The notes beneath the pieces were generated by a model that did not search any database, had not been told where the DNA came from, and worked only from the letters and a program-made list of their open reading frames with translations. From Shewanella livingstonensis (lineage in GTDB: Bacteria > Pseudomonadota > Gammaproteobacteria > Enterobacterales > Shewanellaceae), in NCBI RefSeq assembly GCF_003855395.1, contig NZ_CP034015.1:4598001-4662000 (forward strand): 64,000 nt of DNA, given 5' to 3'. A program made the translations under genes and the position numbers. This document shows positions 1 through 64,000 of the stretch, piece by piece (position 1 is the stretch's first letter; each line of letters begins with the position of its first letter).

Positions 1-1080
1 TCAGTAGTGAGACACGATGAAACTGCGGCTCGGCTAGGTGGCGACGAGTTTTTAATCATTGGTGTATTTCCGCAAGGTTCTGCCAATATAGAGGCCTTAA
101 TTAATCGAATCGAAAGCTGTCAGCACGCTCCCTTCAATATCAATGACCGAAGTATTTCCACGGGGTTTAGTATTGGTGTCGCCCTTTCACCACAACATGG
201 AGATTCAGTTCAAGCTTTATTAGTAGCCGCTGATAGTGCAATGTATGAAGCCAAACGTAATAAGCGTGATACCGCGTGTTACTACACCAATGAAATAGGA
301 CAAAAAATAACGGAACGCTATCGATTGTCTTCGCAATTAAAACAAGCTATTAAAAATGAGCAATTGTATTTAGTCTATCAACCTATCGTATGTCTACTCT
401 CTGGAAAGATTAAAGGTTATGAAACTCTTACGCGCTGGAACTTAGATGGCACTCTCATCAATCCAGAACTGATCATCTCGTTGGCAGAGGATATTGGTGT
501 GTCTGAGGAGTTCTTTAAGTGGCTACTAAAAACGACATTAGCAAGCTGTAATCACTTTTTAAAACCCGATCAGTTTATCGCTATTAATGTGTCTGCGAGA
601 CAGTTTTTGGATATAAACTTTCTTATCAATACACAATATATTATCTCTAAATATAGTCATGTGAAGATTGAATTAGAGATCACAGAAAGCTCATTAATTG
701 CCGACTTTACAGAAACGATCAATAGAATCGATTCGCTAAATACGCTTGGTATAAAAGTCATGATTGATGATTTTGGTACTGGTTACTCGTCGTTAAGTCG
801 ATTAAAACAGCTCAACGTAGACAAGATTAAAATTGATCGATCTTTTTTACACGATGCCAGTAAAGATCAAAAGAGTGCTGGTATTTACCAGAGTATTGTA
901 GACCTTGCGCATAAATTAGATATTGATGTTGTGGCTGAAGGGGTTGAAACTACAGAGCAATTACTTTTTTTACGTCAATTTGCGCCTATTTATATGCAAG
1001 GTTATTTATTCCAAAAACCACAAATAAATACCAAGCAAACCGCCGAATTTATCATTCAGGATATAATTTTAAATAGCTAG
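1..1080 (+). CDS. GGDEF/EAL cyclic-di-GMP protein, 5' end outside window
   Basis: Only the 3' part is present; the frame is open from base 1. The start of the visible protein carries a GGDEF active-site motif (RLGGDEF), followed by an EAL phosphodiesterase domain: YQPI, ETL in place of the EAL signature (the metal-binding Glu is kept), the DDFGTGYSSL loop, KID, and AEGVET near the end. Such proteins make and/or degrade the second messenger c-di-GMP at the membrane or in the cytoplasm. Because both motifs look intact the protein could be bifunctional, but sensory and transmembrane parts upstream cannot be seen. It ends with TAG after LNS; no clear terminator follows. Confidence 0.93.
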   Translation, partial: SVVRHDETAARLGGDEFLIIGVFPQGSANIEALINRIESCQHAPFNINDRSISTGFSIGVALSPQHGDSVQALLVAADSAMYEAKRNKRDTACYYTNEIGQKITERYRLSSQLKQAIKNEQLYLVYQPIVCLLSGKIKGYETLTRWNLDGTLINPELIISLAEDIGVSEEFFKWLLKTTLASCNHFLKPDQFIAINVSARQFLDINFLINTQYIISKYSHVKIELEITESSLIADFTETINRIDSLNTLGIKVMIDDFGTGYSSLSRLKQLNVDKIKIDRSFLHDASKDQKSAGIYQSIVDLAHKLDIDVVAEGVETTEQLLFLRQFAPIYMQGYLFQKPQINTKQTAEFIIQDIILNS

Positions 1081-1156
1081 TTATCATTGACTAACTATGT
1101 TGTAGCAATAAACATTGCAGTGAATAGACATTGCAATGTTTACGTTGAGTTTTCAT

Positions 1157-1762
1157 CTAATCAAGTGACTCGCTCAGCTTATCATTTAACAAGTCTACTC
1201 TGTCCTGCCCCCAAAATGGTTCATTTTGGTAGATGTAAGTGGGTACGCCCAATACGCCTTTTTCAATAGCATCGACCGTGTTAGCTTCATATATTACATC
1301 GATGCTGGTTGACAGCGCTTGCTGTAATACACTGTCAGCATCGACATTAATTGAAGTGAGGATATGCTGGATAACGGCTGTATCGGCGATGTTTTGCTCT
1401 TGGGCCCAACATGCTGCTAAAACCTTACCGATAAACTCACCAACATCTTGTTCTGTTTGCTGCAACACAATAGCGCATCGATCGGCCAAACTTGGATCTG
1501 CGGGGAAAAAAGCTGGATGTAGATTAAGGGCTAAATCACGTTTTTTGGACCAACGGCCAAGTTCAATTAAGCGATAATCTTGTCGGGCTTGTGGCCGTTG
1601 CTTTACGGGTAACACACCTAATACCCCAAACAATTTTGCCAACTTAATAGGCTTATAATTAATAGCGATGTTGTGCTGATTAGCCAACGAAGTAAAAGTG
1701 TTATGGCCTAAATAAGCGTAAGGAGAAAGGCTAGTAAAGTAATAATCTATTGCTGTGCTCAT
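1157..1762 (-). CDS. DsbA-fold 2-hydroxychromene-2-carboxylate isomerase family protein
   Basis: About 201 residues. The N-terminus IDYYFTSLSPYAYLG is the glutathione-binding Ser-containing pattern of the HCCA isomerase (NahD)/kappa-GST group of the DsbA-like thioredoxin fold; the C-terminal GVLGVPTYIYQNEPFWGQDRVDLL is the usual cis-Pro region and closing helix. It lacks the CxxC of real disulfide oxidases, so a glutathione-dependent isomerase role is expected, substrate unknown. I chose the second Met (MSTAIDYYF): an AAGG lies about 11 bases before it, while the Met three codons upstream sits only 2 bases from AAGG. No aromatic degradation genes are adjacent, so the pathway is unclear. Confidence 0.85.
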   Translation of the reverse strand: MSTAIDYYFTSLSPYAYLGHNTFTSLANQHNIAINYKPIKLAKLFGVLGVLPVKQRPQARQDYRLIELGRWSKKRDLALNLHPAFFPADPSLADRCAIVLQQTEQDVGEFIGKVLAACWAQEQNIADTAVIQHILTSINVDADSVLQQALSTSIDVIYEANTVDAIEKGVLGVPTYIYQNEPFWGQDRVDLLNDKLSESLD

Positions 1763-1974
1763 AAGTCGCATTACCTTGTTGTTAATGGTTTAGTGTTGCA
1801 TATTAATAATCTGCGGCCAATATTACTCACCCGTTAAGCACAACTGACAACGTACTCATTCAGGGGCATCAATCATTTGCGCGAGTTGATATCCACCTTT
1901 TAATCAAGATTTTTTGCCTGCTAGGTTAATCCATTTTATATACCAGAGTTTAGATAATGAGCGGCTTAAGAAAT

Positions 1975-1998
1975 AAAAAGCGCCGATTGACGCTTTTT
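1975..1998 (-). terminator. Hairpin terminator after yqiK
   Basis: An 8-bp perfect inverted repeat (AAAAAGCG / CGCTTTTT) with an 8-base loop. Reading leftwards it follows the stop of the flotillin gene; the T-run is in the stem arms, so it could work in both directions. Confidence 0.7.
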
Positions 1999-2065
1999 AT
2001 TGTTAAGAGAGTTAGGTAAACACAACGCCATTATTTAGCCTATGATTTCACTGCAATAACTCAAC

Positions 2066-3829
2066 TTATTGGGCTGGATTAACCCCAGGGATGACTTCAT
2101 CAACTTTAAATCCAGCTTTTGCTGATTTAATCACGTCAACGGCTTCAGATGTCAGCACGTTATTACCTGTCAGGAGATCATTTAAATTACCTGATTCAGC
2201 ATTTACGAGTCCCAATTCGCGCAGCATGGCGTCAACCACTGGTGCATTAGCACGGTAATTTAAGGCCGCCGTTGTTACTTGCTCAGCAATACCACCTTGA
2301 GATTGATTGCCTCCACTCGTGCCAAACTGATTGCCAGTTCCATAACCTTGTAAAATTTTAATGCCTTCGATATTTTCAAGAGGCTTAACCGATTGAGCAA
2401 CAATTTCCGGTAAGGCTTTTAATATCGCTAATGACTTTTGCAGTGCAATTTGTTCGTCGCGCAGTACGTTTTCAGCTTCGTACAAGGCTTGCTTACCTGC
2501 CGCTTCTACTGCATACACTTTTTCATCGGCTTCGGCTTGAAGCTTCTTAGCATCGGCACTTGCACGTGCTTCGATTAAAATGGCGCTGGCTCTGTCTTCT
2601 GCGGCACGTTTTTCTGATTCAGCTCTAACGGTAACCCCCACGGCATCGCGCTCAGCTTCCTTACGGGCGTCAATCACTTCGATGTCTTTACGACGATTAG
2701 CTTCGGCAGTTTGACGCGCAGTAATCACCGCTTCTTCTTTCTCGACTTTGATTTTTTCAGCTTCAGCTGCACGAGCGCGTGCTGCCGACTCTTCTTCCGA
2801 CTTTGCCGCTACCGCAATGCGTCTTTCTTGCTCAGACACTTCAATATCGCGCTGCTGCTGAATACGAGATTGCTCAATAGACTTAAATTTTTCAATCTCA
2901 CGGGTTTCGATATCTTTGGTTTTTTCAATTTGAGCGGTTTCAATAGCACGCTCTTTTGTAATTTCAGCCTCACGTTCTTCGCGGGCTTTATTTTCTTTCT
3001 GCTTAATGATCTCTGCTTTTTGGTCTGCACGTTTAAATTCAAGTGACTGCTGTTGAATAAGGCGAGCTTCTTCTTCAGACTTTTCAATTTCTAAGGATTC
3101 TTTTTCAGCCTCAAGATTTCTCTGCTCTATTTTTATGCGGTTTTCTTGCTGAATATCATTGGTTTCTTTACGTTTTTCTTCAATAATTTTAGCTAGGCGC
3201 GCACGACCTTCGGCATCAAATGCATTGTTTTCGTTAAAAAACTGCAATTCAGTTTGATCAAAACCAGTAAGTGAAACAGACTCAAGTTCTAAACCGTTTT
3301 TCTCAAGGTCATTGGCGACATTATTTTGCACTCGCTGTACAAAATCGGACCTTTGCTCATGCATTTCGGTCATGGTCATTTCAGCTGCAACCGCGCGTAA
3401 CACATCAACAAACTTTGATTCCATAAGCTTTTTCAGCTCTTCGACGCGGTTAGTTCTTGTGCCTAGTGTTTGCGCTGCCATTGAGATGCCTTCAGAATTA
3501 GGCGCGACCCGTAAGTAAAAGTCAGCTTTAACATCCACGCGCATTCTGTCTTTAGTTATTAGCGCGTCTTTTTGCGTTTTTTCAACTTCAATACGTAAGG
3601 TGTTCATATTGACTGAGATGGTTTCGTGCAACACTGGTAGCACAATCGCGCCACCATCTTTAATAATTTTTTCCCCGCCAAAACCGGTACGTACAAATGC
3701 CATTTCTTTGGAGGCTCGTTTGTATAATTTAGCAAAAATAAGCCCAATGATTATTAAACCTAACATTACTAGACCAGCAATTAACAAGATAAAGCCGCTT
3801 CCAGAATCAAAGTTTATTAACGTTTCCAT
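2066..3829 (-). CDS. yqiK: YqiK-type flotillin (inner-membrane SPFH protein)
   Basis: 587 residues. One N-terminal membrane segment (about 13-33) is followed by a short basic stretch and an SPFH/band-7 domain (about 45-210, with FVRTGFGGEKIIKDGGAIVLPVLHE). A very long Glu/Ala/Lys-rich coiled coil (about 210-460) comes next, then a Gly/Gln-rich segment and a short C-terminal domain. This is the architecture of bacterial flotillins of the YqiK class, which oligomerise at the inner membrane and organise membrane microdomains. It lies 85 bases downstream of a YqiJ-type gene in the same direction, matching the yqiJ-yqiK operon of enterobacteria. The stop is followed by a hairpin terminator. Confidence 0.93.
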   Translation of the reverse strand: METLINFDSGSGFILLIAGLVMLGLIIIGLIFAKLYKRASKEMAFVRTGFGGEKIIKDGGAIVLPVLHETISVNMNTLRIEVEKTQKDALITKDRMRVDVKADFYLRVAPNSEGISMAAQTLGTRTNRVEELKKLMESKFVDVLRAVAAEMTMTEMHEQRSDFVQRVQNNVANDLEKNGLELESVSLTGFDQTELQFFNENNAFDAEGRARLAKIIEEKRKETNDIQQENRIKIEQRNLEAEKESLEIEKSEEEARLIQQQSLEFKRADQKAEIIKQKENKAREEREAEITKERAIETAQIEKTKDIETREIEKFKSIEQSRIQQQRDIEVSEQERRIAVAAKSEEESAARARAAEAEKIKVEKEEAVITARQTAEANRRKDIEVIDARKEAERDAVGVTVRAESEKRAAEDRASAILIEARASADAKKLQAEADEKVYAVEAAGKQALYEAENVLRDEQIALQKSLAILKALPEIVAQSVKPLENIEGIKILQGYGTGNQFGTSGGNQSQGGIAEQVTTAALNYRANAPVVDAMLRELGLVNAESGNLNDLLTGNNVLTSEAVDVIKSAKAGFKVDEVIPGVNPAQ

Positions 3830-3860
3830 TTAATTTCCTTTTAAATACAACAGAGTGATT

Positions 3861-3888
3861 AAATAATGTCATCACAATGACATTATTT
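3861..3888 (-). other. Perfect 12-bp hairpin between yqiJ and yqiK
   Basis: AAATAATGTCAT and its exact complement flank a 4-base loop in the 85-base gap between the two genes. There is no long T-run after it on the coding strand, so an mRNA-processing/stability element or attenuator is more likely than a full terminator. Confidence 0.6.
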
Positions 3889-3914
3889 TTGAGAATATAG
3901 AGTCATTTTTTAAG

Positions 3915-4559
3915 TTATCTAACTCGTGCGGCAGTCCACACCTTGCCTTTATGAGCTAATAGTACAACTTCCACGCCACGGACAAATTCAACCCCCACGT
4001 CTTCTGGTTCAACTAATACATAATGTTTTTGTTGAAATTCATCACGCACCATTGCCTCTGTCGGCCTGCCTTTAACTGCGCGACCTTGAGTAATCGTCGC
4101 GACACAGCCACCCAAAGCATTAACAGAAATAGCCGACGTTTCATTTTTAGGAAGGATATTGGCAATAGCATTGCCGAGGAAATGGCTAGAAATACACGTA
4201 ATAATTAATGCGATAGGTACCACAATAAGTCTTGTAAGCAGCTCAGCAGAGATTTGTAGGCTTATAAAATTAATAACATAGCCAGTAATAGCGAAGCTAC
4301 TTAATGCCAATACCAGCCAAATAAGTAGTGGCAAACGATTAAGACACAGCCAGCCTAATAAGCCTGTCATTCCGGTTACAGAGACCGAAGTATCAACATC
4401 AACATCAGCATCAAGATCTGCCGATAACGAGTTATCTAATGCACTAAAAATGCTTAATCCAGCAATCATTGCAATTAGTTCAAATATGCCCAACATAACA
4501 ACAATTACCAGTGCAATTGAAAAGGGCGTATTTTCATGAGCGATCAAAAATGCCAGCAT
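3915..4559 (-). CDS. yqiJ: YqiJ-type membrane protein with OB-fold tail
   Basis: 214 residues. There are three or four membrane segments: residues about 8-33, then 70-95 and 105-140 after an acidic loop (ADLDADVDVDTS). A soluble C-terminal domain with GGCVATITQGRAVKGRPTEAMVRDE and ...YVLVEPEDVGVEFVRGVEVVLL matches the NfeD-like OB-fold of YqiJ. NfeD/YqiJ proteins are partners of flotillins. I start at MLAFLIAHEN because GGAGG lies 5 bases upstream; an upstream in-frame Met (4592) has no such site. It is the first gene of the two-gene flotillin operon. Confidence 0.9.
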   Translation of the reverse strand: MLAFLIAHENTPFSIALVIVVMLGIFELIAMIAGLSIFSALDNSLSADLDADVDVDTSVSVTGMTGLLGWLCLNRLPLLIWLVLALSSFAITGYVINFISLQISAELLTRLIVVPIALIITCISSHFLGNAIANILPKNETSAISVNALGGCVATITQGRAVKGRPTEAMVRDEFQQKHYVLVEPEDVGVEFVRGVEVVLLAHKGKVWTAARVR

Positions 4560-4869
4560 TGTTCCTCCATTAACGATGTGAATTCCATTCATTTGTAAAT
4601 TATCACGTTATATTGCAATAGGATATCAAGCAATGACGCTTTTAAGAATAAAACCGAATCAAATTGGCTAGTTTTCATCACGATAGAGCGTTAAAGCCAC
4701 ATTTCTAAATTAAAATCGATTATTATAAATCGATCATTACCCATAATAGTTTTGTTATGGTCACCCTTAAAATATCAGCGATGAGCGGATTTTAGCGCCC
4801 GCGATATTGGCATGATAAAGCACATATCCTATCAAAGTAATAAATAGCGAAGTGGTCACATCTGATATT

Positions 4870-5748
4870 TTATGGCTCATTAACACGGCTCCTAAACTGT
4901 AAATAAGCCGTAGTCATCGCTTGAGCATCTTCCACTTGCGGATAGTGACCTAAGGTTGGCATGGTGGTGATATTGGCATTAGGGATCAATTGGCGATAAT
5001 GATCGATCATATGTTGACCCGAGATCGGATCTAGCGCGCCAGCGATCAGTTTTATCGGTATCGTGCTGTTAACCATTGCCCCAACCCAACGTTCACGGTT
5101 TTGCTGCCGTTGGGTCATATAACCAATCAGCTTATGCATCACTGACAAACCATTATTGTGATTTAGTAATTGCCATAGAGTATCGATAACGTCTGGCGTT
5201 GGTGGTGTCGATGGCCCAAATATGTGCTGTAAATTAGCAGCAAACTTTTGTTTATTGATCAATTTAGATACTAAAGGCCCTAGTGGTGACAGTAATAATT
5301 TTTGGATTAATATTGGTTTATGAGTTTCAGGAAATAAGCCACCATTTAAAAAACAGACACTTGCGATGTGCATATTATTGCCGCCATCAATTTGCCTTGC
5401 TAGCAGCTCTTGCGCGACCGTATCACCATAGTCATGAGCTAAAATATGATAATGGCTAACGCCTAGCTGTTGTAATAATGCCTGATAAAGATCAGCTTGC
5501 TCAGAGATCAAATAACGTGCGGCTTTGGGTTTATCTGAAAATCCAAAGCCCAACATATCAAGAGTGATCACGTAATAATGCTGGGTAAGTTGATGCCACA
5601 TGCCCTCCCAGTCCCAACTGGCGCTAGGAAAACCATGAATAAGCAATAATACAGGCGCCTGACAATTTTCCGAACAACGAGTAAAAATCTGCTGGCCGTT
5701 AATTGATACAAATTTCCCCTGCTGTTGCCATTCACTCAGTGTGATCAT
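4870..5748 (-). CDS. Alpha/beta hydrolase resembling MEST/PEG1
   Basis: 292 residues. The oxyanion-hole motif is HGFPSASWDWEGMW. The nucleophile elbow is AHDYGDTVAQELLAR, so the nucleophile is Asp, as in haloalkane dehalogenases and epoxide hydrolases rather than Ser esterases. The catalytic His is probably in LGHYPQVEDA, near the C-terminus. From memory, long stretches (DYGDTVAQELL, NGGLFPETHKPIL, RERWVGAM, TIPIKLIAGALDPIS) parallel the animal MEST protein, including its cap region. Substrate unknown. It is a single gene on the minus strand; the start ATG lies in GTGATC with weak ribosome-binding support. Confidence 0.85.
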   Translation of the reverse strand: MITLSEWQQQGKFVSINGQQIFTRCSENCQAPVLLLIHGFPSASWDWEGMWHQLTQHYYVITLDMLGFGFSDKPKAARYLISEQADLYQALLQQLGVSHYHILAHDYGDTVAQELLARQIDGGNNMHIASVCFLNGGLFPETHKPILIQKLLLSPLGPLVSKLINKQKFAANLQHIFGPSTPPTPDVIDTLWQLLNHNNGLSVMHKLIGYMTQRQQNRERWVGAMVNSTIPIKLIAGALDPISGQHMIDHYRQLIPNANITTMPTLGHYPQVEDAQAMTTAYLQFRSRVNEP

Positions 5749-5962
5749 CGCGATGTTATCCTTTCACTAATAGTGTATTTACCATCGATTAAAATCTCTC
5801 ATAGATCCAATATTCTGACTTTAACTCAATAGCCTATATATTAATCTAAGTTGAGCCTAAATATTCTATTCACTAGCTGACTATATACCATTAGGCAGTG
5901 ATATTATCTCTGCCTAATATTTCAAATGATCCATTCTAATTAGCTAATAGTCATTGCCAATA

Positions 5963-6727
5963 ATGATTTGCGCGGGAGCATCGGTGTTAACAGATCCATT
6001 ATTTTGGTTAGTGGCTATTCCAGCTGTATTAATCACAGGTATGTCAAAGTCAGGTTTTGCTGGCGGTGCCGGCGGGTTAACCGTGCCGTTGTTAGCATTA
6101 GCGATTAGCCCTGCGGCTGCGGCTGCCGTGATGTTACCATTATTGGTTTATATGGATTTTTTAAGTGTGCGTTCGTGGTGGGGGAAACAAAACACAGCAC
6201 AATTATGGATACTATTGCCTGCAGCTATTATGGGTATTGTTATAGCTTACCTGTTATTTGACCAACTTAATGAACAATACTTACGCGGGTTACTTGGGGT
6301 GATTTCATTAGGTTTTGGTATTTATGGCCTCACCTTAGGCGAGTGGTCACAACGTAAACCCTCCTCGCTCATGGGGAAAATTTGCGCCACCATTGCCGGT
6401 TTTACTAGCTTTGTAGCCCATGCAGGTGGACCACCATTAAATGCCTATTTAATCCCACTGCGTTTGGCTAAAACAGAATACTTAGGCACTGCGGTAGTTT
6501 TTTTTGCGGTTGTGAATGCTGTGAAGTTAATTCCCTACAGCATGCTAGGGCAAATTAACTTGAGTAATTTATTAGTCTCAGCATCATTGGCACCTATCGC
6601 ATGGCTTGGGGTAAAACTGGGGCTGCGCATTCAAGATAAGTTTGATGAAAAACAGTTTAAAAAAATCATCCTAAGCTTAATGATAGTGGTAGGTATACGC
6701 TTATTGTGGACGGCACTGATACCATAA
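5963..6727 (+). CDS. TauE/SafE family sulfite/anion exporter-like permease
   Basis: About 254 residues and 7-8 predicted membrane helices. The conserved first-repeat signature is GMSKSGFAGGAGGLTVPLLAL and the second-repeat equivalent is TSFVAHAGGPPLNAYL, both typical of the TauE/SafE (DUF81) family, which export sulfite, sulfoacetate or other organic anions across the inner membrane. An in-frame TTG lies 9 bases upstream (5954), but neither start has a convincing ribosome-binding site; I take the ATG. It stands upstream of the disrupted flavin-reductase gene in the same direction, with about 125 bases between. Confidence 0.85.
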   Translation: MICAGASVLTDPLFWLVAIPAVLITGMSKSGFAGGAGGLTVPLLALAISPAAAAAVMLPLLVYMDFLSVRSWWGKQNTAQLWILLPAAIMGIVIAYLLFDQLNEQYLRGLLGVISLGFGIYGLTLGEWSQRKPSSLMGKICATIAGFTSFVAHAGGPPLNAYLIPLRLAKTEYLGTAVVFFAVVNAVKLIPYSMLGQINLSNLLVSASLAPIAWLGVKLGLRIQDKFDEKQFKKIILSLMIVVGIRLLWTALIP

Positions 6728-6956
6728 TTGATGTGGTAATATTTACTTATTATGTTAATTCAGAAATTGATCGATTAAATAGATCTATTTAATTAAACCA
6801 TCGTAATATTTGATATCGCTATAACAAGCTCCACAATATAAAAAGGTAAGATATGAGCACTGATAATCGCTATTTTTATGAACCTAGCAAAGGTCATGGT
6901 CTACCACATAATCCGCTGAATGCCATTATTGGCCCGCGTCCTATTGGTTGGATTGC

Positions 6957-8176
6957 CAGGGCAAGATCACGAAGCTTTACCTTGACTTAAGTTTGTGATC
7001 TTATACTTCTTTTTAGTAAGAAGTAAGTTAACCCATGTCGCAACTACAGCTATTCAAGTACTTTTCAAACATTGATGACCCCCGTCAACAAGGTAAAGTT
7101 GTCCATAAACTCTTTGATATCCTATTCCTTACCCTCAGCGCAGTGATTGCTGGATGCCAAGGCTGGGAAGAAATTGAGGATTTTGGACACGACCGTCTCG
7201 ATTGGTTACGCAAATTTGTCTCTTTTGAAAATGGTATTCCTAAACATGACACGATAGCGAGGGTTATCAGCACTATTGATATGAGTACGTTTCAATCCTG
7301 CTTCTCTAAATGGATGCAAGAGTGCCACCAGGTCACTGCTGGACAAGTGATTGCTATTGATGGAAAAAGATTAAAAGGTTCATTTAATCAGTCTGATAGA
7401 AAGGATGCCATTCATATGGTGAGCGCATTTGCTTGTGAAAATGGTGTGGTGCTTGGACAGCAGAAAACCGACTGTAAATCCAATGAGATAACCGCCATCC
7501 CAGTGCTGCTTGACTTGTTAGAAATAAAAGGTTGCCTAGTCACCATCGATGCCATGGGATGTCAGAAAGCGATAGCTCAGAAAATTTTGGATAAAGAAGC
7601 GAATTATCTGCTGGCACTTAAAGGCAATCAGCCTATGTTGTTTTCCCAGGTAGAGAAATTATTAGGACCAGAAATCAGCCGACAGTGTCAGGATGGAACG
7701 CTATTTCAGGAAGCGGATTACCAACGAAATAGAGAAGAGTACCGGTGCTGTATTGTGACCAATGACATGAGTCAAATCCCCGCAGCGGCAGATTGGCCAA
7801 TGTTAACGACAGTTGGGGTGATCATTTCTTATCGAAAAGAAAAAGGCAAAGTATCCAAAGCGTTAAATTTTAGATACTACATCAGTTCAGCCACGTTAAC
7901 GGCAGAAGAGTTGGCAGCAAGTGCCCGAGAGCATTGGAGTATCGAAAATGGATTGCACTGGAAACTTGATGTTGGAATGAAAGAAGATGATTGTCGTATC
8001 CGACGTAATGGTGCACCGGAAATCATGGCAGGTGTTAGGCATGTTGCAGTGAATCGTCTTCAGTCAGAGACAAGCTTTAAGAAAGGAGTAAGAGCAAAAC
8101 AAATGAAAGCCAATCGCAACACCGATTACCTTGAAAAGGTTATTTTTGGCAAGTGAATTTTCATGCTCTTACCCTG
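6957..8176 (+). mobile_element. ISAs1-family insertion sequence, complete
   Basis: 1220 bp with imperfect terminal inverted repeats of about 21 bp: left CAGGGCAAGATCACGAAGC, right (reverse complement) CAGGGTAAGAGCATGAAAA. It is flanked by an identical 10-bp direct repeat GTTGGATTGC at 6947-6956 and 8177-8186, the length expected for this family. The perfect duplication and intact transposase mean the insertion is recent. Confidence 0.95.
7035..8156 (+). CDS. ISAs1-family DDE transposase
   Basis: 373 residues. N-terminal FSNIDDPRQQGKVVHKLFDIL and the DDE residues in IAIDGKRLKGS, LVTIDAMGCQ and SAREHWSIENGLHWKLDV are the signatures of ISAs1 (H-repeat/YhhI-related) transposases that cut and paste the element. 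The gene fills the element, ending 20 bases from its right end. No internal stop or frameshift is seen, so it looks functional. Confidence 0.96.
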   Translation: MSQLQLFKYFSNIDDPRQQGKVVHKLFDILFLTLSAVIAGCQGWEEIEDFGHDRLDWLRKFVSFENGIPKHDTIARVISTIDMSTFQSCFSKWMQECHQVTAGQVIAIDGKRLKGSFNQSDRKDAIHMVSAFACENGVVLGQQKTDCKSNEITAIPVLLDLLEIKGCLVTIDAMGCQKAIAQKILDKEANYLLALKGNQPMLFSQVEKLLGPEISRQCQDGTLFQEADYQRNREEYRCCIVTNDMSQIPAAADWPMLTTVGVIISYRKEKGKVSKALNFRYYISSATLTAEELAASAREHWSIENGLHWKLDVGMKEDDCRIRRNGAPEIMAGVRHVAVNRLQSETSFKKGVRAKQMKANRNTDYLEKVIFGK

Positions 8177-8724
8177 GTTGGATTGCTTCTCGTAATGCCC
8201 AAGGCCATCGAAACCTGGCGCCTTATAGTTTCTTTAACTGCTTTAATTACGATCCACCCATTATTGGTTTTGCTAGTGTTGGCTGGAAAGACAGCGTGGC
8301 TAATATTGTTGAAACCGGCGAATTTGTATGGAATTTAACAACCCGCAGTTTAGCCGCGCAAATGAACCAAACCTCGGCGCCATTAGCTCACGGTACTGAC
8401 GAGTTTGAATTTGCCGGATTAACCCCAGTTGCAGGTAATATTGTTAAAGCAGATCGCATTGCACAAAGTCCAGTTAGCTTTGAGTGTAAACTGTCGCAAT
8501 GCATTCAGCTAACGACGGCTAATGGCGATAAAATCGATAGTTGGTTAGTGCTGGGTGAAGTCGTGGCTGTACATATTGAAAAATATTTACTCAGCCCAGA
8601 GGGGATTTACCAAACGGCATTAGCAGAGCCAGTATTACGTGCTGGTGGGCCATCGGCTTATTATGGTATTTCAGATGAGCAGCGTTTCGACTTACATCGT
8701 CCTACACTATAAGCGTAAAACAAT

Positions 8725-8754
8725 TAAGGCTACCCGTTGGTAGCCTTATTTTTT
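8725..8754 (+). terminator. Rho-independent terminator
   Basis: A 10-bp perfect stem TAAGGCTACC / GGTAGCCTTA with loop CGTT is followed by six T. It sits between the convergent flavin-reductase fragment and the outer-membrane protein gene. Confidence 0.9.
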
Positions 8755-8774
8755 AGCATTCTTCGAGCTGATAA

Positions 8775-9344
8775 TTAGAATTGGTAATGTAAACCCAATG
8801 CTAATTGTTCAATTTCAGCATCAATATCATCAACATAGCCATACTCATCAATATCAAGATCGCCTTTGCTCATATCGTAGCTTAAACGAAGGTTAAGGTT
8901 TTCAGTTAATGCGGCATTAATCCCAACGCCATAGGTAAAGCCAATACCAGAAGCCGTAAAATCATCATAATAACCATCAACAACAACCGCCATTGATGCC
9001 ACACCTACTTTAACAAAAACCGAAAATGTCTCATTGAAACGCGCAGTAAATGTGGGGGCAAACGTTAGTGCACCTGCTACGATATCAAAATCGTCTTCAC
9101 CTACATCGGCCGCAAAAAAATTACTTTCTAAACCAAACCAATCGTTAAACTGATAACCACCATAAACGCCGAATCCTGTTGCTGATTCAGAACTGTCACT
9201 ATCACCAGACCCTAATTCTGTTTTATTTATTGCACCGCCGATATAAAAACCGGTGCGATCTGAGGCCATATCTGTATTGGCAAAAACAGGGGTAGCTAAA
9301 ACCGCACACATCATTGTGGCTAAAAGAGATATCTTGTACATCAT
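8775..9344 (-). CDS. Outer-membrane beta-barrel protein (OmpA-like/opacity-type)
   Basis: 189 residues. A Sec signal peptide (about 1-22, ending VFA-N) precedes alternating beta strands: GFYIGGAINKTELG, GFGVYGGYQFNDWFGLESNFF, LRLSYDMSKGD, and the terminal ALGLHYQF with C-terminal Phe, the outer-membrane insertion signal. The size fits an eight-stranded barrel. Such small barrels are structural or adhesive; no specific function can be given. The gene is monocistronic with its own upstream region. Confidence 0.85.
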   Translation of the reverse strand: MMYKISLLATMMCAVLATPVFANTDMASDRTGFYIGGAINKTELGSGDSDSSESATGFGVYGGYQFNDWFGLESNFFAADVGEDDFDIVAGALTFAPTFTARFNETFSVFVKVGVASMAVVVDGYYDDFTASGIGFTYGVGINAALTENLNLRLSYDMSKGDLDIDEYGYVDDIDAEIEQLALGLHYQF

Positions 9345-9607
9345 TGTTCCTTAATGACATTGAAATAAAAATCGACCGCATATTACCACAAATAATTTAA
9401 CGTAAGCAGCTAATATAATTATCTTTATAATCAATTCAATGGGGTTTCTGTCACTGTGTATTTTGCTGAGTTCAAAATAGCTAACAGCAATACCAACCTA
9501 CTACAATCAACCCTTATTCATTATATTAGCTGACAATTATCAGACGCTAAAATGAACGCATAAAGTTTGTTATAATCTATCCAAGCATACTTTTTTTTGA
9601 GACAACG

Positions 9608-10606
9608 TTGAACATTTCAGACAGTATTTTACAACGTGTTAGTCATGCAATAGGCGCGACAGCAATAACTCATATCGAGTCGATACAACCTCTATGGGGT
9701 GGTTACGGCCAGCTATTTAGGGCCTATGTAACGGGCAAACCTTATCTGTCTGTTATCGTAAAATACATCTGCTTCCCTCAACCTGCATCGCACCCTAAAG
9801 GGTGGAACACGCCGCTATCGCATCACCGTAAATTACAGTCATATCAAGTAGAAGCTAATTGGTATCAACACTATGCTAATGCACACGCACTTAATTCATT
9901 TTGCCCAGTGCCGCGTTACTTATATGTAGACCAACAAGCCAATGAAACCCTATTAGTATTACAGGACTTGCATACCCTGGGGTTTACCCAAGTTAGAAAA
10001 ACCGCCACAACTGCCACCGTACTCGCGTGCTTAACGTGGTTAGGGCATTTTCATGCTAAATACATGCACGTAGAGCCAAAAGAGCTTTGGCCTATTGGTA
10101 CATACTGGCATTTAGATACACGACCAGACGAGTTAGCGGCTTTAGCCGACAGTCCACTTAAGTCCGCGGCTCATCTTATTGACCAAACCCTGAAACAAGT
10201 GACATACCAAACCCTAGTCCATGGTGATGCAAAATTAGCTAACTTTTGTTTTAGTACCGATGATCGCGCTGCGGCGGTAGACTTTCAATATATTGGTCAA
10301 GGCTGCGGGATGAAAGACGTGGTCATGTTACTAAGCAGTGTTTTGAACTATAACGAGCCAGAAAGCTTAATTAATGACTATCTTGATCATTACTTTGTTG
10401 CTCTGGCACAAGGACTCACTGAGTTTCATCCTCATCTCAATCCACTTGATGTACAACAGGCATGGCAGCCACTATATTGTGTCGCCTGGGCTGATTTTCA
10501 GCGTTTTGTCAAAGGCTGGAGTGTGGAACATTTCAAAATAAACCCCTATACCGAAGCGCTAACCGAGCAGGCCATTACACTACTTACCCTAGTAAAAAAC
10601 CACTAA
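9608..10606 (+). CDS. Ecdysteroid-kinase-like phosphotransferase
   Basis: 332 residues with a protein-kinase/aminoglycoside phosphotransferase fold. The catalytic loop is LVHGDAKLANFCF and the metal-binding loop is AAVDFQYIGQG (DFQ instead of DFG), as in the EcKinase/DUF1679/CHK-like family. These phosphorylate small hydroxylated molecules; the bacterial substrates are unknown. Translation appears to start at TTG with GAGACA upstream; no better ATG exists near the N-terminus. Flanking genes give no functional hint. Confidence 0.75.
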   Translation: MNISDSILQRVSHAIGATAITHIESIQPLWGGYGQLFRAYVTGKPYLSVIVKYICFPQPASHPKGWNTPLSHHRKLQSYQVEANWYQHYANAHALNSFCPVPRYLYVDQQANETLLVLQDLHTLGFTQVRKTATTATVLACLTWLGHFHAKYMHVEPKELWPIGTYWHLDTRPDELAALADSPLKSAAHLIDQTLKQVTYQTLVHGDAKLANFCFSTDDRAAAVDFQYIGQGCGMKDVVMLLSSVLNYNEPESLINDYLDHYFVALAQGLTEFHPHLNPLDVQQAWQPLYCVAWADFQRFVKGWSVEHFKINPYTEALTEQAITLLTLVKNH

Positions 10607-10811
10607 TCGAAGATTAATTGACCACCTAAAGGCTATTGTTGTTTTACGATTGGCTAAGCTTGCTATTGACGTCTACAGTTTACCAACGCTGTAGTCATTG
10701 TTGCCCCTCCTTATGATTGATTATGCAACAAACCCGACTCTCTTTATTTGAGCGTACAACGCATTCTATTCGGTTCACTGACTATTGGGCCATACGCTAG
10801 GAATTAACCTT

Positions 10812-11978
10812 ATGGAAAGTCCCTTTACGTATATTTTAATCACCTTGTTTTTTTCTAGTATTTTACTGTCCATTATATTTTTAATGACTTGGCAGACCAT
10901 GGGCAAGCAAAAATATGCGCTGATGTTTTCATTGTCTTTTTTAGCCTCTAGCGTGCTTTGGGCTAATAGCTTATTTAAAAGCTTATTTCTTTCTCATAAT
11001 CTATATTGGATGATCGGTTGCAGCGTCTCCATGTTGTCTGTATTACTCGGTACTTGGGGACATTGCTTACGCACCAACACCAAAATAAATCCTGCGACAC
11101 TGTTAAGTCTTGGTGTGTTTGGGATGGCGCTAACTTATTACTTTACCTACATAAGTCCACACCTAGGCCTGAGAATGTCGTTGTATTTGTACATTGATGT
11201 CGTGTTATTAATGATTACTAGCGTGGTGATAATTCAACATCGTATCAAGTCTCGCCCAGCTGAAATTGGCGCATCTGCGTTACATTTTATTTTTGCCGTA
11301 TGTCTGTTTATTGCCGCTAGCATTGCCTTGGCGCAAGGCAAAGATATGGATGTAGAATTGATAAAATGGTACGCCATCGTTAACTTTACCGCCCTACCTG
11401 CAGCTTATGTTGGTATGTCAGTATTTGTCATTTATATGTTGGCGTCTGATTTAGCCGAAGAAATGAAGTTACTGGCAATGACAGACTTACTGACTAATTG
11501 CTTAAATCGTCGTGGATTTTACATCCAAGCCAAACAAACCATGCTCGAACTGCAAAAGCAGCAACAACACGTGTGCCTTATTTATTGGGATATCGATAAG
11601 TTTAAAGCGATTAATGACCAATTTGGTCATGCCGGTGGCGACCAGGTATTGATTAGCATTACCCAGTTAATTAAGCTGCACATTAAAAAAGACGACTTGA
11701 TTGGCCGCATGGGCGGTGAAGAGTTTGTTATTTTAGTTGGCCGCAGCCATTACCAAGATGCAATAAATGTCGCCGAACGATTAAGAGCAATAATTAACCA
11801 TACTCCCATCCCTTTTGGTGAACAGAAAATTAATGTTACCGCCAGCTTTGGGGTGGTTGAACTCAACGACCAGAACATACCGATAGAGCAAGCTATCGAC
11901 CTTGCTGATACCGCATTATATCAAGCCAAAAGCAGTGGCAGAAATAAAGTGGTGTTCAGTGAACCACAATCCTTTTAA
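10812..11978 (+). CDS. Membrane diguanylate cyclase (GGDEF domain)
   Basis: About 388 residues: six or more membrane helices in the first 210 residues, then a GGDEF domain (about 220-385) with LTDLLTNCLNRRGF, DIDKFKAINDQFGHAGGD and the active-site RMGGEEF. The product would be c-di-GMP. The inhibitory I-site RxxD upstream of the active site reads KKDD, so feedback inhibition may be weakened. Start chosen at ATG (MESPFTYIL) with AGGA about 11 bases upstream; a TTG nine codons earlier is possible. Monocistronic. Confidence 0.9.
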   Translation: MESPFTYILITLFFSSILLSIIFLMTWQTMGKQKYALMFSLSFLASSVLWANSLFKSLFLSHNLYWMIGCSVSMLSVLLGTWGHCLRTNTKINPATLLSLGVFGMALTYYFTYISPHLGLRMSLYLYIDVVLLMITSVVIIQHRIKSRPAEIGASALHFIFAVCLFIAASIALAQGKDMDVELIKWYAIVNFTALPAAYVGMSVFVIYMLASDLAEEMKLLAMTDLLTNCLNRRGFYIQAKQTMLELQKQQQHVCLIYWDIDKFKAINDQFGHAGGDQVLISITQLIKLHIKKDDLIGRMGGEEFVILVGRSHYQDAINVAERLRAIINHTPIPFGEQKINVTASFGVVELNDQNIPIEQAIDLADTALYQAKSSGRNKVVFSEPQSF

Positions 11979-12151
11979 CGGCCATCGATATTGATGTTAA
12001 TTTTTATGTCATCATCGAAACAATAAGCTAAGGTTAGCATTTGGCTTAGCCTTAACTCGGATTACCGGATGGATACATAAGCAAATATAAAAAATATCTT
12101 TATCGGGCAGCCAACAACGGTTTAATAAACACTTATTATCCCAACTTGAAA

Positions 12152-12658
12152 TTACTTGCCTACATCGATACGAATATTATCGCTTAAGGTTTCAAGTTGA
12201 GAGATTAACAACGCAATGGTGACATTCTCCGGGAGCCTTAAGGTCATTTTAGAGCTATATACCGTCTTTCCTAAACTGGTTACTTGCACACGATAACATT
12301 CTTGATGATCTACACTCACGTCAAGGTCTGCTAATATTTCATTAATATCATGAGTTAATCCTGAACGATCGCTGCAATCTAAAGTAATCTTGCACTCTGC
12401 AGAGAAATGAATCGATTCATGTTCAAACTCAGCATAGACAAAAGTTAATTGCCCAAATTGCTGCTCTAACGCTTGTTTTAATGCAGCTTCCTTATCGACA
12501 TCAATCATCACTCGCATCATTGCAACAAATTGCCCGTCGAGTTTAATCACTTTGCTAGTTTCCCAACTTGCACCTATATCACGGCTAACTTGAGCAAGTG
12601 ACTGCAAAAGATTGGGCTGTAAAGTACCTAATACCGTCGTAATAAACTTATGCTGCAT
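12152..12658 (-). CDS. GcvR-like tandem ACT-domain protein
   Basis: 168 residues with two ACT domains (about 3-80 and 88-165): ITTVLGTLQPNLLQSLAQVSRDIGASWETSKVIKLDGQFVAM-type first, and LDCSDRSGLTHDINEILADLDVSVDH second. This matches the glycine-cleavage regulator GcvR and its many paralogues in Shewanella and Vibrio. GcvR binds glycine and restrains the activator GcvA by protein contact. No gcv genes are next to it, so it may be a paralogue with another ligand. Confidence 0.8.
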   Translation of the reverse strand: MQHKFITTVLGTLQPNLLQSLAQVSRDIGASWETSKVIKLDGQFVAMMRVMIDVDKEAALKQALEQQFGQLTFVYAEFEHESIHFSAECKITLDCSDRSGLTHDINEILADLDVSVDHQECYRVQVTSLGKTVYSSKMTLRLPENVTIALLISQLETLSDNIRIDVGK

Positions 12659-13410
12659 ATAACCTCCGATAATAAATAAACCAAAGTGAGTTTGGCCTAT
12701 TGATGTATGTTAATTAACCCTTAACTATAGATTAACGATCACTAGAAATTTAGTCTGTGGTCTGGGGCACAAATCACATAAATGAGCTAAAGACGCTCAA
12801 CAGTAACGTAAAAAACGTTAATTTTGGTGTGAAAGATAATCAATAACAACGTTGAGATGAAATAGGCCAAATAGGTTGATGTTAGCTTAGATGTTAACTC
12901 ACTTGCCCATGGCTTAATTTGAGTGGCGTTAAGCTGGCTTTGATGAGCTAGAAAATGAGTATTGTTGATTAATTAATAGTAAATATTGCTTTTGCAGGCT
13001 GATACAAACTTAATCAATTAGTGCTGCTTATATCACAAATTAGCGTTCATTAGTCATCGCTTAACAGTCATAATCAAGAGTAGAAACGTGCTGTTTTTGA
13101 TACTTATCACAACAGTAGCAACGCCTTGAACAATATCACACTAGCCAGAGATGCTTTCGGTATCTCATTGAATTTAAATAACTTATCACTTTATAATCTA
13201 TATCTTTAAAATATTTACAGCAAAAAAACAAAAATAAGCTTTTGTTTATTAAGTGAATTATCCATTCCACGATGAATATCACTCCCCCCATTGTGGCTTA
13301 TTGCTACCCATAGACGCTTTATCTAAAATGCGCGCCTTACCCAATAAGGGTACAGATTAACTTTCGGCAACGTCATGTTAGCCGTTAAACCTTTCCATTA
13401 GGGGAACACG
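12659..13410. other. Long AT-rich intergenic region
   Basis: About 750 bases between divergent genes. No credible reading frame, tRNA or clear hairpin with T-run was seen. It should hold promoters for both neighbours; the length suggests complex control of the acetate transporter, but I find no convincing CRP or other operator by eye. Confidence 0.5.
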
Positions 13411-14037
13411 ATGTCTACAAAATTAGCGAATCCTGCACCATTAGGGTTAATGGGCTTTGGTATGACCACCATACTGCTCAATATTCATAATGCTGGCTAT
13501 TTTCCAATTGATTCGATGATCCTCGCGATGGGAATTTTCTATGGTGGCATAGGTCAAGTTATTGTCGGTATGATGTGCTTTATGCGTGGTGATACTTTTG
13601 GTACCACGGCATTTACTTCATATGGCTTATTTTGGTTAACCTTAGTTGGAATTATTTTAATGCCCAACATGGGTATTGCGGCCAGTCCGGCACACTTTAT
13701 GGGTTGGTATTTAACATTATGGGGCACATTTACCGCCTTTATGTTTGTCGGATCGTTACGTTACCCGCGCGCCAAACAGTTTGTGTTTGCCTCACTGACG
13801 GTATTGTTTTTCTTGCTTGCTGCTCGCGACTTTACCGGTAATGCCTTACTCGGCACCATTGCAGGATTTGAAGGCATTATTTGTGGCGCCAGTGCCATTT
13901 ACTTTGCCATGGCACAAGTATTGAATGCCGAATACGGCCGTACTATTTTGCCTGTGGGTGAGTTAACTCAAACCCAACCTAGATTTCAGCCTCAAGTTGA
14001 AGCAGAGCAAGTAACGTTACATTCAGTTAAAGCATAG
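13411..14037 (+). CDS. satP: Acetate/succinate transporter, SatP/YaaH (GPR1/FUN34) family
   Basis: 208 residues with six predicted helices. The family signature NPAPLGLMGFGMTTILLNIHNAG is at residues 7-29, and FGTTAFTSYGLFW at about 68-80 is another conserved stretch. These channels/transporters take up acetate or succinate with protons. AGGGGAA lies 5 bases before the ATG. The C-terminal tail is longer and polar compared with E. coli SatP. An 8-bp tandem repeat and a strong terminator follow. Confidence 0.92.
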   Translation: MSTKLANPAPLGLMGFGMTTILLNIHNAGYFPIDSMILAMGIFYGGIGQVIVGMMCFMRGDTFGTTAFTSYGLFWLTLVGIILMPNMGIAASPAHFMGWYLTLWGTFTAFMFVGSLRYPRAKQFVFASLTVLFFLLAARDFTGNALLGTIAGFEGIICGASAIYFAMAQVLNAEYGRTILPVGELTQTQPRFQPQVEAEQVTLHSVKA

Positions 14038-14061
14038 CAATTTACTTTCTGGCTGAACTAA

Positions 14062-14117
14062 TGTTCTATTGTTCTATTGTTCTATTGTTCTATTGTTCTA
14101 TTGTTCTATTGTTCTAC
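14062..14117. repeat. Octanucleotide tandem repeat
   Basis: Six perfect copies of TGTTCTAT and a seventh differing only in its last base, directly after the satP stop and before its terminator. Such arrays vary in copy number by slippage; here it is in the 3' untranslated region. Confidence 0.97.
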
Positions 14118-14169
14118 ATAACTTATAACACAGTAGAAAAACGACATGATTAGCGTAGCGTATGTCGTT

Positions 14170-14199
14170 AAAGGTCGATGCATTGCATCGACCTTTTTG
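14170..14199 (+). terminator. Rho-independent terminator, probably bidirectional
   Basis: A 13-bp perfect stem AAAGGTCGATGCA / TGCATCGACCTTT is followed by a T-run, between the convergent satP and the small membrane-protein gene. Confidence 0.9.
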
Positions 14200-14209
14200 T
14201 TGGCATAAA

Positions 14210-14728
14210 TTAATGCACTAAACGACACCCGCATACAGTATTACTTGGTTGAAATAATACCACGGCATAATCTTTAGCTTCATCGCGTTCAAGCACCTGA
14301 AGACTTAATGAATGCATGCCATTTTTGTTTAAATTTATGCCGCTAACATATGACAAATACGCATAATGTTCTGGTATATCGAGACTTTTATTTCCTAAAT
14401 ATTCTTGTTTAGTGGTCACTGAAATATCATACATTTGCCTTTGAGCATCAATTCGATTCACTTTACCACTCATCGCTAATGTGCCAGCAGAATTACCCTC
14501 TAAGTCATAATAGCGATAGTTAATTTGCGCCAAACCGTCTTTAGAGACTAAATCGACCAACAAGTAATGATCGCTGTCTGCTGCACCAACTTGATGGTTA
14601 AACAATTCAGAACTACAGCTCAACATAAAGTTAGGCGCCTTAGATGTTAACGAGTAAATAGCCCCAAAACTGGCCAGTAAACACACCAGAATGACTATAT
14701 TAATTAACCATAATCCTTTTCGTGCCAT
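14210..14728 (-). CDS. FidL/ToxS-like membrane accessory protein
   Basis: About 172 residues: one N-terminal membrane segment (residues 6-27, LWLINIVILVCLLASFGAIY) and a periplasmic domain with no catalytic motif, ending in a CGC cluster. It lies 4 bases after the stop of a ToxR/CadC-like regulator, so the two are co-transcribed, as with ToxR-ToxS or the FidL-like partners that modulate membrane-bound regulators through their periplasmic part. Start taken at MARKGLWLIN with GGGGCG upstream; a TTG 12 codons earlier overlaps the regulator. Function inferred from context and architecture only. Confidence 0.6.
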   Translation of the reverse strand: MARKGLWLINIVILVCLLASFGAIYSLTSKAPNFMLSCSSELFNHQVGAADSDHYLLVDLVSKDGLAQINYRYYDLEGNSAGTLAMSGKVNRIDAQRQMYDISVTTKQEYLGNKSLDIPEHYAYLSYVSGINLNKNGMHSLSLQVLERDEAKDYAVVLFQPSNTVCGCRLVH

Positions 14729-14732
14729 TATG

Positions 14733-15527
14733 TTAACGCCCCTGAGTCCGATGAGAAGAGGCAAGCCTCACAGGTAAAGAATCGCAGATATTCACTTGTT
14801 CAAGCCATTCTGGGTTGATAAATCGCTTAGGTTGGCGCAAGTCGCTAATTTTTAAATTACGGATAATTGACTGACCAAAATAGTCACCTCTAAAAGTAAT
14901 ATTCAATACTTGTTTATCATGGGATAACGATAAAAAAACTCTATCCCATACGGTATCAGTACAACCGAGTAAGCTCTGTGTAAGCTGTTGTCCTTGGTCA
15001 ATCAATAACTCATTATTGGTGTTTGATGGCGAATATAAAATCACCTCCACTTGCTGACCAGAATCTAAGCTCACCGTTTTCATGCTCAGCGGCATAGTCG
15101 GGCTAATGGAGTACCCAATTTGACTAAACCACCATAAACTTAGCAATACGCCAACAAGTGCTATAACCACCAGCAAAGCGTGTAATGGTCGTATAATAAA
15201 ACGTCCCCGTTTAACGTCGATTTCTTTACGCGCGCGATGGTGCCTCAGCAAGTAACCTTGGCCTTTTACTGTTTCGATAAGGATTTCATATTGCGGTCCA
15301 AGGAATGAACGTAATGTAAAAATAGCTCTGGCAACTGAAGCAGAACTAAAATGTGAATCATCTTCATGGCCTGACTCTAATAAGGGTTTGGCAACCACCT
15401 TGCCTTGGTACTCGACTAATAATGTCAGTACATGTAACTCTGCCCTGGGAAGATGCCACACCAGGCCACTTTCCTGATTGATCAGCTCACCTTTGTCGAT
15501 ATCAAACTTGCAATGACCCAATTGCAT
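14733..15527 (-). CDS. ToxR/CadC-like membrane-anchored transcription regulator
   Basis: 264 residues. The N-terminal winged-helix DNA-binding domain (about 1-100) contains GELINQESGLVWHLPRAELHVLTLL and ETVKGQGYLL, typical of the OmpR/PhoB-type Trans_reg_C fold. One transmembrane helix follows (about 115-137, LHALLVVIALVGVLLSLWW), then a periplasmic domain of about 125 residues with two Cys. It would sense an envelope or external signal and act directly on DNA. It forms an operon with the downstream FidL-like protein. Confidence 0.85.
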   Translation of the reverse strand: MQLGHCKFDIDKGELINQESGLVWHLPRAELHVLTLLVEYQGKVVAKPLLESGHEDDSHFSSASVARAIFTLRSFLGPQYEILIETVKGQGYLLRHHRARKEIDVKRGRFIIRPLHALLVVIALVGVLLSLWWFSQIGYSISPTMPLSMKTVSLDSGQQVEVILYSPSNTNNELLIDQGQQLTQSLLGCTDTVWDRVFLSLSHDKQVLNITFRGDYFGQSIIRNLKISDLRQPKRFINPEWLEQVNICDSLPVRLASSHRTQGR

Positions 15528-15992
15528 ATCAACTGCCTCAATACTGCAAATAATTGATAAAGTGTATGCAGAAAATCTTATGAAATCTGTGATCCTGATA
15601 TCTCCACGCCTTTATTCCTTATTTTTTGTAAGGGATAAAGAGCAAGAGTGATGTAATTGCGATGTTAGTCACATCATTTCATACAGTTAATTTCCATAAA
15701 TACTCAGATAAATGTGCATAAATCCTATAAATGATAGGACCTACCTCACGAAAACATGCTTTTGATGTTTGCTTTTGACCTTTGTAGCCGAAGTTTATTG
15801 ATTAAATTAACGTGTTTTTTTTAAGCGGTTTTATCTGGCGTAAATCACATCTTTAATAACCTCATTGATTATCGTTAAGTCATCGCGTTGCTGTCGATAG
15901 CTAAGCCAGCAACGAATATCAAAGCAAGCTTAAGTCTGCACAAAACTTAGCGCTTGAACACAACAATAATGATGGTACAGAGGGTAATAACA
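15528..15992. other. Divergent regulatory region
   Basis: About 465 bases between the ToxR-like gene and the cytochrome gene. It contains imperfect palindromes such as GATGTTAGTCACATC (around 15660) and TTGATTATCGTTAA (around 15865), which only weakly recall CRP or FNR sites. No gene is seen. Confidence 0.4.
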
Positions 15993-16814
15993 ATGAGCAT
16001 AAATAGACGCCAAGCATTAACAAAAATTATTGGATTAAGCACTGCAGCGGCTGGAGCGACACTATTAGGTACGTCAGCATTTGCTGCTACAGACGCTAAC
16101 GGCAACTACCGCTTAGCATTAGGCGAAAAACTGAAATACGCGCCACTCGATGCAATGGCAACGGCTAAGTTAGCCTATGAAACTGGCGGCGGTTGTATGC
16201 ACCAAGTGTTTCACGCCATTATCACTATGCTTGCAGCATCAGGCAGTGTTGACGCTGAAAAGTTTGCGACCATACCAACAGCATTAGCTGGTTATGGTTG
16301 GGCTGGTGTTGTTGGTCAGGGCACACTTTGCGGCAACTTAAATGCATCGGGAATGTTAATTAATATTCTTGATGATATAAATGGCCAAAACAGTGCCATT
16401 ATTGGCGCATCTTTCCGCTACTATGAAACTAATGACTTACCTTTATCTTCAGCGGAGTTCATTGCAGGCATTGGTTCAACAGCAGAAAAATCATTAGAAG
16501 TAGGCAAAACCTCGATTGCCAACAGCCCGCTATGCCACTCATCTATTAGTAATTGGTCTGCTGCATCAGGAAAACCATTCGCTTTAAAAGGTGAACGCTG
16601 TAAACGCCTGTCTGCCAGTATGGCTTATCATATTGTCGAACTGCTTAACCGTGCTCATGGCGGCGAAGATATTTCCATATTAGCAGAAGCGAAACCGTCG
16701 GCTGAAGCACAAGCATGTCAATCATGCCATGGTGTTACTGAGACTATGGGCTCTGCTGCCAGTGTTAAAAGTGATATGGAATGCACCACCTGTCATACCG
16801 GACATTACAATTAA
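15993..16814 (+). CDS. Exported dihaem split-Soret-type cytochrome c
   Basis: 273 residues. A twin-arginine-like leader (NRRQALTKIIGLSTAAAGATLLGTSAFA) suggests export to the periplasm. A central domain with GGGCMHQVFHAI and further Cys (GTLCGNL, SPLCHSS, GERCKRLSASMA) resembles the C_GCAxxG_C_C/split-Soret family. Two CxxCH haem sites at the C-terminus (CQSCH, CTTCH) bind haem c. It is probably an electron-transfer or small redox-enzyme component. Start at MSINRR is supported by AGAGGG 9 bases upstream. The lipoprotein gene begins 10 bases after the stop, so the pair is an operon. Confidence 0.75.
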   Translation: MSINRRQALTKIIGLSTAAAGATLLGTSAFAATDANGNYRLALGEKLKYAPLDAMATAKLAYETGGGCMHQVFHAIITMLAASGSVDAEKFATIPTALAGYGWAGVVGQGTLCGNLNASGMLINILDDINGQNSAIIGASFRYYETNDLPLSSAEFIAGIGSTAEKSLEVGKTSIANSPLCHSSISNWSAASGKPFALKGERCKRLSASMAYHIVELLNRAHGGEDISILAEAKPSAEAQACQSCHGVTETMGSAASVKSDMECTTCHTGHYN

Positions 16815-16824
16815 GGAGCGCACG

Positions 16825-17403
16825 ATGAAAGTGACATATCTCAGTGCCATATTAGCCAGCTCATTACTAATGTTTGGCTGTAATAGTGACAACGATGATG
16901 ACGTGGTTGTTATTGATCCACCTGTAGTTGTTGTTCCTCCAGTGGTCGTGCCGCCCGTTGTAGTACCTCCAGTCGTTGTTATACCACCGGTGACTGATGG
17001 CGTGAGTATTGATGATGCCAGCAGCGTAATCGTTAAACTCGATACATTCGATGCTATCACTGGCGCACTATCATTCACTGTTGCCAATAATGAAGGTAAA
17101 GCACTTGTGGGTGTAGCCAATTACGATATTGTTTATTTTGGCTTTCCCGATCCAACATCACAGTCGATAAAACCTAAGGCTTGGAAACGTTGGCATGTGA
17201 CTCAAAACTATCAATGCGATGGTTCTGATAGTTGTACTGGGACATTAGAAGCAACGGATACGGCGGGTAAATATACATTTAATGTCAGTGACCTCGATTT
17301 ACAAAGTAAAGCATCAGCAAATGCTGTCATGATTTATAAGGTCGCGGTTCACATTAAAGGCACGCTTGCCAGTAATACAATTGAATTAATTAGTGCAGAT
17401 TAA
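16825..17403 (+). CDS. Lipoprotein with Val/Pro repeat linker
   Basis: 192 residues. The signal peptide ends with LMFGC, a plausible lipobox, followed by an acidic stretch (DNDDD) and a PPVVVPPVVV-type repeat (about 28-52) that would form an extended linker from the membrane. The soluble domain has two Cys and a beta-rich look (ALSFTVANNEGKALVGVANYDI), recalling the accessory domains found beside multihaem cytochromes. SD AAGGAG is 8 bases before the start. Downstream of the split-Soret cytochrome and probably its envelope partner. Confidence 0.75.
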   Translation: MKVTYLSAILASSLLMFGCNSDNDDDVVVIDPPVVVVPPVVVPPVVVPPVVVIPPVTDGVSIDDASSVIVKLDTFDAITGALSFTVANNEGKALVGVANYDIVYFGFPDPTSQSIKPKAWKRWHVTQNYQCDGSDSCTGTLEATDTAGKYTFNVSDLDLQSKASANAVMIYKVAVHIKGTLASNTIELISAD

Positions 17404-17475
17404 TTCATTGTCATTTAGCCTCCCCCCTAGCTAATGGCGAGTACAAAAATCTTGTGATTAGCTTTAGGCTATTTT

Positions 17476-17503
17476 GCCGCAGCACAATACTGCGGCTCTT
17501 TTT
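17476..17503 (+). terminator. Rho-independent terminator
   Basis: Stem GCCGCAG / CTGCGGC with a 7-base loop, then TCTTTTTG. It ends the cytochrome-lipoprotein operon. Confidence 0.85.
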
Positions 17504-17551
17504 GTTAGGCTTTAAGACATAGCGCATTTAATCGTCAATACGCTAAAGTAC

Positions 17552-17584
17552 AAAAAGGGTTTCAGCAGCGCTGAAACCCTTTTT
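17552..17584 (-). terminator. Bidirectional terminator
   Basis: A 15-bp perfect stem AAAAAGGGTTTCAGC with its complement around a 3-base loop gives T-runs both ways. It lies 20 bases after the prolyl oligopeptidase stop. Confidence 0.9.
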
Positions 17585-17605
17585 GTAATCATTAACGCGC
17601 TATAT

Positions 17606-19699
17606 TTAGCGAAGTTGCTGCATTAAATACGCATACACCATTGAGCTTAACTCAGCGGCCTGAGTGTTATCGGCTGCACCGGCATGGCCACCTTCAATGT
17701 TCTCAAAATACAACACATCGATACCCATGTCTTCCATTTTAGCCACCATTTTGCGCGCATGGGCAGGATGAACCCGATCATCGCGTGTTGAAGTAGTAAA
17801 GAACACTTTAGGGTAACTAATACCCTTTTTCAGATTGTGGTACGGAGAGTAGGTTTTAATATAAGCCCACTCTGCTTCAATGTCAGGATTACCATATTCA
17901 CCCATCCAACTGGCACCAGCTAATAACTTGTTATAGCGCTTCATATCCAACAGCGGCACTTGGCACACTACGGCGTTATATAACTCAGGGCGACGAGTAA
18001 ATGCCGCGCCCATTAGCAAGCCGCCGTTACTGCCACCTTGAATGCCAAGATGTTTGCTTGAGGTAATTTTACGGGCAATTAAGTCTTCTGCAATCGCTTC
18101 AAAATCTTCATAAGCTTTATGGCGATTTTGTTTTAATGCTGCTTGATGCCAAGCGGGGCCGTACTCTCCACCGCCACGAATATTAGCCAGCACATACACA
18201 CCGCCCTGCTCTAACCAGTTTTTACCTATGGTGGCTGAATAAGCGGGCAAGCGCGACACTTCAAAACCGCCATAACCATAAAGTAATGTTGGGTTGCTGC
18301 TATCAAGTTTAATGTCTTTCGCCATCACCACAAAATAAGGCACTTTTGTGCCGTCTTTTGACTTTACAAAGTATTGTTTAGTCACAAACTTATCAGCGCC
18401 AAATTGTTGTGGCATCGCTTTAATTTTATCGGTTTTTAAGCTTGCACCATTTAAGCGATATAAACTGGCTGGCTCTAAAAAGCTGGTGTAGTTAACAAAA
18501 AAGTCATCACTATCACGTTCAACGTCAAATACACTTAAAGTGCCATTGGCTTCAAATGGCACAGGTTTGCTTTGCCACTCACCTTTATCGTTTTGCATGT
18601 AGCGCACTAGTTTGCTTTTTACATCATCTAGCCAAGTGACAAAAATAGCATTCTGGCTAAATGCCACCTGTGAAATAGAAGCGTGTTCGGTTGGTGATAC
18701 CAACTCACTAAATACTGGCTTTTGCTCAATGAGTTTATCAACTGGGGTATAAACAATAGCACCCTGTTTAAAGGTACCGTTTTTAGTCACTAAATCACTT
18801 TTTAACTCTAAATACAGCTGACCTTTAAAGTAACCTTTTAAATCAGCATCTTCAGGAATAGGCAGAGATACTAGCTTTTCATCTTGATAAACATAATGTT
18901 TAGCGGTGTAAAACGTTAAGCTTTCGGTAACGATATTAAGCGGTGTTTCATCATCAAACATCACATAACCCGACACAGCAACTGAGGTTTTATCGCCTCT
19001 AAATACTAATTTTGCGGCAGACAACGGTGTGCCACGTTTCCACAACTTAACTACACTTGGATAGCCAGAATCGGTCATGCTTAGCGCATCACCAAAATCG
19101 GTACCAACAAATACGGTATCTTTATCAATCCAACTTAGCCTCGACTTGGCTTCTGCTAATACGAAAGGCTGTTGAGTACTGTCGACAAACGCTTTAGCGG
19201 TTAAATTAAATTCGCGCACTTCTGCGGCATCTGCACCACCACGAGACAAAGACACAAAACAACGCTCATTTTGTGGATATTGACACTCAATGCCCTTAAA
19301 TACCCAGTTAACATCCTCTGCTTTACCAAGGGCATCAATATCGAGCACTGTTTCCCAGTTAGGTTCAGCCTTAGCGTATTCTACTAATGTGGTGCGACGA
19401 TAAATGCCACGCTCGTGGGTTTCATCTTTCCAAAAGTTATACAGGTAATCGCCAATACGAGTGGCATAAGGAATGCGGGCTTTGTCGTTTAAAATATCGA
19501 GGCTGTTTGCCACCAACTTATCAAAGCCTGGGTAAGCTTTAATGTGGGTCGCAGACAAAGTATTTTGTTGCTTAACCCACTCCATAGGCTTAGCGCCTTC
19601 AACATCTTCCAGCCAAATAAATTTGTCTTCTTCTGCATGAACCGGTATTGCCATAGTCATCGCACTCGCTATACATAAAGGTATGATTCGCTTAAGCAT
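17606..19699 (-). CDS. Prolyl oligopeptidase (S9A serine peptidase)
   Basis: 697 residues with a Sec signal peptide (ending PVHA-EED), so periplasmic. An N-terminal seven-bladed propeller (about 70-420) precedes an alpha/beta hydrolase domain with LLYGYGGFEVSRLPAYS (oxyanion region), GIQGGSNGGLLMGA (catalytic Ser), the Asp near TSTRDDRVHP and the His in IEGGHAGA. It cleaves short peptides after proline. AAGGAAA precedes the start. Monocistronic with its own terminator. Confidence 0.95.
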   Translation of the reverse strand: MLKRIIPLCIASAMTMAIPVHAEEDKFIWLEDVEGAKPMEWVKQQNTLSATHIKAYPGFDKLVANSLDILNDKARIPYATRIGDYLYNFWKDETHERGIYRRTTLVEYAKAEPNWETVLDIDALGKAEDVNWVFKGIECQYPQNERCFVSLSRGGADAAEVREFNLTAKAFVDSTQQPFVLAEAKSRLSWIDKDTVFVGTDFGDALSMTDSGYPSVVKLWKRGTPLSAAKLVFRGDKTSVAVSGYVMFDDETPLNIVTESLTFYTAKHYVYQDEKLVSLPIPEDADLKGYFKGQLYLELKSDLVTKNGTFKQGAIVYTPVDKLIEQKPVFSELVSPTEHASISQVAFSQNAIFVTWLDDVKSKLVRYMQNDKGEWQSKPVPFEANGTLSVFDVERDSDDFFVNYTSFLEPASLYRLNGASLKTDKIKAMPQQFGADKFVTKQYFVKSKDGTKVPYFVVMAKDIKLDSSNPTLLYGYGGFEVSRLPAYSATIGKNWLEQGGVYVLANIRGGGEYGPAWHQAALKQNRHKAYEDFEAIAEDLIARKITSSKHLGIQGGSNGGLLMGAAFTRRPELYNAVVCQVPLLDMKRYNKLLAGASWMGEYGNPDIEAEWAYIKTYSPYHNLKKGISYPKVFFTTSTRDDRVHPAHARKMVAKMEDMGIDVLYFENIEGGHAGAADNTQAAELSSMVYAYLMQQLR

Positions 19700-20032
19700 T
19701 AAAATTTCCTTTTCGTTATGTGCTCGCGGTATTTTACAAACTTTCCTATACTTTAATCCATTTAATACTAAATTGACTAATTATCTGGCCATTCAGCATG
19801 AGTTCAACGCTTGTAAGTAATGTAACATAATGAAACGCATCGTTATTAGCGTCATTAGTGTCAGCGGATTTCGATAATAACACCTTAAAATATAGGTATT
19901 ATTCGATCCAAACCTTACGGTATTTGCCTATGTTGAAATTGAATCGATTATTAGTACAGGGATCTATTGCCAATGTAGCGGATGAAACAGGTATAATCAT
20001 CTGCTAACCACAGAGAAATGAAGACCGACATC

Positions 20033-20311
20033 ATGGCTAAAACCGCAGCAGCATTACATATATTAGTGAAACACCAAACTCAGGCTGAAGACATCATTAA
20101 GCAGCTTAATAATGGCGCCAAGTTTGATGTATTAGCCAAAAAGCATTCTAGCTGCACTTCTGCTAAAAGTGGCGGTAACTTAGGTGAATTTAAAAAAGGT
20201 CAAATGGTGCCACCGTTCGACAAAGTGTGTTTTAACAGCGAGTTAATCACCCCGCACCTAGTCAAAACCAAATTTGGCTGGCATGTGGTCAAGGTGATCT
20301 ACCGCACTTAA
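20033..20311 (+). CDS. ppiC: Parvulin-type peptidyl-prolyl isomerase PpiC
   Basis: 92 residues, a stand-alone parvulin with the family pattern MAKTAAALHILVK, KFDVLAKKHSSC, SGGNLGEFKKGQMVPPFD and TKFGWHVVKV. It speeds cis-trans isomerisation of Xaa-Pro bonds in the cytoplasm. The start was chosen by match to E. coli PpiC; an in-frame ATG five codons upstream (20018) is possible. The protein has the usual length and no odd residues. Confidence 0.95.
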   Translation: MAKTAAALHILVKHQTQAEDIIKQLNNGAKFDVLAKKHSSCTSAKSGGNLGEFKKGQMVPPFDKVCFNSELITPHLVKTKFGWHVVKVIYRT

Positions 20312-20472
20312 CATCAATCGAATCTGGAATACGTCTTGTTTGAATGAAGTGTGACTTGGAGTGAGTCGAACCTAGAATCGCTTGTCGTTACGGTAAGCCA
20401 AATTAAGACGTATAGAACAAGAACTGCACTGAGTTAAAGGTGGGCTTACTACCGACACCCACCGTTTCAAAT

Positions 20473-21186
20473 TTATTCTCGTAGTTTGATCGACAGTTCA
20501 CCGTCACGAATTTGAATATCATCAACCCCATCAGCAAATGCATTCCAAAAGCCGCGATCGCCAAACTCACCCACTAAGTTGACGTTTTTCATATTGCCAA
20601 GCCATGCATTTGGAATAGGCACGCCCATTAAGCTCACACCAACTAACGCGACCACTGGGCGACGATTAGCATCAAGATGAATATCGAGTCCGGTGTTCAC
20701 CCGTAAAATCTCCCCTGCCATCACTGGAAAATCATGTGGGATCGAAATCAACATCGTTGCACTGGCCAAATTGTCTGAAAAGTCTATCGCGACCCGCTGG
20801 GCAAAATCAGGATTACGGCCAATCATTGAGTTAACTTCTTTTTCGCTAAAGGTCACTTGACGGTCGGCATCCAATTCTCGATACGCCTGTGGGGTTAACT
20901 CTTGGTTGCTATTACCGCGATCGCTTGGATTAGATGAATGACTCACCTGACGCCTAGGCTCACCTTGCCAACCTAACTGGGTCAGTTTTTGGTCCAGTTT
21001 TTGTTCTTCTTGAGCATTTAATGTCACTGGCGTTAGCGGCGATGGGAAGATATAAGTACGGATAATCAAAAATGTTAATCCAACCGAGACAACTATGGTA
21101 GCTAGAATGATCAACAGTAGTTTTACGCCAGAAGCACCATGCTGCCGACGACTCAGCGTGGATAAATTGATAAATGAAGTTCGCAT
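20473..21186 (-). CDS. Membrane-anchored conserved hypothetical protein
   Basis: About 237 residues. One membrane helix (about 22-45, GVKLLLIILATIVVSVGLTFLII) leaves most of the protein outside. The outer part has a charged linker and a domain (about 110-235) with TFSEKEVNSMIGRNPDFAQRVAIDFSDNLASATMLI. The pattern 'growing beta-sheet with regular hydrophobics' could be a lipid- or ligand-binding fold, but I recognise no named family. Start at MRTSF is supported by AAGGTGAG 6 bases upstream. Monocistronic. Confidence 0.6.
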   Translation of the reverse strand: MRTSFINLSTLSRRQHGASGVKLLLIILATIVVSVGLTFLIIRTYIFPSPLTPVTLNAQEEQKLDQKLTQLGWQGEPRRQVSHSSNPSDRGNSNQELTPQAYRELDADRQVTFSEKEVNSMIGRNPDFAQRVAIDFSDNLASATMLISIPHDFPVMAGEILRVNTGLDIHLDANRRPVVALVGVSLMGVPIPNAWLGNMKNVNLVGEFGDRGFWNAFADGVDDIQIRDGELSIKLRE

Positions 21187-21431
21187 TAACTCACCTTTTT
21201 TATTCTGTGCTTGTCCATCATGGTAATACCCACTCAAACTAAACACCAACTATAAACTGAACATGACCACGGATAACCCATATAAAAGTACCGCAATACC
21301 GCAAATTAGGTAACGCTTAAATGTTACACTTAGCTAACAAATCGAGTTACAAACCAAGCTAATTGTAATAAAATTATCAATCTACATAACGTAAATCAGT
21401 CAGCCTAGTTGAGTAAAATAAAGGATTATTA

Positions 21432-23015
21432 ATGCAGTTACTCTCAAGCAATATCTTAGCTCCATTCATTATTAGCGCCAGCCTATTGTTAACAGCGTGT
21501 GGCGGTGGTGGCTCGTCTATTGGCGACAGTTCATCAGGTGGCAATAATAATAGCGGCTCAACCGCTCCTCAATGGGTTACCGGCCAATTTGCCGACGACT
21601 CGACCTTAGCCAATCAGTGCAGTGCGCCATTAACCCAAAAGTTGTGGTTACGATCATGGAGCAACGACACTTATCTTTGGTACAACGAAATTGCTGACCG
21701 TAATCCTGCACCATATAGCGTGGCAGAATATTTTGAGCTACTTAAAACCGATGAATTGTCTGACACTGGCAACCTAAAAGATAACTTCCATTTTTCAATG
21801 TCGACAGCAGAGTGGGAATTACTTAATGGCTCGGGTGCCTCTGTTGGTTATGGCATGACGTTAAATTTACGTAATCCTTCACCAGGTATATCAAGACAGG
21901 TGACAGTGGCTTATAACGAGCCCAACTCGCCCGCCAGTAATGCAGGCATTAGTCGCGGTACCCTTATTGTCACTGTTGACGGCGTTAGCGTCGCAGATGC
22001 TAATGACAGCGACAGTATCGACACCATAAATGCGGGTTTATTCCCAATGACCAGCACTAAGCAAACCGTGTTTATTGTTCGTGATTTAGGTGCTCAAGCT
22101 AACCGCACAGTGACACTATCGGCAGGCAACATAGTGTCAAAGCCTGTACAAAATACCAAAACCATCCAAACCGCTAACGGTAAAGTGGGTTATTTACAAT
22201 TTAACTCACACATCGCAACCGCGGAAAAAGGCTTATACGATGCGATGACATTGCTAAGCAACGCCCAAGTTAACGATTTAGTGTTAGATATTCGCTACAA
22301 CGGCGGCGGATTATTAGCCTTAGCCAGTCAATTGGGTTACATGATTGCCGGCGACGAAGCTACGGCTAACCATATATTTGAGCGTACGAGCTTTAATAAA
22401 AAGTATACTACGATCAATCCAGTAACGCGTGAAACGCTCTCGCCAATGCCGTTTATTTCTGAGTCTGTTGGCTTTAATACTTCATTACTACGTAGCGGAT
22501 TATCGCTGCCAACGTTAAATCTTAAGCGGGTATTTGTACTAACAACGCCAGATACTTGTTCTGCCAGTGAAGCTCTAATGAATGCCCTTCGCGGTATTGA
22601 TATTGAAGTGATTCAATTAGGCGATACTACCTGCGGTAAACCTTACGGTTTTTACCCAACTAATAACTGTGCCACCACCTACTTTACTATCCAGTTCAAA
22701 GGGGTAAATGACAAAGGATTTGGCGAGTATTCTGACGGATTTATGCCATCAACCAATCCAACAATAGACAGCGAAGTACCAGGTTGTGTGCTCGCAGACG
22801 ATCTTGGACATGCTCTAGGTGACACCAACGAAAGATTATTAAGCGCGGCATTATTTTATCGCGACAACAACCGCTGCCCAGCAACAGCGACGGCAGTTGC
22901 ACGAGCGCCAACCAAAAATACCTTTGTCGATCCAGGTTTTATGCTGCAAGACACTCGTAATCAAAATATGCTTAAAAATAACCGTATTCTTTTGCCATCG
23001 GCTTTGGATCAATAA
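21432..23015 (+). CDS. S41-family C-terminal processing peptidase, lipoprotein
   Basis: 527 residues. The leader ends LLTAC, a good lipobox, followed by a Gly/Ser/Asn-rich linker. A PDZ domain (about 145-235, SPASNAGISRGTLIVTVDGVSV) precedes the S41 protease core with VGYLQFNSHI, DLVLDIRYNGGG, the nucleophile Ser in TPDTCSASEALMNAL and the Lys in TTCGKPYGFYP. It probably trims or degrades envelope proteins. Extra Cys suggest disulfides, consistent with a periplasmic/outer-membrane place. Its stop overlaps the next start (TAATG), so the two are translationally coupled. Confidence 0.9.
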   Translation: MQLLSSNILAPFIISASLLLTACGGGGSSIGDSSSGGNNNSGSTAPQWVTGQFADDSTLANQCSAPLTQKLWLRSWSNDTYLWYNEIADRNPAPYSVAEYFELLKTDELSDTGNLKDNFHFSMSTAEWELLNGSGASVGYGMTLNLRNPSPGISRQVTVAYNEPNSPASNAGISRGTLIVTVDGVSVADANDSDSIDTINAGLFPMTSTKQTVFIVRDLGAQANRTVTLSAGNIVSKPVQNTKTIQTANGKVGYLQFNSHIATAEKGLYDAMTLLSNAQVNDLVLDIRYNGGGLLALASQLGYMIAGDEATANHIFERTSFNKKYTTINPVTRETLSPMPFISESVGFNTSLLRSGLSLPTLNLKRVFVLTTPDTCSASEALMNALRGIDIEVIQLGDTTCGKPYGFYPTNNCATTYFTIQFKGVNDKGFGEYSDGFMPSTNPTIDSEVPGCVLADDLGHALGDTNERLLSAALFYRDNNRCPATATAVARAPTKNTFVDPGFMLQDTRNQNMLKNNRILLPSALDQ

Positions 23016-23404
23016 TGCAAAAACAATTACTAGGCATATTGGTCGTATTGGCGGTAAGCGGCTGTGGCGCTACAGCAAAAGAGTCAGTCTCCCCTCCACA
23101 AGCGGCCACACTGACAAACTCAAGTGACCAAGTCCATGCGGAATTACAACAAGTAATCGCGCGCTTATTGGATGCCAGCAATGTGTTAATTGCCGACAAC
23201 GCTTTTACTCAATATAGCCAGGAAGTGATTGAACGGGCACAGCACAAAGATGAGAATGGTTTACTCATAATGGGCCGTAACACTGAAATACCAGATGCGG
23301 TACAACTGTTAAAGCAAGGCGACAGGTGCTTATTACGTCATGTACAAAGCGGCAACACTGCAAACTTATCGCAAGCACGTTGTAAGCTTGAAGACGAGCA
23401 ATAG
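23015..23404 (+). CDS. Small lipoprotein coupled to the S41 protease
   Basis: 129 residues. Signal peptide with lipobox AVSGC (about residues 12-17), then a helical soluble part. No known domain is recognised. TAATG overlap with the S41 protease gene indicates that the products act together, perhaps as adaptor or inhibitor, which is inference only. A strong terminator follows. Confidence 0.75.
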   Translation: MQKQLLGILVVLAVSGCGATAKESVSPPQAATLTNSSDQVHAELQQVIARLLDASNVLIADNAFTQYSQEVIERAQHKDENGLLIMGRNTEIPDAVQLLKQGDRCLLRHVQSGNTANLSQARCKLEDEQ

Positions 23405-23439
23405 CATCAAATTGAGTATTTTGATATAAGCCAATACAC

Positions 23440-23479
23440 AAAAAGGCCAGAGCATATCTCAATATGCTCTGGCCTTTTT
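23440..23479 (+). terminator. Rho-independent terminator, bidirectional
   Basis: A 17-bp perfect stem beginning AAAAGGCCAGAGC, with loop CTCA, gives a T-run both ways. It ends the S41 operon and the convergent membrane protein gene. Confidence 0.93.
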
Positions 23480-23519
23480 GTTACGCGTTAACTCATTACA
23501 CCGCTAATTCACTTCACTA

Positions 23520-24278
23520 TTAACTCACTATACTGTAAAGCCAAGCTCCGCCTTTTATCATCATGGTAAAACCAATACCCATCATAAATAAATAGCTAAA
23601 CATAAAACCTATAGCACCGTTTGAGCCTTTTGCAGCGTCAGAACCCTCTAACGTCATGATAATGCGACTCATGGTAAATAAGATAAAAAAGTTGAAAATG
23701 ATACTCAAGATAAAATAGTCACCCAACATGGGGAGTACACCGCCAATGACGCTGCAGAGCAGTAGCAGTAAATCACTAAATTTTTCTTTGAGGGAGTATT
23801 TTTTTTCTAATATGCGAACAAGCAATACTCCCAACATAATGACTAAATAATACAGTGAACTGGTTAATGCAGAGTAAATCCCTTGTGTTATCGTTGTGAA
23901 ATTGAGCTCTGCTGTCACAGCAACTTCGGTAGTGGTTACTGTTGAGTCAGTAAAAAAACTGGCAATCAAATGACCCACGCCAAATATGATTAACCATGCC
24001 ACTGCAAATGCAATCAAACCATCTCTGTCTATAGGATGGCTTGCTTTACGATTGACTATAATAGCCAATAGCAAACCGCATAAGGTAACGCCAACGAGTA
24101 AACTTAACGCATACCAATATTGGTCTAAATAGAAAAAAGCCAGGCTGGGAGATAGCACTAAAAAGGATTGATAAAACTCATTATTTTGGGTCGTTAAACC
24201 GGTATCTTTATAAAAAGCAAAATATACTATTAATGGCTGAAAAATAACAAGCGTAATGCAGAGGGTAATGATATCCAT
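23520..24278 (-). CDS. Polytopic inner-membrane protein, unknown function
   Basis: 252 residues with seven or eight hydrophobic helices, e.g. IITLCITLVIFQPLIVYFAFY at the N-terminus, ALSLLVGVTLCGLLLAIIV, GLIAFAVAWLIIFGVGHLIA, LYYLVIMLGVLLV, and IGFMFSYLFMMGIGFTMMI at the C-terminus. No transporter motif or charged residue pattern I can name. Single gene, convergent with the S41 operon. Confidence 0.6.
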   Translation of the reverse strand: MDIITLCITLVIFQPLIVYFAFYKDTGLTTQNNEFYQSFLVLSPSLAFFYLDQYWYALSLLVGVTLCGLLLAIIVNRKASHPIDRDGLIAFAVAWLIIFGVGHLIASFFTDSTVTTTEVAVTAELNFTTITQGIYSALTSSLYYLVIMLGVLLVRILEKKYSLKEKFSDLLLLLCSVIGGVLPMLGDYFILSIIFNFFILFTMSRIIMTLEGSDAAKGSNGAIGFMFSYLFMMGIGFTMMIKGGAWLYSIVS

Positions 24279-24666
24279 AAAACATCCGTGTAATTAAACT
24301 AAATATACAGCACCATGCTATACCGGGCTTAGTATAAACCTCAGTATTGTAAATTCAATCTAAAATGCCCGCTGATTAATATGTCATGAGCGAGTGGCAA
24401 CATTGACCCCTTCATGTCAGTGTTCAATGTTGCACTAAAGATATAGATAAAGTTAATAATAAAGTGAGTCTCGCTACCCCTAATAAAACCTTCAAATAGA
24501 CCTAGGCGCATTGTCAGTGTGTTTCAAGATTGTTATAACCGCAAACGTCTGTCGGGCAGACTATATCGACGCTTATCATGTAATGAGCTAATCAGGCTTG
24601 CGCCTGTATTGGTAAAACGTGATAAAATCGCGTAATACTTACTTTCCCTCCATTCAAGGTAACGCA
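24279..24666. other. Intergenic region without a recognised gene
   Basis: About 390 bases between divergent genes. It should carry promoters for both sides. No hairpin, repeat or frame stands out. Confidence 0.4.
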
Positions 24667-24918
24667 ATGAATCCTATTCTAGCCATCTTCAAAGAACACA
24701 ATATCAGTGACGCACAAATTAATGAGCTATTCCAGACGTTAACTGAAAACCCATTTGCAGCAATGGCGACTATTGGTCAGTTAGGGATCCCTGCGGAACA
24801 ACTGCAGCAGTTAATGGGTATGGTGATGCAAAATCCAGCCCTGATCAAAGAAGCCGTTGAAGAGTTAGGACTAGACTTTTCTAAAGTTGAAGCAGCAAAA
24901 GCACAGCTACAACCATAA
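24667..24918 (+). CDS. DUF2999 family small protein
   Basis: 83 residues, mostly helical: MNPILAIFKEHNISDAQINELF, then NPFAAMATIGQLGIPAEQLQQLMGMVMQNPALIKEAVEELGLDF. Short proteins of this type are conserved in Shewanella and relatives, with no known role. AAGGTAAC stands 4-5 bases before the chosen ATG; the in-frame Met 16 codons earlier has no such site. A strong terminator follows at once. Confidence 0.75.
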   Translation: MNPILAIFKEHNISDAQINELFQTLTENPFAAMATIGQLGIPAEQLQQLMGMVMQNPALIKEAVEELGLDFSKVEAAKAQLQP

Positions 24919-24938
24919 TTAAGCTCTACAACACAAAC

Positions 24939-24974
24939 AAAAACGGCCAGTATCTTAGATACTGGCCGTTTTTT
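24939..24974 (+). terminator. Rho-independent terminator, bidirectional
   Basis: A 16-bp stem AAAAACGGCCAGTATC with its complement, loop TTA, T-run. It also serves the convergent marR-type gene. Confidence 0.93.
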
Positions 24975-24990
24975 GCGTTTCTAATCATGA

Positions 24991-25479
24991 TTAATCACCT
25001 TCAAAACCCGTTAACCACGTTTTGAGTAATTGGTTTAACGCTGGAACGTCTGAGTCAGGCAGGCTTTTGACTAATTTATGCTGAATAAGTACATGTTGTT
25101 CTATCGCTTCATCAATTACCGCGAGGCCTTTTTTAGTCAAACCAACGGAAACGCTGCGTCTATCTTCTGTACTGTGTACTCGGGCAATTAAATGTTTCGA
25201 TTCCAATTTATCTAACCGATTGGTCATTGCGCCAGAGGTGAGCATCATCGACGACAATAACCCTGAAGGCGTTAACGTATAAGGCTGACCTGCACGCCTT
25301 AATGTCGCTAGCACATCAAACTCCCCCATGGTCAGGTCAAACTGTTTATGACAAGCAGAGATCTCAGCTTCGATATGTTTTTGTAAACGTAAAAAACGCC
25401 CAAGTATCGCCATTGGCGCGGTATCTAAATGTGGTTTTTGTTCACCCCATTGCGCTACTACTCTATCGATATCCTCCAT
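24991..25479 (-). CDS. MarR-family transcription regulator
   Basis: 162 residues with the MarR winged helix: LTMGEFDVLATLRRAGQPYTLTPSGLLSSMMLTSGAMTNRLDKLESKHLIAR, then the wing STEDRRSVSVGLTKKGL. It probably binds a small phenolic or other drug-like ligand and represses itself and the divergent EamA exporter gene. AAGGGTGA precedes the ATG. The gap to the exporter holds a phased repeat array that is the likely operator. Confidence 0.92.
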   Translation of the reverse strand: MEDIDRVVAQWGEQKPHLDTAPMAILGRFLRLQKHIEAEISACHKQFDLTMGEFDVLATLRRAGQPYTLTPSGLLSSMMLTSGAMTNRLDKLESKHLIARVHSTEDRRSVSVGLTKKGLAVIDEAIEQHVLIQHKLVKSLPDSDVPALNQLLKTWLTGFEGD

Positions 25480-25529
25480 ACATCACCCTTATAATTAGCC
25501 ATTCAATACACACGTTAAAACCTTAACGT

Positions 25530-25640
25530 AAAGATACTTCATAAAAAGGTACTTTACAAAAATAACTTAACGGTCCAGAATTAGCACTTATCTTTATATA
25601 AAGATATTTAACGAAAAGGTATTTAATATAAAGGTAGTTT
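25530..25640. promoter_or_regulatory. 15-bp-phased repeat array, probable MarR operator
   Basis: Five copies of AAAGRTAYTT-like sequence start at 25530, 25545, 25600, 25615 and 25630 (the last reads AAAGGTAGTT). Within each cluster the spacing is exactly 15 bp. A 16-bp perfect palindrome ATCTTTATATAAAGAT covers 25590-25605. The last copy overlaps the ribosome-binding site and start codon of the EamA gene, so binding could block both transcription and translation. Confidence 0.7.
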
Positions 25641-26534
25641 ATGAATATTTTACTCGCCATGATCCCAGCATTCTTTTGGGGTACCACTTATGCGATGACC
25701 CAGCTCACTTTACCTGACTGGCCAGCGTTATTACTTGGTGCCCTGCGCGCATTACCCGCTGGACTGATATTATTAGCCATTAAGCCAAGTAAACCAAAGC
25801 AAGCCGACTGGTCTATTTTAATCAAACTCGGCGCGATTAATATTGCAGTGTTTTTCAGTTTAATATTTATTATGGCACTCACACTGCCGTCAGCTATTTC
25901 GGGTATTGGAATGATTTCAGTGCCGGTTTTCGCGATGCTATTTCATTGGGTAAACAGCAAAAAACGCCCTAATCTGCTACAAGCCTTTTCTGGTGCGATG
26001 TTAATTGGCCTAGCATGGATGCTATTTGATCCCAGTACGATTAGTTTAAATCCTATTGGATTAATGGCGATGCTGGCCGCCATCAGTTGCATTATTGTCG
26101 GCAGCACAATAACCAAAGCGCTGGGTTCTCGTATTCATTGGTGGACCATATTGACCTGGCAGTTGATCATCGGAGGGACATTATTGCTGGTAGCCTCAGG
26201 TATTCAGGCATTATTTTCACCTGAACAATATATCAATGTGGTAAACCAATTTAGCCTGACTAATGGTTTTGGCATCAGCTGGATAATTTTACTCAACACC
26301 GTACTCGGTTACAGTATGTATGTGTGGTTGCTGCAACGTATGTCGGTAGTCGACTTTACTTTTGGCGGCATTGCTAACCCAATCGCGGGTATCGTCTGTG
26401 GATTAGTATTAATGGGCGAGTCATACACACCGCATCAATATCTGTTAATGAGCGGGATGATTTTAGCCTCTATCGCGCCAACCTTGATCCAGTTATTTCG
26501 TCAACGAATACGCAACCCGACTGCTAGCGTTTAA
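25641..26534 (+). CDS. EamA/DMT-family transporter
   Basis: 297 residues with ten predicted helices in two EamA repeats: N-terminal IPAFFWGTTYAMTQLTLPDWPALLLGALRALPAG and, in the second half, ITKALGSRIHWWTILTWQLIIGGTLLL with GFGISWIILLNTVLGYSMYVWLLQRMSVV and IVCGLVLMGE. The family exports amino acids, metabolites or drugs, or imports nucleotide precursors. It is divergent from a MarR regulator, a common arrangement for efflux. AAAGGTAG, part of the repeat array, is its ribosome-binding site. Confidence 0.9.
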   Translation: MNILLAMIPAFFWGTTYAMTQLTLPDWPALLLGALRALPAGLILLAIKPSKPKQADWSILIKLGAINIAVFFSLIFIMALTLPSAISGIGMISVPVFAMLFHWVNSKKRPNLLQAFSGAMLIGLAWMLFDPSTISLNPIGLMAMLAAISCIIVGSTITKALGSRIHWWTILTWQLIIGGTLLLVASGIQALFSPEQYINVVNQFSLTNGFGISWIILLNTVLGYSMYVWLLQRMSVVDFTFGGIANPIAGIVCGLVLMGESYTPHQYLLMSGMILASIAPTLIQLFRQRIRNPTASV

Positions 26535-26557
26535 CCATAACGGAGCAATGAATGTCG

Positions 26558-26586
26558 GTGGCAGAGTAACTAGTTTACTCTGCCAC
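26558..26586. repeat. Inverted repeat after the EamA gene
   Basis: A 12-bp perfect stem GTGGCAGAGTAA / TTACTCTGCCAC without a T-run. The sequence resembles the dispersed CAGAGTAAACT motif seen at 39.8, 48.5 and 50.6 kb, so it may be a REP-type element as well as a terminator. Confidence 0.65.
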
Positions 26587-26634
26587 TGTTAATCCCTGTT
26601 CACCTCAATAGTAACTAGCGTTAATTAGCGTTAA

Positions 26635-28158
26635 TTAGCGAGTGTTTTTAGCGCCTACGGTGAGTAATAGCAAACCGACTGAAATAGTCGCAATAACATA
26701 AGGCATTCCCGCCTGCCAACTGGCTTGGCTGTTGACCCCAAAAAAGTCGACATAAAGCGCCATTTGAATCGGCCCTAGGTACCAAATTGTAGGATAAAGT
26801 ACTTCAAACATACGCTTTGTGCCACTGAACGCCCCACAAAAATAAGCCAGCGATACTGTAAATGAAATGGCAATAATCAATTGCAGCAGCAACATCCACT
26901 CAGCCATCACCATAAAGCGCACTATGCCGGCCAAACTTGCCATTGCCAGTAAAATCCAAGCAGCTGAATAACTCGCCACCGTTTGTAACTTTGATGATTG
27001 CTTACTGTAAGCCATTAGCTCTAAGGTATTCGATTGTTTTTCTAATTGCCCCAATGGTGATATCACTAACACACACCACAACCAGGCAAGAGGCAACAAT
27101 ATGCCCACCAGCAATTGCTGGCTAATAAACACCTGAATAATATTCAAAATAATTAAGCCAATAAACCAAAAAATCGACTGACTTTTTAGCATTAATTTGA
27201 GCTCTAAACGCAGTAAGCGGGTAAAGGCGAAGTGCTGGGTGATAAAGGCAAACAGCCTATCCAGTGGAATGGCTAATTGGCGACTCAATTTGCGGCTTAA
27301 CCATGGGGGTTGTTGGCTTACACTCATAGTTTGCTGGCTAAATCGGTCGAAAAATATATAGGCAAATACCAAACAAATGAGGCTAATAAATAGTAAGGGT
27401 AACACTCCCAAAAGGTGCGCGAATGAAGGCTCAATACCTTGCCATACAAAGGTATTAACTTCACGATTAACGCTAACACCTATGTTAGTTGTCCCCTGCG
27501 ATAACGGAAAACGTGCTGCCACTTGTGCATCTAATTGATCAAGCAAGTTTCCAATACCTGAAACGCTTTCAATCGTTTGCACAATCGAACCTATCCAGAT
27601 AAAAAAATACACCAGATTGCCTAGCCCGCCTTTCAGCCATGTAACTGACTCAAACATTAGCGCAATCGACGCGATAGCCAATAGCAGAGGTAAAACAAAT
27701 ACCAATTGCGGCCACGCTAATGCCCAAAGGTCTATTTGATAACTTTCGCCATAATACAGCTGGATCAATACTGTACTGCATAGCATAACCAGTACGATTG
27801 ACACCAAAATCAATACATTAACCCACCACTTCGATAATAAAAATGTATGCTTACTTACAGGCGTGGCGGCTATTAATTCACAGGTCATTGATTGGCGATC
27901 TAATTCAAGCGCATTTTTAACCAAGTAAAAGCAAATTATCGGTAAAAACATCACATTCAACATCGCTAAACACACCCCAAGCCAAGCACTGTTGTATATG
28001 CCGCGGTAACCATTTATCACTAATGTTTGATATTGAGCATCCGCTGATGGGAAAAATAATAGCGTTAAAACCGACATCGCTAATAACACGACAGCATAGC
28101 TTTGTTGACGAGTACGCTGTTTAAAGTCAGCAATAATACATTGCCACATTCTATTCAT
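26635..28158 (-). CDS. ABC-2-type transporter permease
   Basis: 507 residues with about twelve membrane helices in two sets of six separated by a soluble segment near the middle (ending RKLSRQLAIPLDRL). The N-terminus (IADFKQRTRQQSYAVVLLAMSVLTLLFF) and the layout match gliding/NosY-type ABC-2 permeases. Its ATG shares one base with the stop of the ATPase gene (TAATG), so it is made together with it. Probably exports a peptide, lipid or drug; no dedicated substrate gene is seen next to it. Confidence 0.85.
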   Translation of the reverse strand: MNRMWQCIIADFKQRTRQQSYAVVLLAMSVLTLLFFPSADAQYQTLVINGYRGIYNSAWLGVCLAMLNVMFLPIICFYLVKNALELDRQSMTCELIAATPVSKHTFLLSKWWVNVLILVSIVLVMLCSTVLIQLYYGESYQIDLWALAWPQLVFVLPLLLAIASIALMFESVTWLKGGLGNLVYFFIWIGSIVQTIESVSGIGNLLDQLDAQVAARFPLSQGTTNIGVSVNREVNTFVWQGIEPSFAHLLGVLPLLFISLICLVFAYIFFDRFSQQTMSVSQQPPWLSRKLSRQLAIPLDRLFAFITQHFAFTRLLRLELKLMLKSQSIFWFIGLIILNIIQVFISQQLLVGILLPLAWLWCVLVISPLGQLEKQSNTLELMAYSKQSSKLQTVASYSAAWILLAMASLAGIVRFMVMAEWMLLLQLIIAISFTVSLAYFCGAFSGTKRMFEVLYPTIWYLGPIQMALYVDFFGVNSQASWQAGMPYVIATISVGLLLLTVGAKNTR

Positions 28159-29063
28159 TAACTTGCCCTCGCTATACCTGCTTGCGGCTGTTGCATGCTG
28201 GTAAAATAAAGATAAGCATCTTCTAGTGACGGGGGTCTTGCTGTGGCTCTAGCATCTGGACAATGGTCGGCTACAATATTGAGCACTACGTTATTTTGTT
28301 TACGCACACTGTGGCTAACAATAAACTCATGCTGAATGTGTTTAAGCTCGTTAAAGTCTGTGGTTAATTGCCAACATTTATTGGTCATTTTTTGTAGCAG
28401 ACTATTGGGGCTGTCCGATTGGATAAGCTGTCCCGCATTCATTATCGCAATATGATTAGCAATAGACTCAACATCTGCGACAATATGCGTTGAAAAAATA
28501 ATGCATCGTTCACCCGCTAGTTCAGTTAATAGCTGCCGAAAGTTAGCTCGCTCATGCGGATCTAACCCCACTGTCGGTTCATCAATAATCAGTAATTTGG
28601 GATCATTGAGTAATGCCTGCGCAATACCGATACGCTGCTTCATCCCACCGGAGTAGCCTTTTAGTGGCATATTGGCTACGTGAGTTAAATTGAGTTTATT
28701 AATCAACTCGGCAATGACTTGATGTGCCTTTGATTGAGTTAAACCTTTTAGGCTAGCAATGTAGTGCAAAAACTCGATAGCAGATAACTGATCATATACG
28801 CCAAAATACTGCGGTAAGTAACCCAATTCATTGCGTAATACTTGCGGCGATTTAACAATGTCTTGCCCTTGCCATAAGATTTTGCCGGCAGTGGGCTTGA
28901 TAATGGTTGCCAGAATGCGCATTAAGCTAGATTTTCCTGCACCATTTGGCCCAAGTAATCCTAAAATTCCCGGCTTAATGTTTAATGATAACGCGTTAAT
29001 GGCCAGTTTAGCGGTTTTGCCACTGTGGTATTGATGACTCAGTGATTGAATATCCAATTGCAT
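28158..29063 (-). CDS. ABC transporter ATP-binding protein
   Basis: 301 residues. Walker A GPNGAGKSSLM, Q-loop LPQYFGVYDQL, signature YSGGMKQRIGIAQAL, Walker B KLLIIDEPTVGLDP, and switch His in STHIVADVE. The tail of about 80 residues is typical for ABC-2 exporters of the NosF/CcmA-like type. AGGAAGAG precedes the start. It energises the overlapping downstream permease. Confidence 0.95.
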   Translation of the reverse strand: MQLDIQSLSHQYHSGKTAKLAINALSLNIKPGILGLLGPNGAGKSSLMRILATIIKPTAGKILWQGQDIVKSPQVLRNELGYLPQYFGVYDQLSAIEFLHYIASLKGLTQSKAHQVIAELINKLNLTHVANMPLKGYSGGMKQRIGIAQALLNDPKLLIIDEPTVGLDPHERANFRQLLTELAGERCIIFSTHIVADVESIANHIAIMNAGQLIQSDSPNSLLQKMTNKCWQLTTDFNELKHIQHEFIVSHSVRKQNNVVLNIVADHCPDARATARPPSLEDAYLYFTSMQQPQAGIARAS

Positions 29064-29285
29064 AATATTGCTCTTCCTAGTTGAGTTGGAAGATGATTAG
29101 CAAGTATTAGACCACAATTTATTTCCTTAATATTCAACAACTTATTTTAATCTAATATTATATTGCTTGTATGCTGGTTATATATTCATTTTTAGATTCA
29201 CTAATGTGACGGTTCTCACTACTTATTAGTCAGTTAACCAGGGTCAGCGATTAAACGTTTACCCTGGCCGACTTTTTAACGCAAT

Positions 29286-29801
29286 TTAAAGCAAAGCTCT
29301 TAACTGATTGAGTGCATCTACAGAGAAGCCTTGGTCATAAAAGTAAATCACGTTACCTTGCTCATTGAGTAACACGACTCGAGTATTATTAGGATTTTCA
29401 TTACCGGTAAAGGCTTGTACTTGGTCGCCATCTTTATAGATGGTGACCACACCTTTCCATAATGGTTTAGGTATGCCTGCACGCATGCCATTATTAATCA
29501 GAGGACTGAACATTCTAGGAAACAATCCCTGAATGGTCGGAACTTCATATACCGCTACTTTCGTTTCGGTCATGTCTAAACCTATCAACCAGCGATCAAT
29601 ATCAAACTGAGAGTCCTGTTTATATCCAATTAGTAATAACGCCACCTCACCTTTTAAGTCATCAGGTAAGGTCATAGACTTTTCTTCAAGGTTTTGCCCT
29701 GACACAGACGGGAAAGCTTGCCCTGTAATAGCCTGATTTGGATAGCTAGTGCTACAAGCACTAAGTAGCAATAAACTTACAATAATCATTACATAACGCA
29801 T
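29286..29801 (-). CDS. Lipoprotein with thioredoxin-like fold
   Basis: 171 residues. The signal peptide ends LLLLSAC, a clear lipobox. The body (GEVALLLIGYKQDSQFDIDRWLIGL..., VVTIYKDGDQVQAFTGNENPNNTRVVLLNEQGNVIYF) looks like a thioredoxin/peroxiredoxin-like domain of the ATP10/AhpC-TSA type, but no redox CxxC is present. A role in envelope redox or assembly is inference. AAGGAC precedes the ATG. Monocistronic. Confidence 0.65.
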   Translation of the reverse strand: MRYVMIIVSLLLLSACSTSYPNQAITGQAFPSVSGQNLEEKSMTLPDDLKGEVALLLIGYKQDSQFDIDRWLIGLDMTETKVAVYEVPTIQGLFPRMFSPLINNGMRAGIPKPLWKGVVTIYKDGDQVQAFTGNENPNNTRVVLLNEQGNVIYFYDQGFSVDALNQLRALL

Positions 29802-30154
29802 GGTTAAGTCCTTTTTTGATAAATACTAAGGCCTTTTATACGCAGTTAAGCGGCAAAAGGATTCTTTTAAGATAATCTAGGGTTTCATTTACTTCAGCTC
29901 AAACATAACGACCTAAACTCTTTTAAGACCGAGATATAGTTAACGCAATCATCAACTGACTCAATGTGATTCGCCGGAGTAAAGTCTACTTCAAATTTTA
30001 TCAGCTTACTGATTATGTTAATCAAACATCTAGCTTACATACTGAAAAATTAGTTATTATGTCGTTAACTTTACAAGATGATTTATGATAATTAAATTAA
30101 CACGTTAGATTAATACTTTACATTAACAAATAACCATTAGGGAATAGTATCGCC
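29802..30154. other. AT-rich intergenic region
   Basis: About 350 bases between divergent genes. No gene or strong structure seen. It probably contains the promoter and long untranslated leader of the cold-shock-domain gene, as such leaders are often regulatory, but I see no specific motif. Confidence 0.4.
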
Positions 30155-30781
30155 ATGGAACGAGGCACGTTAGTTCGTTGGAATGATGAAAAAGGCTTTG
30201 GTTTTATTAAACCAGAAACAGGTAATGATAAAGATGTCTTTATTCATATATCAACCTTAAAGCACATGGCCAGAAAGCCCATGATTGGCGATGAGATACT
30301 ATTTCATCGCGAAAACCAGCCCGATGGTAAAGTCAAAGCCGTAAAAGCCAGTATTGAAGGCATTGCGGTGGTGTCTAACACCATTCGTACAACTTCCCAC
30401 GCCACTAAGCACAATCGAAATAATCAATCTTATAACCACTCTCATAATCATCAACAGCATCATTCAAGATCACGGGTTAACCGCATAATCCTAATAATGA
30501 TCATTCTGGGTTTGGCTTTTTCGGGCTTCAAACAATATCAACAGATGAATACTACGCCAGTACTCACTAATAAAGATGTTGAACAGATGAATGTTACGCC
30601 AACAGTGTCAAAACCAAACGTTATTATTCAACAATCCCAGTTTCAGTGTGAAGCCGGTAAAACTCACTGTAGCCAGATGCGCTCTTGTGCTGAAGCGACC
30701 TATTACATCCGTCATTGCCCAGGAACTGAAATGGATGGTGATGGCGATGGAGTCCCATGCGAAAGGCAGTTCTGTAATTAA
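30155..30781 (+). CDS. Cold-shock domain / transmembrane / Excalibur fusion protein
   Basis: 208 residues. The N-terminal cold-shock domain (about 1-70) has RNP1 GFGFIKPE and RNP2 VFIHISTL. A basic His/Asn-rich stretch (about 85-108) leads to one membrane helix (about 110-127, IILIMIILGLAFSGF). The C-terminal Excalibur domain (about 163-206) contains CEAGKTHCSQMRSCAEATYYIRHC and the Ca-binding DGDGDGVPCE. It would hold a nucleic-acid-binding domain inside the cell and a Ca/DNA-associated domain outside. More often such cold-shock proteins end in DUF1294 helices. Role unknown. Confidence 0.85.
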   Translation: MERGTLVRWNDEKGFGFIKPETGNDKDVFIHISTLKHMARKPMIGDEILFHRENQPDGKVKAVKASIEGIAVVSNTIRTTSHATKHNRNNQSYNHSHNHQQHHSRSRVNRIILIMIILGLAFSGFKQYQQMNTTPVLTNKDVEQMNVTPTVSKPNVIIQQSQFQCEAGKTHCSQMRSCAEATYYIRHCPGTEMDGDGDGVPCERQFCN

Positions 30782-30957
30782 GTATTAAGTATTAAGTATT
30801 AAGACAAGGTTAGCAGTATATTCTGGCGCAACAACACCTAAAACCAAGCTCTTAGTTTAGGTGTTGAACGAAGCCGCTCTGCGGCAGAAAAGATAAAAAC
30901 ACATATTTAGCCCCATCATAAATACTTACTAGATCCTGCCTATCTAGGCAGTGACTA

Positions 30958-31962
30958 TTACTGTTTTTTTGCCAGCTTGCGATACTGGCTTGGAGTCATT
31001 TTTTTGCAGCGCTTAAAGCTATGACTAAAATTGGCCCCATCACTAAAACCAAGTCGCTCAGCTATTTCATCCAATTGCATCGGCGTTAATAATAACGCTT
31101 CGGCTATGCCAAAACGCACATCGTCACGCACCTGGCGCCAACTGGTTTGTTCTAGTGTTAGTTGACGATGCAAAGTGCGAGTCGTTCGAGCTAAATGCTG
31201 GGCGATATCTTCCATTGATGCTGTTAAGCCTAAGTGTACTAAGGTGTCTTTTACCAACTTAGCAACAGGTTTCCAGTTTTGCTTTTGTTGCAGTAGCTGG
31301 TTGCATTGCGCCTCACATAATCTGGCGGTGGCTTCATTGGCTTTTAATAATGGCAGATCTAATAGCGGTGCTAATCCAGTAAAACCGTTATAACTAGCAT
31401 TGAATTGGATCTCAGCACCCAGTTTTTGCTTTATATCTTCGAATGACAAGCCTGCGGGCTGAGGCGACGTAAATTGTAATTTTATCGGTAAGTCGTTACT
31501 TTCAAATACTTCTCGTTGGATCATTGCAGCGCCCAACATGTCTCTGACTAACACCAGTTCACCTAACTCACCAGGAATGTCGCATGAGAACCTTAGAGAT
31601 AAATCATCTTTAAGCTCAGTTAGTGTTATCTGTGAAAAAACATAGGTTAAATCTAGATAACGTAAGCCTAATTCAATCGCCTTTCTCGCAGTGCTGCTCG
31701 CCAATAGAGCATAGCCCATGATGCCATAACTGGTCAGGTGATAACGGCAGCCTAACTCCATGCCAACCTTGAATGGGCATGGAGTATTGAGCATGAGGTT
31801 ATTTAACACCTGTAATTCTTGTTTTTCTTCAACCAGTTGCTCGTGGTCAGTTAATTGGGCCCCCGTCAAACCTGACCCTTGCAGCAACCGCGCTTGCTCA
31901 ATTCCCAGCTCAATGCCATAGGACACAATAATTTGCACACTGGTAATGCTGCGAAATGTCAT
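30958..31962 (-). CDS. AraC-family regulator of the OruR/VirS type
   Basis: 334 residues. N-terminal arabinose-binding-like domain (about 15-200, with LGCRYHLTSYGIMGYALLAS) and a C-terminal AraC HTH (about 230-332, TASMEDIAQHLARTTRTLHRQL and IAERLGFSDGANFSHSFKRCKKMTPSQYR). This is the layout of the ArgR/OruR/VirS group. It is divergent from a monooxygenase-SDR-esterase operon, which it probably activates. The ribosome-binding site is weak. Confidence 0.88.
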   Translation of the reverse strand: MTFRSITSVQIIVSYGIELGIEQARLLQGSGLTGAQLTDHEQLVEEKQELQVLNNLMLNTPCPFKVGMELGCRYHLTSYGIMGYALLASSTARKAIELGLRYLDLTYVFSQITLTELKDDLSLRFSCDIPGELGELVLVRDMLGAAMIQREVFESNDLPIKLQFTSPQPAGLSFEDIKQKLGAEIQFNASYNGFTGLAPLLDLPLLKANEATARLCEAQCNQLLQQKQNWKPVAKLVKDTLVHLGLTASMEDIAQHLARTTRTLHRQLTLEQTSWRQVRDDVRFGIAEALLLTPMQLDEIAERLGFSDGANFSHSFKRCKKMTPSQYRKLAKKQ

Positions 31963-32192
31963 AACTTAAGGCTGCCATGTCTTAAAATCACAAATATACG
32001 TCCCTTTAGCGCGTAGATCAATGAACAATAGTTTCCTATGCTGGATAGATAATACAACTTGTTAACAACTGTTGAATGATCCGCTATCGAAAAATTAATG
32101 CTCAACGTAACAAGTAAAAATAGAGATGGCTAATAACAAAAGCTAACAACCAAGCTCATTAATAAATAACCATAACAAGAATAGAGGGCATC

Positions 32193-33659
32193 ATGACCCA
32201 AGTTAAACGCAATCCTTCGATGGTGATCATTGGTGCCGGTATGACGGGTATCTTAATGGCCATAAAACTGCGCCAAGCCGGGATCACTGACATTGTGGTT
32301 CTAGAGAAAAAAGGCTCTGTTGGAGGCACATGGCGAGAAAATACCTACCCTGGAGCAGCCTGCGATGTGCCCGCTCATATGTATACCTATTCATTTGAAC
32401 CCAATCCAAACTGGAGCCGCTTTTTTGCCCATGGACCAGAAATAAGACAATACTTTGAACATGTTGCTGATAAATATGACGTAAAACGGGATATACGCTT
32501 TAACGAAGCGGTTACCGACGCCCAATATGCCAATGGAAAATGGACCGTCAAAACAAACAAAGGTGAAACCTACATTGCCGATTTTATGGTATGTGCCACC
32601 GGCATTTTACATCATCCGCAATTCCCAAATATTGCTGGGCTAGACGATTTTAAAGGCGCGAAATTTCATACTGCACAATGGGATCATAGTGTCGAGATAT
32701 CAGCTAATACTCGTGTTGGGGTGATAGGTACTGGGTCAACGGCCGCACAAGCCATACCCGAATTGATTAAAACCGGTGCTAAGGTTTCAGTTTTTCAGCG
32801 TACTCCACAATGGTTAATGCACCTGCCCGATTTTACCTTTTCAAAAACCAGCCGAAAGTTAATGGCTCGCTTTCCCATCATCACCAAAATTCATCGCAAT
32901 ACCGGCAAGTTTTTTTTAGAGCATTTTTTTACCAAAGCCGTCACCGGCCAGTTTATCCAAAAACATCTGTTGAGCTTTTTATGTAAAGCAAACTTACGAT
33001 TAAGTATTAAAGACAAAGTATTACGTGAAAAGCTTCGTCCTCATTATCAAGTCGGTTGCAAGCGAGTCATTATCAACAGCACATTTTATAAAGGCATTCA
33101 AAAGCACAATGCTGAGTTAATAACAGAGGGTATAGAGCGAATTACCGAAACCGGCATTATCACTAAAGACGGTAAACACCATGAGCTAGACGTATTGGTG
33201 TTATCGACCGGTTTTAATGCATTTAATTTTATGCGCCCAATGAATCTCATTGGGCGTAACAATTTGCACATTGATAAAGCCTGGGCTCATAAAATCAAAG
33301 CATATCGATCAATGTTACTCAGCGATTACCCTAACTTCTTTTTAATGCTCGGCCCCAACACACCTATTGGTAACTTCTCCGTTATCGCCATGAGCGAGGT
33401 TCAAACTGACTACGTGATCAAATTGATTGATAAATGGCGAGAGCATGAATTTGATGAGTTTGAAGCTAAACTACAAGCCATTGACGATTTTAACGCCTAC
33501 ATAAAGGAAGGATTAAAGGGCACTAGCTGGGTTGGAGGATGCCAAAGTTGGTATTTAGATGCCGATGGCGACCCTATTTTATGGCCATACACCTGGCAGC
33601 GTTGGGTTGATGAAATGCAACAGCCGCAGATGGAACACCTTAATACCCGATCATTTTAG
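32193..33659 (+). CDS. FAD-dependent Baeyer-Villiger-type monooxygenase (MymA-like)
   Basis: 488 residues. The FAD-binding motif is VIIGAGMTGILMAIKL and the NADPH-binding motif is VGVIGTGSTAAQAIPEL. Between them lies a FxGxxxHxxxW-type fingerprint written FKGAKFHTAQWDHS. GTWRENTYPGAACDVPAHMYTYSF is typical of this flavoprotein class. It would oxidise a ketone or a lipid-like substrate with O2 and NADPH. SD GAGGG precedes the start. First gene of a three-gene set with an SDR and an esterase: oxidation to an ester followed by hydrolysis is a natural sequence. Confidence 0.9.
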   Translation: MTQVKRNPSMVIIGAGMTGILMAIKLRQAGITDIVVLEKKGSVGGTWRENTYPGAACDVPAHMYTYSFEPNPNWSRFFAHGPEIRQYFEHVADKYDVKRDIRFNEAVTDAQYANGKWTVKTNKGETYIADFMVCATGILHHPQFPNIAGLDDFKGAKFHTAQWDHSVEISANTRVGVIGTGSTAAQAIPELIKTGAKVSVFQRTPQWLMHLPDFTFSKTSRKLMARFPIITKIHRNTGKFFLEHFFTKAVTGQFIQKHLLSFLCKANLRLSIKDKVLREKLRPHYQVGCKRVIINSTFYKGIQKHNAELITEGIERITETGIITKDGKHHELDVLVLSTGFNAFNFMRPMNLIGRNNLHIDKAWAHKIKAYRSMLLSDYPNFFLMLGPNTPIGNFSVIAMSEVQTDYVIKLIDKWREHEFDEFEAKLQAIDDFNAYIKEGLKGTSWVGGCQSWYLDADGDPILWPYTWQRWVDEMQQPQMEHLNTRSF

Positions 33660-33745
33660 TTAGCTTATCCACCTTTTCACCCTTACATATCCACCCGTAT
33701 TGATTCACTCGTGCTGATTGACTCATACTAGAAACAACCAGGTTT

Positions 33746-34519
33746 ATGATGAATAAAAATACTATATTTATTACCGGCGCAGCTTCCGGCATTGGCTTAG
33801 CGACGGCAAAACACTTTCACAAAAAGGGCTATTGGGTCGGTATGGCCGACATCAATTTGGCGCAATTAACACAGGCCACCGAAATATGGGATAGAACTCG
33901 AATAAGGTTGTTTCAACTGGATGTCAGTGATTTTTCACAAGTACAACACGCTATGGCTAAATTTTGTGCGGAACATAATAACTGCTTGGCGATATTAGTT
34001 AATAATGCCGGCATATTGGACATCGGTCCCTTTGAAGAAATCCCTATCGAACATCATCAACGCACATTAAGTGTCAATGTCATCGGGGTCATGAATCTGT
34101 GTCATGCTGCATGGCCCTATTTAAAAAATACCGGCACAAGTACTATTATCAACATGTCATCAGCCAGTAGCGATTATGGTGTACCAGAATTAGCCAGCTA
34201 TTCGGCCAGTAAGTTTGCCGTAAAAGCCCTTACCGAGGCGCTGGAACTTGAGTGGCAAAAGTATGGCATTAGTGTATGCGATGTTATGCCACCTTTTGTG
34301 GCAACCAATATGCTTAAGGCACAGAAAAACAGCGCCAAAGTCATGCAACGACTCGGCGTGAATATCACCGCAGAACACGTAGTCGCAGTGATAGATAAAC
34401 AGGTAAAACACCCTAAAACCCATAGAACAGTCAGTGTTTTTTATGGCCTATTGCATAGATTAAGTAACGTATCACCGGCATTTATCAATCGCCTAGCGAT
34501 GAAGTGGCTAAGTCGATAA
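33746..34519 (+). CDS. Short-chain dehydrogenase/reductase
   Basis: 257 residues. Cofactor motif TGAASGIGLATAKHF, NNAG at NNAGILDIGPF, catalytic Ser in MSSASSDYG and YxxxK in YSASKFAVKAL. The Asp at MADINLA suggests NAD preference. It probably interconverts an alcohol and the ketone used by the neighbouring monooxygenase. The gene lies 86 bases after the monooxygenase and 45 before the esterase, same strand. Confidence 0.92.
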   Translation: MMNKNTIFITGAASGIGLATAKHFHKKGYWVGMADINLAQLTQATEIWDRTRIRLFQLDVSDFSQVQHAMAKFCAEHNNCLAILVNNAGILDIGPFEEIPIEHHQRTLSVNVIGVMNLCHAAWPYLKNTGTSTIINMSSASSDYGVPELASYSASKFAVKALTEALELEWQKYGISVCDVMPPFVATNMLKAQKNSAKVMQRLGVNITAEHVVAVIDKQVKHPKTHRTVSVFYGLLHRLSNVSPAFINRLAMKWLSR

Positions 34520-34564
34520 AACATGCGGTTCTAATCAGTTAACAATAATAAAAAGGCTATAGAA

Positions 34565-35671
34565 ATGGATAACCTTAATAAACCAACATCATTGTCACAA
34601 GACAAATCAACAACTGACAAGCCATCACTAAACCAACCACTGCAAGGCGAGCCGCTACAAGCACCCAAGCTTGAAGCGAAACAATTAATGGTCGCCAAGT
34701 GGTTATCATTAGCGCCGCTATACAAGTTGCCAGTCACATTATTCAGATATGTATTTCTAGCGATGGACCGAGTACTGGGGCTGACTAAAATTGAAATGGA
34801 TAAAGTGATCAATTTAACGGTTCCGGTGAGTACTGGCACTCCTCTTTTGGGCACTATTCCTTTGAACGAACATAGCGCCAGCGATAGCAGCCATACCATC
34901 GCCAACAGAATAAAGCTTCGCATCTACCATCCCAGCGCCACCAAACCGCAAAAAACCTTAGTGTACTTTCACGGTGGCGGCGGCGTTATTGGCAGTATTA
35001 ACACTCACGATCACTTTTGCCGCTATCTGGCTAAACATGGCAACATGAACATTATCTCAGTCGGTTATCGATTGGCCCCAGAACATAAATTCCCCATCCC
35101 GATTTGTGATGCCATCGAAGCGTGGAACTATATCAACACCAACCATCAACAACTTAATATTAATCCACAACACATAGGCGTAGGTGGTGACAGCGCTGGA
35201 GGGTATTTAGCCTGTATCATCGGTTTACATTCACTGCAAACATCACTACCAGTACAGGCAAAAGTAACACCTGAATTTCAGTTTTTAATCTACCCAATGG
35301 TAGATTTACAAGGCTTAACCGAGTCTTATCGCCGTTTCAATAAACAGTTAATACTCACCCGCGATTTAATGGATTATTTCAGGCTGAAATATTTACACTC
35401 TCTCGACGAAGTCACTCTGCCATTAGTGAGTCCACTACAAGCAAAAGACATTAGCGAATCGCCAAAAAGTTACATCTTAACCCTAGGTTACGATCCATTA
35501 AGAGACGATGGCATTGCATATGCCCAGCGCCTAAAAGCGGCAGGCATCAATACACAACATCAGCATTTTGATGATTGCATGCATGGCTTTATTTCAATCA
35601 CCAAACTAAGTGCGCGCGCTAAAAACGCTACTCATGATATAGCGCTGGCACTGAATAGCTTCAATGATTGA
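34565..35671 (+). CDS. Alpha/beta hydrolase of the hormone-sensitive-lipase family
   Basis: 368 residues. HSL oxyanion motif HGGGGVIGS, nucleophile elbow GGDSAGGYLA, Asp near YDPLRDDG and His at CMHGFI. A polar N-terminal segment (about 1-40, Asn/Gln/Ser-rich) precedes the cap. It should cleave an ester, plausibly the product of the Baeyer-Villiger enzyme two genes upstream. AAAGGC lies upstream of the ATG. Confidence 0.9.
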   Translation: MDNLNKPTSLSQDKSTTDKPSLNQPLQGEPLQAPKLEAKQLMVAKWLSLAPLYKLPVTLFRYVFLAMDRVLGLTKIEMDKVINLTVPVSTGTPLLGTIPLNEHSASDSSHTIANRIKLRIYHPSATKPQKTLVYFHGGGGVIGSINTHDHFCRYLAKHGNMNIISVGYRLAPEHKFPIPICDAIEAWNYINTNHQQLNINPQHIGVGGDSAGGYLACIIGLHSLQTSLPVQAKVTPEFQFLIYPMVDLQGLTESYRRFNKQLILTRDLMDYFRLKYLHSLDEVTLPLVSPLQAKDISESPKSYILTLGYDPLRDDGIAYAQRLKAAGINTQHQHFDDCMHGFISITKLSARAKNATHDIALALNSFND

Positions 35672-35829
35672 TTAATGCAGAGAAAGTTTACTCAAACGTC
35701 ACGTATTTCAAGCTAGCGCGGTAACTTATGCTAAAATGCGCCAATCAGCTTTATGAATGTGCAACAGTTCTCATTTGTTTGACTGAGTGTAGTGAAACCC
35801 TACCGTGATTAACTAATGAGGATACACCA

Positions 35830-36108
35830 ATGAGCAAGTTAAATGCCGAAGAGCGTAAAGCTAGAGATAACGATCGTTTTTCAAAACGTGTTGATGAACG
35901 AAGAGTAAAGGGCGAAGATGTTGTTGCGTATGCACTTGCCAATGAAAAAGCGTTTAAATTTCTCACCAAAGATGAGAAATACAGCCTTAAAGAAAGACAA
36001 GCAGCACTTATAGAAGAAGTCAGCATTAAAAAACAGCAACAAGTTGAGCTTAAAAATCAGCAAGAATTAGACAAGGTTCAAGCTGAATTTACTGATACCG
36101 CACAGTAA
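35830..36108 (+). CDS. Small charged helical protein
   Basis: 92 residues, rich in Lys, Glu, Arg and Gln, predicted as a continuous helix or coiled coil (EERKARDNDRFSKRVDERRV, later KKQQQVELKNQQELDKVQ). No catalytic motif or membrane segment. GAGGA lies 9 bases before the start. I do not recognise a named family with confidence. Confidence 0.6.
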   Translation: MSKLNAEERKARDNDRFSKRVDERRVKGEDVVAYALANEKAFKFLTKDEKYSLKERQAALIEEVSIKKQQQVELKNQQELDKVQAEFTDTAQ

Positions 36109-36393
36109 AACCCCATCAACAGCCATTGTTAATGATGATGGCTGACCACATTCAAATACTTATTTTTATAAATTCTAGCCTATAAAAATCGGTATTTGAA
36201 AGCTGGTGAAGCTCCACAGGCATGCGACTAAATTGAATCCACTCACTCCAATTCGACTTTCGCAGTTTAATGGTCCATGTTTAAAAGTATTAGTCTGAAC
36301 TACTTATTTATAGTCTAAAGATCAACGTTTCATTCCGGCTTATAAGCATTATCGCTTAAAAACCTTAGTGAATAGCAGCTAAAAACTTAACCA

Positions 36394-37143
36394 CTAAATC
36401 TCACGTTTCGTACACACAAATAAGGCATTGCCAGATGCTAAATCCCAAGGGATGATTTTGTCGTAATCGTGTTCAAATATTTGAATATCGAAATACGGGC
36501 TTAACAATGCTTCAAGTTCAGTAAAACTGGTGGCGACCATCGCATGAGAATCTTGCCATAACTGCGTCGCATCAAACTGAGTTTTGCCAATACTTAGATT
36601 GAGCGATTGCATCTCACCTTCACCGCTGTAATGCCAACCCGATTCAAACACAAACTGACTATCTTCAAATTCGGCACTGTGCCTCACTAACGCCTTGTTA
36701 TTGATTTTATGTTTATCAACGGTGTTAAAACAAAACAAGCCGCCGGTATTTAATGCTTTATGCACACTGGCAATACAGGCTTTAAGCCCCTCAATACCTG
36801 GTGAATAATGAATGGAATACAAAAAGCAGGTGATCAAATCGAGTTTTTCTTCTACATAAAACTCAGTCATGTTTTGCAAACTAAACTGCGCTTCAGGGCA
36901 ACGACGCATAGCTATATCGAGCATGGGTTGGTTGATGTCGAGGCCACTACTTTGAAAACCTAAGTCGATAAAATGCCTTACATGAGGCCCCGTTCCACAG
37001 GCTAAATCTAAATGCTGTTTACCACTGTTACCCAAAAACTGATGCAAGCGCACTATACTATTGCTTTGCTGCAGGTAGTTAATGTCACAACACATTAAAT
37101 CGTAATAACCGGACAAATCGGTATAAAGGGCATTGGTAGACAT
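36394..37143 (-). CDS. SAM-dependent class I methyltransferase
   Basis: 249 residues. Motif I LDLACGTGPHVRHF, followed by GLDINQPMLDIAMRRC and, after LDLITCFLYSIHY, a second half with YF..QIFEHDYDKI. The fold is a typical Rossmann methyltransferase; the substrate is unknown. The N-terminus (ALYTDLSGYYDLM) resembles small-molecule methyltransferases. No strong ribosome-binding site. Confidence 0.82.
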   Translation of the reverse strand: MSTNALYTDLSGYYDLMCCDINYLQQSNSIVRLHQFLGNSGKQHLDLACGTGPHVRHFIDLGFQSSGLDINQPMLDIAMRRCPEAQFSLQNMTEFYVEEKLDLITCFLYSIHYSPGIEGLKACIASVHKALNTGGLFCFNTVDKHKINNKALVRHSAEFEDSQFVFESGWHYSGEGEMQSLNLSIGKTQFDATQLWQDSHAMVATSFTELEALLSPYFDIQIFEHDYDKIIPWDLASGNALFVCTKREI

Positions 37144-37363
37144 AAAGAGGGATCGGCGACATAGGCAAATTTAGGGTGGCGCATCATATATCAAATCGCA
37201 CGATTGAGAAATAAGGAGTGAGAAATAAGCAATCAGAAATGAAAAATCGCTAACGACTAAAATCTAGCGAACCTTCATTCACAAAAATACTAAAAGAAGC
37301 CCAAAATACCGTTTAATAACAGGAAATTTTGGGTAATCATCAATGAATAAGCATTTTGTACTA

Positions 37364-38215
37364 GGGGCTGTTGATCTTTGTTTGAATTTTGTGCGAAGAA
37401 GGTAATCTCGTATAATTCACTTCGCCAAAAACAAATACAACGAGATTACCATGCCCCGATTAATGCTCACTGATGAGATGTGGTCGAAGCTAAAAGCTAT
37501 TCTGCTTGATGATAGAGTTTATAACAAGCAAGAGCATCGATTTACGATGGAAGGGATCCTTTACCGATTGCGTGTCGGCTGCCCTTGGCGAGATTTACCT
37601 GAATATTTTGGCTTATGGAATACCATTTACCGTCGTTTTTTACTGTGGTCAAGAAAAGGTATTTTACTCAGGCTGTTCAAAACATTATCGACTAATAGTG
37701 ATACTGAATGGGAATTTATTGATGGAAGTTATGTAAAAGCACATCAACACAGTTCAGGTGCATCATCTGATGAAAATCAAGCAATTGGGCTAAGTCGTGG
37801 TGGTAATACAAGCAAAATCCATCTCGCGGTAGATAGCTATGGTTTACCGATAGAATTCATTGTTACAGGTGGAGAAGTTCATGATAGTAAAGCAGCTAAT
37901 GCCCTTATTGAACTGTTGCCACAAAGTCATTTTATTATTGCAGACAAAGGCTACGACAGTGAAGCGATTAGAGATAAAGTGCGTGAATGTGGTTCCAAGC
38001 CAGTGATCCCTAGAAGACAAAATTCGAAGCAAGGAAATGGAGATATCGATTGGTGTTTATACAAATATCGGCATTTAGTTGAAAATGCTTTTGCTCGGCT
38101 TAAGCATTTTAGAGCGATAGCGACCCGCTATGATAAATTGAAAATTAATTTTGAAAGCCTGCTGGCTCTAGCTTGCTCTATAATTTGGCTGCCAATGTGA
38201 AAGATCAACAGCCCC
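37364..38215 (+). mobile_element. IS5-family (IS427-like) insertion sequence, complete
   Basis: 852 bp with perfect 16-bp terminal inverted repeats GGGGCTGTTGATCTTT. It is flanked by TA on both sides, consistent with a 2-bp TA target duplication. It contains one complete transposase gene. The non-coding element at 45335-45597 has almost the same ends. Confidence 0.93.
37451..38200 (+). CDS. IS5-family transposase
   Basis: 249 residues in one frame. N-terminal DUF4096-like region (LTDEMWSKLKAILL, CPWRDLPEYFGLWNTIYRRF), then DDE residues in EFIDGSYVKAHQHSSG, HFIIADKGYDSEAIR and HLVENAFARLKHFRAIATRYDK. Many IS427-type elements need a frameshift to make the enzyme; here it is one continuous frame. 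No damage seen. Confidence 0.95.
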   Translation: MPRLMLTDEMWSKLKAILLDDRVYNKQEHRFTMEGILYRLRVGCPWRDLPEYFGLWNTIYRRFLLWSRKGILLRLFKTLSTNSDTEWEFIDGSYVKAHQHSSGASSDENQAIGLSRGGNTSKIHLAVDSYGLPIEFIVTGGEVHDSKAANALIELLPQSHFIIADKGYDSEAIRDKVRECGSKPVIPRRQNSKQGNGDIDWCLYKYRHLVENAFARLKHFRAIATRYDKLKINFESLLALACSIIWLPM

Positions 38216-38517
38216 TAAACAGTTTAGGAAATAATTTATTGGGATCTCGCATGCCCCAAAAAAGTTTGCTTACATACACTTTCAGGGCACAAAGCCGTAA
38301 ACCAGCCATAAAGTGTAGCTTCATACACTGTTGATTAGTTCTGCTATTAAAAAGCCTCAATACAATTAAATATCGAGGCTTTATAAAATAGTGTTGAAGC
38401 AACGCAGTTATTGCTGCTTTAAGTCAGATGAAACGTTAAAGCAGGCCCACTTACTCTCTCAACTGACTCACTCACTTAATCTCTCGCTAATCACAGATGG
38501 CGATCCCGCTAAAATGA
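38216..38517. other. Intergenic stretch with hairpin and dispersed repeat
   Basis: A hairpin AAAGCCTC...GAGGCTTT lies at about 38348-38384. Next to it, a 17-bp sequence TGAAGCAACGCAGTTAT (38395-38411) recurs at 53737-53753, also after a hairpin. No gene is supported here. Confidence 0.6.
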
Positions 38518-38919
38518 CTAACGTACCCATCGCATCAGCTCATTCGCATCTATTACTGCAAGCTGTCTTTTAGTTAGGCTTCCAGCTGAGTCAAAGAGGA
38601 ATAGTTCAGTTACTCGTGCGTTATGCTTGGCGATAAACGCATCGCCCTCAGGCGTTGCTGTTCTAGCAAGCAGAAAGTACACGTTATCACCAAGATGAGA
38701 CCGAGCTTCATTCATCTGCTCTGTTTGGGTGATACTTGAAACAAGGTTAGGATCATAGACAAATACTACCGCAGGTTTACCGGTACCGATTTGTTCAAGA
38801 TTAGATGTAAACCCTTTGGGCATCAGCATTAGCAACAGCCCAAACAGCAATACTATGGATGCTATGACACTTATCGCAACCCAAGGCATTTTACGAGGTG
38901 CGTTGGCAGGTTTATCCAT
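38518..38919 (-). CDS. Membrane-anchored thioredoxin-like protein
   Basis: About 133 residues. One helix (about 14-34, AISVIASIVLLFGLLLML) anchors a periplasmic domain (KPAVVFVYDPNLVSS..., ELFLFDSAGSLTKRQLAVIDANELMRWV) with a thioredoxin-like strand order but no CxxC. Role unknown. I chose MDKPANAP because GAGAGATC stands 7-8 bases upstream. Confidence 0.65.
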   Translation of the reverse strand: MDKPANAPRKMPWVAISVIASIVLLFGLLLMLMPKGFTSNLEQIGTGKPAVVFVYDPNLVSSITQTEQMNEARSHLGDNVYFLLARTATPEGDAFIAKHNARVTELFLFDSAGSLTKRQLAVIDANELMRWVR

Positions 38920-39239
38920 ATTGATAGATCTCTCTTTTAAGTGTTGAAATACGTACCCAAGCAAAACAGTATAATCAATAAACCTGAGGCTTAGATTAAA
39001 AATGTCTGGGATGAATAGACAATAGGTGATTTAGACGGCAATAACGTTTACTCTGCCCTCACTAAATATCAACCACTAAAACCATAATGCAATACACTGT
39101 GCATTATGCAAAGTGTACAGGCAACACATCATCACGTGTACCGCTGCATGTCGGCGCTGTTAACGTTCATGTTGTTATTGTTTTAGAATGAGTGACTTGA
39201 GTTATTTCTACGTATTTTATCTGAAGGGTTAAATTTTTT

Positions 39240-39728
39240 ATGGAAAAAGTGTTTGAAAGATTAATGTATGCATCGCGCTGGATTATGGCGCCGATTTATC
39301 TGGGATTAAGCCTAATCTTATTCGCCTTAGGCATAAAGTTCTTTCAAGAGATCTTTCATATTATCCCCAATATTTTCTCGATAAAAGAAGTCGATTTGGT
39401 GCTAATCACCCTATCGTTAATCGACATCACTTTAGTCGGTGGCCTACTCATCATGGTGATGTTTTCAGGTTACGAAAACTTCGTATCACAGCTTGATGTA
39501 GGCGAAAACAGCGAGAAACTCAGCTGGCTTGGCAAGATGGATGCCGGCTCGCTTAAAAACAAAGTCGCTGCATCTATAGTGGCGATTTCATCCATTCACC
39601 TACTTAAAGTCTTTATGAATGCCGAAAATATCGCGAACGACAAAATCATGTGGTATCTGCTCATCCACATCACCTTTGTATTATCGGCCTTCGCCATGGG
39701 ATATTTGGATAAAATTACCCGCAAGTAA
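39240..39728 (+). CDS. yqhA: YqhA family (UPF0114) membrane protein
   Basis: 162 residues and three or four helices. Strong resemblance to E. coli YqhA throughout: [73 protein letters not shown]. Function unknown in all bacteria. It is the intact copy; fragments of the same gene lie at 42328-42383, 42594-43052 and 48401-48452. Confidence 0.92.
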
Positions 39729-39765
39729 TAGCAGAATTTAGTGGTGCTGACGGCATAGTTAAATA

Positions 39766-39909
39766 GTGGGGTAGAAAGTTAACTCTGCCCAACTTATTAC
39801 TGAAGTCTCACAGGTTAGCAGGAATTAAGACGTTACAAGGTTTAATCAAGGATCCACAAGCATGCTATTAAATTTGTGGAGATCCCTCAGACTCTGCCCC
39901 AACTTATTA
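39766..39909. repeat. Two copies of a REP-like motif
   Basis: Sequences at 39766-39799 (GGGGTAGAAAGTTAACTCTGCCC, then AACTTATTA) and 39881-39909 (CTCAGACTCTGCCCC, then AACTTATTA) share a core with 48451-48485 and 50631-50676. Between them is an imperfect inverted repeat GGATCCACAA / TTGTGGAGATCC. All known copies in this window lie at edges of hip or yqhA sequence. Confidence 0.6.
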
Positions 39910-39952
39910 CGAGTAGCATTGCTCAGTGATTAAGGGCCTTTTCTGTTTAGCC

Positions 39953-40576
39953 TTACTCGGGTAAATAGCTAGCAAAGTCATCATCACAATCATCTAGAAC
40001 GTTTTGCAATACAGTGGGTGAGATTGGTATCAAACCCACATTTAAACCAAAAGGCTTAAAAACTTTATTCAAAACCTCAACGCTTGGGTTGCTTCTGTTA
40101 TTTTCTATATCAGAAAGCTTTTTACGAGAAACGTTCACTAACTTTGCATATTTTTCTTGGTTCAAACCGAGTACCTGTATTCGTAACTGAATTAAGGCAT
40201 CTCCTTGTGTAATGTTAGAAAATAGTAATTTAGTCATAACATTATTAATAACTGCCCTACGTAACTTAGCATCCTTAATAGCCGTGTTCGTAGACGAACG
40301 TTGCCTAGTTTGAGTTTTATCACTAGTTGTTACATCGCTTGCAAATGACTTACCTCTAGGAGTTCCCTCCAATCTAGGGAGCGGGCCTCTCTGAACAACA
40401 ACGGGTTTTCCAGCATCTTCAACAGTCATATGGACAACGCTGTTATCAACTCGATTCGTTATAATTTGGTCGCTTCTAGTCTGTATACGTTCACCCTCGC
40501 TGTTAAATTTCATATTGCTATCTGAATTATGTTTTTTTAAGAAGTTAACTGTATTCGTTAAATTTTTCTTTTTCAT
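39953..40576 (-). CDS. HipB-like XRE-family antitoxin/regulator, reversed gene order
   Basis: About 207 residues, long for a HipB. The HTH is near the C-terminus: QVLGLNQEKYAKLVNVSRKKLSDIENNRSNPSVEVLNKVFKPFG. The N-terminal 115 residues are polar and probably disordered (SDKTQTRQRSSTN). Its ATG overlaps the stop of the upstream HipA-like kinase (ATGA), so the two are coupled. I prefer this start (MKKKNLTN) to one four codons earlier. It would neutralise the kinase and repress the operon through the repeats upstream of the kinase gene. Confidence 0.78.
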   Translation of the reverse strand: MKKKNLTNTVNFLKKHNSDSNMKFNSEGERIQTRSDQIITNRVDNSVVHMTVEDAGKPVVVQRGPLPRLEGTPRGKSFASDVTTSDKTQTRQRSSTNTAIKDAKLRRAVINNVMTKLLFSNITQGDALIQLRIQVLGLNQEKYAKLVNVSRKKLSDIENNRSNPSVEVLNKVFKPFGLNVGLIPISPTVLQNVLDDCDDDFASYLPE

Positions 40577-41946
40577 AATAATTCCCATTGTTTTAATTTT
40601 TCATCTAGAAAATCAAACCCAAATGTTGGCATATTCACTATTTGATCAGGAACACCACGATCGATTAGCCTTTGCTTTAAACCGACTAGTTGATGTGCTG
40701 TTGTCCTTAGTTCATTTATCAATAGTTCTGGATCAATTAAATCACTTAAAGAGTAGGCAATCTCAATAAAATTAAATTTACCACCAAGTTCAAGATCTGG
40801 AGCAGCCCATTTCGTTGTTCTTGGTATACCATCTGGATCAGCTTTCATAGGCGCAAAGTCATAAATGGGGGTTAACCTTATACCCTTGTCATCTTTATAG
40901 AATGAAGTATTTCGTCCGTGGTTATCGCTATTACCAAACGCAATATTTAATAAGTCACGGCGAACCCATTCAATAATAAATGCCTCAACATCAAAATGCA
41001 GGTGCTTCTCTTTGACTGTATTACTCTGAGTGATCAGGTCAACCAACTCACGTATTGTCTCACCATGATCTAAAATAGTAGCTGGCGGTTTTTTTAACAT
41101 TGAGTACACAGATTCCATACCATAACGTTTGGTAGTCCCATCTACTTGAGTCTCTATATCGAACCTTGGCAACCAAAGTGAATGATAGTTTTCACCTTTT
41201 TCTAGTTTCATGTCTGCTACAGGTATAGTACTAAAACCCATAGCGGTTAACTCATGATAATAGTGGTACTCGGCAACTAACACCGCATCATTAACTCCCC
41301 TTCTATTCCCTCTTGGGAATTTAACGAGGTAATACATATCATCGATATTTGTATTGTCTTGATAGGTATCTATCCACACAACATCGTTTTTGCTACGTCT
41401 TAGTAGCAGTTTTGGGGCTTCTCCACCTGCTCCAGTAGCTCCACCAGCAGCGGCCCCCCGAGTTTGTGCGTAACTCAAAAAGTCTGCAGCTCTACTTGCT
41501 ACGTCTGAAACTTCAAAGTATTGAGTAGGAACTCTATTAACTGCTTCTATAGATTCTTTGATACGCAAATTTCCAATGGGAGAAATAGTGCCATATGCTA
41601 GCAACACGAACTTTTGTTGATTGGCTGACATCCCCTCTGTATCTATTTGAGTCAGCCAGTACTTTCGGCTTGAGCCACTAGGGATGATGTCGTCAATGAA
41701 CTTCAACCAACCTTGTTGTCCATTGTCATCAAAATAGAATTCAACAGGGTGATTTATAGATACTGCATGGTGATCATCCGCAGAAAGATTAGCAATTATA
41801 TAGTCAAGTTCATAATCGACTTCGGTAGCGTTAAATGTGTAATCAGCATTATTCGGGAATGTAATCTTCGCAATATCCTTCCATGAGTTATCAATGAAAG
41901 CTTGTACAGTTAGTTCATTTAAATTTTCAAGATTAATATCTTCCAT
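40573..41946 (-). CDS. HipA-like Ser/Thr kinase toxin
   Basis: About 457 residues. A glycine-rich loop and Lys (GAAAGGATGAGGEAPKLLLRR, around 165-185), the catalytic loop IAFGNSDNHGRNTSF and the metal-binding IYDFAPM are the HipA kinase landmarks; HipA proteins phosphorylate tRNA synthetases or related targets and stop growth. GAGAG 7 bases upstream supports MEDINLENL; a farther Met lacks this. Kinase first, HTH second is the reverse of classical hipBA. The upstream region has four operator-like repeats. Confidence 0.85.
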   Translation of the reverse strand: MEDINLENLNELTVQAFIDNSWKDIAKITFPNNADYTFNATEVDYELDYIIANLSADDHHAVSINHPVEFYFDDNGQQGWLKFIDDIIPSGSSRKYWLTQIDTEGMSANQQKFVLLAYGTISPIGNLRIKESIEAVNRVPTQYFEVSDVASRAADFLSYAQTRGAAAGGATGAGGEAPKLLLRRSKNDVVWIDTYQDNTNIDDMYYLVKFPRGNRRGVNDAVLVAEYHYYHELTAMGFSTIPVADMKLEKGENYHSLWLPRFDIETQVDGTTKRYGMESVYSMLKKPPATILDHGETIRELVDLITQSNTVKEKHLHFDVEAFIIEWVRRDLLNIAFGNSDNHGRNTSFYKDDKGIRLTPIYDFAPMKADPDGIPRTTKWAAPDLELGGKFNFIEIAYSLSDLIDPELLINELRTTAHQLVGLKQRLIDRGVPDQIVNMPTFGFDFLDEKLKQWELL

Positions 41947-42017
41947 TGAATACTCTCTCTTATATTTAATGAATACTATTATACTCAAAAACATGTAAAT
42001 TTTCAATAAAAGTAACT

Positions 42018-42195
42018 TATAGTACTCAATAACTGTTATCACCCTCAACTACTGAGTATTATAAGACTCATTGAGTTGTTTATTCTTGTCGTTAATTTGG
42101 ATAATTAGAAGATTGCTACGCTGATAGCGAATACGTCTTATAATACTCAATAACAAGCCCTAACACTACGTATTGAGCATTATAGAACTCAATAA
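42018..42195 (-). promoter_or_regulatory. Quadruple operator array of the first hip operon
   Basis: Four copies of TATARNACTCAWTRA start at 42018, 42060, 42139 and 42181, spaced 42, 79 and 42 bp. Copies 2 and 4 are full palindromes (TGAGTATTATAAGACTCA at 42053-42070; TATTGAG N10 CTCAATA at 42171-42194). Copies 1 and 3 are half sites. They lie just upstream of the HipA-like kinase, as expected for autoregulation by the HTH protein. Confidence 0.75.
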
Positions 42196-42327
42196 TCGCA
42201 TGTTTACATAACATCCTTTAAATGCTTGGCTTACTAAACTTAAATAAAACGCCAAACAACAAATTGAACGCTTATTTAAGAAAAATAAATTCGACCCACA
42301 CTTACGAATACGAGGTAAATATCAGTC

Positions 42328-42383
42328 TTATCGGTCTTCGTCATTGGATATTTGGATATTTGGATAAAATTACCCATAAATAA
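42328..42383 (+). pseudogene. yqhA 3'-end remnant
   Basis: The sequence reads as GYLDKITHK-stop, with the preceding TTATCGGTCTTCGTCATTGG matching the end of yqhA. It contains a tandem duplication of GGATATTT. No other part of the gene is present. Confidence 0.8.
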
Positions 42384-42397
42384 CAATCCATCACAAA

Positions 42398-42437
42398 ATA
42401 AAAAGCCCTGATACATAACAGCATCAGGGCTTTTTAT
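42398..42437. terminator. Strong hairpin terminator
   Basis: A 13-bp stem AAAAAGCCCTGAT with its complement and a 10-base loop, T-run on both sides. It lies after the yqhA remnant and near the 3' end of the hipB-like remnant. Confidence 0.88.
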
Positions 42438-42447
42438 TTACTGTCGA

Positions 42448-42600
42448 TTAGTACCACACTTTAGAATCAGCGTTATGATTCTGCGCGACATCAATACTAA
42501 TCCCCAAGCCATTAAGAATTTTGAACACTGTCGAGATATAAACATCTTCGCCTTTCTCGACACGAATTAACGTCTTTTTGGTCACGCCACACAGCATCGC
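42448..42600 (-). pseudogene. hipB remnant, C-terminal part
   Basis: Reads [20 protein letters not shown] and onward to a normal stop, about 49 codons matching residues 30 to the end of HipB at 47875-48111 but with a different C-terminus ([12 protein letters not shown]). The N-terminal half is replaced by yqhA sequence; the junction is in the CATCGC shared by both (42595-42600). Confidence 0.85.
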
Positions 42601-43052
42601 GCTGGATCATGGCGCCGATTTATCTGGGATTAAGCCTAATCTTATTCGCCTTAGGCATAAAGTTCTTTCAAGAGATCTTTCATATTATCCCTAATATTTT
42701 CTCGATAAAAGAAGTCGATTTAGTGCTAATCACCCTATCGTTAATCGACATCACTTTAGTCGGTGGTCTACTCATCATGGTGATGTTTTCAGGTTACGAA
42801 AACTTCGTCTCACAACTTGATGTGGGCGAAAACAGTGAAAAACTCAACTGGCTTGGCAAGATGGATGCAGGCTCGCTAAAAAACAAAGTAGCAGCGTCTA
42901 TTGTGGCGATTTCGTCTATTCACCTACTTAAAGTCTTTATGAATGCCGAAAATATCGCGAACGACAAAATTATGTGGTATTTGCTCATCCACGTCACTTT
43001 TGTGTTATCGGCCTTTGCCATGGGATATTTGGATAAGATTACGCGAAAGTAA
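42594..43052 (+). pseudogene. yqhA second copy, N-terminally truncated
   Basis: From [10 protein letters not shown] to the stop it is nearly identical to the intact copy at 39240-39728 (147 of 162 residues retained, only a few substitutions), but the first 13 residues and promoter are lost at a junction with a hipB remnant. An internal ATG (42609) could start a protein lacking the first part of helix 1, though no ribosome-binding site is present. Third-position differences show it is not a brand-new duplicate. Confidence 0.85.
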
Positions 43053-43062
43053 TAGCAGAATT

Positions 43063-43090
43063 AAAAATAAGCCCCTATCAAATGGGGCTA
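43063..43090 (-). terminator. Terminator of module B
   Basis: Stem AGCCCC / GGGGCT with an 8-base loop; on the minus strand it is followed by TATTTTT. A near copy stands at 44335-44362 after module A. Confidence 0.8.
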
Positions 43091-43096
43091 GTTTTA

Positions 43097-43818
43097 CTAC
43101 CATTGCTTTAACAAGGTAAAAGATGCTTCTGAAGATAGACGCGTAAGAATGAAGTAATCTACTGAATGGTAGCTCCCACCTTCGACGGTATTACTGGTGC
43201 TCAAAAGCATATCCTCAATACCGTCACCATTATAGTCACCTTTAGCTCTTATATTAAGCCTTTGCGATCCTCCAGAATTATCAACAAAAATTGCGCTAGT
43301 TTCATCGATGGCTTCAACCTTCACGATGTGACTCATTTCATCCCAATTTGTGGCTACAACCAAACGACGCTCATCATCCTTCGAGATAATTAAAGCTAAT
43401 TGCGGCGGAACACGTTTGGCAAAGTTTTGGTCCAAATTAACAACACTAAGGTAGCTTTGATGCGACGGCTTAAACAGAGATAATTCTTGCCATGACTTAC
43501 ATATTTTATAATTTATTATAACGGCCCCATAATCCGCAGACTGCGAAGCTTCATATCCTAAATCTATACTCGCAACTAAATCTGCGCAGGTATTAACCGT
43601 TAACTTCTTATGGTGATTATGTTTCAGCTCTGTTTCATAACCCCATATGTCTTTGTGTAAAAGTTTGAAGTCATCAGCATTGTGTATTTCCCTTGTTTGT
43701 TCGAGGAAAATTCACCTACATCAGATGATAATGATGGTGCTATATTTCCCGTTGCACTCACACACCCAATCCCAAATACAGCTACAAATCCTACTACTAA
43801 CATTACTTTTAATATCAT
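43097..43818 (-). pseudogene. Envelope protein B, frameshifted paralogue of the 44369-45088 gene
   Basis: The N-terminal piece has a signal peptide with a lipobox-like GIGC (MILKVMLVVGFVAVFGIGC). Around 43680-43710 the frame shifts; the second frame then runs on (DDFKLLHKDIWGYETELKHN..., KGDYNGDGIEDMLLSTSNTVEGG, LSSEASFTLLKQW) in parallel with copy A to the same C-terminus. If read correctly it would be a cognate or orphan immunity-like envelope protein. Sequencing error could mimic a frameshift, but the partner gene is also degenerate. Confidence 0.82.
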
Positions 43819-43867
43819 TTTGTATTACTCAAAAATTACGCACATACAAATTACGATCTGTACTTAG

Positions 43868-44330
43868 CTAATATCGATTAGATTCCAATGCCGCTTTTTT
43901 GAAATCACTAGCCTTGATATGTATATTAAAATTAACAAATTTATTACTCAACCTTGTCAATCCAAGATTAAAAATCATATCAAATAATGCTAGCTTAACA
44001 TCGTCAGGGTAAGTCGAGAACGTAGAGTATCCATAGAGACCTTTTAACTCTTTTTCAAAATTTACAATATGAGAGTCCCTAGTTACATCAATATCTGTAT
44101 TAAGAAGTTCCAACTTAGTAAATTTTTTGTAATAAGCAGCATTAGGTAGTTTCTGTGCGCCCTGAACTCTAACCCATTGTGCTTTTATGAGGTTAAACTC
44201 ATCTTCAATCTGCTGAGCGGTTGCGGGCACACGCGTACTACTAACAACAAAAGGTACCTTTTGAGCAGCCTGAATATCGGTCATCATATGCCCAACACCT
44301 ACAGTGACTTTACCGACAGTATCTAAGCAG
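43868..44330 (-). pseudogene. Lysozyme-like protein B, truncated remnant
   Basis: It begins at LDTVGKVTVGVGHMM, with no start codon context and with the catalytic Glu region and peptidoglycan-binding domain gone. It continues through QAAQKVPFVVSST, ALFDMIFNLGLTRL to ESNRY-stop. In the intact paralogue the protein goes on for about 18 more codons, and the remnant shows similar codons after the stop, so the stop is premature. Loss of Glu means no lysozyme activity. Confidence 0.85.
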
Positions 44331-44334
44331 AATG

Positions 44335-44362
44335 AAAAATAAGCCCCTATCGAATGGGGCTA
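44335..44362 (-). terminator. Terminator of module A
   Basis: Same hairpin as at 43063-43090 (AGCCCC / GGGGCT). The surrounding 80 bases, including the gene 3' end, are about 90% alike, so this is part of a duplicated cassette. Confidence 0.8.
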
Positions 44363-44368
44363 GTTTTA

Positions 44369-45088
44369 CTACCATTGCTTTAACAAGGTAAAGGATGCTT
44401 CTGAAGATAGACGTGTTAACACATAAGCATACACAGACGAGTAACTCCCACCCTCTACGCTATTTTCCATATAGAACAATACATCTTCGATACCATCGCC
44501 GTTATAATCGCCTTTTGCCATTAATGTTATTTTTTGTCTACCACCTGTTGAATCGGCAAAAATAGCCTGTTCATTATTCAGTCTTTCCACACTTTTAATT
44601 TGGCTCATATTTTCCCAGCTAACTGATTTAACTAGGCGACGTTCATCATCTCTAGATATGACCAATGCCAATTGAGGTGGCGTCATATTGGCAAAAGCTT
44701 TATTTAACTCAAGTTCTCCGAGAAAAGACTGTTTTGAAGCCTTAAAATCAGCCATGGTCTGCCAAGTCATACAGACTGTATACTTAGCATCAAACATTTC
44801 CTGTTTACTCTTGTCTGCTGCAAAATACCCCAATGAAGTGAGACTTAATAGTGACGCGCAACTGTTAACCTTTACGATTTCCAAATCATGCTTCATCATT
44901 TTCGAATAAGACCATTCTTTAGCCAACGCTTCAGCCATATCTGTTGAAGTCGTTGCTATTATAGGCTCCATAAAATAACCATTAGTTCTATTATGTTCTG
45001 TAAAACTAGGCGCTATGAGCGGTTCGTTACTCGCGCAGGCTGTATGGGAGAAAATAAGTGCACCTAACAGAGCAATTTTTTTAATCAT
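44369..45088 (-). CDS. Exported protein A, probable immunity partner of the lysozyme
   Basis: 239 residues with a signal peptide (MIKKIALLGALIFSHTACAS). The middle has ALAKEWSYSKMMKHDLEIVKVNSCASLLSLTSLGYFAADK and the end has AKGDYNGDGIEDVLFYMENSVEGGSY, a Ca-binding-like FG-GAP/VCBS-type sequence, then LSSEASFTLLKQW. Its start overlaps the lysozyme stop (ATGA), so it is made with it. A cytoplasmic-start toxin followed by a periplasmic partner is the usual effector-immunity pattern of type VI secretion; the family itself I do not recognise. Confidence 0.7.
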   Translation of the reverse strand: MIKKIALLGALIFSHTACASNEPLIAPSFTEHNRTNGYFMEPIIATTSTDMAEALAKEWSYSKMMKHDLEIVKVNSCASLLSLTSLGYFAADKSKQEMFDAKYTVCMTWQTMADFKASKQSFLGELELNKAFANMTPPQLALVISRDDERRLVKSVSWENMSQIKSVERLNNEQAIFADSTGGRQKITLMAKGDYNGDGIEDVLFYMENSVEGGSYSSVYAYVLTRLSSEASFTLLKQW

Positions 45089-46222
45089 TTTGCATTACCT
45101 AGTAAATTGCAAACGTAAGCATTACGTTCATCCGATATTTTTGTACGAGAAGACTCTAAAGAGGCACTTTTAAAGTCACCAGCTTTAAGGTGCTTATTAA
45201 AGTTAGGAAAGGTATTTTTTAGCTTAGTCATTCCCAGATTAAATATCATGTCAAACAATGCTAACTTAACATCATTGGGAAACGCAGCAAACTTAGTGGC
45301 CCCATAAATACGTTTTAATTCAGCTTCAAAACTAGGGCCTGTTGATCTTTGCTGGTTGAATTTTGTTCGAGTTAAAAACGTTTTAATCGAGGCGAATGGA
45401 TTGATGCCTAGTCATCTAAGCAAAATGCATTCAACAAAGAGTAAAACGTTTTTAGCCGAACCCTTCGGGCAGCGTTTGTTGGCCATTTTTACTGTGTTAT
45501 CGACTTTTTATGTAGAATAACTACACCTCAAAGTCTCTGCCTTGTACAAATGGCCAACAATTCGCTGCAAAAATAACCTTGAAAGATCAACAGGCCCTAG
45601 TGATATGTTCTTGAACTTGATTATTCATTACAGAATCAGTCAATATCAACGAAGTGAGCACTTTAAATTCATTCGCTTCGAAATCTTTACCAAATGGGCG
45701 CTTCTGTATTACATTAAATTCATCTTCAATCTGCTTAGCTGTAGCAGGCACCCCCGTACTACTCACAACAAAAGGTACCTTTTGAGCAGCCTGAAAACCG
45801 GTCATCATATGCCCAACACCGACAGTGACTTTACCAACAGTATCTAAATACATATGCGGTACCCGCCCCTCATATTTCTCTAGATTTTTCTTCAAAATCA
45901 CTTTGAGTGAACCTGAAATAGGTACTACTGAAGCCGCCAAATATGCACTTAATTTTTCGTTAAACTTACGATGGGAGCGACCGTTTGCATCGATTTTTCC
46001 GTCAGGACGAACCATGCCAACAGATTTACTTTGAAATATCTTAATCGCTGCGACTGTTTTTGAATGCTCTGGACGAGAACCCAATCTACCGTCCTCAACC
46101 AGTTTTCTAGTTGGCGGTATGAGTCCTAATAAATTATTTAGTGCTCCCTGCACGGCTTTCACATCATTTGGTGTATTTACACCGCCCACCCCTACAGATT
46201 GAGTGATTATTAACTTAGCCAT
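45085..46222 (-). pseudogene. Peptidoglycan-binding + lysozyme protein A, split by a MITE
   Basis: Removing 45335-45597 and one TA gives a continuous 290-residue protein. An N-terminal peptidoglycan-binding-like domain (about 10-95, VKAVQGALNNLLGL, TVAAIKIFQ) is followed by a T4-type lysozyme domain with catalytic E118, D127 and T133 (EG...YLDTVGKVTVGVGH), which keep the exact Glu-8-Asp-5-Thr spacing. There is no signal peptide. It should hydrolyse the glycan strands of peptidoglycan and needs a secretion machine. SD AAGGAG sits before MAKLIITQ. Insertion makes the present protein stop after EHITRAC. Confidence 0.88.
45335..45597. mobile_element. 263-bp MITE-like element inside the lysozyme gene
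   Basis: Terminal inverted repeats GGGCCTGTTGATCTTT, nearly identical to the IS5-family element ends at 37364-38215, and a TA duplication on both sides. It has no coding capacity. An internal pair of inverted segments (GTTGGCCATTT / AAATGGCCAAC) would fold into a hairpin. It was probably moved by the transposase of the IS5-like element. Confidence 0.9.
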
Positions 46223-46570
46223 TATTACTCCTTGTAAATGTCTAAACGTTTTAATTAGCACTGACTTATAAAATTTGTAACTTATTAGTGCATCTAAACA
46301 AAATCTAGAAAATCTAGAAAATCTATAGAAAGAATATACTTGAAATAGTAAACAGGTTAAATCATCAGAAATGATAGCTTTAAAATTAAAAACAATTACT
46401 TATGATAGTTTTAGAATAGATTTATTATTCGTCAGGGAATCTCTGAGCGATTGTAGATATCCAAAGCTGAATAGAGCAATCATTTTATTGATCACCTCTC
46501 AAAAGACATAATATTAAATTAGCAGAGGTATCACTAAATCTGACTAAACTAAATTACATTCACTTTATTA
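46223..46570. other. AT-rich intergenic region with short repeats
   Basis: About 350 bases upstream of the lysozyme module and downstream of hipA. It holds a tandem AAATCTAG-type repeat (around 46300-46325). It should include the module's promoter; no gene seen. Confidence 0.45.
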
Positions 46571-47875
46571 TTACAACTCAACAGCCTTTACTTCAGCCGT
46601 CATATCAAGATAGCGTTGGCACCTTGTCATGAGTTGCTGGCGATAATCTGCCACAAAAGCATGTTCATCTTTAGCCAACGCTGGAAGCATCGCAATCACA
46701 TCATCTATCACTTGCTCTATTTTGGTTGCCATCTTTGTTAAATTACTGACTAATAATAGTCGTGGTAAATTCAGTTCCTCGGCGAACGAGGCCAGTTGAT
46801 AAGCATAAATTTTATTAGGGTCGAATTCATCATCGATAGCCATTGCCATCTCCTGTTCGAAATCCTTATACATTGCCACATTGACTAAGTCATACCAGGG
46901 GGTCGGTACCATCCCTGTGGGAGTCATGAAAAATGAGTAGTTTTTGCCATGGGCATCAGCATTACCGCTAAGTAAATTAAATAAAGCCCACTGCAGCATA
47001 TTTTGTTTAGCAGCTGCAGGATTAGTGCACTCACTGGCGAGGCTAAACAAACGAGCAAAGCTTACGCCCTCTCGAATACCTTTCACATCACGACCGGTGC
47101 CAAAGTTACGCTCGTATTTTTTGCTCACACTAAAACCCAGTGCTTGGCAGCTATCAATCATGTGTCGTCTCAAGACTTTTTGAGCCTCTGATATATAACG
47201 ACGATCAAAGCGTTCGACACAAAGGGATTTATGTTGACCAAACTCGACAATATCGACATTAGCAACATCGTTACCAATAGCCTTAGCCAAGCTCATGGTA
47301 AGAAACTCGTTAATCACTAAATGACGGTATGGTGCAAACTTCAAAATATGTGTGGATGCCAGCGAACCGTCACCAAAGCCAAAAGTATTGCCATTATAAA
47401 ACAGGTTTAATTTAGACTGCACCCCAGCGACTGACAGCCTTGGTTTTCCGTCCCACACTTCCATTGGCCATAGCTGCGGATCTTCAATTCGCTTAATCAC
47501 TTCATCAACACTTATCGCCCTTAAGGCTGTTGCCGGTAGTAATGTTCCTGTTGGCGAAAAAGCGATTGCACCCGCGGTATCAAGGCCGATACCACGAATA
47601 AGCGCAAATGTATTACCACGAGAAACCCCTAGCGATTCAATTAAGTATTCTAAGCCTTTATTTTCAGGTAATAGGTTGACTAAAAACATCGCAATTTGAT
47701 GACTATTAGCGGTTCCCTCTAGGGGAATCATTGGCGAAATAGGGAAACCACCTTGTTGCCAACTATGAGAGTATTGGACCGTGAATGTCTCAGTCGCTGG
47801 ATCAAATGACAGCTCACCAATTATCTGATCGCCCAGATGCATATCTAAAGTCAGTTTTTCAGCGGTACTCATCAT
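46571..47875 (-). CDS. hipA: HipA Ser/Thr kinase toxin (classical hipBA)
   Basis: 434 residues. An N-terminal subdomain with GELSFDPATETFTVQYSHSW, P-loop-like LSVAGVQSKLNLFY, catalytic loop GNADAHGKNYSF, metal-binding TPWYDLVNV. HipA phosphorylates glutamyl-tRNA synthetase and causes growth arrest and tolerance. The start ATG shares bases with the hipB stop (TAATG); the next codon is also ATG. Partner HipB precedes it, and the operator array is upstream of hipB. Confidence 0.93.
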   Translation of the reverse strand: MMSTAEKLTLDMHLGDQIIGELSFDPATETFTVQYSHSWQQGGFPISPMIPLEGTANSHQIAMFLVNLLPENKGLEYLIESLGVSRGNTFALIRGIGLDTAGAIAFSPTGTLLPATALRAISVDEVIKRIEDPQLWPMEVWDGKPRLSVAGVQSKLNLFYNGNTFGFGDGSLASTHILKFAPYRHLVINEFLTMSLAKAIGNDVANVDIVEFGQHKSLCVERFDRRYISEAQKVLRRHMIDSCQALGFSVSKKYERNFGTGRDVKGIREGVSFARLFSLASECTNPAAAKQNMLQWALFNLLSGNADAHGKNYSFFMTPTGMVPTPWYDLVNVAMYKDFEQEMAMAIDDEFDPNKIYAYQLASFAEELNLPRLLLVSNLTKMATKIEQVIDDVIAMLPALAKDEHAFVADYRQQLMTRCQRYLDMTAEVKAVEL

Positions 47876-48111
47876 TAGTACCACCCACTCGAATCAGCAT
47901 CACTGGGCTTCGTCGCCAAAATGTTAATACCCAAGCCATTAAGAATTTTGAACACTGTCGAGATATAAACATCTTCGCCTTTCTCAACACGGATTAAGGT
48001 CTTTTTGGTCACGCCACACAACATCGCCGCCACATCTTGAGTCAGTGCTGCTTTGTTTCTGGTTTCTTTAATGAGTAAACCCAAGGATTGTTGATTGAGT
48101 GCAGATGTCAT
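47875..48111 (-). CDS. hipB: HipB antitoxin
   Basis: 78 residues with an XRE helix-turn-helix: [48 protein letters not shown]. The last residues (SDADSSGWY) form the C-terminal tail typical of HipB, ending in aromatic residues. It binds HipA and the four palindromes upstream, repressing the operon. Confidence 0.93.
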
Positions 48112-48122
48112 AACGTTAGTCC

Positions 48123-48293
48123 AAAGTGTACTTTGCTACACTTTATCTCTGAATGGTTAAGTATTCAACAGCAAAGTGTAGCATCCTACACTTTATTGTA
48201 ATTTACCCTTTTGCTTCAGTTAAAAGTGTAACATAGTACACCTTCACAGTGTCTAGGTTGTTAAATGAGTTAAAGTGTAAGTTGTTACACTAT
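48123..48293 (-). promoter_or_regulatory. Four hipBA operators at about 50-bp steps
   Basis: Palindromes on the pattern AAAGTGTA N6 TACACTTT occupy 48123-48144, 48173-48194, 48223-48244 and 48272-48293. Their centres are 50, 50 and 49 bp apart. The third differs in the right arm (TACACCTT), the fourth in the last bases (TACACTAT). They lie directly upstream of hipB. Confidence 0.9.
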
Positions 48294-48400
48294 ACGATTA
48301 TTTCGTGATTTACTGATTAAATGTAATCACTACAGATTGTGAAATCGACCCAAATATTGACATAAATAAATATATAACAACAAGTTACGTGGAGATCGTT

Positions 48401-48452
48401 CATCCGTATCACATCTGTGCTATCGGCCTTACAATGGGGATATCTAGATAGT
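48401..48452 (+). pseudogene. yqhA 3' remnant, second
   Basis: CATCCGTATCACATCTGTGC and the following TATCGGCCTTACAATGGGGATATC match the last part of yqhA ([15 protein letters not shown]) with several changes. It ends at GAT and is followed at once by the REP-like motif (48451-48485). Confidence 0.75.
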
Positions 48453-48489
48453 GAGGCAGAAAGTTTGATCTGACCCCACTTGTTGCTTG

Positions 48490-48644
48490 TTAAATGCTCG
48501 TAGTAAATTCAGTACCTCAGCGAACGAAGCCAGTTGATAAGCATAAATATGATTAGGATCGAATTCATCATCGATATCCATTGCCACATTGACTAAGTCA
48601 TACCACGGTTTCGGCATCATCCCTATGGAAGTCATATAAAACAC
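48490..48644 (-). pseudogene. hipA internal remnant
   Basis: Reads FYMTSIGMMPKPWYDLVNVAM...DDEFDPNHIYAYQLASFAEVLNLLR, matching the region of hipA around its metal-binding motif. A 30-bp stretch is missing between two copies of CATTGCCA (present in the intact gene), an in-frame deletion by direct repeats. No start or stop of hipA remains. Confidence 0.9.
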
Positions 48645-48691
48645 TTGATAGTAAAGCTCTGATAGACCAGCTAGTTAGTGTTGATCAATGT

Positions 48692-49867
48692 TTAAATAGT
48701 GTGTTTACGAAACTCGCTTGGGGTTTTTCCAGTTTCTTGTTTAAACGCTTTATAAAATGAAGATCTAGCATTAAAACCAACCTCAAGGGCGATATTAAGC
48801 ACTGTATCTTGATTCGCTAATATTTTCGGCTTAGCCGCTTCAATACGCCACTTATTAATGAAATCAAAAAAGTTTGTTGATAACGTTTCATTAAGCGTTT
48901 GCGAAATATAGTTAGGTGAAATAGCGATAGTGCTTGAGAGCTTTTGCAGAGATAGGCTTGAATCTAAATAGAGTTTATCTTTTCTCATTATGTCATTTAT
49001 TTTTTTTGCAATACGATTTGATTGCTCTGTATCCAATGCTGAACGCTGATACTTCGTTGGAGAGTAGAGTACTTTACTCTCTTCATCATCATGTTGAGGC
49101 ATTATATTCTCGCCAACATTATTACCTTCAAGAAATCCCGGCTTTTGTTGTAAGCCAAAGTGAGTCATGCTCCATATTAATAGTAATGACAGCAAGCTCT
49201 CGGTTCTTATCGTAAATAAAAGGTCATCAAACAGGCTCGAATAGAATAATGTCACTATCGAAAACAGCCAAGTGCTGATCGCAACAAATAAAAACCAATT
49301 CATCCAGTTAAGTTCTCGTCCCTCATGATTAGAAAAGACATTTTTCAGTCGTTTTCGATACGCAGATAAACGGCGAATAACTAGAAACATGGTGTAGACG
49401 CACTGAGCAAGCCAGAGCAAAATAATCAACAATAAACCAATTAGCAAAGTAATAGCGAAGGGATCTGCAATATCGGCATCTTCAATAAATATTGCCGTGT
49501 GTAGGTCCTTTGGCAATAGCAGTATCAGTACGCTAATTACCAGTGCAGGCCATAATAAAATAAAATGACGACCTTGTTTTGAGTTAAGTTTCCAAGGACT
49601 TTCACTTGTAATGCCTTCAACATAAAACCACAAGGACGGACACAGAATAAAAAGACTTGGAAGTGCTAATGCACTATACAATTGATACCACTGAGGAAAC
49701 TGAAAACTCACTATGGGCTCCATTGCCAGAAGACCGCTAGCAAGTAAAAAAAGCGCTAGGGGTAAACAGACGATAGACTTTTTTACTCTAACCAAAAGTA
49801 AGGGAACACTTAACAGTATTTGTCCGACCATGATCAAGGTGAGGGCCATTACTATAGGGTCAGTCAA
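48692..49867 (-). CDS. AraC-family regulator with membrane domain
   Basis: 391 residues. The first about 230 have seven or so hydrophobic helices (MALTLIMVGQILLSVPLLLV, LALFLLASGLLAM, FILLWPALVISVLILLLP...). The C-terminus is an AraC HTH: LSLQKLSSTIAISPNYISQTLNETLSTNFFDFINKWRIEAA and LNIALEVGFNARSSFYKAFKQETGKTPSEFR. Such proteins link an envelope signal to transcription. The start is probably TTG (AAGGA 6 bases upstream); an ATG six codons in is the alternative. Confidence 0.88.
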   Translation of the reverse strand: MTDPIVMALTLIMVGQILLSVPLLLVRVKKSIVCLPLALFLLASGLLAMEPIVSFQFPQWYQLYSALALPSLFILCPSLWFYVEGITSESPWKLNSKQGRHFILLWPALVISVLILLLPKDLHTAIFIEDADIADPFAITLLIGLLLIILLWLAQCVYTMFLVIRRLSAYRKRLKNVFSNHEGRELNWMNWFLFVAISTWLFSIVTLFYSSLFDDLLFTIRTESLLSLLLIWSMTHFGLQQKPGFLEGNNVGENIMPQHDDEESKVLYSPTKYQRSALDTEQSNRIAKKINDIMRKDKLYLDSSLSLQKLSSTIAISPNYISQTLNETLSTNFFDFINKWRIEAAKPKILANQDTVLNIALEVGFNARSSFYKAFKQETGKTPSEFRKHTI

Positions 49868-50163
49868 ATCAAGTCCTTTTATTCTTAGCTCATTAATAAT
49901 TTTCTAACTGCTTAAGCCCCTAATTCTACTCTACTTTCTATCCTCACCATACAAAAACGTGTCCGCGCTTTCAGTCTCGGACGACATAAGCCATTATAAA
50001 ATATAGTATTTTAACTCGTTACGGCAAGTAGCAATAATAAAGCACTTATTCTGCAGCCACACAGTGAATGTTTTATGGGTTGGCAATTCCTTTCATTTCC
50101 CTATCTGCCACTAAATTTACCCATTCAATGGGACTAATAAAAATACATACCATGGAGTTATTA

Positions 50164-50604
50164 ATGAGTGTAATTAATCGTACAGAAAAAAATTTTGAAG
50201 ACTTTCAAATAAACGTAAAACTGAAGATTTCAGCCCTTTGGATTGCGGTTATGTTTTGTTATGTCTATGGCGACTATATCGAGATTTATGTACCCGGTGT
50301 AATAGCTGATGCGATGATGGTTAAATCAAGTATTGAAACTCAGCTAGAGTTTTTTGCTGTTGCGGTATTGATGGTAATGCCCAGTGTGATGATATTTTTT
50401 ACCTTAGTGGTTAAGCCTAATATTAATCGTTGGCTGAATATAATATTAGCTGCGTTTTATATCGTTTTGCTCATTGCTGTAAATACTGAAACAGGCTGGT
50501 GGTTCTATCTATTTTTAACCGCAATAGAGATTTTAATTTCAGTGGCAATTGTTTGGTATGCATGGAACTGGCCGAGGGTTAAGGATAGCGCAATCAATGA
50601 CTAA
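50164..50604 (+). CDS. DUF6326-like membrane protein
   Basis: 146 residues with four helices: KISALWIAVMFCYVYGDYIE, FFAVAVLMVMPSVMIFFTLVV, WLNIILAAFYIVLLIAV and FYLFLTAIEILISVAIVWYAW. The YGDYIE and mid-loop charged residues resemble small four-helix proteins of the DUF6326 type; function unknown. GGAG precedes MSVINRTEKN. It is divergent from the AraC regulator, which may control it. Confidence 0.7.
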   Translation: MSVINRTEKNFEDFQINVKLKISALWIAVMFCYVYGDYIEIYVPGVIADAMMVKSSIETQLEFFAVAVLMVMPSVMIFFTLVVKPNINRWLNIILAAFYIVLLIAVNTETGWWFYLFLTAIEILISVAIVWYAWNWPRVKDSAIND

Positions 50605-50630
50605 GCATTCACGGTAATAGTTAAGAATCG

Positions 50631-50676
50631 ATGGGGCCAGAAAGTTTACTCTGACCCTGAGGGATCCCACTTATTG
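50631..50676. repeat. REP-like motif
   Basis: GGGGCCAGAAAGTTTACTCTGACCC and following bases up to CCCACTTATTG match the copies at 39.8-39.9 and 48.45 kb. It directly adjoins the hipB-promoter remnant. Confidence 0.65.
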
Positions 50677-50793
50677 AACCCAAAGATTGTTGATTGAGTG
50701 CAGATACCATAACGTTAGTCCAAAGTGTACTTTGCTACACTTTTAAAAGATCTAAGTAGTTGAACGAGTTTAAAGTGTATGTTGTTACACTAT
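50677..50793 (-). pseudogene. hipB 5' end and operator remnant
   Basis: It contains the first codons of hipB (to about Gln/Gly 12) and two operators AAAGTGTA N6 TACACTTT at 50722-50743 and 50772-50793. By sequence these equal operators 1 and 4 of the intact array; operators 2 and 3 are missing, and the remaining spacing is again 50 bp. Confidence 0.85.
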
Positions 50794-50899
50794 CAAATCG
50801 ATTACGCCCTGCTTTTAAATTTAACACTGGCTTTTTTATCCACATCATAGATATCATGAGCTTGATTATTATCAAGTTATGAATGGATGCTGTTGGTAA

Positions 50900-51937
50900 A
50901 TGATTCTTAAAACTAAAACACTACAAATGACCAAAACGCCGCAAACGATTGCCGGTCAAAAACAAGAACAAGATGTGGCCTTCTTCTTACGCCGCGCATT
51001 TAAAGATCATCCTGAAGTGCTGGTTATCAACGACTTCAAATTCAGCTTTAATGATGAAACGGCTCAAATCGATCACTTGCTCGTATACACCTATGGCTTC
51101 GTGCTAATTGAATCAAAAAGCATAAAAGGTCACGTTAAAGTAAACAACCAGGGCGAATGGACACGCAGCTATAACAGCCATTGGTCAGGCATGCCCTCGC
51201 CTATCAAGCAAGTAGAACTACAACAAGCCTTGTTGAAAGAAATGCTCATGCATCATAGGAATGACATATTAAGTAAGTTACTGGGTATAAAGCAGCAAGG
51301 TTTCAATGGACGTTGTTGGCACTATTTATGTGCGGTATCCAGTAATGCTGTAATCGACCGAAAAACCATGCCCAAAGACGTTTCGGAAAAGCTTTTCAAA
51401 ACTGAATTTTTGGTCGATGAACTCAAAAGGATCATGAAGCTTAAACACAAACTAATCCGTTTAGTGAACGTCACCGACACCCGCCCAGACTTTAACCAAC
51501 AAGAACTCGATTCAATCGGCCAATTTCTTATTAGCCAACATATCGACTCAAATATTCAGCAAGTCAATAATACTCAGGTGGAACGAAAGCAAACCCAAGC
51601 GATAGCAAATACACCAGAACTTGAGCCAGAGCTTCAACCAGCGTTAGCGCCGACTCATCATCTAGCTCAATCTAATGCCACAATACTTGCACCAGTAGCT
51701 ACATTAGCGCCAGACCAACACCCAATACTAAGCTGTAAATATTGCGGTGAATCAACACAATACACCCCAATGTATGGCAAGTTCGGTTACTACATCAACT
51801 GCAACCAATGCAGCAAAAATACATCGATGAAATTACCATGCCCACAATGCATGAGTAAAAATACCAAAGTCACTAAGCGCAAAGAAACCTACACATTGAA
51901 TTGTGTAGATTGTGAGTTTGAAAAGCAGATTATTTAG
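50900..51937 (+). CDS. NERD-domain nuclease-like protein with zinc ribbons
   Basis: 345 residues. NERD domain at about 15-200 with the PD-(D/E)XK nuclease pattern: Asp58 in AQIDHLLVYTYGFVLIESKS and Glu71-x-Lys73. A Pro/Gln/Ala linker (about 225-275) leads to two Cys-rich zinc ribbons (CKYCGES...CNQC and CPQCMSK...CVDC) like topoisomerase C-terminal fingers. It would bind and possibly cut DNA. The AT-rich coiled-coil membrane gene lies 82 bases downstream on the same strand. Ribosome-binding site weak. Confidence 0.85.
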   Translation: MILKTKTLQMTKTPQTIAGQKQEQDVAFFLRRAFKDHPEVLVINDFKFSFNDETAQIDHLLVYTYGFVLIESKSIKGHVKVNNQGEWTRSYNSHWSGMPSPIKQVELQQALLKEMLMHHRNDILSKLLGIKQQGFNGRCWHYLCAVSSNAVIDRKTMPKDVSEKLFKTEFLVDELKRIMKLKHKLIRLVNVTDTRPDFNQQELDSIGQFLISQHIDSNIQQVNNTQVERKQTQAIANTPELEPELQPALAPTHHLAQSNATILAPVATLAPDQHPILSCKYCGESTQYTPMYGKFGYYINCNQCSKNTSMKLPCPQCMSKNTKVTKRKETYTLNCVDCEFEKQII

Positions 51938-52019
51938 ATGGTAAAAAATTTACTTTTATTTCACTTGTATATAGTTAAATCATCTCAATAAATACAGAAT
52001 TAATTAAGGAAGATAAAAA

Positions 52020-53528
52020 ATGTTTGGAAGTGAGAAAAGTAATGCTACCGAAATAGGACAATTATGGCAACGTTTAGTACCTCTAGAAAAATCTAATGAG
52101 GTTCTAAGTTCAATAATTAGTGCACAAAAAGAAGAAATTGAATTATTAAAAGAAAAAACTATACAGCCTTCAGAAAGTCAAAAGAATGCTCAGCATGCCG
52201 CAAGATCAGCAGCACAACATAACGGTAAAATTCAGAGAACAAAGGAAGATGTAGAAAATCTACATCAAGAAATTCAGAGAACAAATATTGAATTAACTTC
52301 ATTATTAGAAAAGGTTCAAAGTGAAGTTGTAAGTTTAGATGAAAAGATAGGTTTATACGACGACAATTTCAATCATGGTGAAAACTTACTCAACGAAATT
52401 AGTAAAATGCACAATGAATTAGAAGAAAGAATTAATGCAACAATAAAAATACTTGATGATAATGAAGATCTTGAAGAACGTATTAATGGTGCAGAAACAC
52501 AGCTAGAAGCATTAAATGAAATAGATTCAAGAGCTCAAGGGATATTAAAAAACATAACAACAAACCATGCAAAAATAAAAGAGTTAAGAGATGAAATTAT
52601 TGGCTACGAGACAGAAAACGAAGATGGTGAATCACAAAGAATTGATGGGATAAAATATCAATTAGAATCAACTTATACTGATTTAGAAAATCATATTTCT
52701 GAACTTAATGATCACTTACAAACGATATACACTGACTCAGAGGTTAATTACCAATCTTTACTAAAAAATGCTGAAAATAAAACTGAAGAAAGTATTAAAA
52801 AACACGAAAATCAATATTCCGAAGTTTACAAAAAAATCATAACTTTATTACCAGCAGCTTTAACAACTGGACTAAGCGCTGCTTATAATGAAAAGATAAA
52901 CTCTGAAAGTTCAGAGTTAATCAGCCATAATAAAACCTTTTCAAATGCAATAAAATCGCTTGTGTGCATTTCTTTAATTCCATTTTTTGCAGATTTATAC
53001 CTATTCGTTGGTTTAGAAAAAGATTTAGTCTCAGTTATTTCAGAAACACCTAAATTAGTATTATCGATATTGCCACTATATCTTCCTATTCTTTGGATGG
53101 CTTACTCTTCAAATAAAAAAGTCAAATTATCAAAAAGACTAATTGAAGAATATACCCACAAGGCTGTTCTAAGTAAGACATTCGAAGGTTTAGCCACTCA
53201 AATTGAAGAATTAGGAGATAGTGAAACATCGAATGAATTGAGAGTTAAACTACTTTTCAATCTACTTCACGTTAATTCTGAAAATCCAGGAAAGTTAATT
53301 TCGGACTATCAAACAACTGATCATCCGCTAATGGATGCGCTAGAAAAGAGTGTGAAACTTGGTGATGCAATCGAAAAATTGAAAAATATACCCGGATTTA
53401 CAAAACTTACAGCTAAATTAGAAAGAGAATCACAAGAAATATTAAAAGATGCAAATAATAAAGCCTCTAAGGCCATGGCTGCTGTAACGGACTCTTTAGA
53501 TAAAGGGGATAATGAAAAAACTGCATAA
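52020..53528 (+). CDS. Coiled-coil membrane protein, unknown
   Basis: 502 residues. The first about 280 form long coiled coils (EIQRTNIELTSLLEKVQSEVVSLDEK, LEERINGAETQLEALNEID). A pair of hydrophobic helices stands at about 315-370 (SLVCISLIPFFADLYLFVGL and LVLSILPLYLPILWMAYSS), so a hairpin inserted in the membrane. The last 125 residues are soluble and helical. Base composition is clearly more AT-rich than the older chromosomal genes. AAGGAAG precedes the start. It recalls membrane-associated components of phage-defence or stress systems, by architecture only. Confidence 0.7.
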   Translation: MFGSEKSNATEIGQLWQRLVPLEKSNEVLSSIISAQKEEIELLKEKTIQPSESQKNAQHAARSAAQHNGKIQRTKEDVENLHQEIQRTNIELTSLLEKVQSEVVSLDEKIGLYDDNFNHGENLLNEISKMHNELEERINATIKILDDNEDLEERINGAETQLEALNEIDSRAQGILKNITTNHAKIKELRDEIIGYETENEDGESQRIDGIKYQLESTYTDLENHISELNDHLQTIYTDSEVNYQSLLKNAENKTEESIKKHENQYSEVYKKIITLLPAALTTGLSAAYNEKINSESSELISHNKTFSNAIKSLVCISLIPFFADLYLFVGLEKDLVSVISETPKLVLSILPLYLPILWMAYSSNKKVKLSKRLIEEYTHKAVLSKTFEGLATQIEELGDSETSNELRVKLLFNLLHVNSENPGKLISDYQTTDHPLMDALEKSVKLGDAIEKLKNIPGFTKLTAKLERESQEILKDANNKASKAMAAVTDSLDKGDNEKTA

Positions 53529-53574
53529 TCACTTTATGGATGCAATCTAAATTTCATCTTTTACTTTCAATAAC

Positions 53575-53612
53575 AAAAAGCCCCAATACCGTTAGGTATC
53601 GGGGCTTTCTCA
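53575..53612 (+). terminator. Hairpin terminator
   Basis: Stem AAAGCCCC...GGGGCTTT with a partly paired middle, followed by TCTCAATTTTTT. Ends the NERD/coiled-coil pair. Confidence 0.8.
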
Positions 53613-54135
53613 ATTTTTTTACAAGAAGTTTAGCTTTAAGCTTTTAGGCTTTAAAACAACATTTGATCTAGCGCAGGATAAATCGTGTTAGAACAAGGCG
53701 CTTTACCACGACGTTTAGTTTTTCATAAACGAGTGGTGAAGCAACGCAGTTATCACCGATTTAGACCAGCTAGATTACATCATCCCGCCCACATATCATT
53801 TATCTGATTGATTATATTAAATTATTAACATGGGAATTTTATTGATACCCCACTTTATACCCCTACCAACTAAACACTTTCGCTGACAAGTTAAAATTTA
53901 ATGAGATAGTGGCCTTATTTAAAATTTCATCACTTTTCAAAACAGAGTAGCAATTTAACACATATGACATAAAACTAATCAATGTAGCTCTTAGGTCAAC
54001 TTTGTCAACAATTGTTAAAAGCATACTAAATTAAACCAAAATTTGTACCTATTCATTGTCTGCTTAGCCACCAAAGCGCCTTGTAAAACTATAAATTTAT
54101 ATCCAACATTAGTTCGACATAATTATTAATCAATT
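53613..54135. other. Intergenic stretch with dispersed repeat
   Basis: About 520 bases without a supported gene. It holds the second copy of the 17-bp TGAAGCAACGCAGTTAT repeat (53737-53753; first at 38395). The rest is AT-rich. Confidence 0.5.
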
Positions 54136-54738
54136 TTAACCAAGGATAGAATTCAAACTATGATCAAGGACTGACTTTAACTCTTCTTCCGATTTACCAG
54201 CCTTTGCTTGAACGGCAATGCCATAACTAATTGACAATAGATACGTAGCAAGTTTTTCAGCTGTTTGACCTTTGGGCATATCCGTCTTCGCAATGCCAGA
54301 CACGAATAAATCCGTCAGTATTTTCTGAGTTTCTGTTCCTGATTTTTCTATATAAACAACCGCATCTTCTGGAAACGCCACACTATCTGATTCATTAAGA
54401 CTCTTTACAAGCAAACATCCACGAGGCGTTTCATCGCTGGTGAATAGCTCAATAAGCCCATAGAAACAAGCTTGTAACCGCTCCTTTAATGTTGCATTTG
54501 ATGGCTCTACTAGATGGCTGTAGTTAACTTCTACATATTGTTTTTGATAATGTGCCAATGCATCTTTGAACAATTGCTCTTTATTGACAAACGTTCCGTA
54601 CAAGCTCGACGTATTAATGCCAAGCTCAGAAGAAAGATTGGCAACAGAAGTACCTGAATATCCATTGGCCCAAAATAACCGCATCGCTTTATCTAAAACG
54701 ACCTCTTTATCAAACGCTCTTTTTCGTCCTGCTTTCAC
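54136..54738 (-). CDS. TetR-family repressor of the dehalogenase cluster
   Basis: 200 residues. N-terminal HTH: FDKEVVLDKAMRLFWANGYSGTSVANLSSELGINTSSLYGTFVNKEQLF; C-terminal ligand domain typical of the TetR_C group that includes AcuR/YxaF-like sensors of small molecules (PRGCLLVKSL). It is divergent from the cluster, and the 152-bp gap contains three operators and face-to-face -35 boxes. It likely represses itself and the cluster until an organohalide or its product binds. Confidence 0.92.
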   Translation of the reverse strand: MKAGRKRAFDKEVVLDKAMRLFWANGYSGTSVANLSSELGINTSSLYGTFVNKEQLFKDALAHYQKQYVEVNYSHLVEPSNATLKERLQACFYGLIELFTSDETPRGCLLVKSLNESDSVAFPEDAVVYIEKSGTETQKILTDLFVSGIAKTDMPKGQTAEKLATYLLSISYGIAVQAKAGKSEEELKSVLDHSLNSILG

Positions 54739-54775
54739 TCTGTGCCCTTAAAAATAATATTAATCAAATCTATTC

Positions 54776-54865
54776 TGAAGCAGTCACTTCAAAATGTCAA
54801 TTCACCCTATTGACATTCTGAAGTGATCGTTACACAATGCGTTCTATTCTGAAGTGAACGCTTCA
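54776..54865. promoter_or_regulatory. Divergent promoters with three TetR operators
   Basis: TGAAG N6 CTTCA palindromes at 54776-54791 and 54850-54865, a degenerate copy (TGAAG N6 TTACA) at 54819-54834. TTGACA (-35) at 54810-54815 with CACAAT at 54833-54838 faces right; TTGACA on the minus strand (54795-54800) with AGAATA at 54771-54776 faces left. Operator 1 sits in the leftward promoter and operator 2 in the rightward one. Confidence 0.8.
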
Positions 54866-54890
54866 TAGAAATAAAATAAGTGAACTAAAA

Positions 54891-55271
54891 ATGTTTAAAA
54901 AATTCGTACAAATTATGGCGCTATGCAACTTTCCAGTCGCACTAGGCATGATTATTTCAGTATTGATAGCACCTCAAGCAGACACGTTAATTATCACGGT
55001 GGTATTGGGCGTCTCTTTTATGCTTATGGGAGCAGCGTTACTTTGGGCTACTTCAGACATTAAAACCCGTGCACCTCTTATTGTTTGGAATGGATTAGTC
55101 AGAATGGTCGGCTTTATCACTGTTACTTATGCCGCTTCATTAGGCTTGGCACCAAAGATCTTTGTCTATATTTCTGTCATGGATCTAGTTGCTGCGCTTG
55201 TTTTTGTCATTGGCAGTATGCGCGTATCGGGACTATCTTTTAAATCGCTATTTTTAGGCAAAACTCAGTAA
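54891..55271 (+). CDS. Small four-helix membrane protein
   Basis: 126 residues, four predicted helices: IMALCNFPVALGMIISVLIA, LIITVVLGVSFMLMGAALLWA, APLIVWNGLVRMVGFITVTYAASLGLA and VYISVMDLVAALVFVIG. It resembles small DoxX/DUF-like proteins often seen next to TetR-controlled oxidoreductases. First gene of the cluster, 68 bases before the HLD-I dehalogenase. Role unknown. Confidence 0.7.
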   Translation: MFKKFVQIMALCNFPVALGMIISVLIAPQADTLIITVVLGVSFMLMGAALLWATSDIKTRAPLIVWNGLVRMVGFITVTYAASLGLAPKIFVYISVMDLVAALVFVIGSMRVSGLSFKSLFLGKTQ

Positions 55272-55338
55272 CTTATAAATTAATAATTTTAGCATTGATA
55301 ACATTAACTTAAATAAACTACTTTTCAGGAGAAATATT

Positions 55339-56250
55339 ATGACGATTAAAGCATTAAGAACACCAGAAGAAAGATTCTCTGTATTACCGGCCTTTCCTTA
55401 CCAACCTAACTACATTGATGATTTAGCTGGTTTTGAGTCTTTACGCATGGCCTACATCGACGAGGGTGATTCCTCATCTGAAAACACTTTTTTATGTTTA
55501 CACGGTGAGCCTTCTTGGAGCTACTTATACCGAAAAATGATCCCTATATTTACGGGCGCAGGTCATCGTGTTGTTGCGCCAGATCTGTTTGGCTTTGGTC
55601 GCTCAGATAAACCCGTTGATGAATCAGTTTATACCTTTGATTTTCACCGTGATAGTTTAATGCGATTAATTGAACGCCTTGATCTGAAAAATATTACGCT
55701 GGTCTGTCAAGACTGGGGCGGAATTCTAGGGTTAACAATCCCAATGGATATGCAAGATCGATTCAAAAATTTGATTGTTATGAACACGGCAATATCGGTG
55801 GGTGAAACCGCCCCTGAAGGGTTTTATCAGTGGCGAGATTTCTGCGCAAATGCCCCTGAAATACCTGTCGGTGGTTTATTTGCCTGTGACGCAGGGTCAG
55901 CAGTGTCTGTGATGGATGTTATAGCTTACGATGCGCCATTTCCAGACAACAGCTATAAAGCAGGCGTAAGACGCTTTCCCGCCATGGTGCCTGTCGAGCC
56001 AACGATGGATGGCGTTGAACTTGGAAAACGCGCAAGAGAGTTTTGGTCAAAAGACTGGAACGGTCAAAGTTTCATGGCGATTGGCATGAAAGATACAGCT
56101 TTAGGCGAAGGCCCGATGGAGTACTTAAGAAGCTTTATTAAAGGCTGCCCTGAGCCCTTAAAAATTGCAGAAGCAGGACATTTTGTTCAAGAATACGGTG
56201 TTGAAATTGCTGAAAAAGCGCTTGTTCACTTAGAAATGAATAATAAATAG
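55339..56250 (+). CDS. Haloalkane dehalogenase, subfamily HLD-I
   Basis: 303 residues. HLD-I signatures: HGEPSWSYLYRKMIPIF, PDLFGFGRSDKPVDE. Nucleophile D125 with halide-binding W126 (CQDWGG), second Trp W165 (GFYQW), catalytic D252 (GMKD) and H281 (EAGHFVQE). All expected residues are present, so hydrolysis of a carbon-halogen bond to an alcohol and halide is likely. No signal peptide. SD AGGAG precedes the start; 10 bases separate it from the following SDR. Confidence 0.93.
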   Translation: MTIKALRTPEERFSVLPAFPYQPNYIDDLAGFESLRMAYIDEGDSSSENTFLCLHGEPSWSYLYRKMIPIFTGAGHRVVAPDLFGFGRSDKPVDESVYTFDFHRDSLMRLIERLDLKNITLVCQDWGGILGLTIPMDMQDRFKNLIVMNTAISVGETAPEGFYQWRDFCANAPEIPVGGLFACDAGSAVSVMDVIAYDAPFPDNSYKAGVRRFPAMVPVEPTMDGVELGKRAREFWSKDWNGQSFMAIGMKDTALGEGPMEYLRSFIKGCPEPLKIAEAGHFVQEYGVEIAEKALVHLEMNNK

Positions 56251-56260
56251 GCTATATCCA

Positions 56261-57001
56261 ATGAATACAAATATTGAAAATAAAGTGATTGTTATAACGG
56301 GTGCAAGCAGTGGTTTAGGTGAAGCAACTGCGCGTTTTCTGGCTCAAAAAGGTGCTAAAGTCGTATTGGGTGCGCGTCGTAGTGAAAAACTAGCAGCTAT
56401 CGTAAATGATATTCGTGCTCAGGGTGGCGAAGCTGAATATGTCACGATGGATGTCACCAAATCCGATCAGGTTAAAATGCTTGTCGACAAGGCGATTGAG
56501 ACCTTTGGACGCTTAGATGTCATGGTCAATAATGCCGGCTTGATGTCGATTGCCCCAATGGCTGAGGTTAAGGTTGATGAATGGGATCGCATGGTCGACA
56601 TTAATATCAAAGGGGTACTTTACGGTATCGCCGCTGCACTTCCCGTGTTTACCAAACAAAATAGTGGTCACTTTATTAATCTCGCTTCCGTTGCTGCACA
56701 TAAAGTTTCACCGGGTTCGGCTGTCTATAGCGGTACAAAATTTGCGGTTAAAGCGATAACGGAAGGATTGAGAGCGGAAGTGGGTGGCAATATACGTACA
56801 ACGCTATTATCACCCGGCTTAATTGATTCTGAATTAAAATTCGGTAGTTCGGATGAAGCCACCTCTCAATTTGTTCAAGATATTTATAAAGTCGCTATTC
56901 CAGCGTTATCTATTGCTAAAGCAGTCGCCTATGCGATTGAACAACCAGATGATGTCGATATTAACGAAATTATTATCAGACCAACAATTCAAGACTTCTA
57001 A
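56261..57001 (+). CDS. Short-chain dehydrogenase/reductase
   Basis: 246 residues. TGASSGLGEATARFLAQ, GARRSEKL (Arg supports NADP preference), NNAGLMSIAPM, catalytic Ser in NLASVAAHK and YSGTKFAVK. This matches the NADP-dependent SDR group often labelled YdfG/oxidoreductase. It would oxidise the alcohol from dehalogenation or reduce an aldehyde/ketone. Same strand as the HLD-I gene. Confidence 0.92.
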   Translation: MNTNIENKVIVITGASSGLGEATARFLAQKGAKVVLGARRSEKLAAIVNDIRAQGGEAEYVTMDVTKSDQVKMLVDKAIETFGRLDVMVNNAGLMSIAPMAEVKVDEWDRMVDINIKGVLYGIAAALPVFTKQNSGHFINLASVAAHKVSPGSAVYSGTKFAVKAITEGLRAEVGGNIRTTLLSPGLIDSELKFGSSDEATSQFVQDIYKVAIPALSIAKAVAYAIEQPDDVDINEIIIRPTIQDF

Positions 57002-57079
57002 TCTAATGTGAGTTGATCCTGCCTTTTTATATATCGTTTGGCAGGTCAATTTAAAAAAATTGCTTTAAAGGTATAAAAA

Positions 57080-57724
57080 ATGAAAAAAATACTCGTTATT
57101 GGCGCTAATGGCCAGATTGGTAAAATAGTAGTTGAGTTGCTTCACAATCAGGATCGCCCAGTTGTCGCAATGGTTCGTAGCAAACAACAAGCTGAGACGT
57201 TAGAAAATATGGGTGTAGAGGTTGTTGTTGGCGATCTTGAAACTGATTTTGAACACGCTTTTAAGGACTGCGATAAAGTAGTATTTAGTGCTGGTTCTGG
57301 CGGTAATACAGGCTACGATAAAACACTTTTAATAGATTTATGGGCAGCAAAAAAAGCAGTTGATTATTCTTTAAAGGTAGGCATACAACATTTTGTAATG
57401 GTAAGTGGTTTAGGCGCACAAGACCCTGACGAATTTGAATCAGAAATAAAACCCTATTTGGTGGCAAAGTATTTTGCCGATCAGTACCTATTATCCAGTG
57501 GCCTAAATTACACCATTCTTAGACCGGGACTCCTTACTAATGATAAAGGTCAGGGATTGATAACAACCACGCGTTCAACTTCTACAAATGATTTATTCAT
57601 TAGCAGAGAAGATGTCGCTAAATCAATTGAGTATTGCATTAATTACGGCGGTGCCAGTAACCAGATAGTTGAACTTTATCATGGTAATGAAGTGATTAGC
57701 ACTGCATTAACCGCAAGCAATTAA
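57080..57724 (+). CDS. Atypical SDR, NAD(P)-binding (YwnB/NmrA-like)
   Basis: 214 residues. N-terminal GANGQIGKIVVELL, then MVRSKQQAETL and VGDLETD, with YFADQYLLSSGLNYTILRPGLLTND late on. This is the SDR_a5-like/NAD(P)H-binding family with no YxxxK in the classical place. It may be a redox sensor or a reductase. SD AAAGG precedes the start. Within the cluster the function is open. Confidence 0.88.
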   Translation: MKKILVIGANGQIGKIVVELLHNQDRPVVAMVRSKQQAETLENMGVEVVVGDLETDFEHAFKDCDKVVFSAGSGGNTGYDKTLLIDLWAAKKAVDYSLKVGIQHFVMVSGLGAQDPDEFESEIKPYLVAKYFADQYLLSSGLNYTILRPGLLTNDKGQGLITTTRSTSTNDLFISREDVAKSIEYCINYGGASNQIVELYHGNEVISTALTASN

Positions 57725-57742
57725 TTTATAAGGAACAAAATA

Positions 57743-58756
57743 ATGTTAAAAAAATTCACCAAACTTGCCATAGTCGCAACGATTGCTCAATTTACTACAA
57801 CGGCATCATTTGCCGAAACTCAAGCGCCTAACGCTTACGAAGAATACAAAATTCCTCCGCTTGAGATTTCAGTGGAAAATAAATATGACTATAATTATCT
57901 GGATGTTTTTGGTTCAAAAATGGCATATATCGATGAGGGAAAAGGTGATCCGATTCTTTTCATTCATGGTACCCCGATGTCTTCTTATCTGTGGCGTAAT
58001 ATTATGCCACACGTTGAAAATCAAGGACGCATAATCGCGCCGGATTTAATCGGTATGGGTAAATCAGACAAGCCAGATCTCAAATATACTTTTGATGATC
58101 AGTACAAATACCTCGATGCTTTTATAAAAAAAATGAACTTAAAGAATATTACGCTTGTTGTCCATGACTGGGGCTCTGGTTTAGGTCTTCATTATGCACA
58201 CCTAAATCCAGATAATATTAAAGGTATTGTTACTATGGATGCAGTGCTTGCCCCCATGTTGCCGGCGAAAAGCTATGATTCTATGTCAAAAGTAATGGGA
58301 GACTACTTCCGTATGATCCAAACGACAGAAGAAGGTAAGAAATTTCTGTTAGATGACAACATGGTTGTAGAATATGAAATCCCAGCAATGATTGATAGAC
58401 CGCTTAAAAAAGAAATTCACGATGTTTATCGTGAACCCTACAAGACGATTGAATCACGTACCGCTGTAATGCAATGGCCACTAGAAGTACCTGTTGGTGG
58501 TAAACCAGCAGCAACGGCTAAATATATCTCTGAGTACAATGCTTGGTTAGAGAAGACGGATACTCCTTGGCTATTCCTCTACGCAACCCCTGGCATAATG
58601 AGTACGCCTGCAGCCGCTGACTACTGGACAGAGCATGCTCAGAATATTGAAACCGTTTACATTGGTAATGGCTTGCACTTTGTTCAGGAAGACCATCCAT
58701 ATGCAATTGGTCGAGCAATTTCAGATTGGTACCGTCGTTTGCAAGCTAAGAAGTAA
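57743..58756 (+). CDS. Exported dehalogenase-like alpha/beta hydrolase with altered active site
   Basis: 337 residues with a Sec signal peptide (ATIAQFTTTASFAETQ). The core is HLD-II-like: SSYLWRNIMPH, PDLIGMGKSDKPD and nucleophile D142 with W143 (VVHDWGS). But the halide-binding Asn of HGNP is Thr77 (HGTP), and the catalytic Glu after the sixth strand is Asp166 (TMDAV). The His is in GLHFVQED. It could be an epoxide hydrolase or other esterase, or a divergent dehalogenase in the periplasm. SD AAGGAAC. Starts 18 bases after the preceding gene. Confidence 0.82.
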   Translation: MLKKFTKLAIVATIAQFTTTASFAETQAPNAYEEYKIPPLEISVENKYDYNYLDVFGSKMAYIDEGKGDPILFIHGTPMSSYLWRNIMPHVENQGRIIAPDLIGMGKSDKPDLKYTFDDQYKYLDAFIKKMNLKNITLVVHDWGSGLGLHYAHLNPDNIKGIVTMDAVLAPMLPAKSYDSMSKVMGDYFRMIQTTEEGKKFLLDDNMVVEYEIPAMIDRPLKKEIHDVYREPYKTIESRTAVMQWPLEVPVGGKPAATAKYISEYNAWLEKTDTPWLFLYATPGIMSTPAAADYWTEHAQNIETVYIGNGLHFVQEDHPYAIGRAISDWYRRLQAKK

Positions 58757-58883
58757 CTAAAAAATAATATCAAAATAAGTTATTAAATTTGTAACTACTC
58801 AGCCCCCATTAAAACTGAGCGCTTTTACCAAAATAATGAGTAGTTACTTAAATTTTATGTCGATATTCAACAAGGTGAAACCC

Positions 58884-59327
58884 ATGATGAACGCATTAGA
58901 ACAAAGAATTCAAAAATTAGAAGATTTAGAAGCGATAAGAACACTCCAAGCTACCTATGGTCATTATGTAGATAAAGGTTGGAATGGGAAAGACATGGAT
59001 ATTGAAAAGCTTACTGACATATTTACCGAAGATGCTTTATGGGAAGCGCCAGCAGCTGGAGTATTAGCTAATGGGCACAAAGAAATAATTGAATCCTTTA
59101 AATCTTTTGATGAAAAAAATAAATTCTTTATTCATAGTTTTACTAACCCCATTATTGAAATTAATGAAGATAAAGCGACAGCAAAATGGATTCTTTTTTC
59201 TCCAGCTATTGATGGTGAAAAAGTAATTTGTATGCTTGCCAGTTATGACAATGATTATGTTAGAACGACAAATGGTTGGCGTATTAAAAGTTTAAGACTC
59301 AACATGGCTAATGTACTTGGCGCTTAA
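58884..59327 (+). CDS. SnoaL-like/NTF2-fold protein
   Basis: 147 residues. N-terminal helix LEQRIQKLEDLEAIRTLQATYGHYVDKGWNGKDMDIEKLTDIFTEDALWE, then the cone-shaped NTF2 strands. SnoaL-like domains are hydratases, isomerases or dehydratases of small molecules; catalytic residues cannot be fixed. AAGGTG stands 7 bases before MMNALEQ; an in-frame start 16 codons earlier is less likely. In the cluster it could act on an alcohol or a ketone intermediate. Confidence 0.8.
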   Translation: MMNALEQRIQKLEDLEAIRTLQATYGHYVDKGWNGKDMDIEKLTDIFTEDALWEAPAAGVLANGHKEIIESFKSFDEKNKFFIHSFTNPIIEINEDKATAKWILFSPAIDGEKVICMLASYDNDYVRTTNGWRIKSLRLNMANVLGA

Positions 59328-59452
59328 TAATAGTCATTCAAGCATTGACCTTGGGCTAATCGAATTAGAAGGTCGTTTAAACTCCTCCCAGGTAAATGTG
59401 TTGAATTCGTTTTTTCACTCAGAAGAATTATGAAACAAATTAAGGAATAATC

Positions 59453-60427
59453 ATGACTCAAAATAAAACTATCCATCTTAATAAAGTACTTGAAGAACAT
59501 TCTCAAGATATGACCAGTAAAGTGGTTGCCATTACCGGTACTACAAGTGGTACGGGATTTGTATTCGCAAGAGAAGTGGCTAAAAAAGGGGCTACAGTCC
59601 TATTGCTCAATCGTACAAGTGCAAGGTCAGAAAATGCCTATAAGCAGTTAACCGAAGCAGTTCCAAGCGGAAAATTTGAAGCAATAACGTGCGATTTGCA
59701 AGATTTTGAAAGTGTAAAACAAGCAGCTGAACAAATTAAATCGGAATATAGTGTTCTTGATGTTTTAGTCAATAATGCCGGCATTATGGCTGTGAAAGAT
59801 GAAGCGACTAAAGATGGCTATGATGTTCAAATGCAAACAAATGCCATATCACACTTTCTTTTAACCAAAGAATTGTATCCTTTACTTAAAAACAGTAGTG
59901 AAGCTAGAGTCATAAACCAAACGTCGTTAGCTAGATTAGGTGGACCTTTAGAACCTGCCTATTTTGAGAAAAATGGAGGTAATTTAGGAGGTAATGGCAC
60001 ACCTGAAGAAACGGCGAATTTCCAAGGCGCTAGATGGGAACGTTATCACCAAACTAAATTGGCAAATGCCACTTTTACCTATGGTTTAAAAAAGAAACTT
60101 TTAGAGGCTAACGTTAAAAATATTATTTCATTATTGGCGCATCCTGGCGTAGCCATAACCAACCTTCAAGCAACTTCAGCTGAAACAGGTGGAATGGATG
60201 TTAACGGAGGCGTTATGAGCCAAGCACAGTCTGCTGAAGATGGCGCCGCTGGAATTATTAGAGCTGCTATGGATAAAGAGGCAAAATCTGGTGATTTTTA
60301 TGGACCAACTGAAGGGATAAGTGGTTTTCCAAATTTGCTAGAGCCAGAAGAACTACTTTTTGACGAATCTAATGTCGCTATCAATTGGAATGGGTGTGAA
60401 AAAGCTGTTGGTGAATTTAAAATATAA
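59453..60427 (+). CDS. Short-chain dehydrogenase/reductase, longer type
   Basis: 324 residues. TGTTSGTGFVFAREVAKKG cofactor motif, NRTSARS (Arg), NNAGIMAV, catalytic Ser in NQTSLAR and YHQTKLANATFTYGL. The layout resembles retinol-dehydrogenase/light-dependent protochlorophyllide reductase-like SDRs. Insertion in the middle (GGNLGGNGTPEETANFQGARWE) is typical of that group. Composition is AT-rich. SD AAGGAATA. Confidence 0.88.
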   Translation: MTQNKTIHLNKVLEEHSQDMTSKVVAITGTTSGTGFVFAREVAKKGATVLLLNRTSARSENAYKQLTEAVPSGKFEAITCDLQDFESVKQAAEQIKSEYSVLDVLVNNAGIMAVKDEATKDGYDVQMQTNAISHFLLTKELYPLLKNSSEARVINQTSLARLGGPLEPAYFEKNGGNLGGNGTPEETANFQGARWERYHQTKLANATFTYGLKKKLLEANVKNIISLLAHPGVAITNLQATSAETGGMDVNGGVMSQAQSAEDGAAGIIRAAMDKEAKSGDFYGPTEGISGFPNLLEPEELLFDESNVAINWNGCEKAVGEFKI

Positions 60428-60479
60428 AATCACAAACGGTTGGTAATTTCTTTAAATCTGCATTAGAGTTTTAAATAAT

Positions 60480-61178
60480 ATGCAAAACTACCTTCAAGAA
60501 ATAGAAACAATCACCTCTAAAGCAGGTGAAACCGTTCCTTTACAAAGAAAAGCTTTTGAAAGAGGTTTTTCTTTTAAGCACATGTCTTTTTATGAACAAC
60601 TAGCGATATGGAGTTATATCTGGACGAACACCAAAGTTTATAGAGCAGAAATGTTTTGTTTGTATTTCTTGGAGGAGCATATTAAAAACAAAGATGAAAT
60701 GCTGGCCGCTTGGCCAACGATTAAATTATGGCAAGACAAAATTAATCGATGGGAAACAAGCGATAGTATTTCAAAAATATATGCTCAATTAGTAGAATAT
60801 CATGCAGAACTAATTTTGCCAACATATAAAAAATGGAATACGTCTGAAAACCCATGGCATAGAAGACAAAGCATAGTGGGTTTACTTTATTACAGCGCTC
60901 ATAGAAAACACTATTTACCTTTTCAGGTACTTATAGATTTGGTAACACCTTTAATTTCTGACCACGCTTATTATGTTGAAAAAGGAGTGGGTTGGACACT
61001 TAGAGAAATAGGAAATATATACCCTAAAGAGCAGGAAGAATTTCTATTTAAAAACGCAACTAAAATTTGTGCTTACGGATATAGCGCGGGTACAGAAAAG
61101 TGGGATAAAACAAAACGAGAAAAACTGAAGCAAATTAGAAAAGCAGCAAGAGTTTTAAATCGCAAAAATTCAATTTAA
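60480..61178 (+). CDS. AlkD-family DNA alkylation-repair glycosylase
   Basis: 232 residues, HEAT-like helical repeats. The AlkD catalytic residues can be placed: W91 and D95 (NRWETSDS) and W172 (GVGWTLREIG). NPWHRRQSIVGLLYY is another family stretch. AlkD removes positively charged N3- and N7-alkyl bases without base flipping. It stands inside the dehalogenase cluster, 20 bases before the HLD-II gene, so they are co-expressed. Composition AT-rich, suggesting transfer. Confidence 0.9.
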   Translation: MQNYLQEIETITSKAGETVPLQRKAFERGFSFKHMSFYEQLAIWSYIWTNTKVYRAEMFCLYFLEEHIKNKDEMLAAWPTIKLWQDKINRWETSDSISKIYAQLVEYHAELILPTYKKWNTSENPWHRRQSIVGLLYYSAHRKHYLPFQVLIDLVTPLISDHAYYVEKGVGWTLREIGNIYPKEQEEFLFKNATKICAYGYSAGTEKWDKTKREKLKQIRKAARVLNRKNSI

Positions 61179-61198
61179 ACATTTAAAAAGGAATAAAT

Positions 61199-62098
61199 AT
61201 GTCAAACAACAAACCAATATCAGCAGCATTTCCTTTTGAATCTAAATTTCAAGCAGTATTAGATTCTAAAATGCATTATGTAGATGAAGGAGACAAAAAT
61301 TCTAAAGATACTTTTTTACTCATACACGGAAACCCTACATCAAGTTATTTATGGCGGAACATTATTCCTCATGTAAGTGCCTTAGGTCGTGTGGTTGTTC
61401 CTGATCTTATTGGAATGGGTAAGTCTGACAAGCCCGATATAGATTATACATTTGAAGACCATATTACCTATTTAGATGCGTTTATTGAAAAGTTAGCCTT
61501 AAAAAATATCATTATAGTCATTCAAGATTGGGGTTCTGCTTTAGGTTTTAACTATGCCAATCAGCATAGAGAAAATATAAAAGGGATTGTTTTTTTTGAA
61601 GCTATGTCTCAAGTTTCTTATTGGAAAAATACGACCAAAGAGACAGAAACATTATTTAGAAAATTTCGTGACCCTGCAGAAGGGCATGAAATGATTGTTA
61701 AAAACAACTTCTTTATTGAGGCTATGCTACCCATGATGGCGGGCAGAGAATTAACTCAAGAAGAAATGGACCATTACCGAGCGCCTTATTTGGAAGAAAA
61801 GAGCCGTAAACCACTGCTTATGTGGCCTGGTCAAATTTCGTTTGATGGCGTCCCAAAATTTACCACTGACATTGTTAATTCATATAATGAATACCACAAA
61901 AATTCAGATGTGCCTAAGTTGTTATTTTATGCAGAGCCAGGACTAATCATTAATCGAGAATTAGGTGAGCATATCGCTGAAACGTGGAAAAATATTACTG
62001 CAGTAGATTTAGGTGAAGGAAAGCATTATCTACAAGAGTCGCATCCACATGAAATTGGTGAAGGTATTGTCGATTGGTATAAAAAAGTTATTAAATAA
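61199..62098 (+). CDS. Haloalkane dehalogenase, subfamily HLD-II
   Basis: 299 residues. HGNPTSSYLWRNI with N45, nucleophile D110 and W111 (IQDWGSALG), catalytic E134 (FFEAM) and H276 (GKHYLQESHP): the full HLD-II set D-H-E plus N-W, equal in order to LinB/DhaA. It hydrolyses haloalkanes to alcohols. No signal peptide. AAAGG precedes the start. AT-rich codon use like the AlkD gene. Last gene of the cluster. Confidence 0.94.
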   Translation: MSNNKPISAAFPFESKFQAVLDSKMHYVDEGDKNSKDTFLLIHGNPTSSYLWRNIIPHVSALGRVVVPDLIGMGKSDKPDIDYTFEDHITYLDAFIEKLALKNIIIVIQDWGSALGFNYANQHRENIKGIVFFEAMSQVSYWKNTTKETETLFRKFRDPAEGHEMIVKNNFFIEAMLPMMAGRELTQEEMDHYRAPYLEEKSRKPLLMWPGQISFDGVPKFTTDIVNSYNEYHKNSDVPKLLFYAEPGLIINRELGEHIAETWKNITAVDLGEGKHYLQESHPHEIGEGIVDWYKKVIK

Positions 62099-62180
62099 AC
62101 ACTAATTATAGGGCTAGTGGTCAAATAGAAAAATGCTTAAGCGTTATATTGGGTAGACTACGGAACCATGAGCAGATTTA

Positions 62181-62215
62181 TTTGACCGCTATAATTTGAC
62201 CGCTATAATTTGACC
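62181..62215 (+). promoter_or_regulatory. Promoter formed by a 14-bp tandem duplication
   Basis: TTTGACCGCTATAA is repeated 2.5 times. The first TTGACC (62182-62187) and the second TATAAT (62204-62209) are 16 bp apart, a near-perfect sigma-70 promoter. Transcription would start about 62216, just before the DUF4336 gene. Confidence 0.65.
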
Positions 62216-62233
62216 ACGACAAAGGAAGTACCG

Positions 62234-62899
62234 ATGGCAGCTAAATTATCCAAGTTTGAAGCAGTCGATGGCTCTGCTACATTATATACCGCCACCAAAA
62301 ATAGCCTTAGATGCACGGCTATTAAACTGAGAACAGGTGGCGTTTGTTTATATAGTCCAGTGTCAGGCCTCAGTGAAGAGGCTAAAGATAGCCTAATCGA
62401 ATTAGGCGAAGTCCAATATCTACTCGCCCCCAATACCTACCATAATGCTGGTTTGATAGAATACTCAAAAGCCTACCCCAAAGCGCATCTGGTGGCATCT
62501 GAGAGTGCTCATGCACGCTTGACTAGCAAGACAGGACTAACGTTCAAAGAATTATCATCGCTAGCCAATGCACTACCAGACGGGCTTACCTTGGAAGAAC
62601 CCAGTGGTTTGAAAAATGGTGAGGTTTGGCTTATAGAGTCAGCGCAGATTGGCCATATTTGGCATGTTGTGGATGCCTTTTCGGGCCAAAAACATACTGA
62701 AGGCCCCCTATGTGACATTGTAAAAATGGTTAAAGTATTTCCTAATTTTGGTATTAAAGATCGAAAAGTCTTTGCCAGCGCGGTAATGCAACTTATTGAA
62801 ATTTCACCGCCTAAAATTTTACTGCCTTGTCATGGTGCTTTAATTAAATCACCTGAGCTAGCTGATCAGATTCGAAATTTAATACTCGAACTTGGCTAG
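62234..62899 (+). CDS. DUF4336 metallo-hydrolase-like protein
   Basis: 221 residues. FEAVDGSATLYTATKNSLRCTAIKLRTGGVCLYSPVSGLSEE, APNTYHNAGLIEY, and near the end PPKILLPCHGALI match the DUF4336/metallo-beta-lactamase-like family. A canonical HxHxDH zinc-site motif is not seen, so activity is uncertain. AAGGAAG precedes the ATG. Likely driven by the duplicated promoter; not part of the dehalogenase cluster in spacing. Confidence 0.82.
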   Translation: MAAKLSKFEAVDGSATLYTATKNSLRCTAIKLRTGGVCLYSPVSGLSEEAKDSLIELGEVQYLLAPNTYHNAGLIEYSKAYPKAHLVASESAHARLTSKTGLTFKELSSLANALPDGLTLEEPSGLKNGEVWLIESAQIGHIWHVVDAFSGQKHTEGPLCDIVKMVKVFPNFGIKDRKVFASAVMQLIEISPPKILLPCHGALIKSPELADQIRNLILELG

Positions 62900-63294
62900 A
62901 GAATAGCGATATTATCCGCAATTAAAAAGAGTGCCATTTATAGTGGTTCATAGGCTTGACTACTCATTCAGAAATAAATTTTTAAGTCGCTTTGTGCCCC
63001 AAAGCGCCAAAGACTCTTAAAAATTTAATACCTAAAATACTGTTAATCGAATGTCCGCTTTTGGTATTTTAACCAAATTATAATTTTTTATTTGACAGAT
63101 TCTTGATGAAATTTAGAACAATTCTATTATCTGACGCAGAGTTGATTTGCATCAGATTACTCGTCGCTAGATAAGACAAGGTTAACGTCCGGTTTCGTAT
63201 CTTAGTGAGCATTAGGTTCGGCTGGGAGATAGCTTTCGCTTGCCCTCAATTAAGACATAGCAAAAGTATTATTAGATATTGATAAGCAGCGAAT
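62900..63294. other. Intergenic stretch
   Basis: About 395 bases between the convergent DUF4336 and groEL genes. No gene or strong hairpin seen except the groEL terminator at its end. Confidence 0.4.
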
Positions 63295-63325
63295 AAAAAA
63301 GCCTGAATATGACTATTCAGGCTTC
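63295..63325 (-). terminator. groEL terminator
   Basis: A 9-bp perfect stem GCCTGAATA / TATTCAGGC with loop TGAC, T-run on the minus strand. About 40 bases after the groEL stop. Confidence 0.9.
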
Positions 63326-63362
63326 GTTTAAACGGTTAGAGCTAAAGTAATAGATTTAAAAT

Positions 63363-64000
63363 CTACATCATGCCGCCCATTCCGCCCATACCACCCATAC
63401 CACCCATATCTGGCGCAGAATCTTGTGGTACGTCAGCAATCATCGCTTCTGTTGTGATCATAAGACCAGCAATAGATGCGGCGAACTGTAGCGCACTACG
63501 CGTCACTTTAGTTGGGTCAAGGATACCCATTTCTAACATGTCGCCGTAAGTGTCGTTGCCAGCATTGTAACCGAAGTTACCTTCACCGTTTTTAACAGTG
63601 TTAGCCACAACTGATGCTTCTTGACCTGCGTTAGTTGCGATTTGACGTAAAGGCGCTTCCATAGCACGTAGTGCGATTACCACACCGTGTTTTTGGTCTT
63701 CGTTCAATACTTCAACATCTTTAATTTTGCTTGCTACGCGAACAAGGGCTACACCGCCACCGGCGACCACACCTTCTTCAACCGCTGCGCGAGTTGCATG
63801 CAATGCATCTTCTACGCGCGCTTTTTTCTCTTTCATTTCAACTTCTGTTGCTGCGCCAACTTTGATTACTGCAACACCGCCAGCTAACTTAGCCATACGC
63901 TCTTGAAGCTTTTCTTTGTCGTAGTCTGAAGTTGAATCTTCAACTTGTTGTTTGATTTGCGAAACACGTGCAGAAATTTGCACTTGGTCGCCACTACCAT
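63363..64000 (-). CDS. groEL: GroEL chaperonin, C-terminal part; gene runs off window
   Basis: The visible 212 residues run from [20 protein letters not shown] to the Gly-Met repeat tail ([14 protein letters not shown]). Typical motifs: [46 protein letters not shown], and [26 protein letters not shown]. GroEL with GroES folds cytosolic proteins. The start lies beyond base 64000. No damage seen. Confidence 0.98.

Follow-up and report, generated by a model that had tools for sequence, protein, structure and literature searches.

An insert of 9.6 kb at the 3′ end of groEL is a mobile island which, on the best explanation available to us – one in which our confidence lies somewhat above even – carries a TetR-controlled operon acting against reactive halogenated compounds. 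It was found in a 64,000-nucleotide stretch of the Shewanella livingstonensis genome (the window). The genes of the island are linked and the island has moved between bacteria; its enzymes are predicted to remove halogens and to excise damaged bases, with a putative substrate, inducer and coupling of functions that we set out below as a working model. The linkage of an AlkD-type glycosylase gene to dehalogenase genes had been thought to lack an earlier description, and none was found in the full text of open-licence PMC papers, some of them judged by title and the start of the abstract.

Insertion site and gene content

The island lies between two 17-bp repeats of the groEL 3′ end. The left repeat (53775..53791, plus strand), where a block shared with locus L011 starts exactly, departs at two positions from the groEL 3′ end at 63363; the right repeat (63363..63379, plus strand) is that 3′ end itself, part of the groEL 3′ segment (63363..63983, minus strand) that served as insertion target. 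In 11 of 17 same-genus relatives the site is empty, with the left flank directly against groEL. A site-specific integrative element should be flanked by direct repeats and be missing from the corresponding site in relatives, as is the case here. An integrase of its own is lacking – no recombinase was found among open reading frames of at least 90 aa between 53775 and 63379 – and a recombinase adjoins the unit in loci L020 and L021. Integron-like or inverted-repeat ends were also considered: only a short direct match, CCAAAGCGCC, and no convincing inverted repeat came to light, and the groEL-end repeats are preferred. No literature on islands at the groEL end was found among open-licence PMC papers.

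The first-pass annotation had described a co-oriented cluster behind a TetR regulator, and the genes indeed lie where it placed them. The TetR-family gene (54136..54738; PF00440, 46.3 bits) is divergent, on the minus strand, and all others are on the plus strand. They begin with mem126 (54891..55271), encoding a small hydrophobic, membrane-like protein of 126 aa without a Pfam family, followed by hldI (55339..56250), a predicted haloalkane dehalogenase of subfamily HLD-I, the SDR oxidoreductase gene sdr1 (56261..57001; PF00106, 183 bits), nmrA (57080..57724; PF13460, 156 bits) and hldII_sp (57743..58756), which is HLD-II-like with an N-terminal signal-peptide-like sequence, judged by eye only. 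Then come snoaL (58836..59327), whose SnoaL-like product is borne out by a PF13577 match of 74 bits, a second SDR gene, sdr2 (59453..60427; PF00106, 109 bits), alkD (60480..61178), for an AlkD-type DNA glycosylase, and hldII (61199..62098), a predicted haloalkane dehalogenase of subfamily HLD-II. What had been counted as three SDR-type proteins are two classical SDRs and one NAD(P)-binding protein of the NAD_binding_10/NmrA type. A DUF4336-like gene (62210..62899) scores 19.8 bits against PF14234, under the cut-off of 28.5. This gene, mem126 and the boundaries of the insert were absent from the earlier account.

Distribution of the alkD–hldII pair

Conserved synteny had been named as a check on the linkage, and it is found: in all 11 other loci, which were themselves located by means of alkD and represent nine genera of Pseudomonadota and Bacteroidota, hldII follows directly after alkD, the two lying from 21 bp apart down to overlapping. 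Beyond this unit the picture is different. AlkD was present in none of 38 other HLD-II neighbourhoods (33 non-own places, two non-centre places and the three best non-own places, several of the contigs being 3-6 kb long), and an HLD in none of 40 other AlkD neighbourhoods (the best 20 listed non-centre places and the best 20 of 31 non-own places). These controls rule out a general HLD–AlkD association, and they revealed no case in which the pairing had arisen independently. The linkage is thus limited to a single mobile unit that has spread recently, and counts as one evolutionary case rather than many.

Vertical inheritance does not account for the distribution. Of 144 other relatives, eight possess an AlkD-like gene, with identities of 22-30%, and among the matches listed in other relatives no full-length HLD-II exceeds 48%, one 99-residue piece reaching 52%. 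An HLD-II with E no higher than 1e-60 occurs in 1 of 48 genomes of the Marinomonas locus's genus and in 4 of 24 of the Psychromonas loci's genus, the unit's own version being restricted to the known carriers (one and two, respectively). Plasmids held neither a near match of the 8.8-kb unit nor an AlkD match; an AlkD match is likewise absent from phage records, and no AlkD relative was confirmed in viral contigs. Nor can contamination explain the cross-phylum copies, given that the four Bacteroidota loci form a clade of their own, 9-12% from the gammaproteobacterial loci, and have other flanks.

Protein listings hint at a wider range. An AlkD of 91% identity is listed for Poseidonibacter antarcticus (Campylobacterota). 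When contig sizes were compared between 33 AlkD proteins and the 120 HLD-II proteins listed out of 6480, three coincidences were observed, where a jitter model predicts 0.43. An AlkD of 80% and an HLD-II of 79% identity come from the same source, each on a contig listed at 4304 bp, which suggests that they share one contig; a coincidence at 2787 bp (43% AlkD, 60% HLD-II) is only suggestive of linkage, and one at 1133 bp was discarded, the sources being different and the length too short for both genes. For the 81% HLD-II of Labilibaculum filiforme, by contrast, no AlkD on a same-sized contig was seen among the matches listed.

Retention, selection and mosaic history

A critical issue is whether the pair is more than a chance neighbourhood. 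Over the 12 loci, window included, alkD–hldII is retained in 12, hldI in eight, the DUF4336-like gene in seven, sdr2 in five, full-length snoaL in four and hldII_sp of the window type in two: other genes have been gained and lost while the pair persists. The small gene mem126 is also present in all 12, at roughly 40-50% identity in Bacteroidota and with one internal stop in L015. The six DUF4336-like genes outside the window are all gammaproteobacterial, and in L012 and L021 the gene is split into two open reading frames. Each member of the pair lacks internal stops in 11 of 12 loci, frameshifts affecting alkD in L021 and hldII in L013, and both are under purifying selection: between the window and Bacteroidota, dN/dS is 0.21-0.23 for alkD and 0.08-0.11 for hldII. 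The former evolves faster, its dN/dS reaching 0.43 within the gammaproteobacteria.

The unit is nonetheless a mosaic. GC content is 42-43% in hldI, sdr1 and the DUF4336-like gene versus 33.5-36.4% in snoaL plus sdr2, alkD and hldII, and between phyla dS has reached saturation in sdr1 and stands at 1.7-2.0 in nmrA, against 0.28-0.55 in the tail genes. The low-GC snoaL–sdr2–alkD–hldII tail has been swapped between phyla more recently than sdr1–nmrA. Moreover, the alkD and hldII trees disagree in places and their distances within the gammaproteobacteria correlate at 0.60, so that the two histories are partly separate.

Mobility and mosaicism of this kind are what would be expected were the island a patchwork of cargo, in which one ancestral insertion placed alkD beside hldII and the two hitchhike while serving different stresses; the absence of the pairing from every control neighbourhood points the same way. 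We consider this unlikely, though it is the most serious of the alternatives. It sits poorly with the constraint on both genes and with the persistence of the pair in all 12 loci (allowing for their having been found by alkD), many of which lack sdr2, snoaL, hldI, hldII_sp or the DUF4336-like gene. Synteny, purifying selection and survival of the pair through the loss of its neighbours support a unit. The proposal of the first-pass annotation is in part supported: the genes form a unit, limited to a single mobile element, with a putative detoxify-and-repair role.

The predicted dehalogenases

Two dehalogenases of different subfamilies with complete catalytic residues had been claimed, and curated scores and residues uphold this. 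The hldI product exceeds the NCBIfam cut-off for haloalkane dehalogenase NF002043 (345.7 versus 265 bits) and its best PDB match, full length at 514 bits, is 7avr, which we take to be DpaA of Paraglaciecola. The motif table gives its nucleophile D, the adjoining W and the base H, and alignment to DhlA PDB chains places W and D at W175 and D260, in what we presume to be the DhlA numbering W175, D260, H289. The hldII product (368.9 bits; NF002938, cut-off 241) has N, D, W, E and H at DhaA N41, D106, W107, E130 and H272, that is, the halide-binding N/W and the D-E-H triad of HLD-II in full. The third homologue, hldII_sp, likewise passes NF002938 (354.2 bits) and retains D106, W107 and H272, but departs from the pentad at two active-site positions, where T takes the place of N41 and D that of E130.

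These substitutions in an exported homologue, the wealth of SDR, NmrA and SnoaL proteins in the operon and the presence in the four Bacteroidota loci of a further alpha/beta hydrolase with HLD-like N-D-W-H residues might instead indicate repair-coupled detoxification of some other electrophile – an algal or microbial alkylating toxin, an epoxide or an aldehyde – and the substrates of the alpha/beta hydrolases and SDRs would then be mixed or free of halogen. The intact HLD-II pentad of hldII and the HLD-I residues of hldI, both proteins scoring over curated HLD cut-offs, make this improbable in our judgement, and halogenated compounds remain the preferred target.

The AlkD-type protein

The alkD product scores above the PF08713 cut-off and has the AlkD fold. 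Its W91, D95, R129 and W172 correspond to W109, D113, R148 and W187 of the Bacillus cereus enzyme and are invariant in 31 of 31 aligned rows (the window, two loci and 28 of 33 proteins from the protein listing). An AlkD with all three catalytic residues (W91, D95, W172), 20 bp upstream of the HLD-II gene (gap 61179-61198), is thus present as originally noted. Identity to B. cereus AlkD is only about 18%, and Foldseek ranks Streptococcus AlkD2 first by E-value (4.7e-5), above AlkD (1.1e-4). Some members of the AlkD superfamily have no activity, and on these grounds the protein could be a HEAT-repeat protein that serves in some other way, by binding DNA or in regulation; we regard this as very improbable, and take a glycosylase as the working assignment. 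According to the accessible part of one report, AlkD acts through Trp109, Asp113 and Trp187, and can remove bulky lesions with no need to flip the base (PMC8626424). A Tag-family gene (PF03352) is present in 9 of 12 host genomes, so that there AlkD is not merely filling in for a missing 3-methyladenine glycosylase.

Regulation and a working model

Between tetR and mem126 (54776..54865), alignment of eight gammaproteobacterial intergenic regions revealed three near-palindromes resembling TGAAG(N6)CTTCA, at 54776-54791, 54819-54834 and 54850-54865, which are candidate TetR operators. Divergent promoter-like hexamers lie under them (54810/54838 on the plus strand, 54800/54772 on the minus strand), the promoter count not being above chance. 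A plus-strand scan, itself at chance level (6 found versus 7.8 in shuffles), gave no terminator-like site inside the cluster; if the cluster is an operon, one transcript would run through it from the promoter next to tetR. The DUF4336-like gene perhaps has its own promoter, TTGACC-16-TATAAT at 62182-62209.

We envisage the following. A halogenated compound, or its product, would make TetR leave the three conserved palindromes, opening the operon of this discrete, horizontally spread insert with its conserved alkD–hldII pair. The cytosolic HLD-I and HLD-II enzymes, to judge from their families and intact residues, would hydrolyse carbon-halogen bonds by means of the Asp nucleophile; the altered, exported hldII_sp might do likewise outside the cell, and the alcohols and carbonyls so formed would be oxidised or reduced by the SDR and NmrA proteins. 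Molecules that escape could alkylate purines at N3 or N7, whereupon the AlkD-type enzyme would excise the bases and start base excision repair. Joint selection for both functions would maintain the pair as the unit moves among bacteria.

A bolder version, to which we give somewhat less than even weight, is that this is a portable island conferring resistance to natural halocarbons (algal bromo- or iodoalkanes, for example) by degradation and repair, traded among two, perhaps three, phyla, whose dedicated AlkD-type glycosylase guards the host from the very compounds that the dehalogenases act on. If true, the island would be a degradative equivalent of the self-resistance that glycosylases give antibiotic producers, environmental halocarbons would be genotoxic enough to select for a repair enzyme packaged with detoxifying ones, and such a package would cross phyla. 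It would also provide a natural setting for the wide range of adducts that AlkD-type enzymes accept. With defined ends, a small operon and one regulator, the island would offer a clean genetic system for probing the natural role of such dehalogenases, which is hard to study when so few of their natural substrates are known.

Comparison with known systems

The hldI and hldII products resemble known HLD-I (DhlA; 7avr) and HLD-II (DhaA, DmmA) enzymes in fold family, catalytic residues and curated model scores; what sets the window apart is the union of both subfamilies, a signal-peptide-bearing relative and a DNA glycosylase in one mobile, putative operon. B. cereus AlkD shares the fold, the three catalytic residues and R148 with the protein described here, unlike it though it is in overall sequence, and to our knowledge does not lie in a dehalogenase operon. 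The catabolic islands for dichloromethane or 1,2-dichloroethane, as here, carry mobile dehalogenase genes facing genotoxic substrates; we know of no dedicated glycosylase gene in them. Chloromethane alkylates RNA, and the accessible part of the source reporting this makes no mention of a dedicated glycosylase gene (PMC11794338). The closest parallel is offered by YtkR2 and C10R5, AlkD-family glycosylases that, in the accessible part of their description, confer self-resistance within toxin gene clusters (PMC8626424). There, as in the window, an AlkD-type enzyme stands beside genes that handle an alkylating compound; but whereas those clusters make the toxin, the neighbours of alkD in the island are predicted to destroy it, in a unit that has moved between phyla.

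Results

The linkage of alkD, encoding an AlkD-type protein (60480-61178, + strand), to hldII, the HLD-II dehalogenase gene (61199-62098, + strand), proved constant. Searching genome contigs with AlkD as the query, an approach that detects close relatives only, returned 11 other loci (L011-L021; identity 86-100%) in Marinomonas, Pseudoalteromonas, Amphritea, Psychrobacter, Paraglaciecola, Psychromonas (two loci), Flavobacterium (two loci), Cellulophaga and Maribacter. The conserved synteny for which the first-pass annotation had suggested looking is present: hldII lies directly 3′ of alkD in all 11. The two genes are 20 bp apart in the window, L011-L013, L015, L020 and L021, and 21 bp apart in L017 and L019; in L016 and L018 the alkD ORF ends within 5 bp of hldII, and in L014 the ORFs overlap.

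An ORF check of the window bore out the annotated positions. Pfam and NCBIfam scans gave, from left to right, TetR (− strand), the small hydrophobic protein mem126 (126 aa; 54891-55271, without a Pfam family), an HLD-I dehalogenase (hldI), an SDR (sdr1), an NmrA-like protein, an HLD-II-like protein whose start was judged signal-peptide-like by eye (hldII_sp, 57743-58756), a SnoaL-like protein, a further SDR (sdr2), the AlkD-type protein and HLD-II; downstream of hldII come a weakly matching DUF4336 gene and then the 3′ portion of groEL, a name assigned from the sequence itself. The order tetR-mem126-hldI-sdr1-nmrA-alkD-hldII is common to the window and seven gammaproteobacterial loci, a set in which 7/8 carry the DUF4336 gene (window included). 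The four Bacteroidota loci have mem126-sdr1-nmrA-alkD-hldII without hldI, preceded by another alpha/beta hydrolase, and in three of them snoaL-sdr2 lies upstream of alkD. Counting the window, the pair is retained in 12/12 loci, hldI in 8, DUF4336 in 7, sdr2 in 5, full-length snoaL in 4 and hldII_sp of the window's type in 2; the mem126 gene was found in all 12 operon versions. The hldII and DUF4336 genes of Marinomonas flavescens are DNA-identical to the window's, and Poseidonibacter antarcticus (Campylobacterota) has, among the matches listed, a 91% AlkD, a protein match alone.

Could the pairing reflect a general association of dehalogenases with AlkD? HLD-II genes (E at most 1e-50) occur in 32/369 genomes of the window's class (own genome counted) and in 3/299 of one Bacteroidota family (centre genome counted). 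No AlkD-clade protein was near other HLD-II genes in 38 neighbourhoods fetched, partly on contigs of 3-6 kb, and no HLD was near other AlkD-like genes in 40 neighbourhoods from the two phyla, the best-matching places of longer lists; the linkage is thus a property of this unit. As to whether the unit's own hldII occurs without alkD, the matches listed from about 880 genomes searched with hldII, in partly overlapping sets, included no close copy beyond known carriers. The pairing is one evolutionary case, widely spread.

The complete catalytic residues previously claimed for both dehalogenases hold: the hldII pentad is complete, and hldI has the HLD-I set within the extent of the printed alignment. 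In hldII_sp, T replaces N41 and D replaces E130 (DhaA numbering); a Cellulophaga copy, 89% identical, has the same replacements, which indicates a variant shared by both and no local accident. HLD-like N-D-W-H residues also mark the other alpha/beta hydrolase, encoded upstream in each of the four Bacteroidota operons (L016:4520-5464, L017:3648-4640, L018:6152-7144, L019:4628-5572) and 5′ of the Marinomonas unit (L011:3044-4021), and another HLD-II relative, with E in place of N41, lies further on from the unit in both Psychromonas genomes (L020, L021).

Three TGAAG...CTTCA-like palindromes in the tetR-mem126 intergenic region, largely conserved across eight loci, are candidate operators; back-to-back promoter-like hexamers underlie them, with promoter counts not above chance.

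Discussion

Synonymous divergence (dS) between the window and the Bacteroidota loci lies at 0.28-0.55 in snoaL, sdr2, alkD, hldII and hldII_sp; in nmrA it is 1.7-2.0, and in sdr1 it is saturated. GC content is 42-43% in hldI, sdr1 and DUF4336 but lower in snoaL plus sdr2 (36.4%), alkD (33.5%) and hldII (34.8%). These contrasts suggest that both phyla probably had related operons earlier and that the tail was exchanged later. Across phyla dN/dS is 0.21-0.23 for alkD and 0.08-0.11 for hldII, with alkD reaching 0.43 within gammaproteobacteria; frameshifts interrupt alkD at a single locus (L021, from an uncultured assembly) and hldII likewise at one (L013), and the alkD and hldII trees disagree in places.

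Alkylation of N7-guanine and N3-adenine, the substrates of AlkD, by short haloalkanes is well established. Read from their families, HLD-I and HLD-II would dehalogenate hydrolytically, the SDRs would process alcohols and carbonyls, and the AlkD-type enzyme would excise alkylated purines: a detoxify-and-repair function is plausible. Since 9/12 host genomes already hold a Tag-family gene, AlkD would there supplement standing repair capacity. Passages of one study describe macroalgae as secreting halocarbons in large variety, and haloalkane dehalogenase genes as abundant in macroalgal microbiomes (PMC10919026). Several host names, taken alone, point to cold seas.

The alkD-hldII pair is linked and the unit is mobile. 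DNA common to the window and Marinomonas starts at 53775, at a 17-bp groEL-end repeat (TTACATCATCCCGCCCA), and ends at 63363, where the right 17-bp repeat forms the end of groEL (CTACATCATGCCGCCCA). In 11/17 same-genus relatives the site is empty, the flank left of 53775 abutting groEL at most 17 bp away; in the other six the flank is 135 bp away (one) or has no match (five). The groEL 3′ end serves as insertion site. Repeats of the groEL end also occur at L011:5962, 16157 and 17044, the latter two additional in the Marinomonas copy, and a groEL 3′-end site lies at L015:14222. The Paraglaciecola copy is also near groEL; a search there for the left repeat found none. ORFs of at least 90 aa within the window's island (53775-63379) include no integrase. 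Plasmid collections gave no near match to the unit and none to AlkD, phage records none to AlkD, and viral contigs no confirmed AlkD relative.

Near the right end of the Marinomonas copy, in the interval that separates the shared block from the following groEL-end repeat, is a gene for a reverse transcriptase/maturase of group II intron type (RVT_1, GIIM, HNH; L011:12885-16156). Directly 3′ of the unit in both Psychromonas genomes is a 198-aa tyrosine recombinase (L020:12585-13181, by PF00589; L021:6667-7263, by membership of the same cluster). Two IS copies in direct orientation, which share 94.6% identity along 645 bp (L013:5491-6135 and 12401-13042), bracket the Amphritea unit, an arrangement that resembles a composite transposon.
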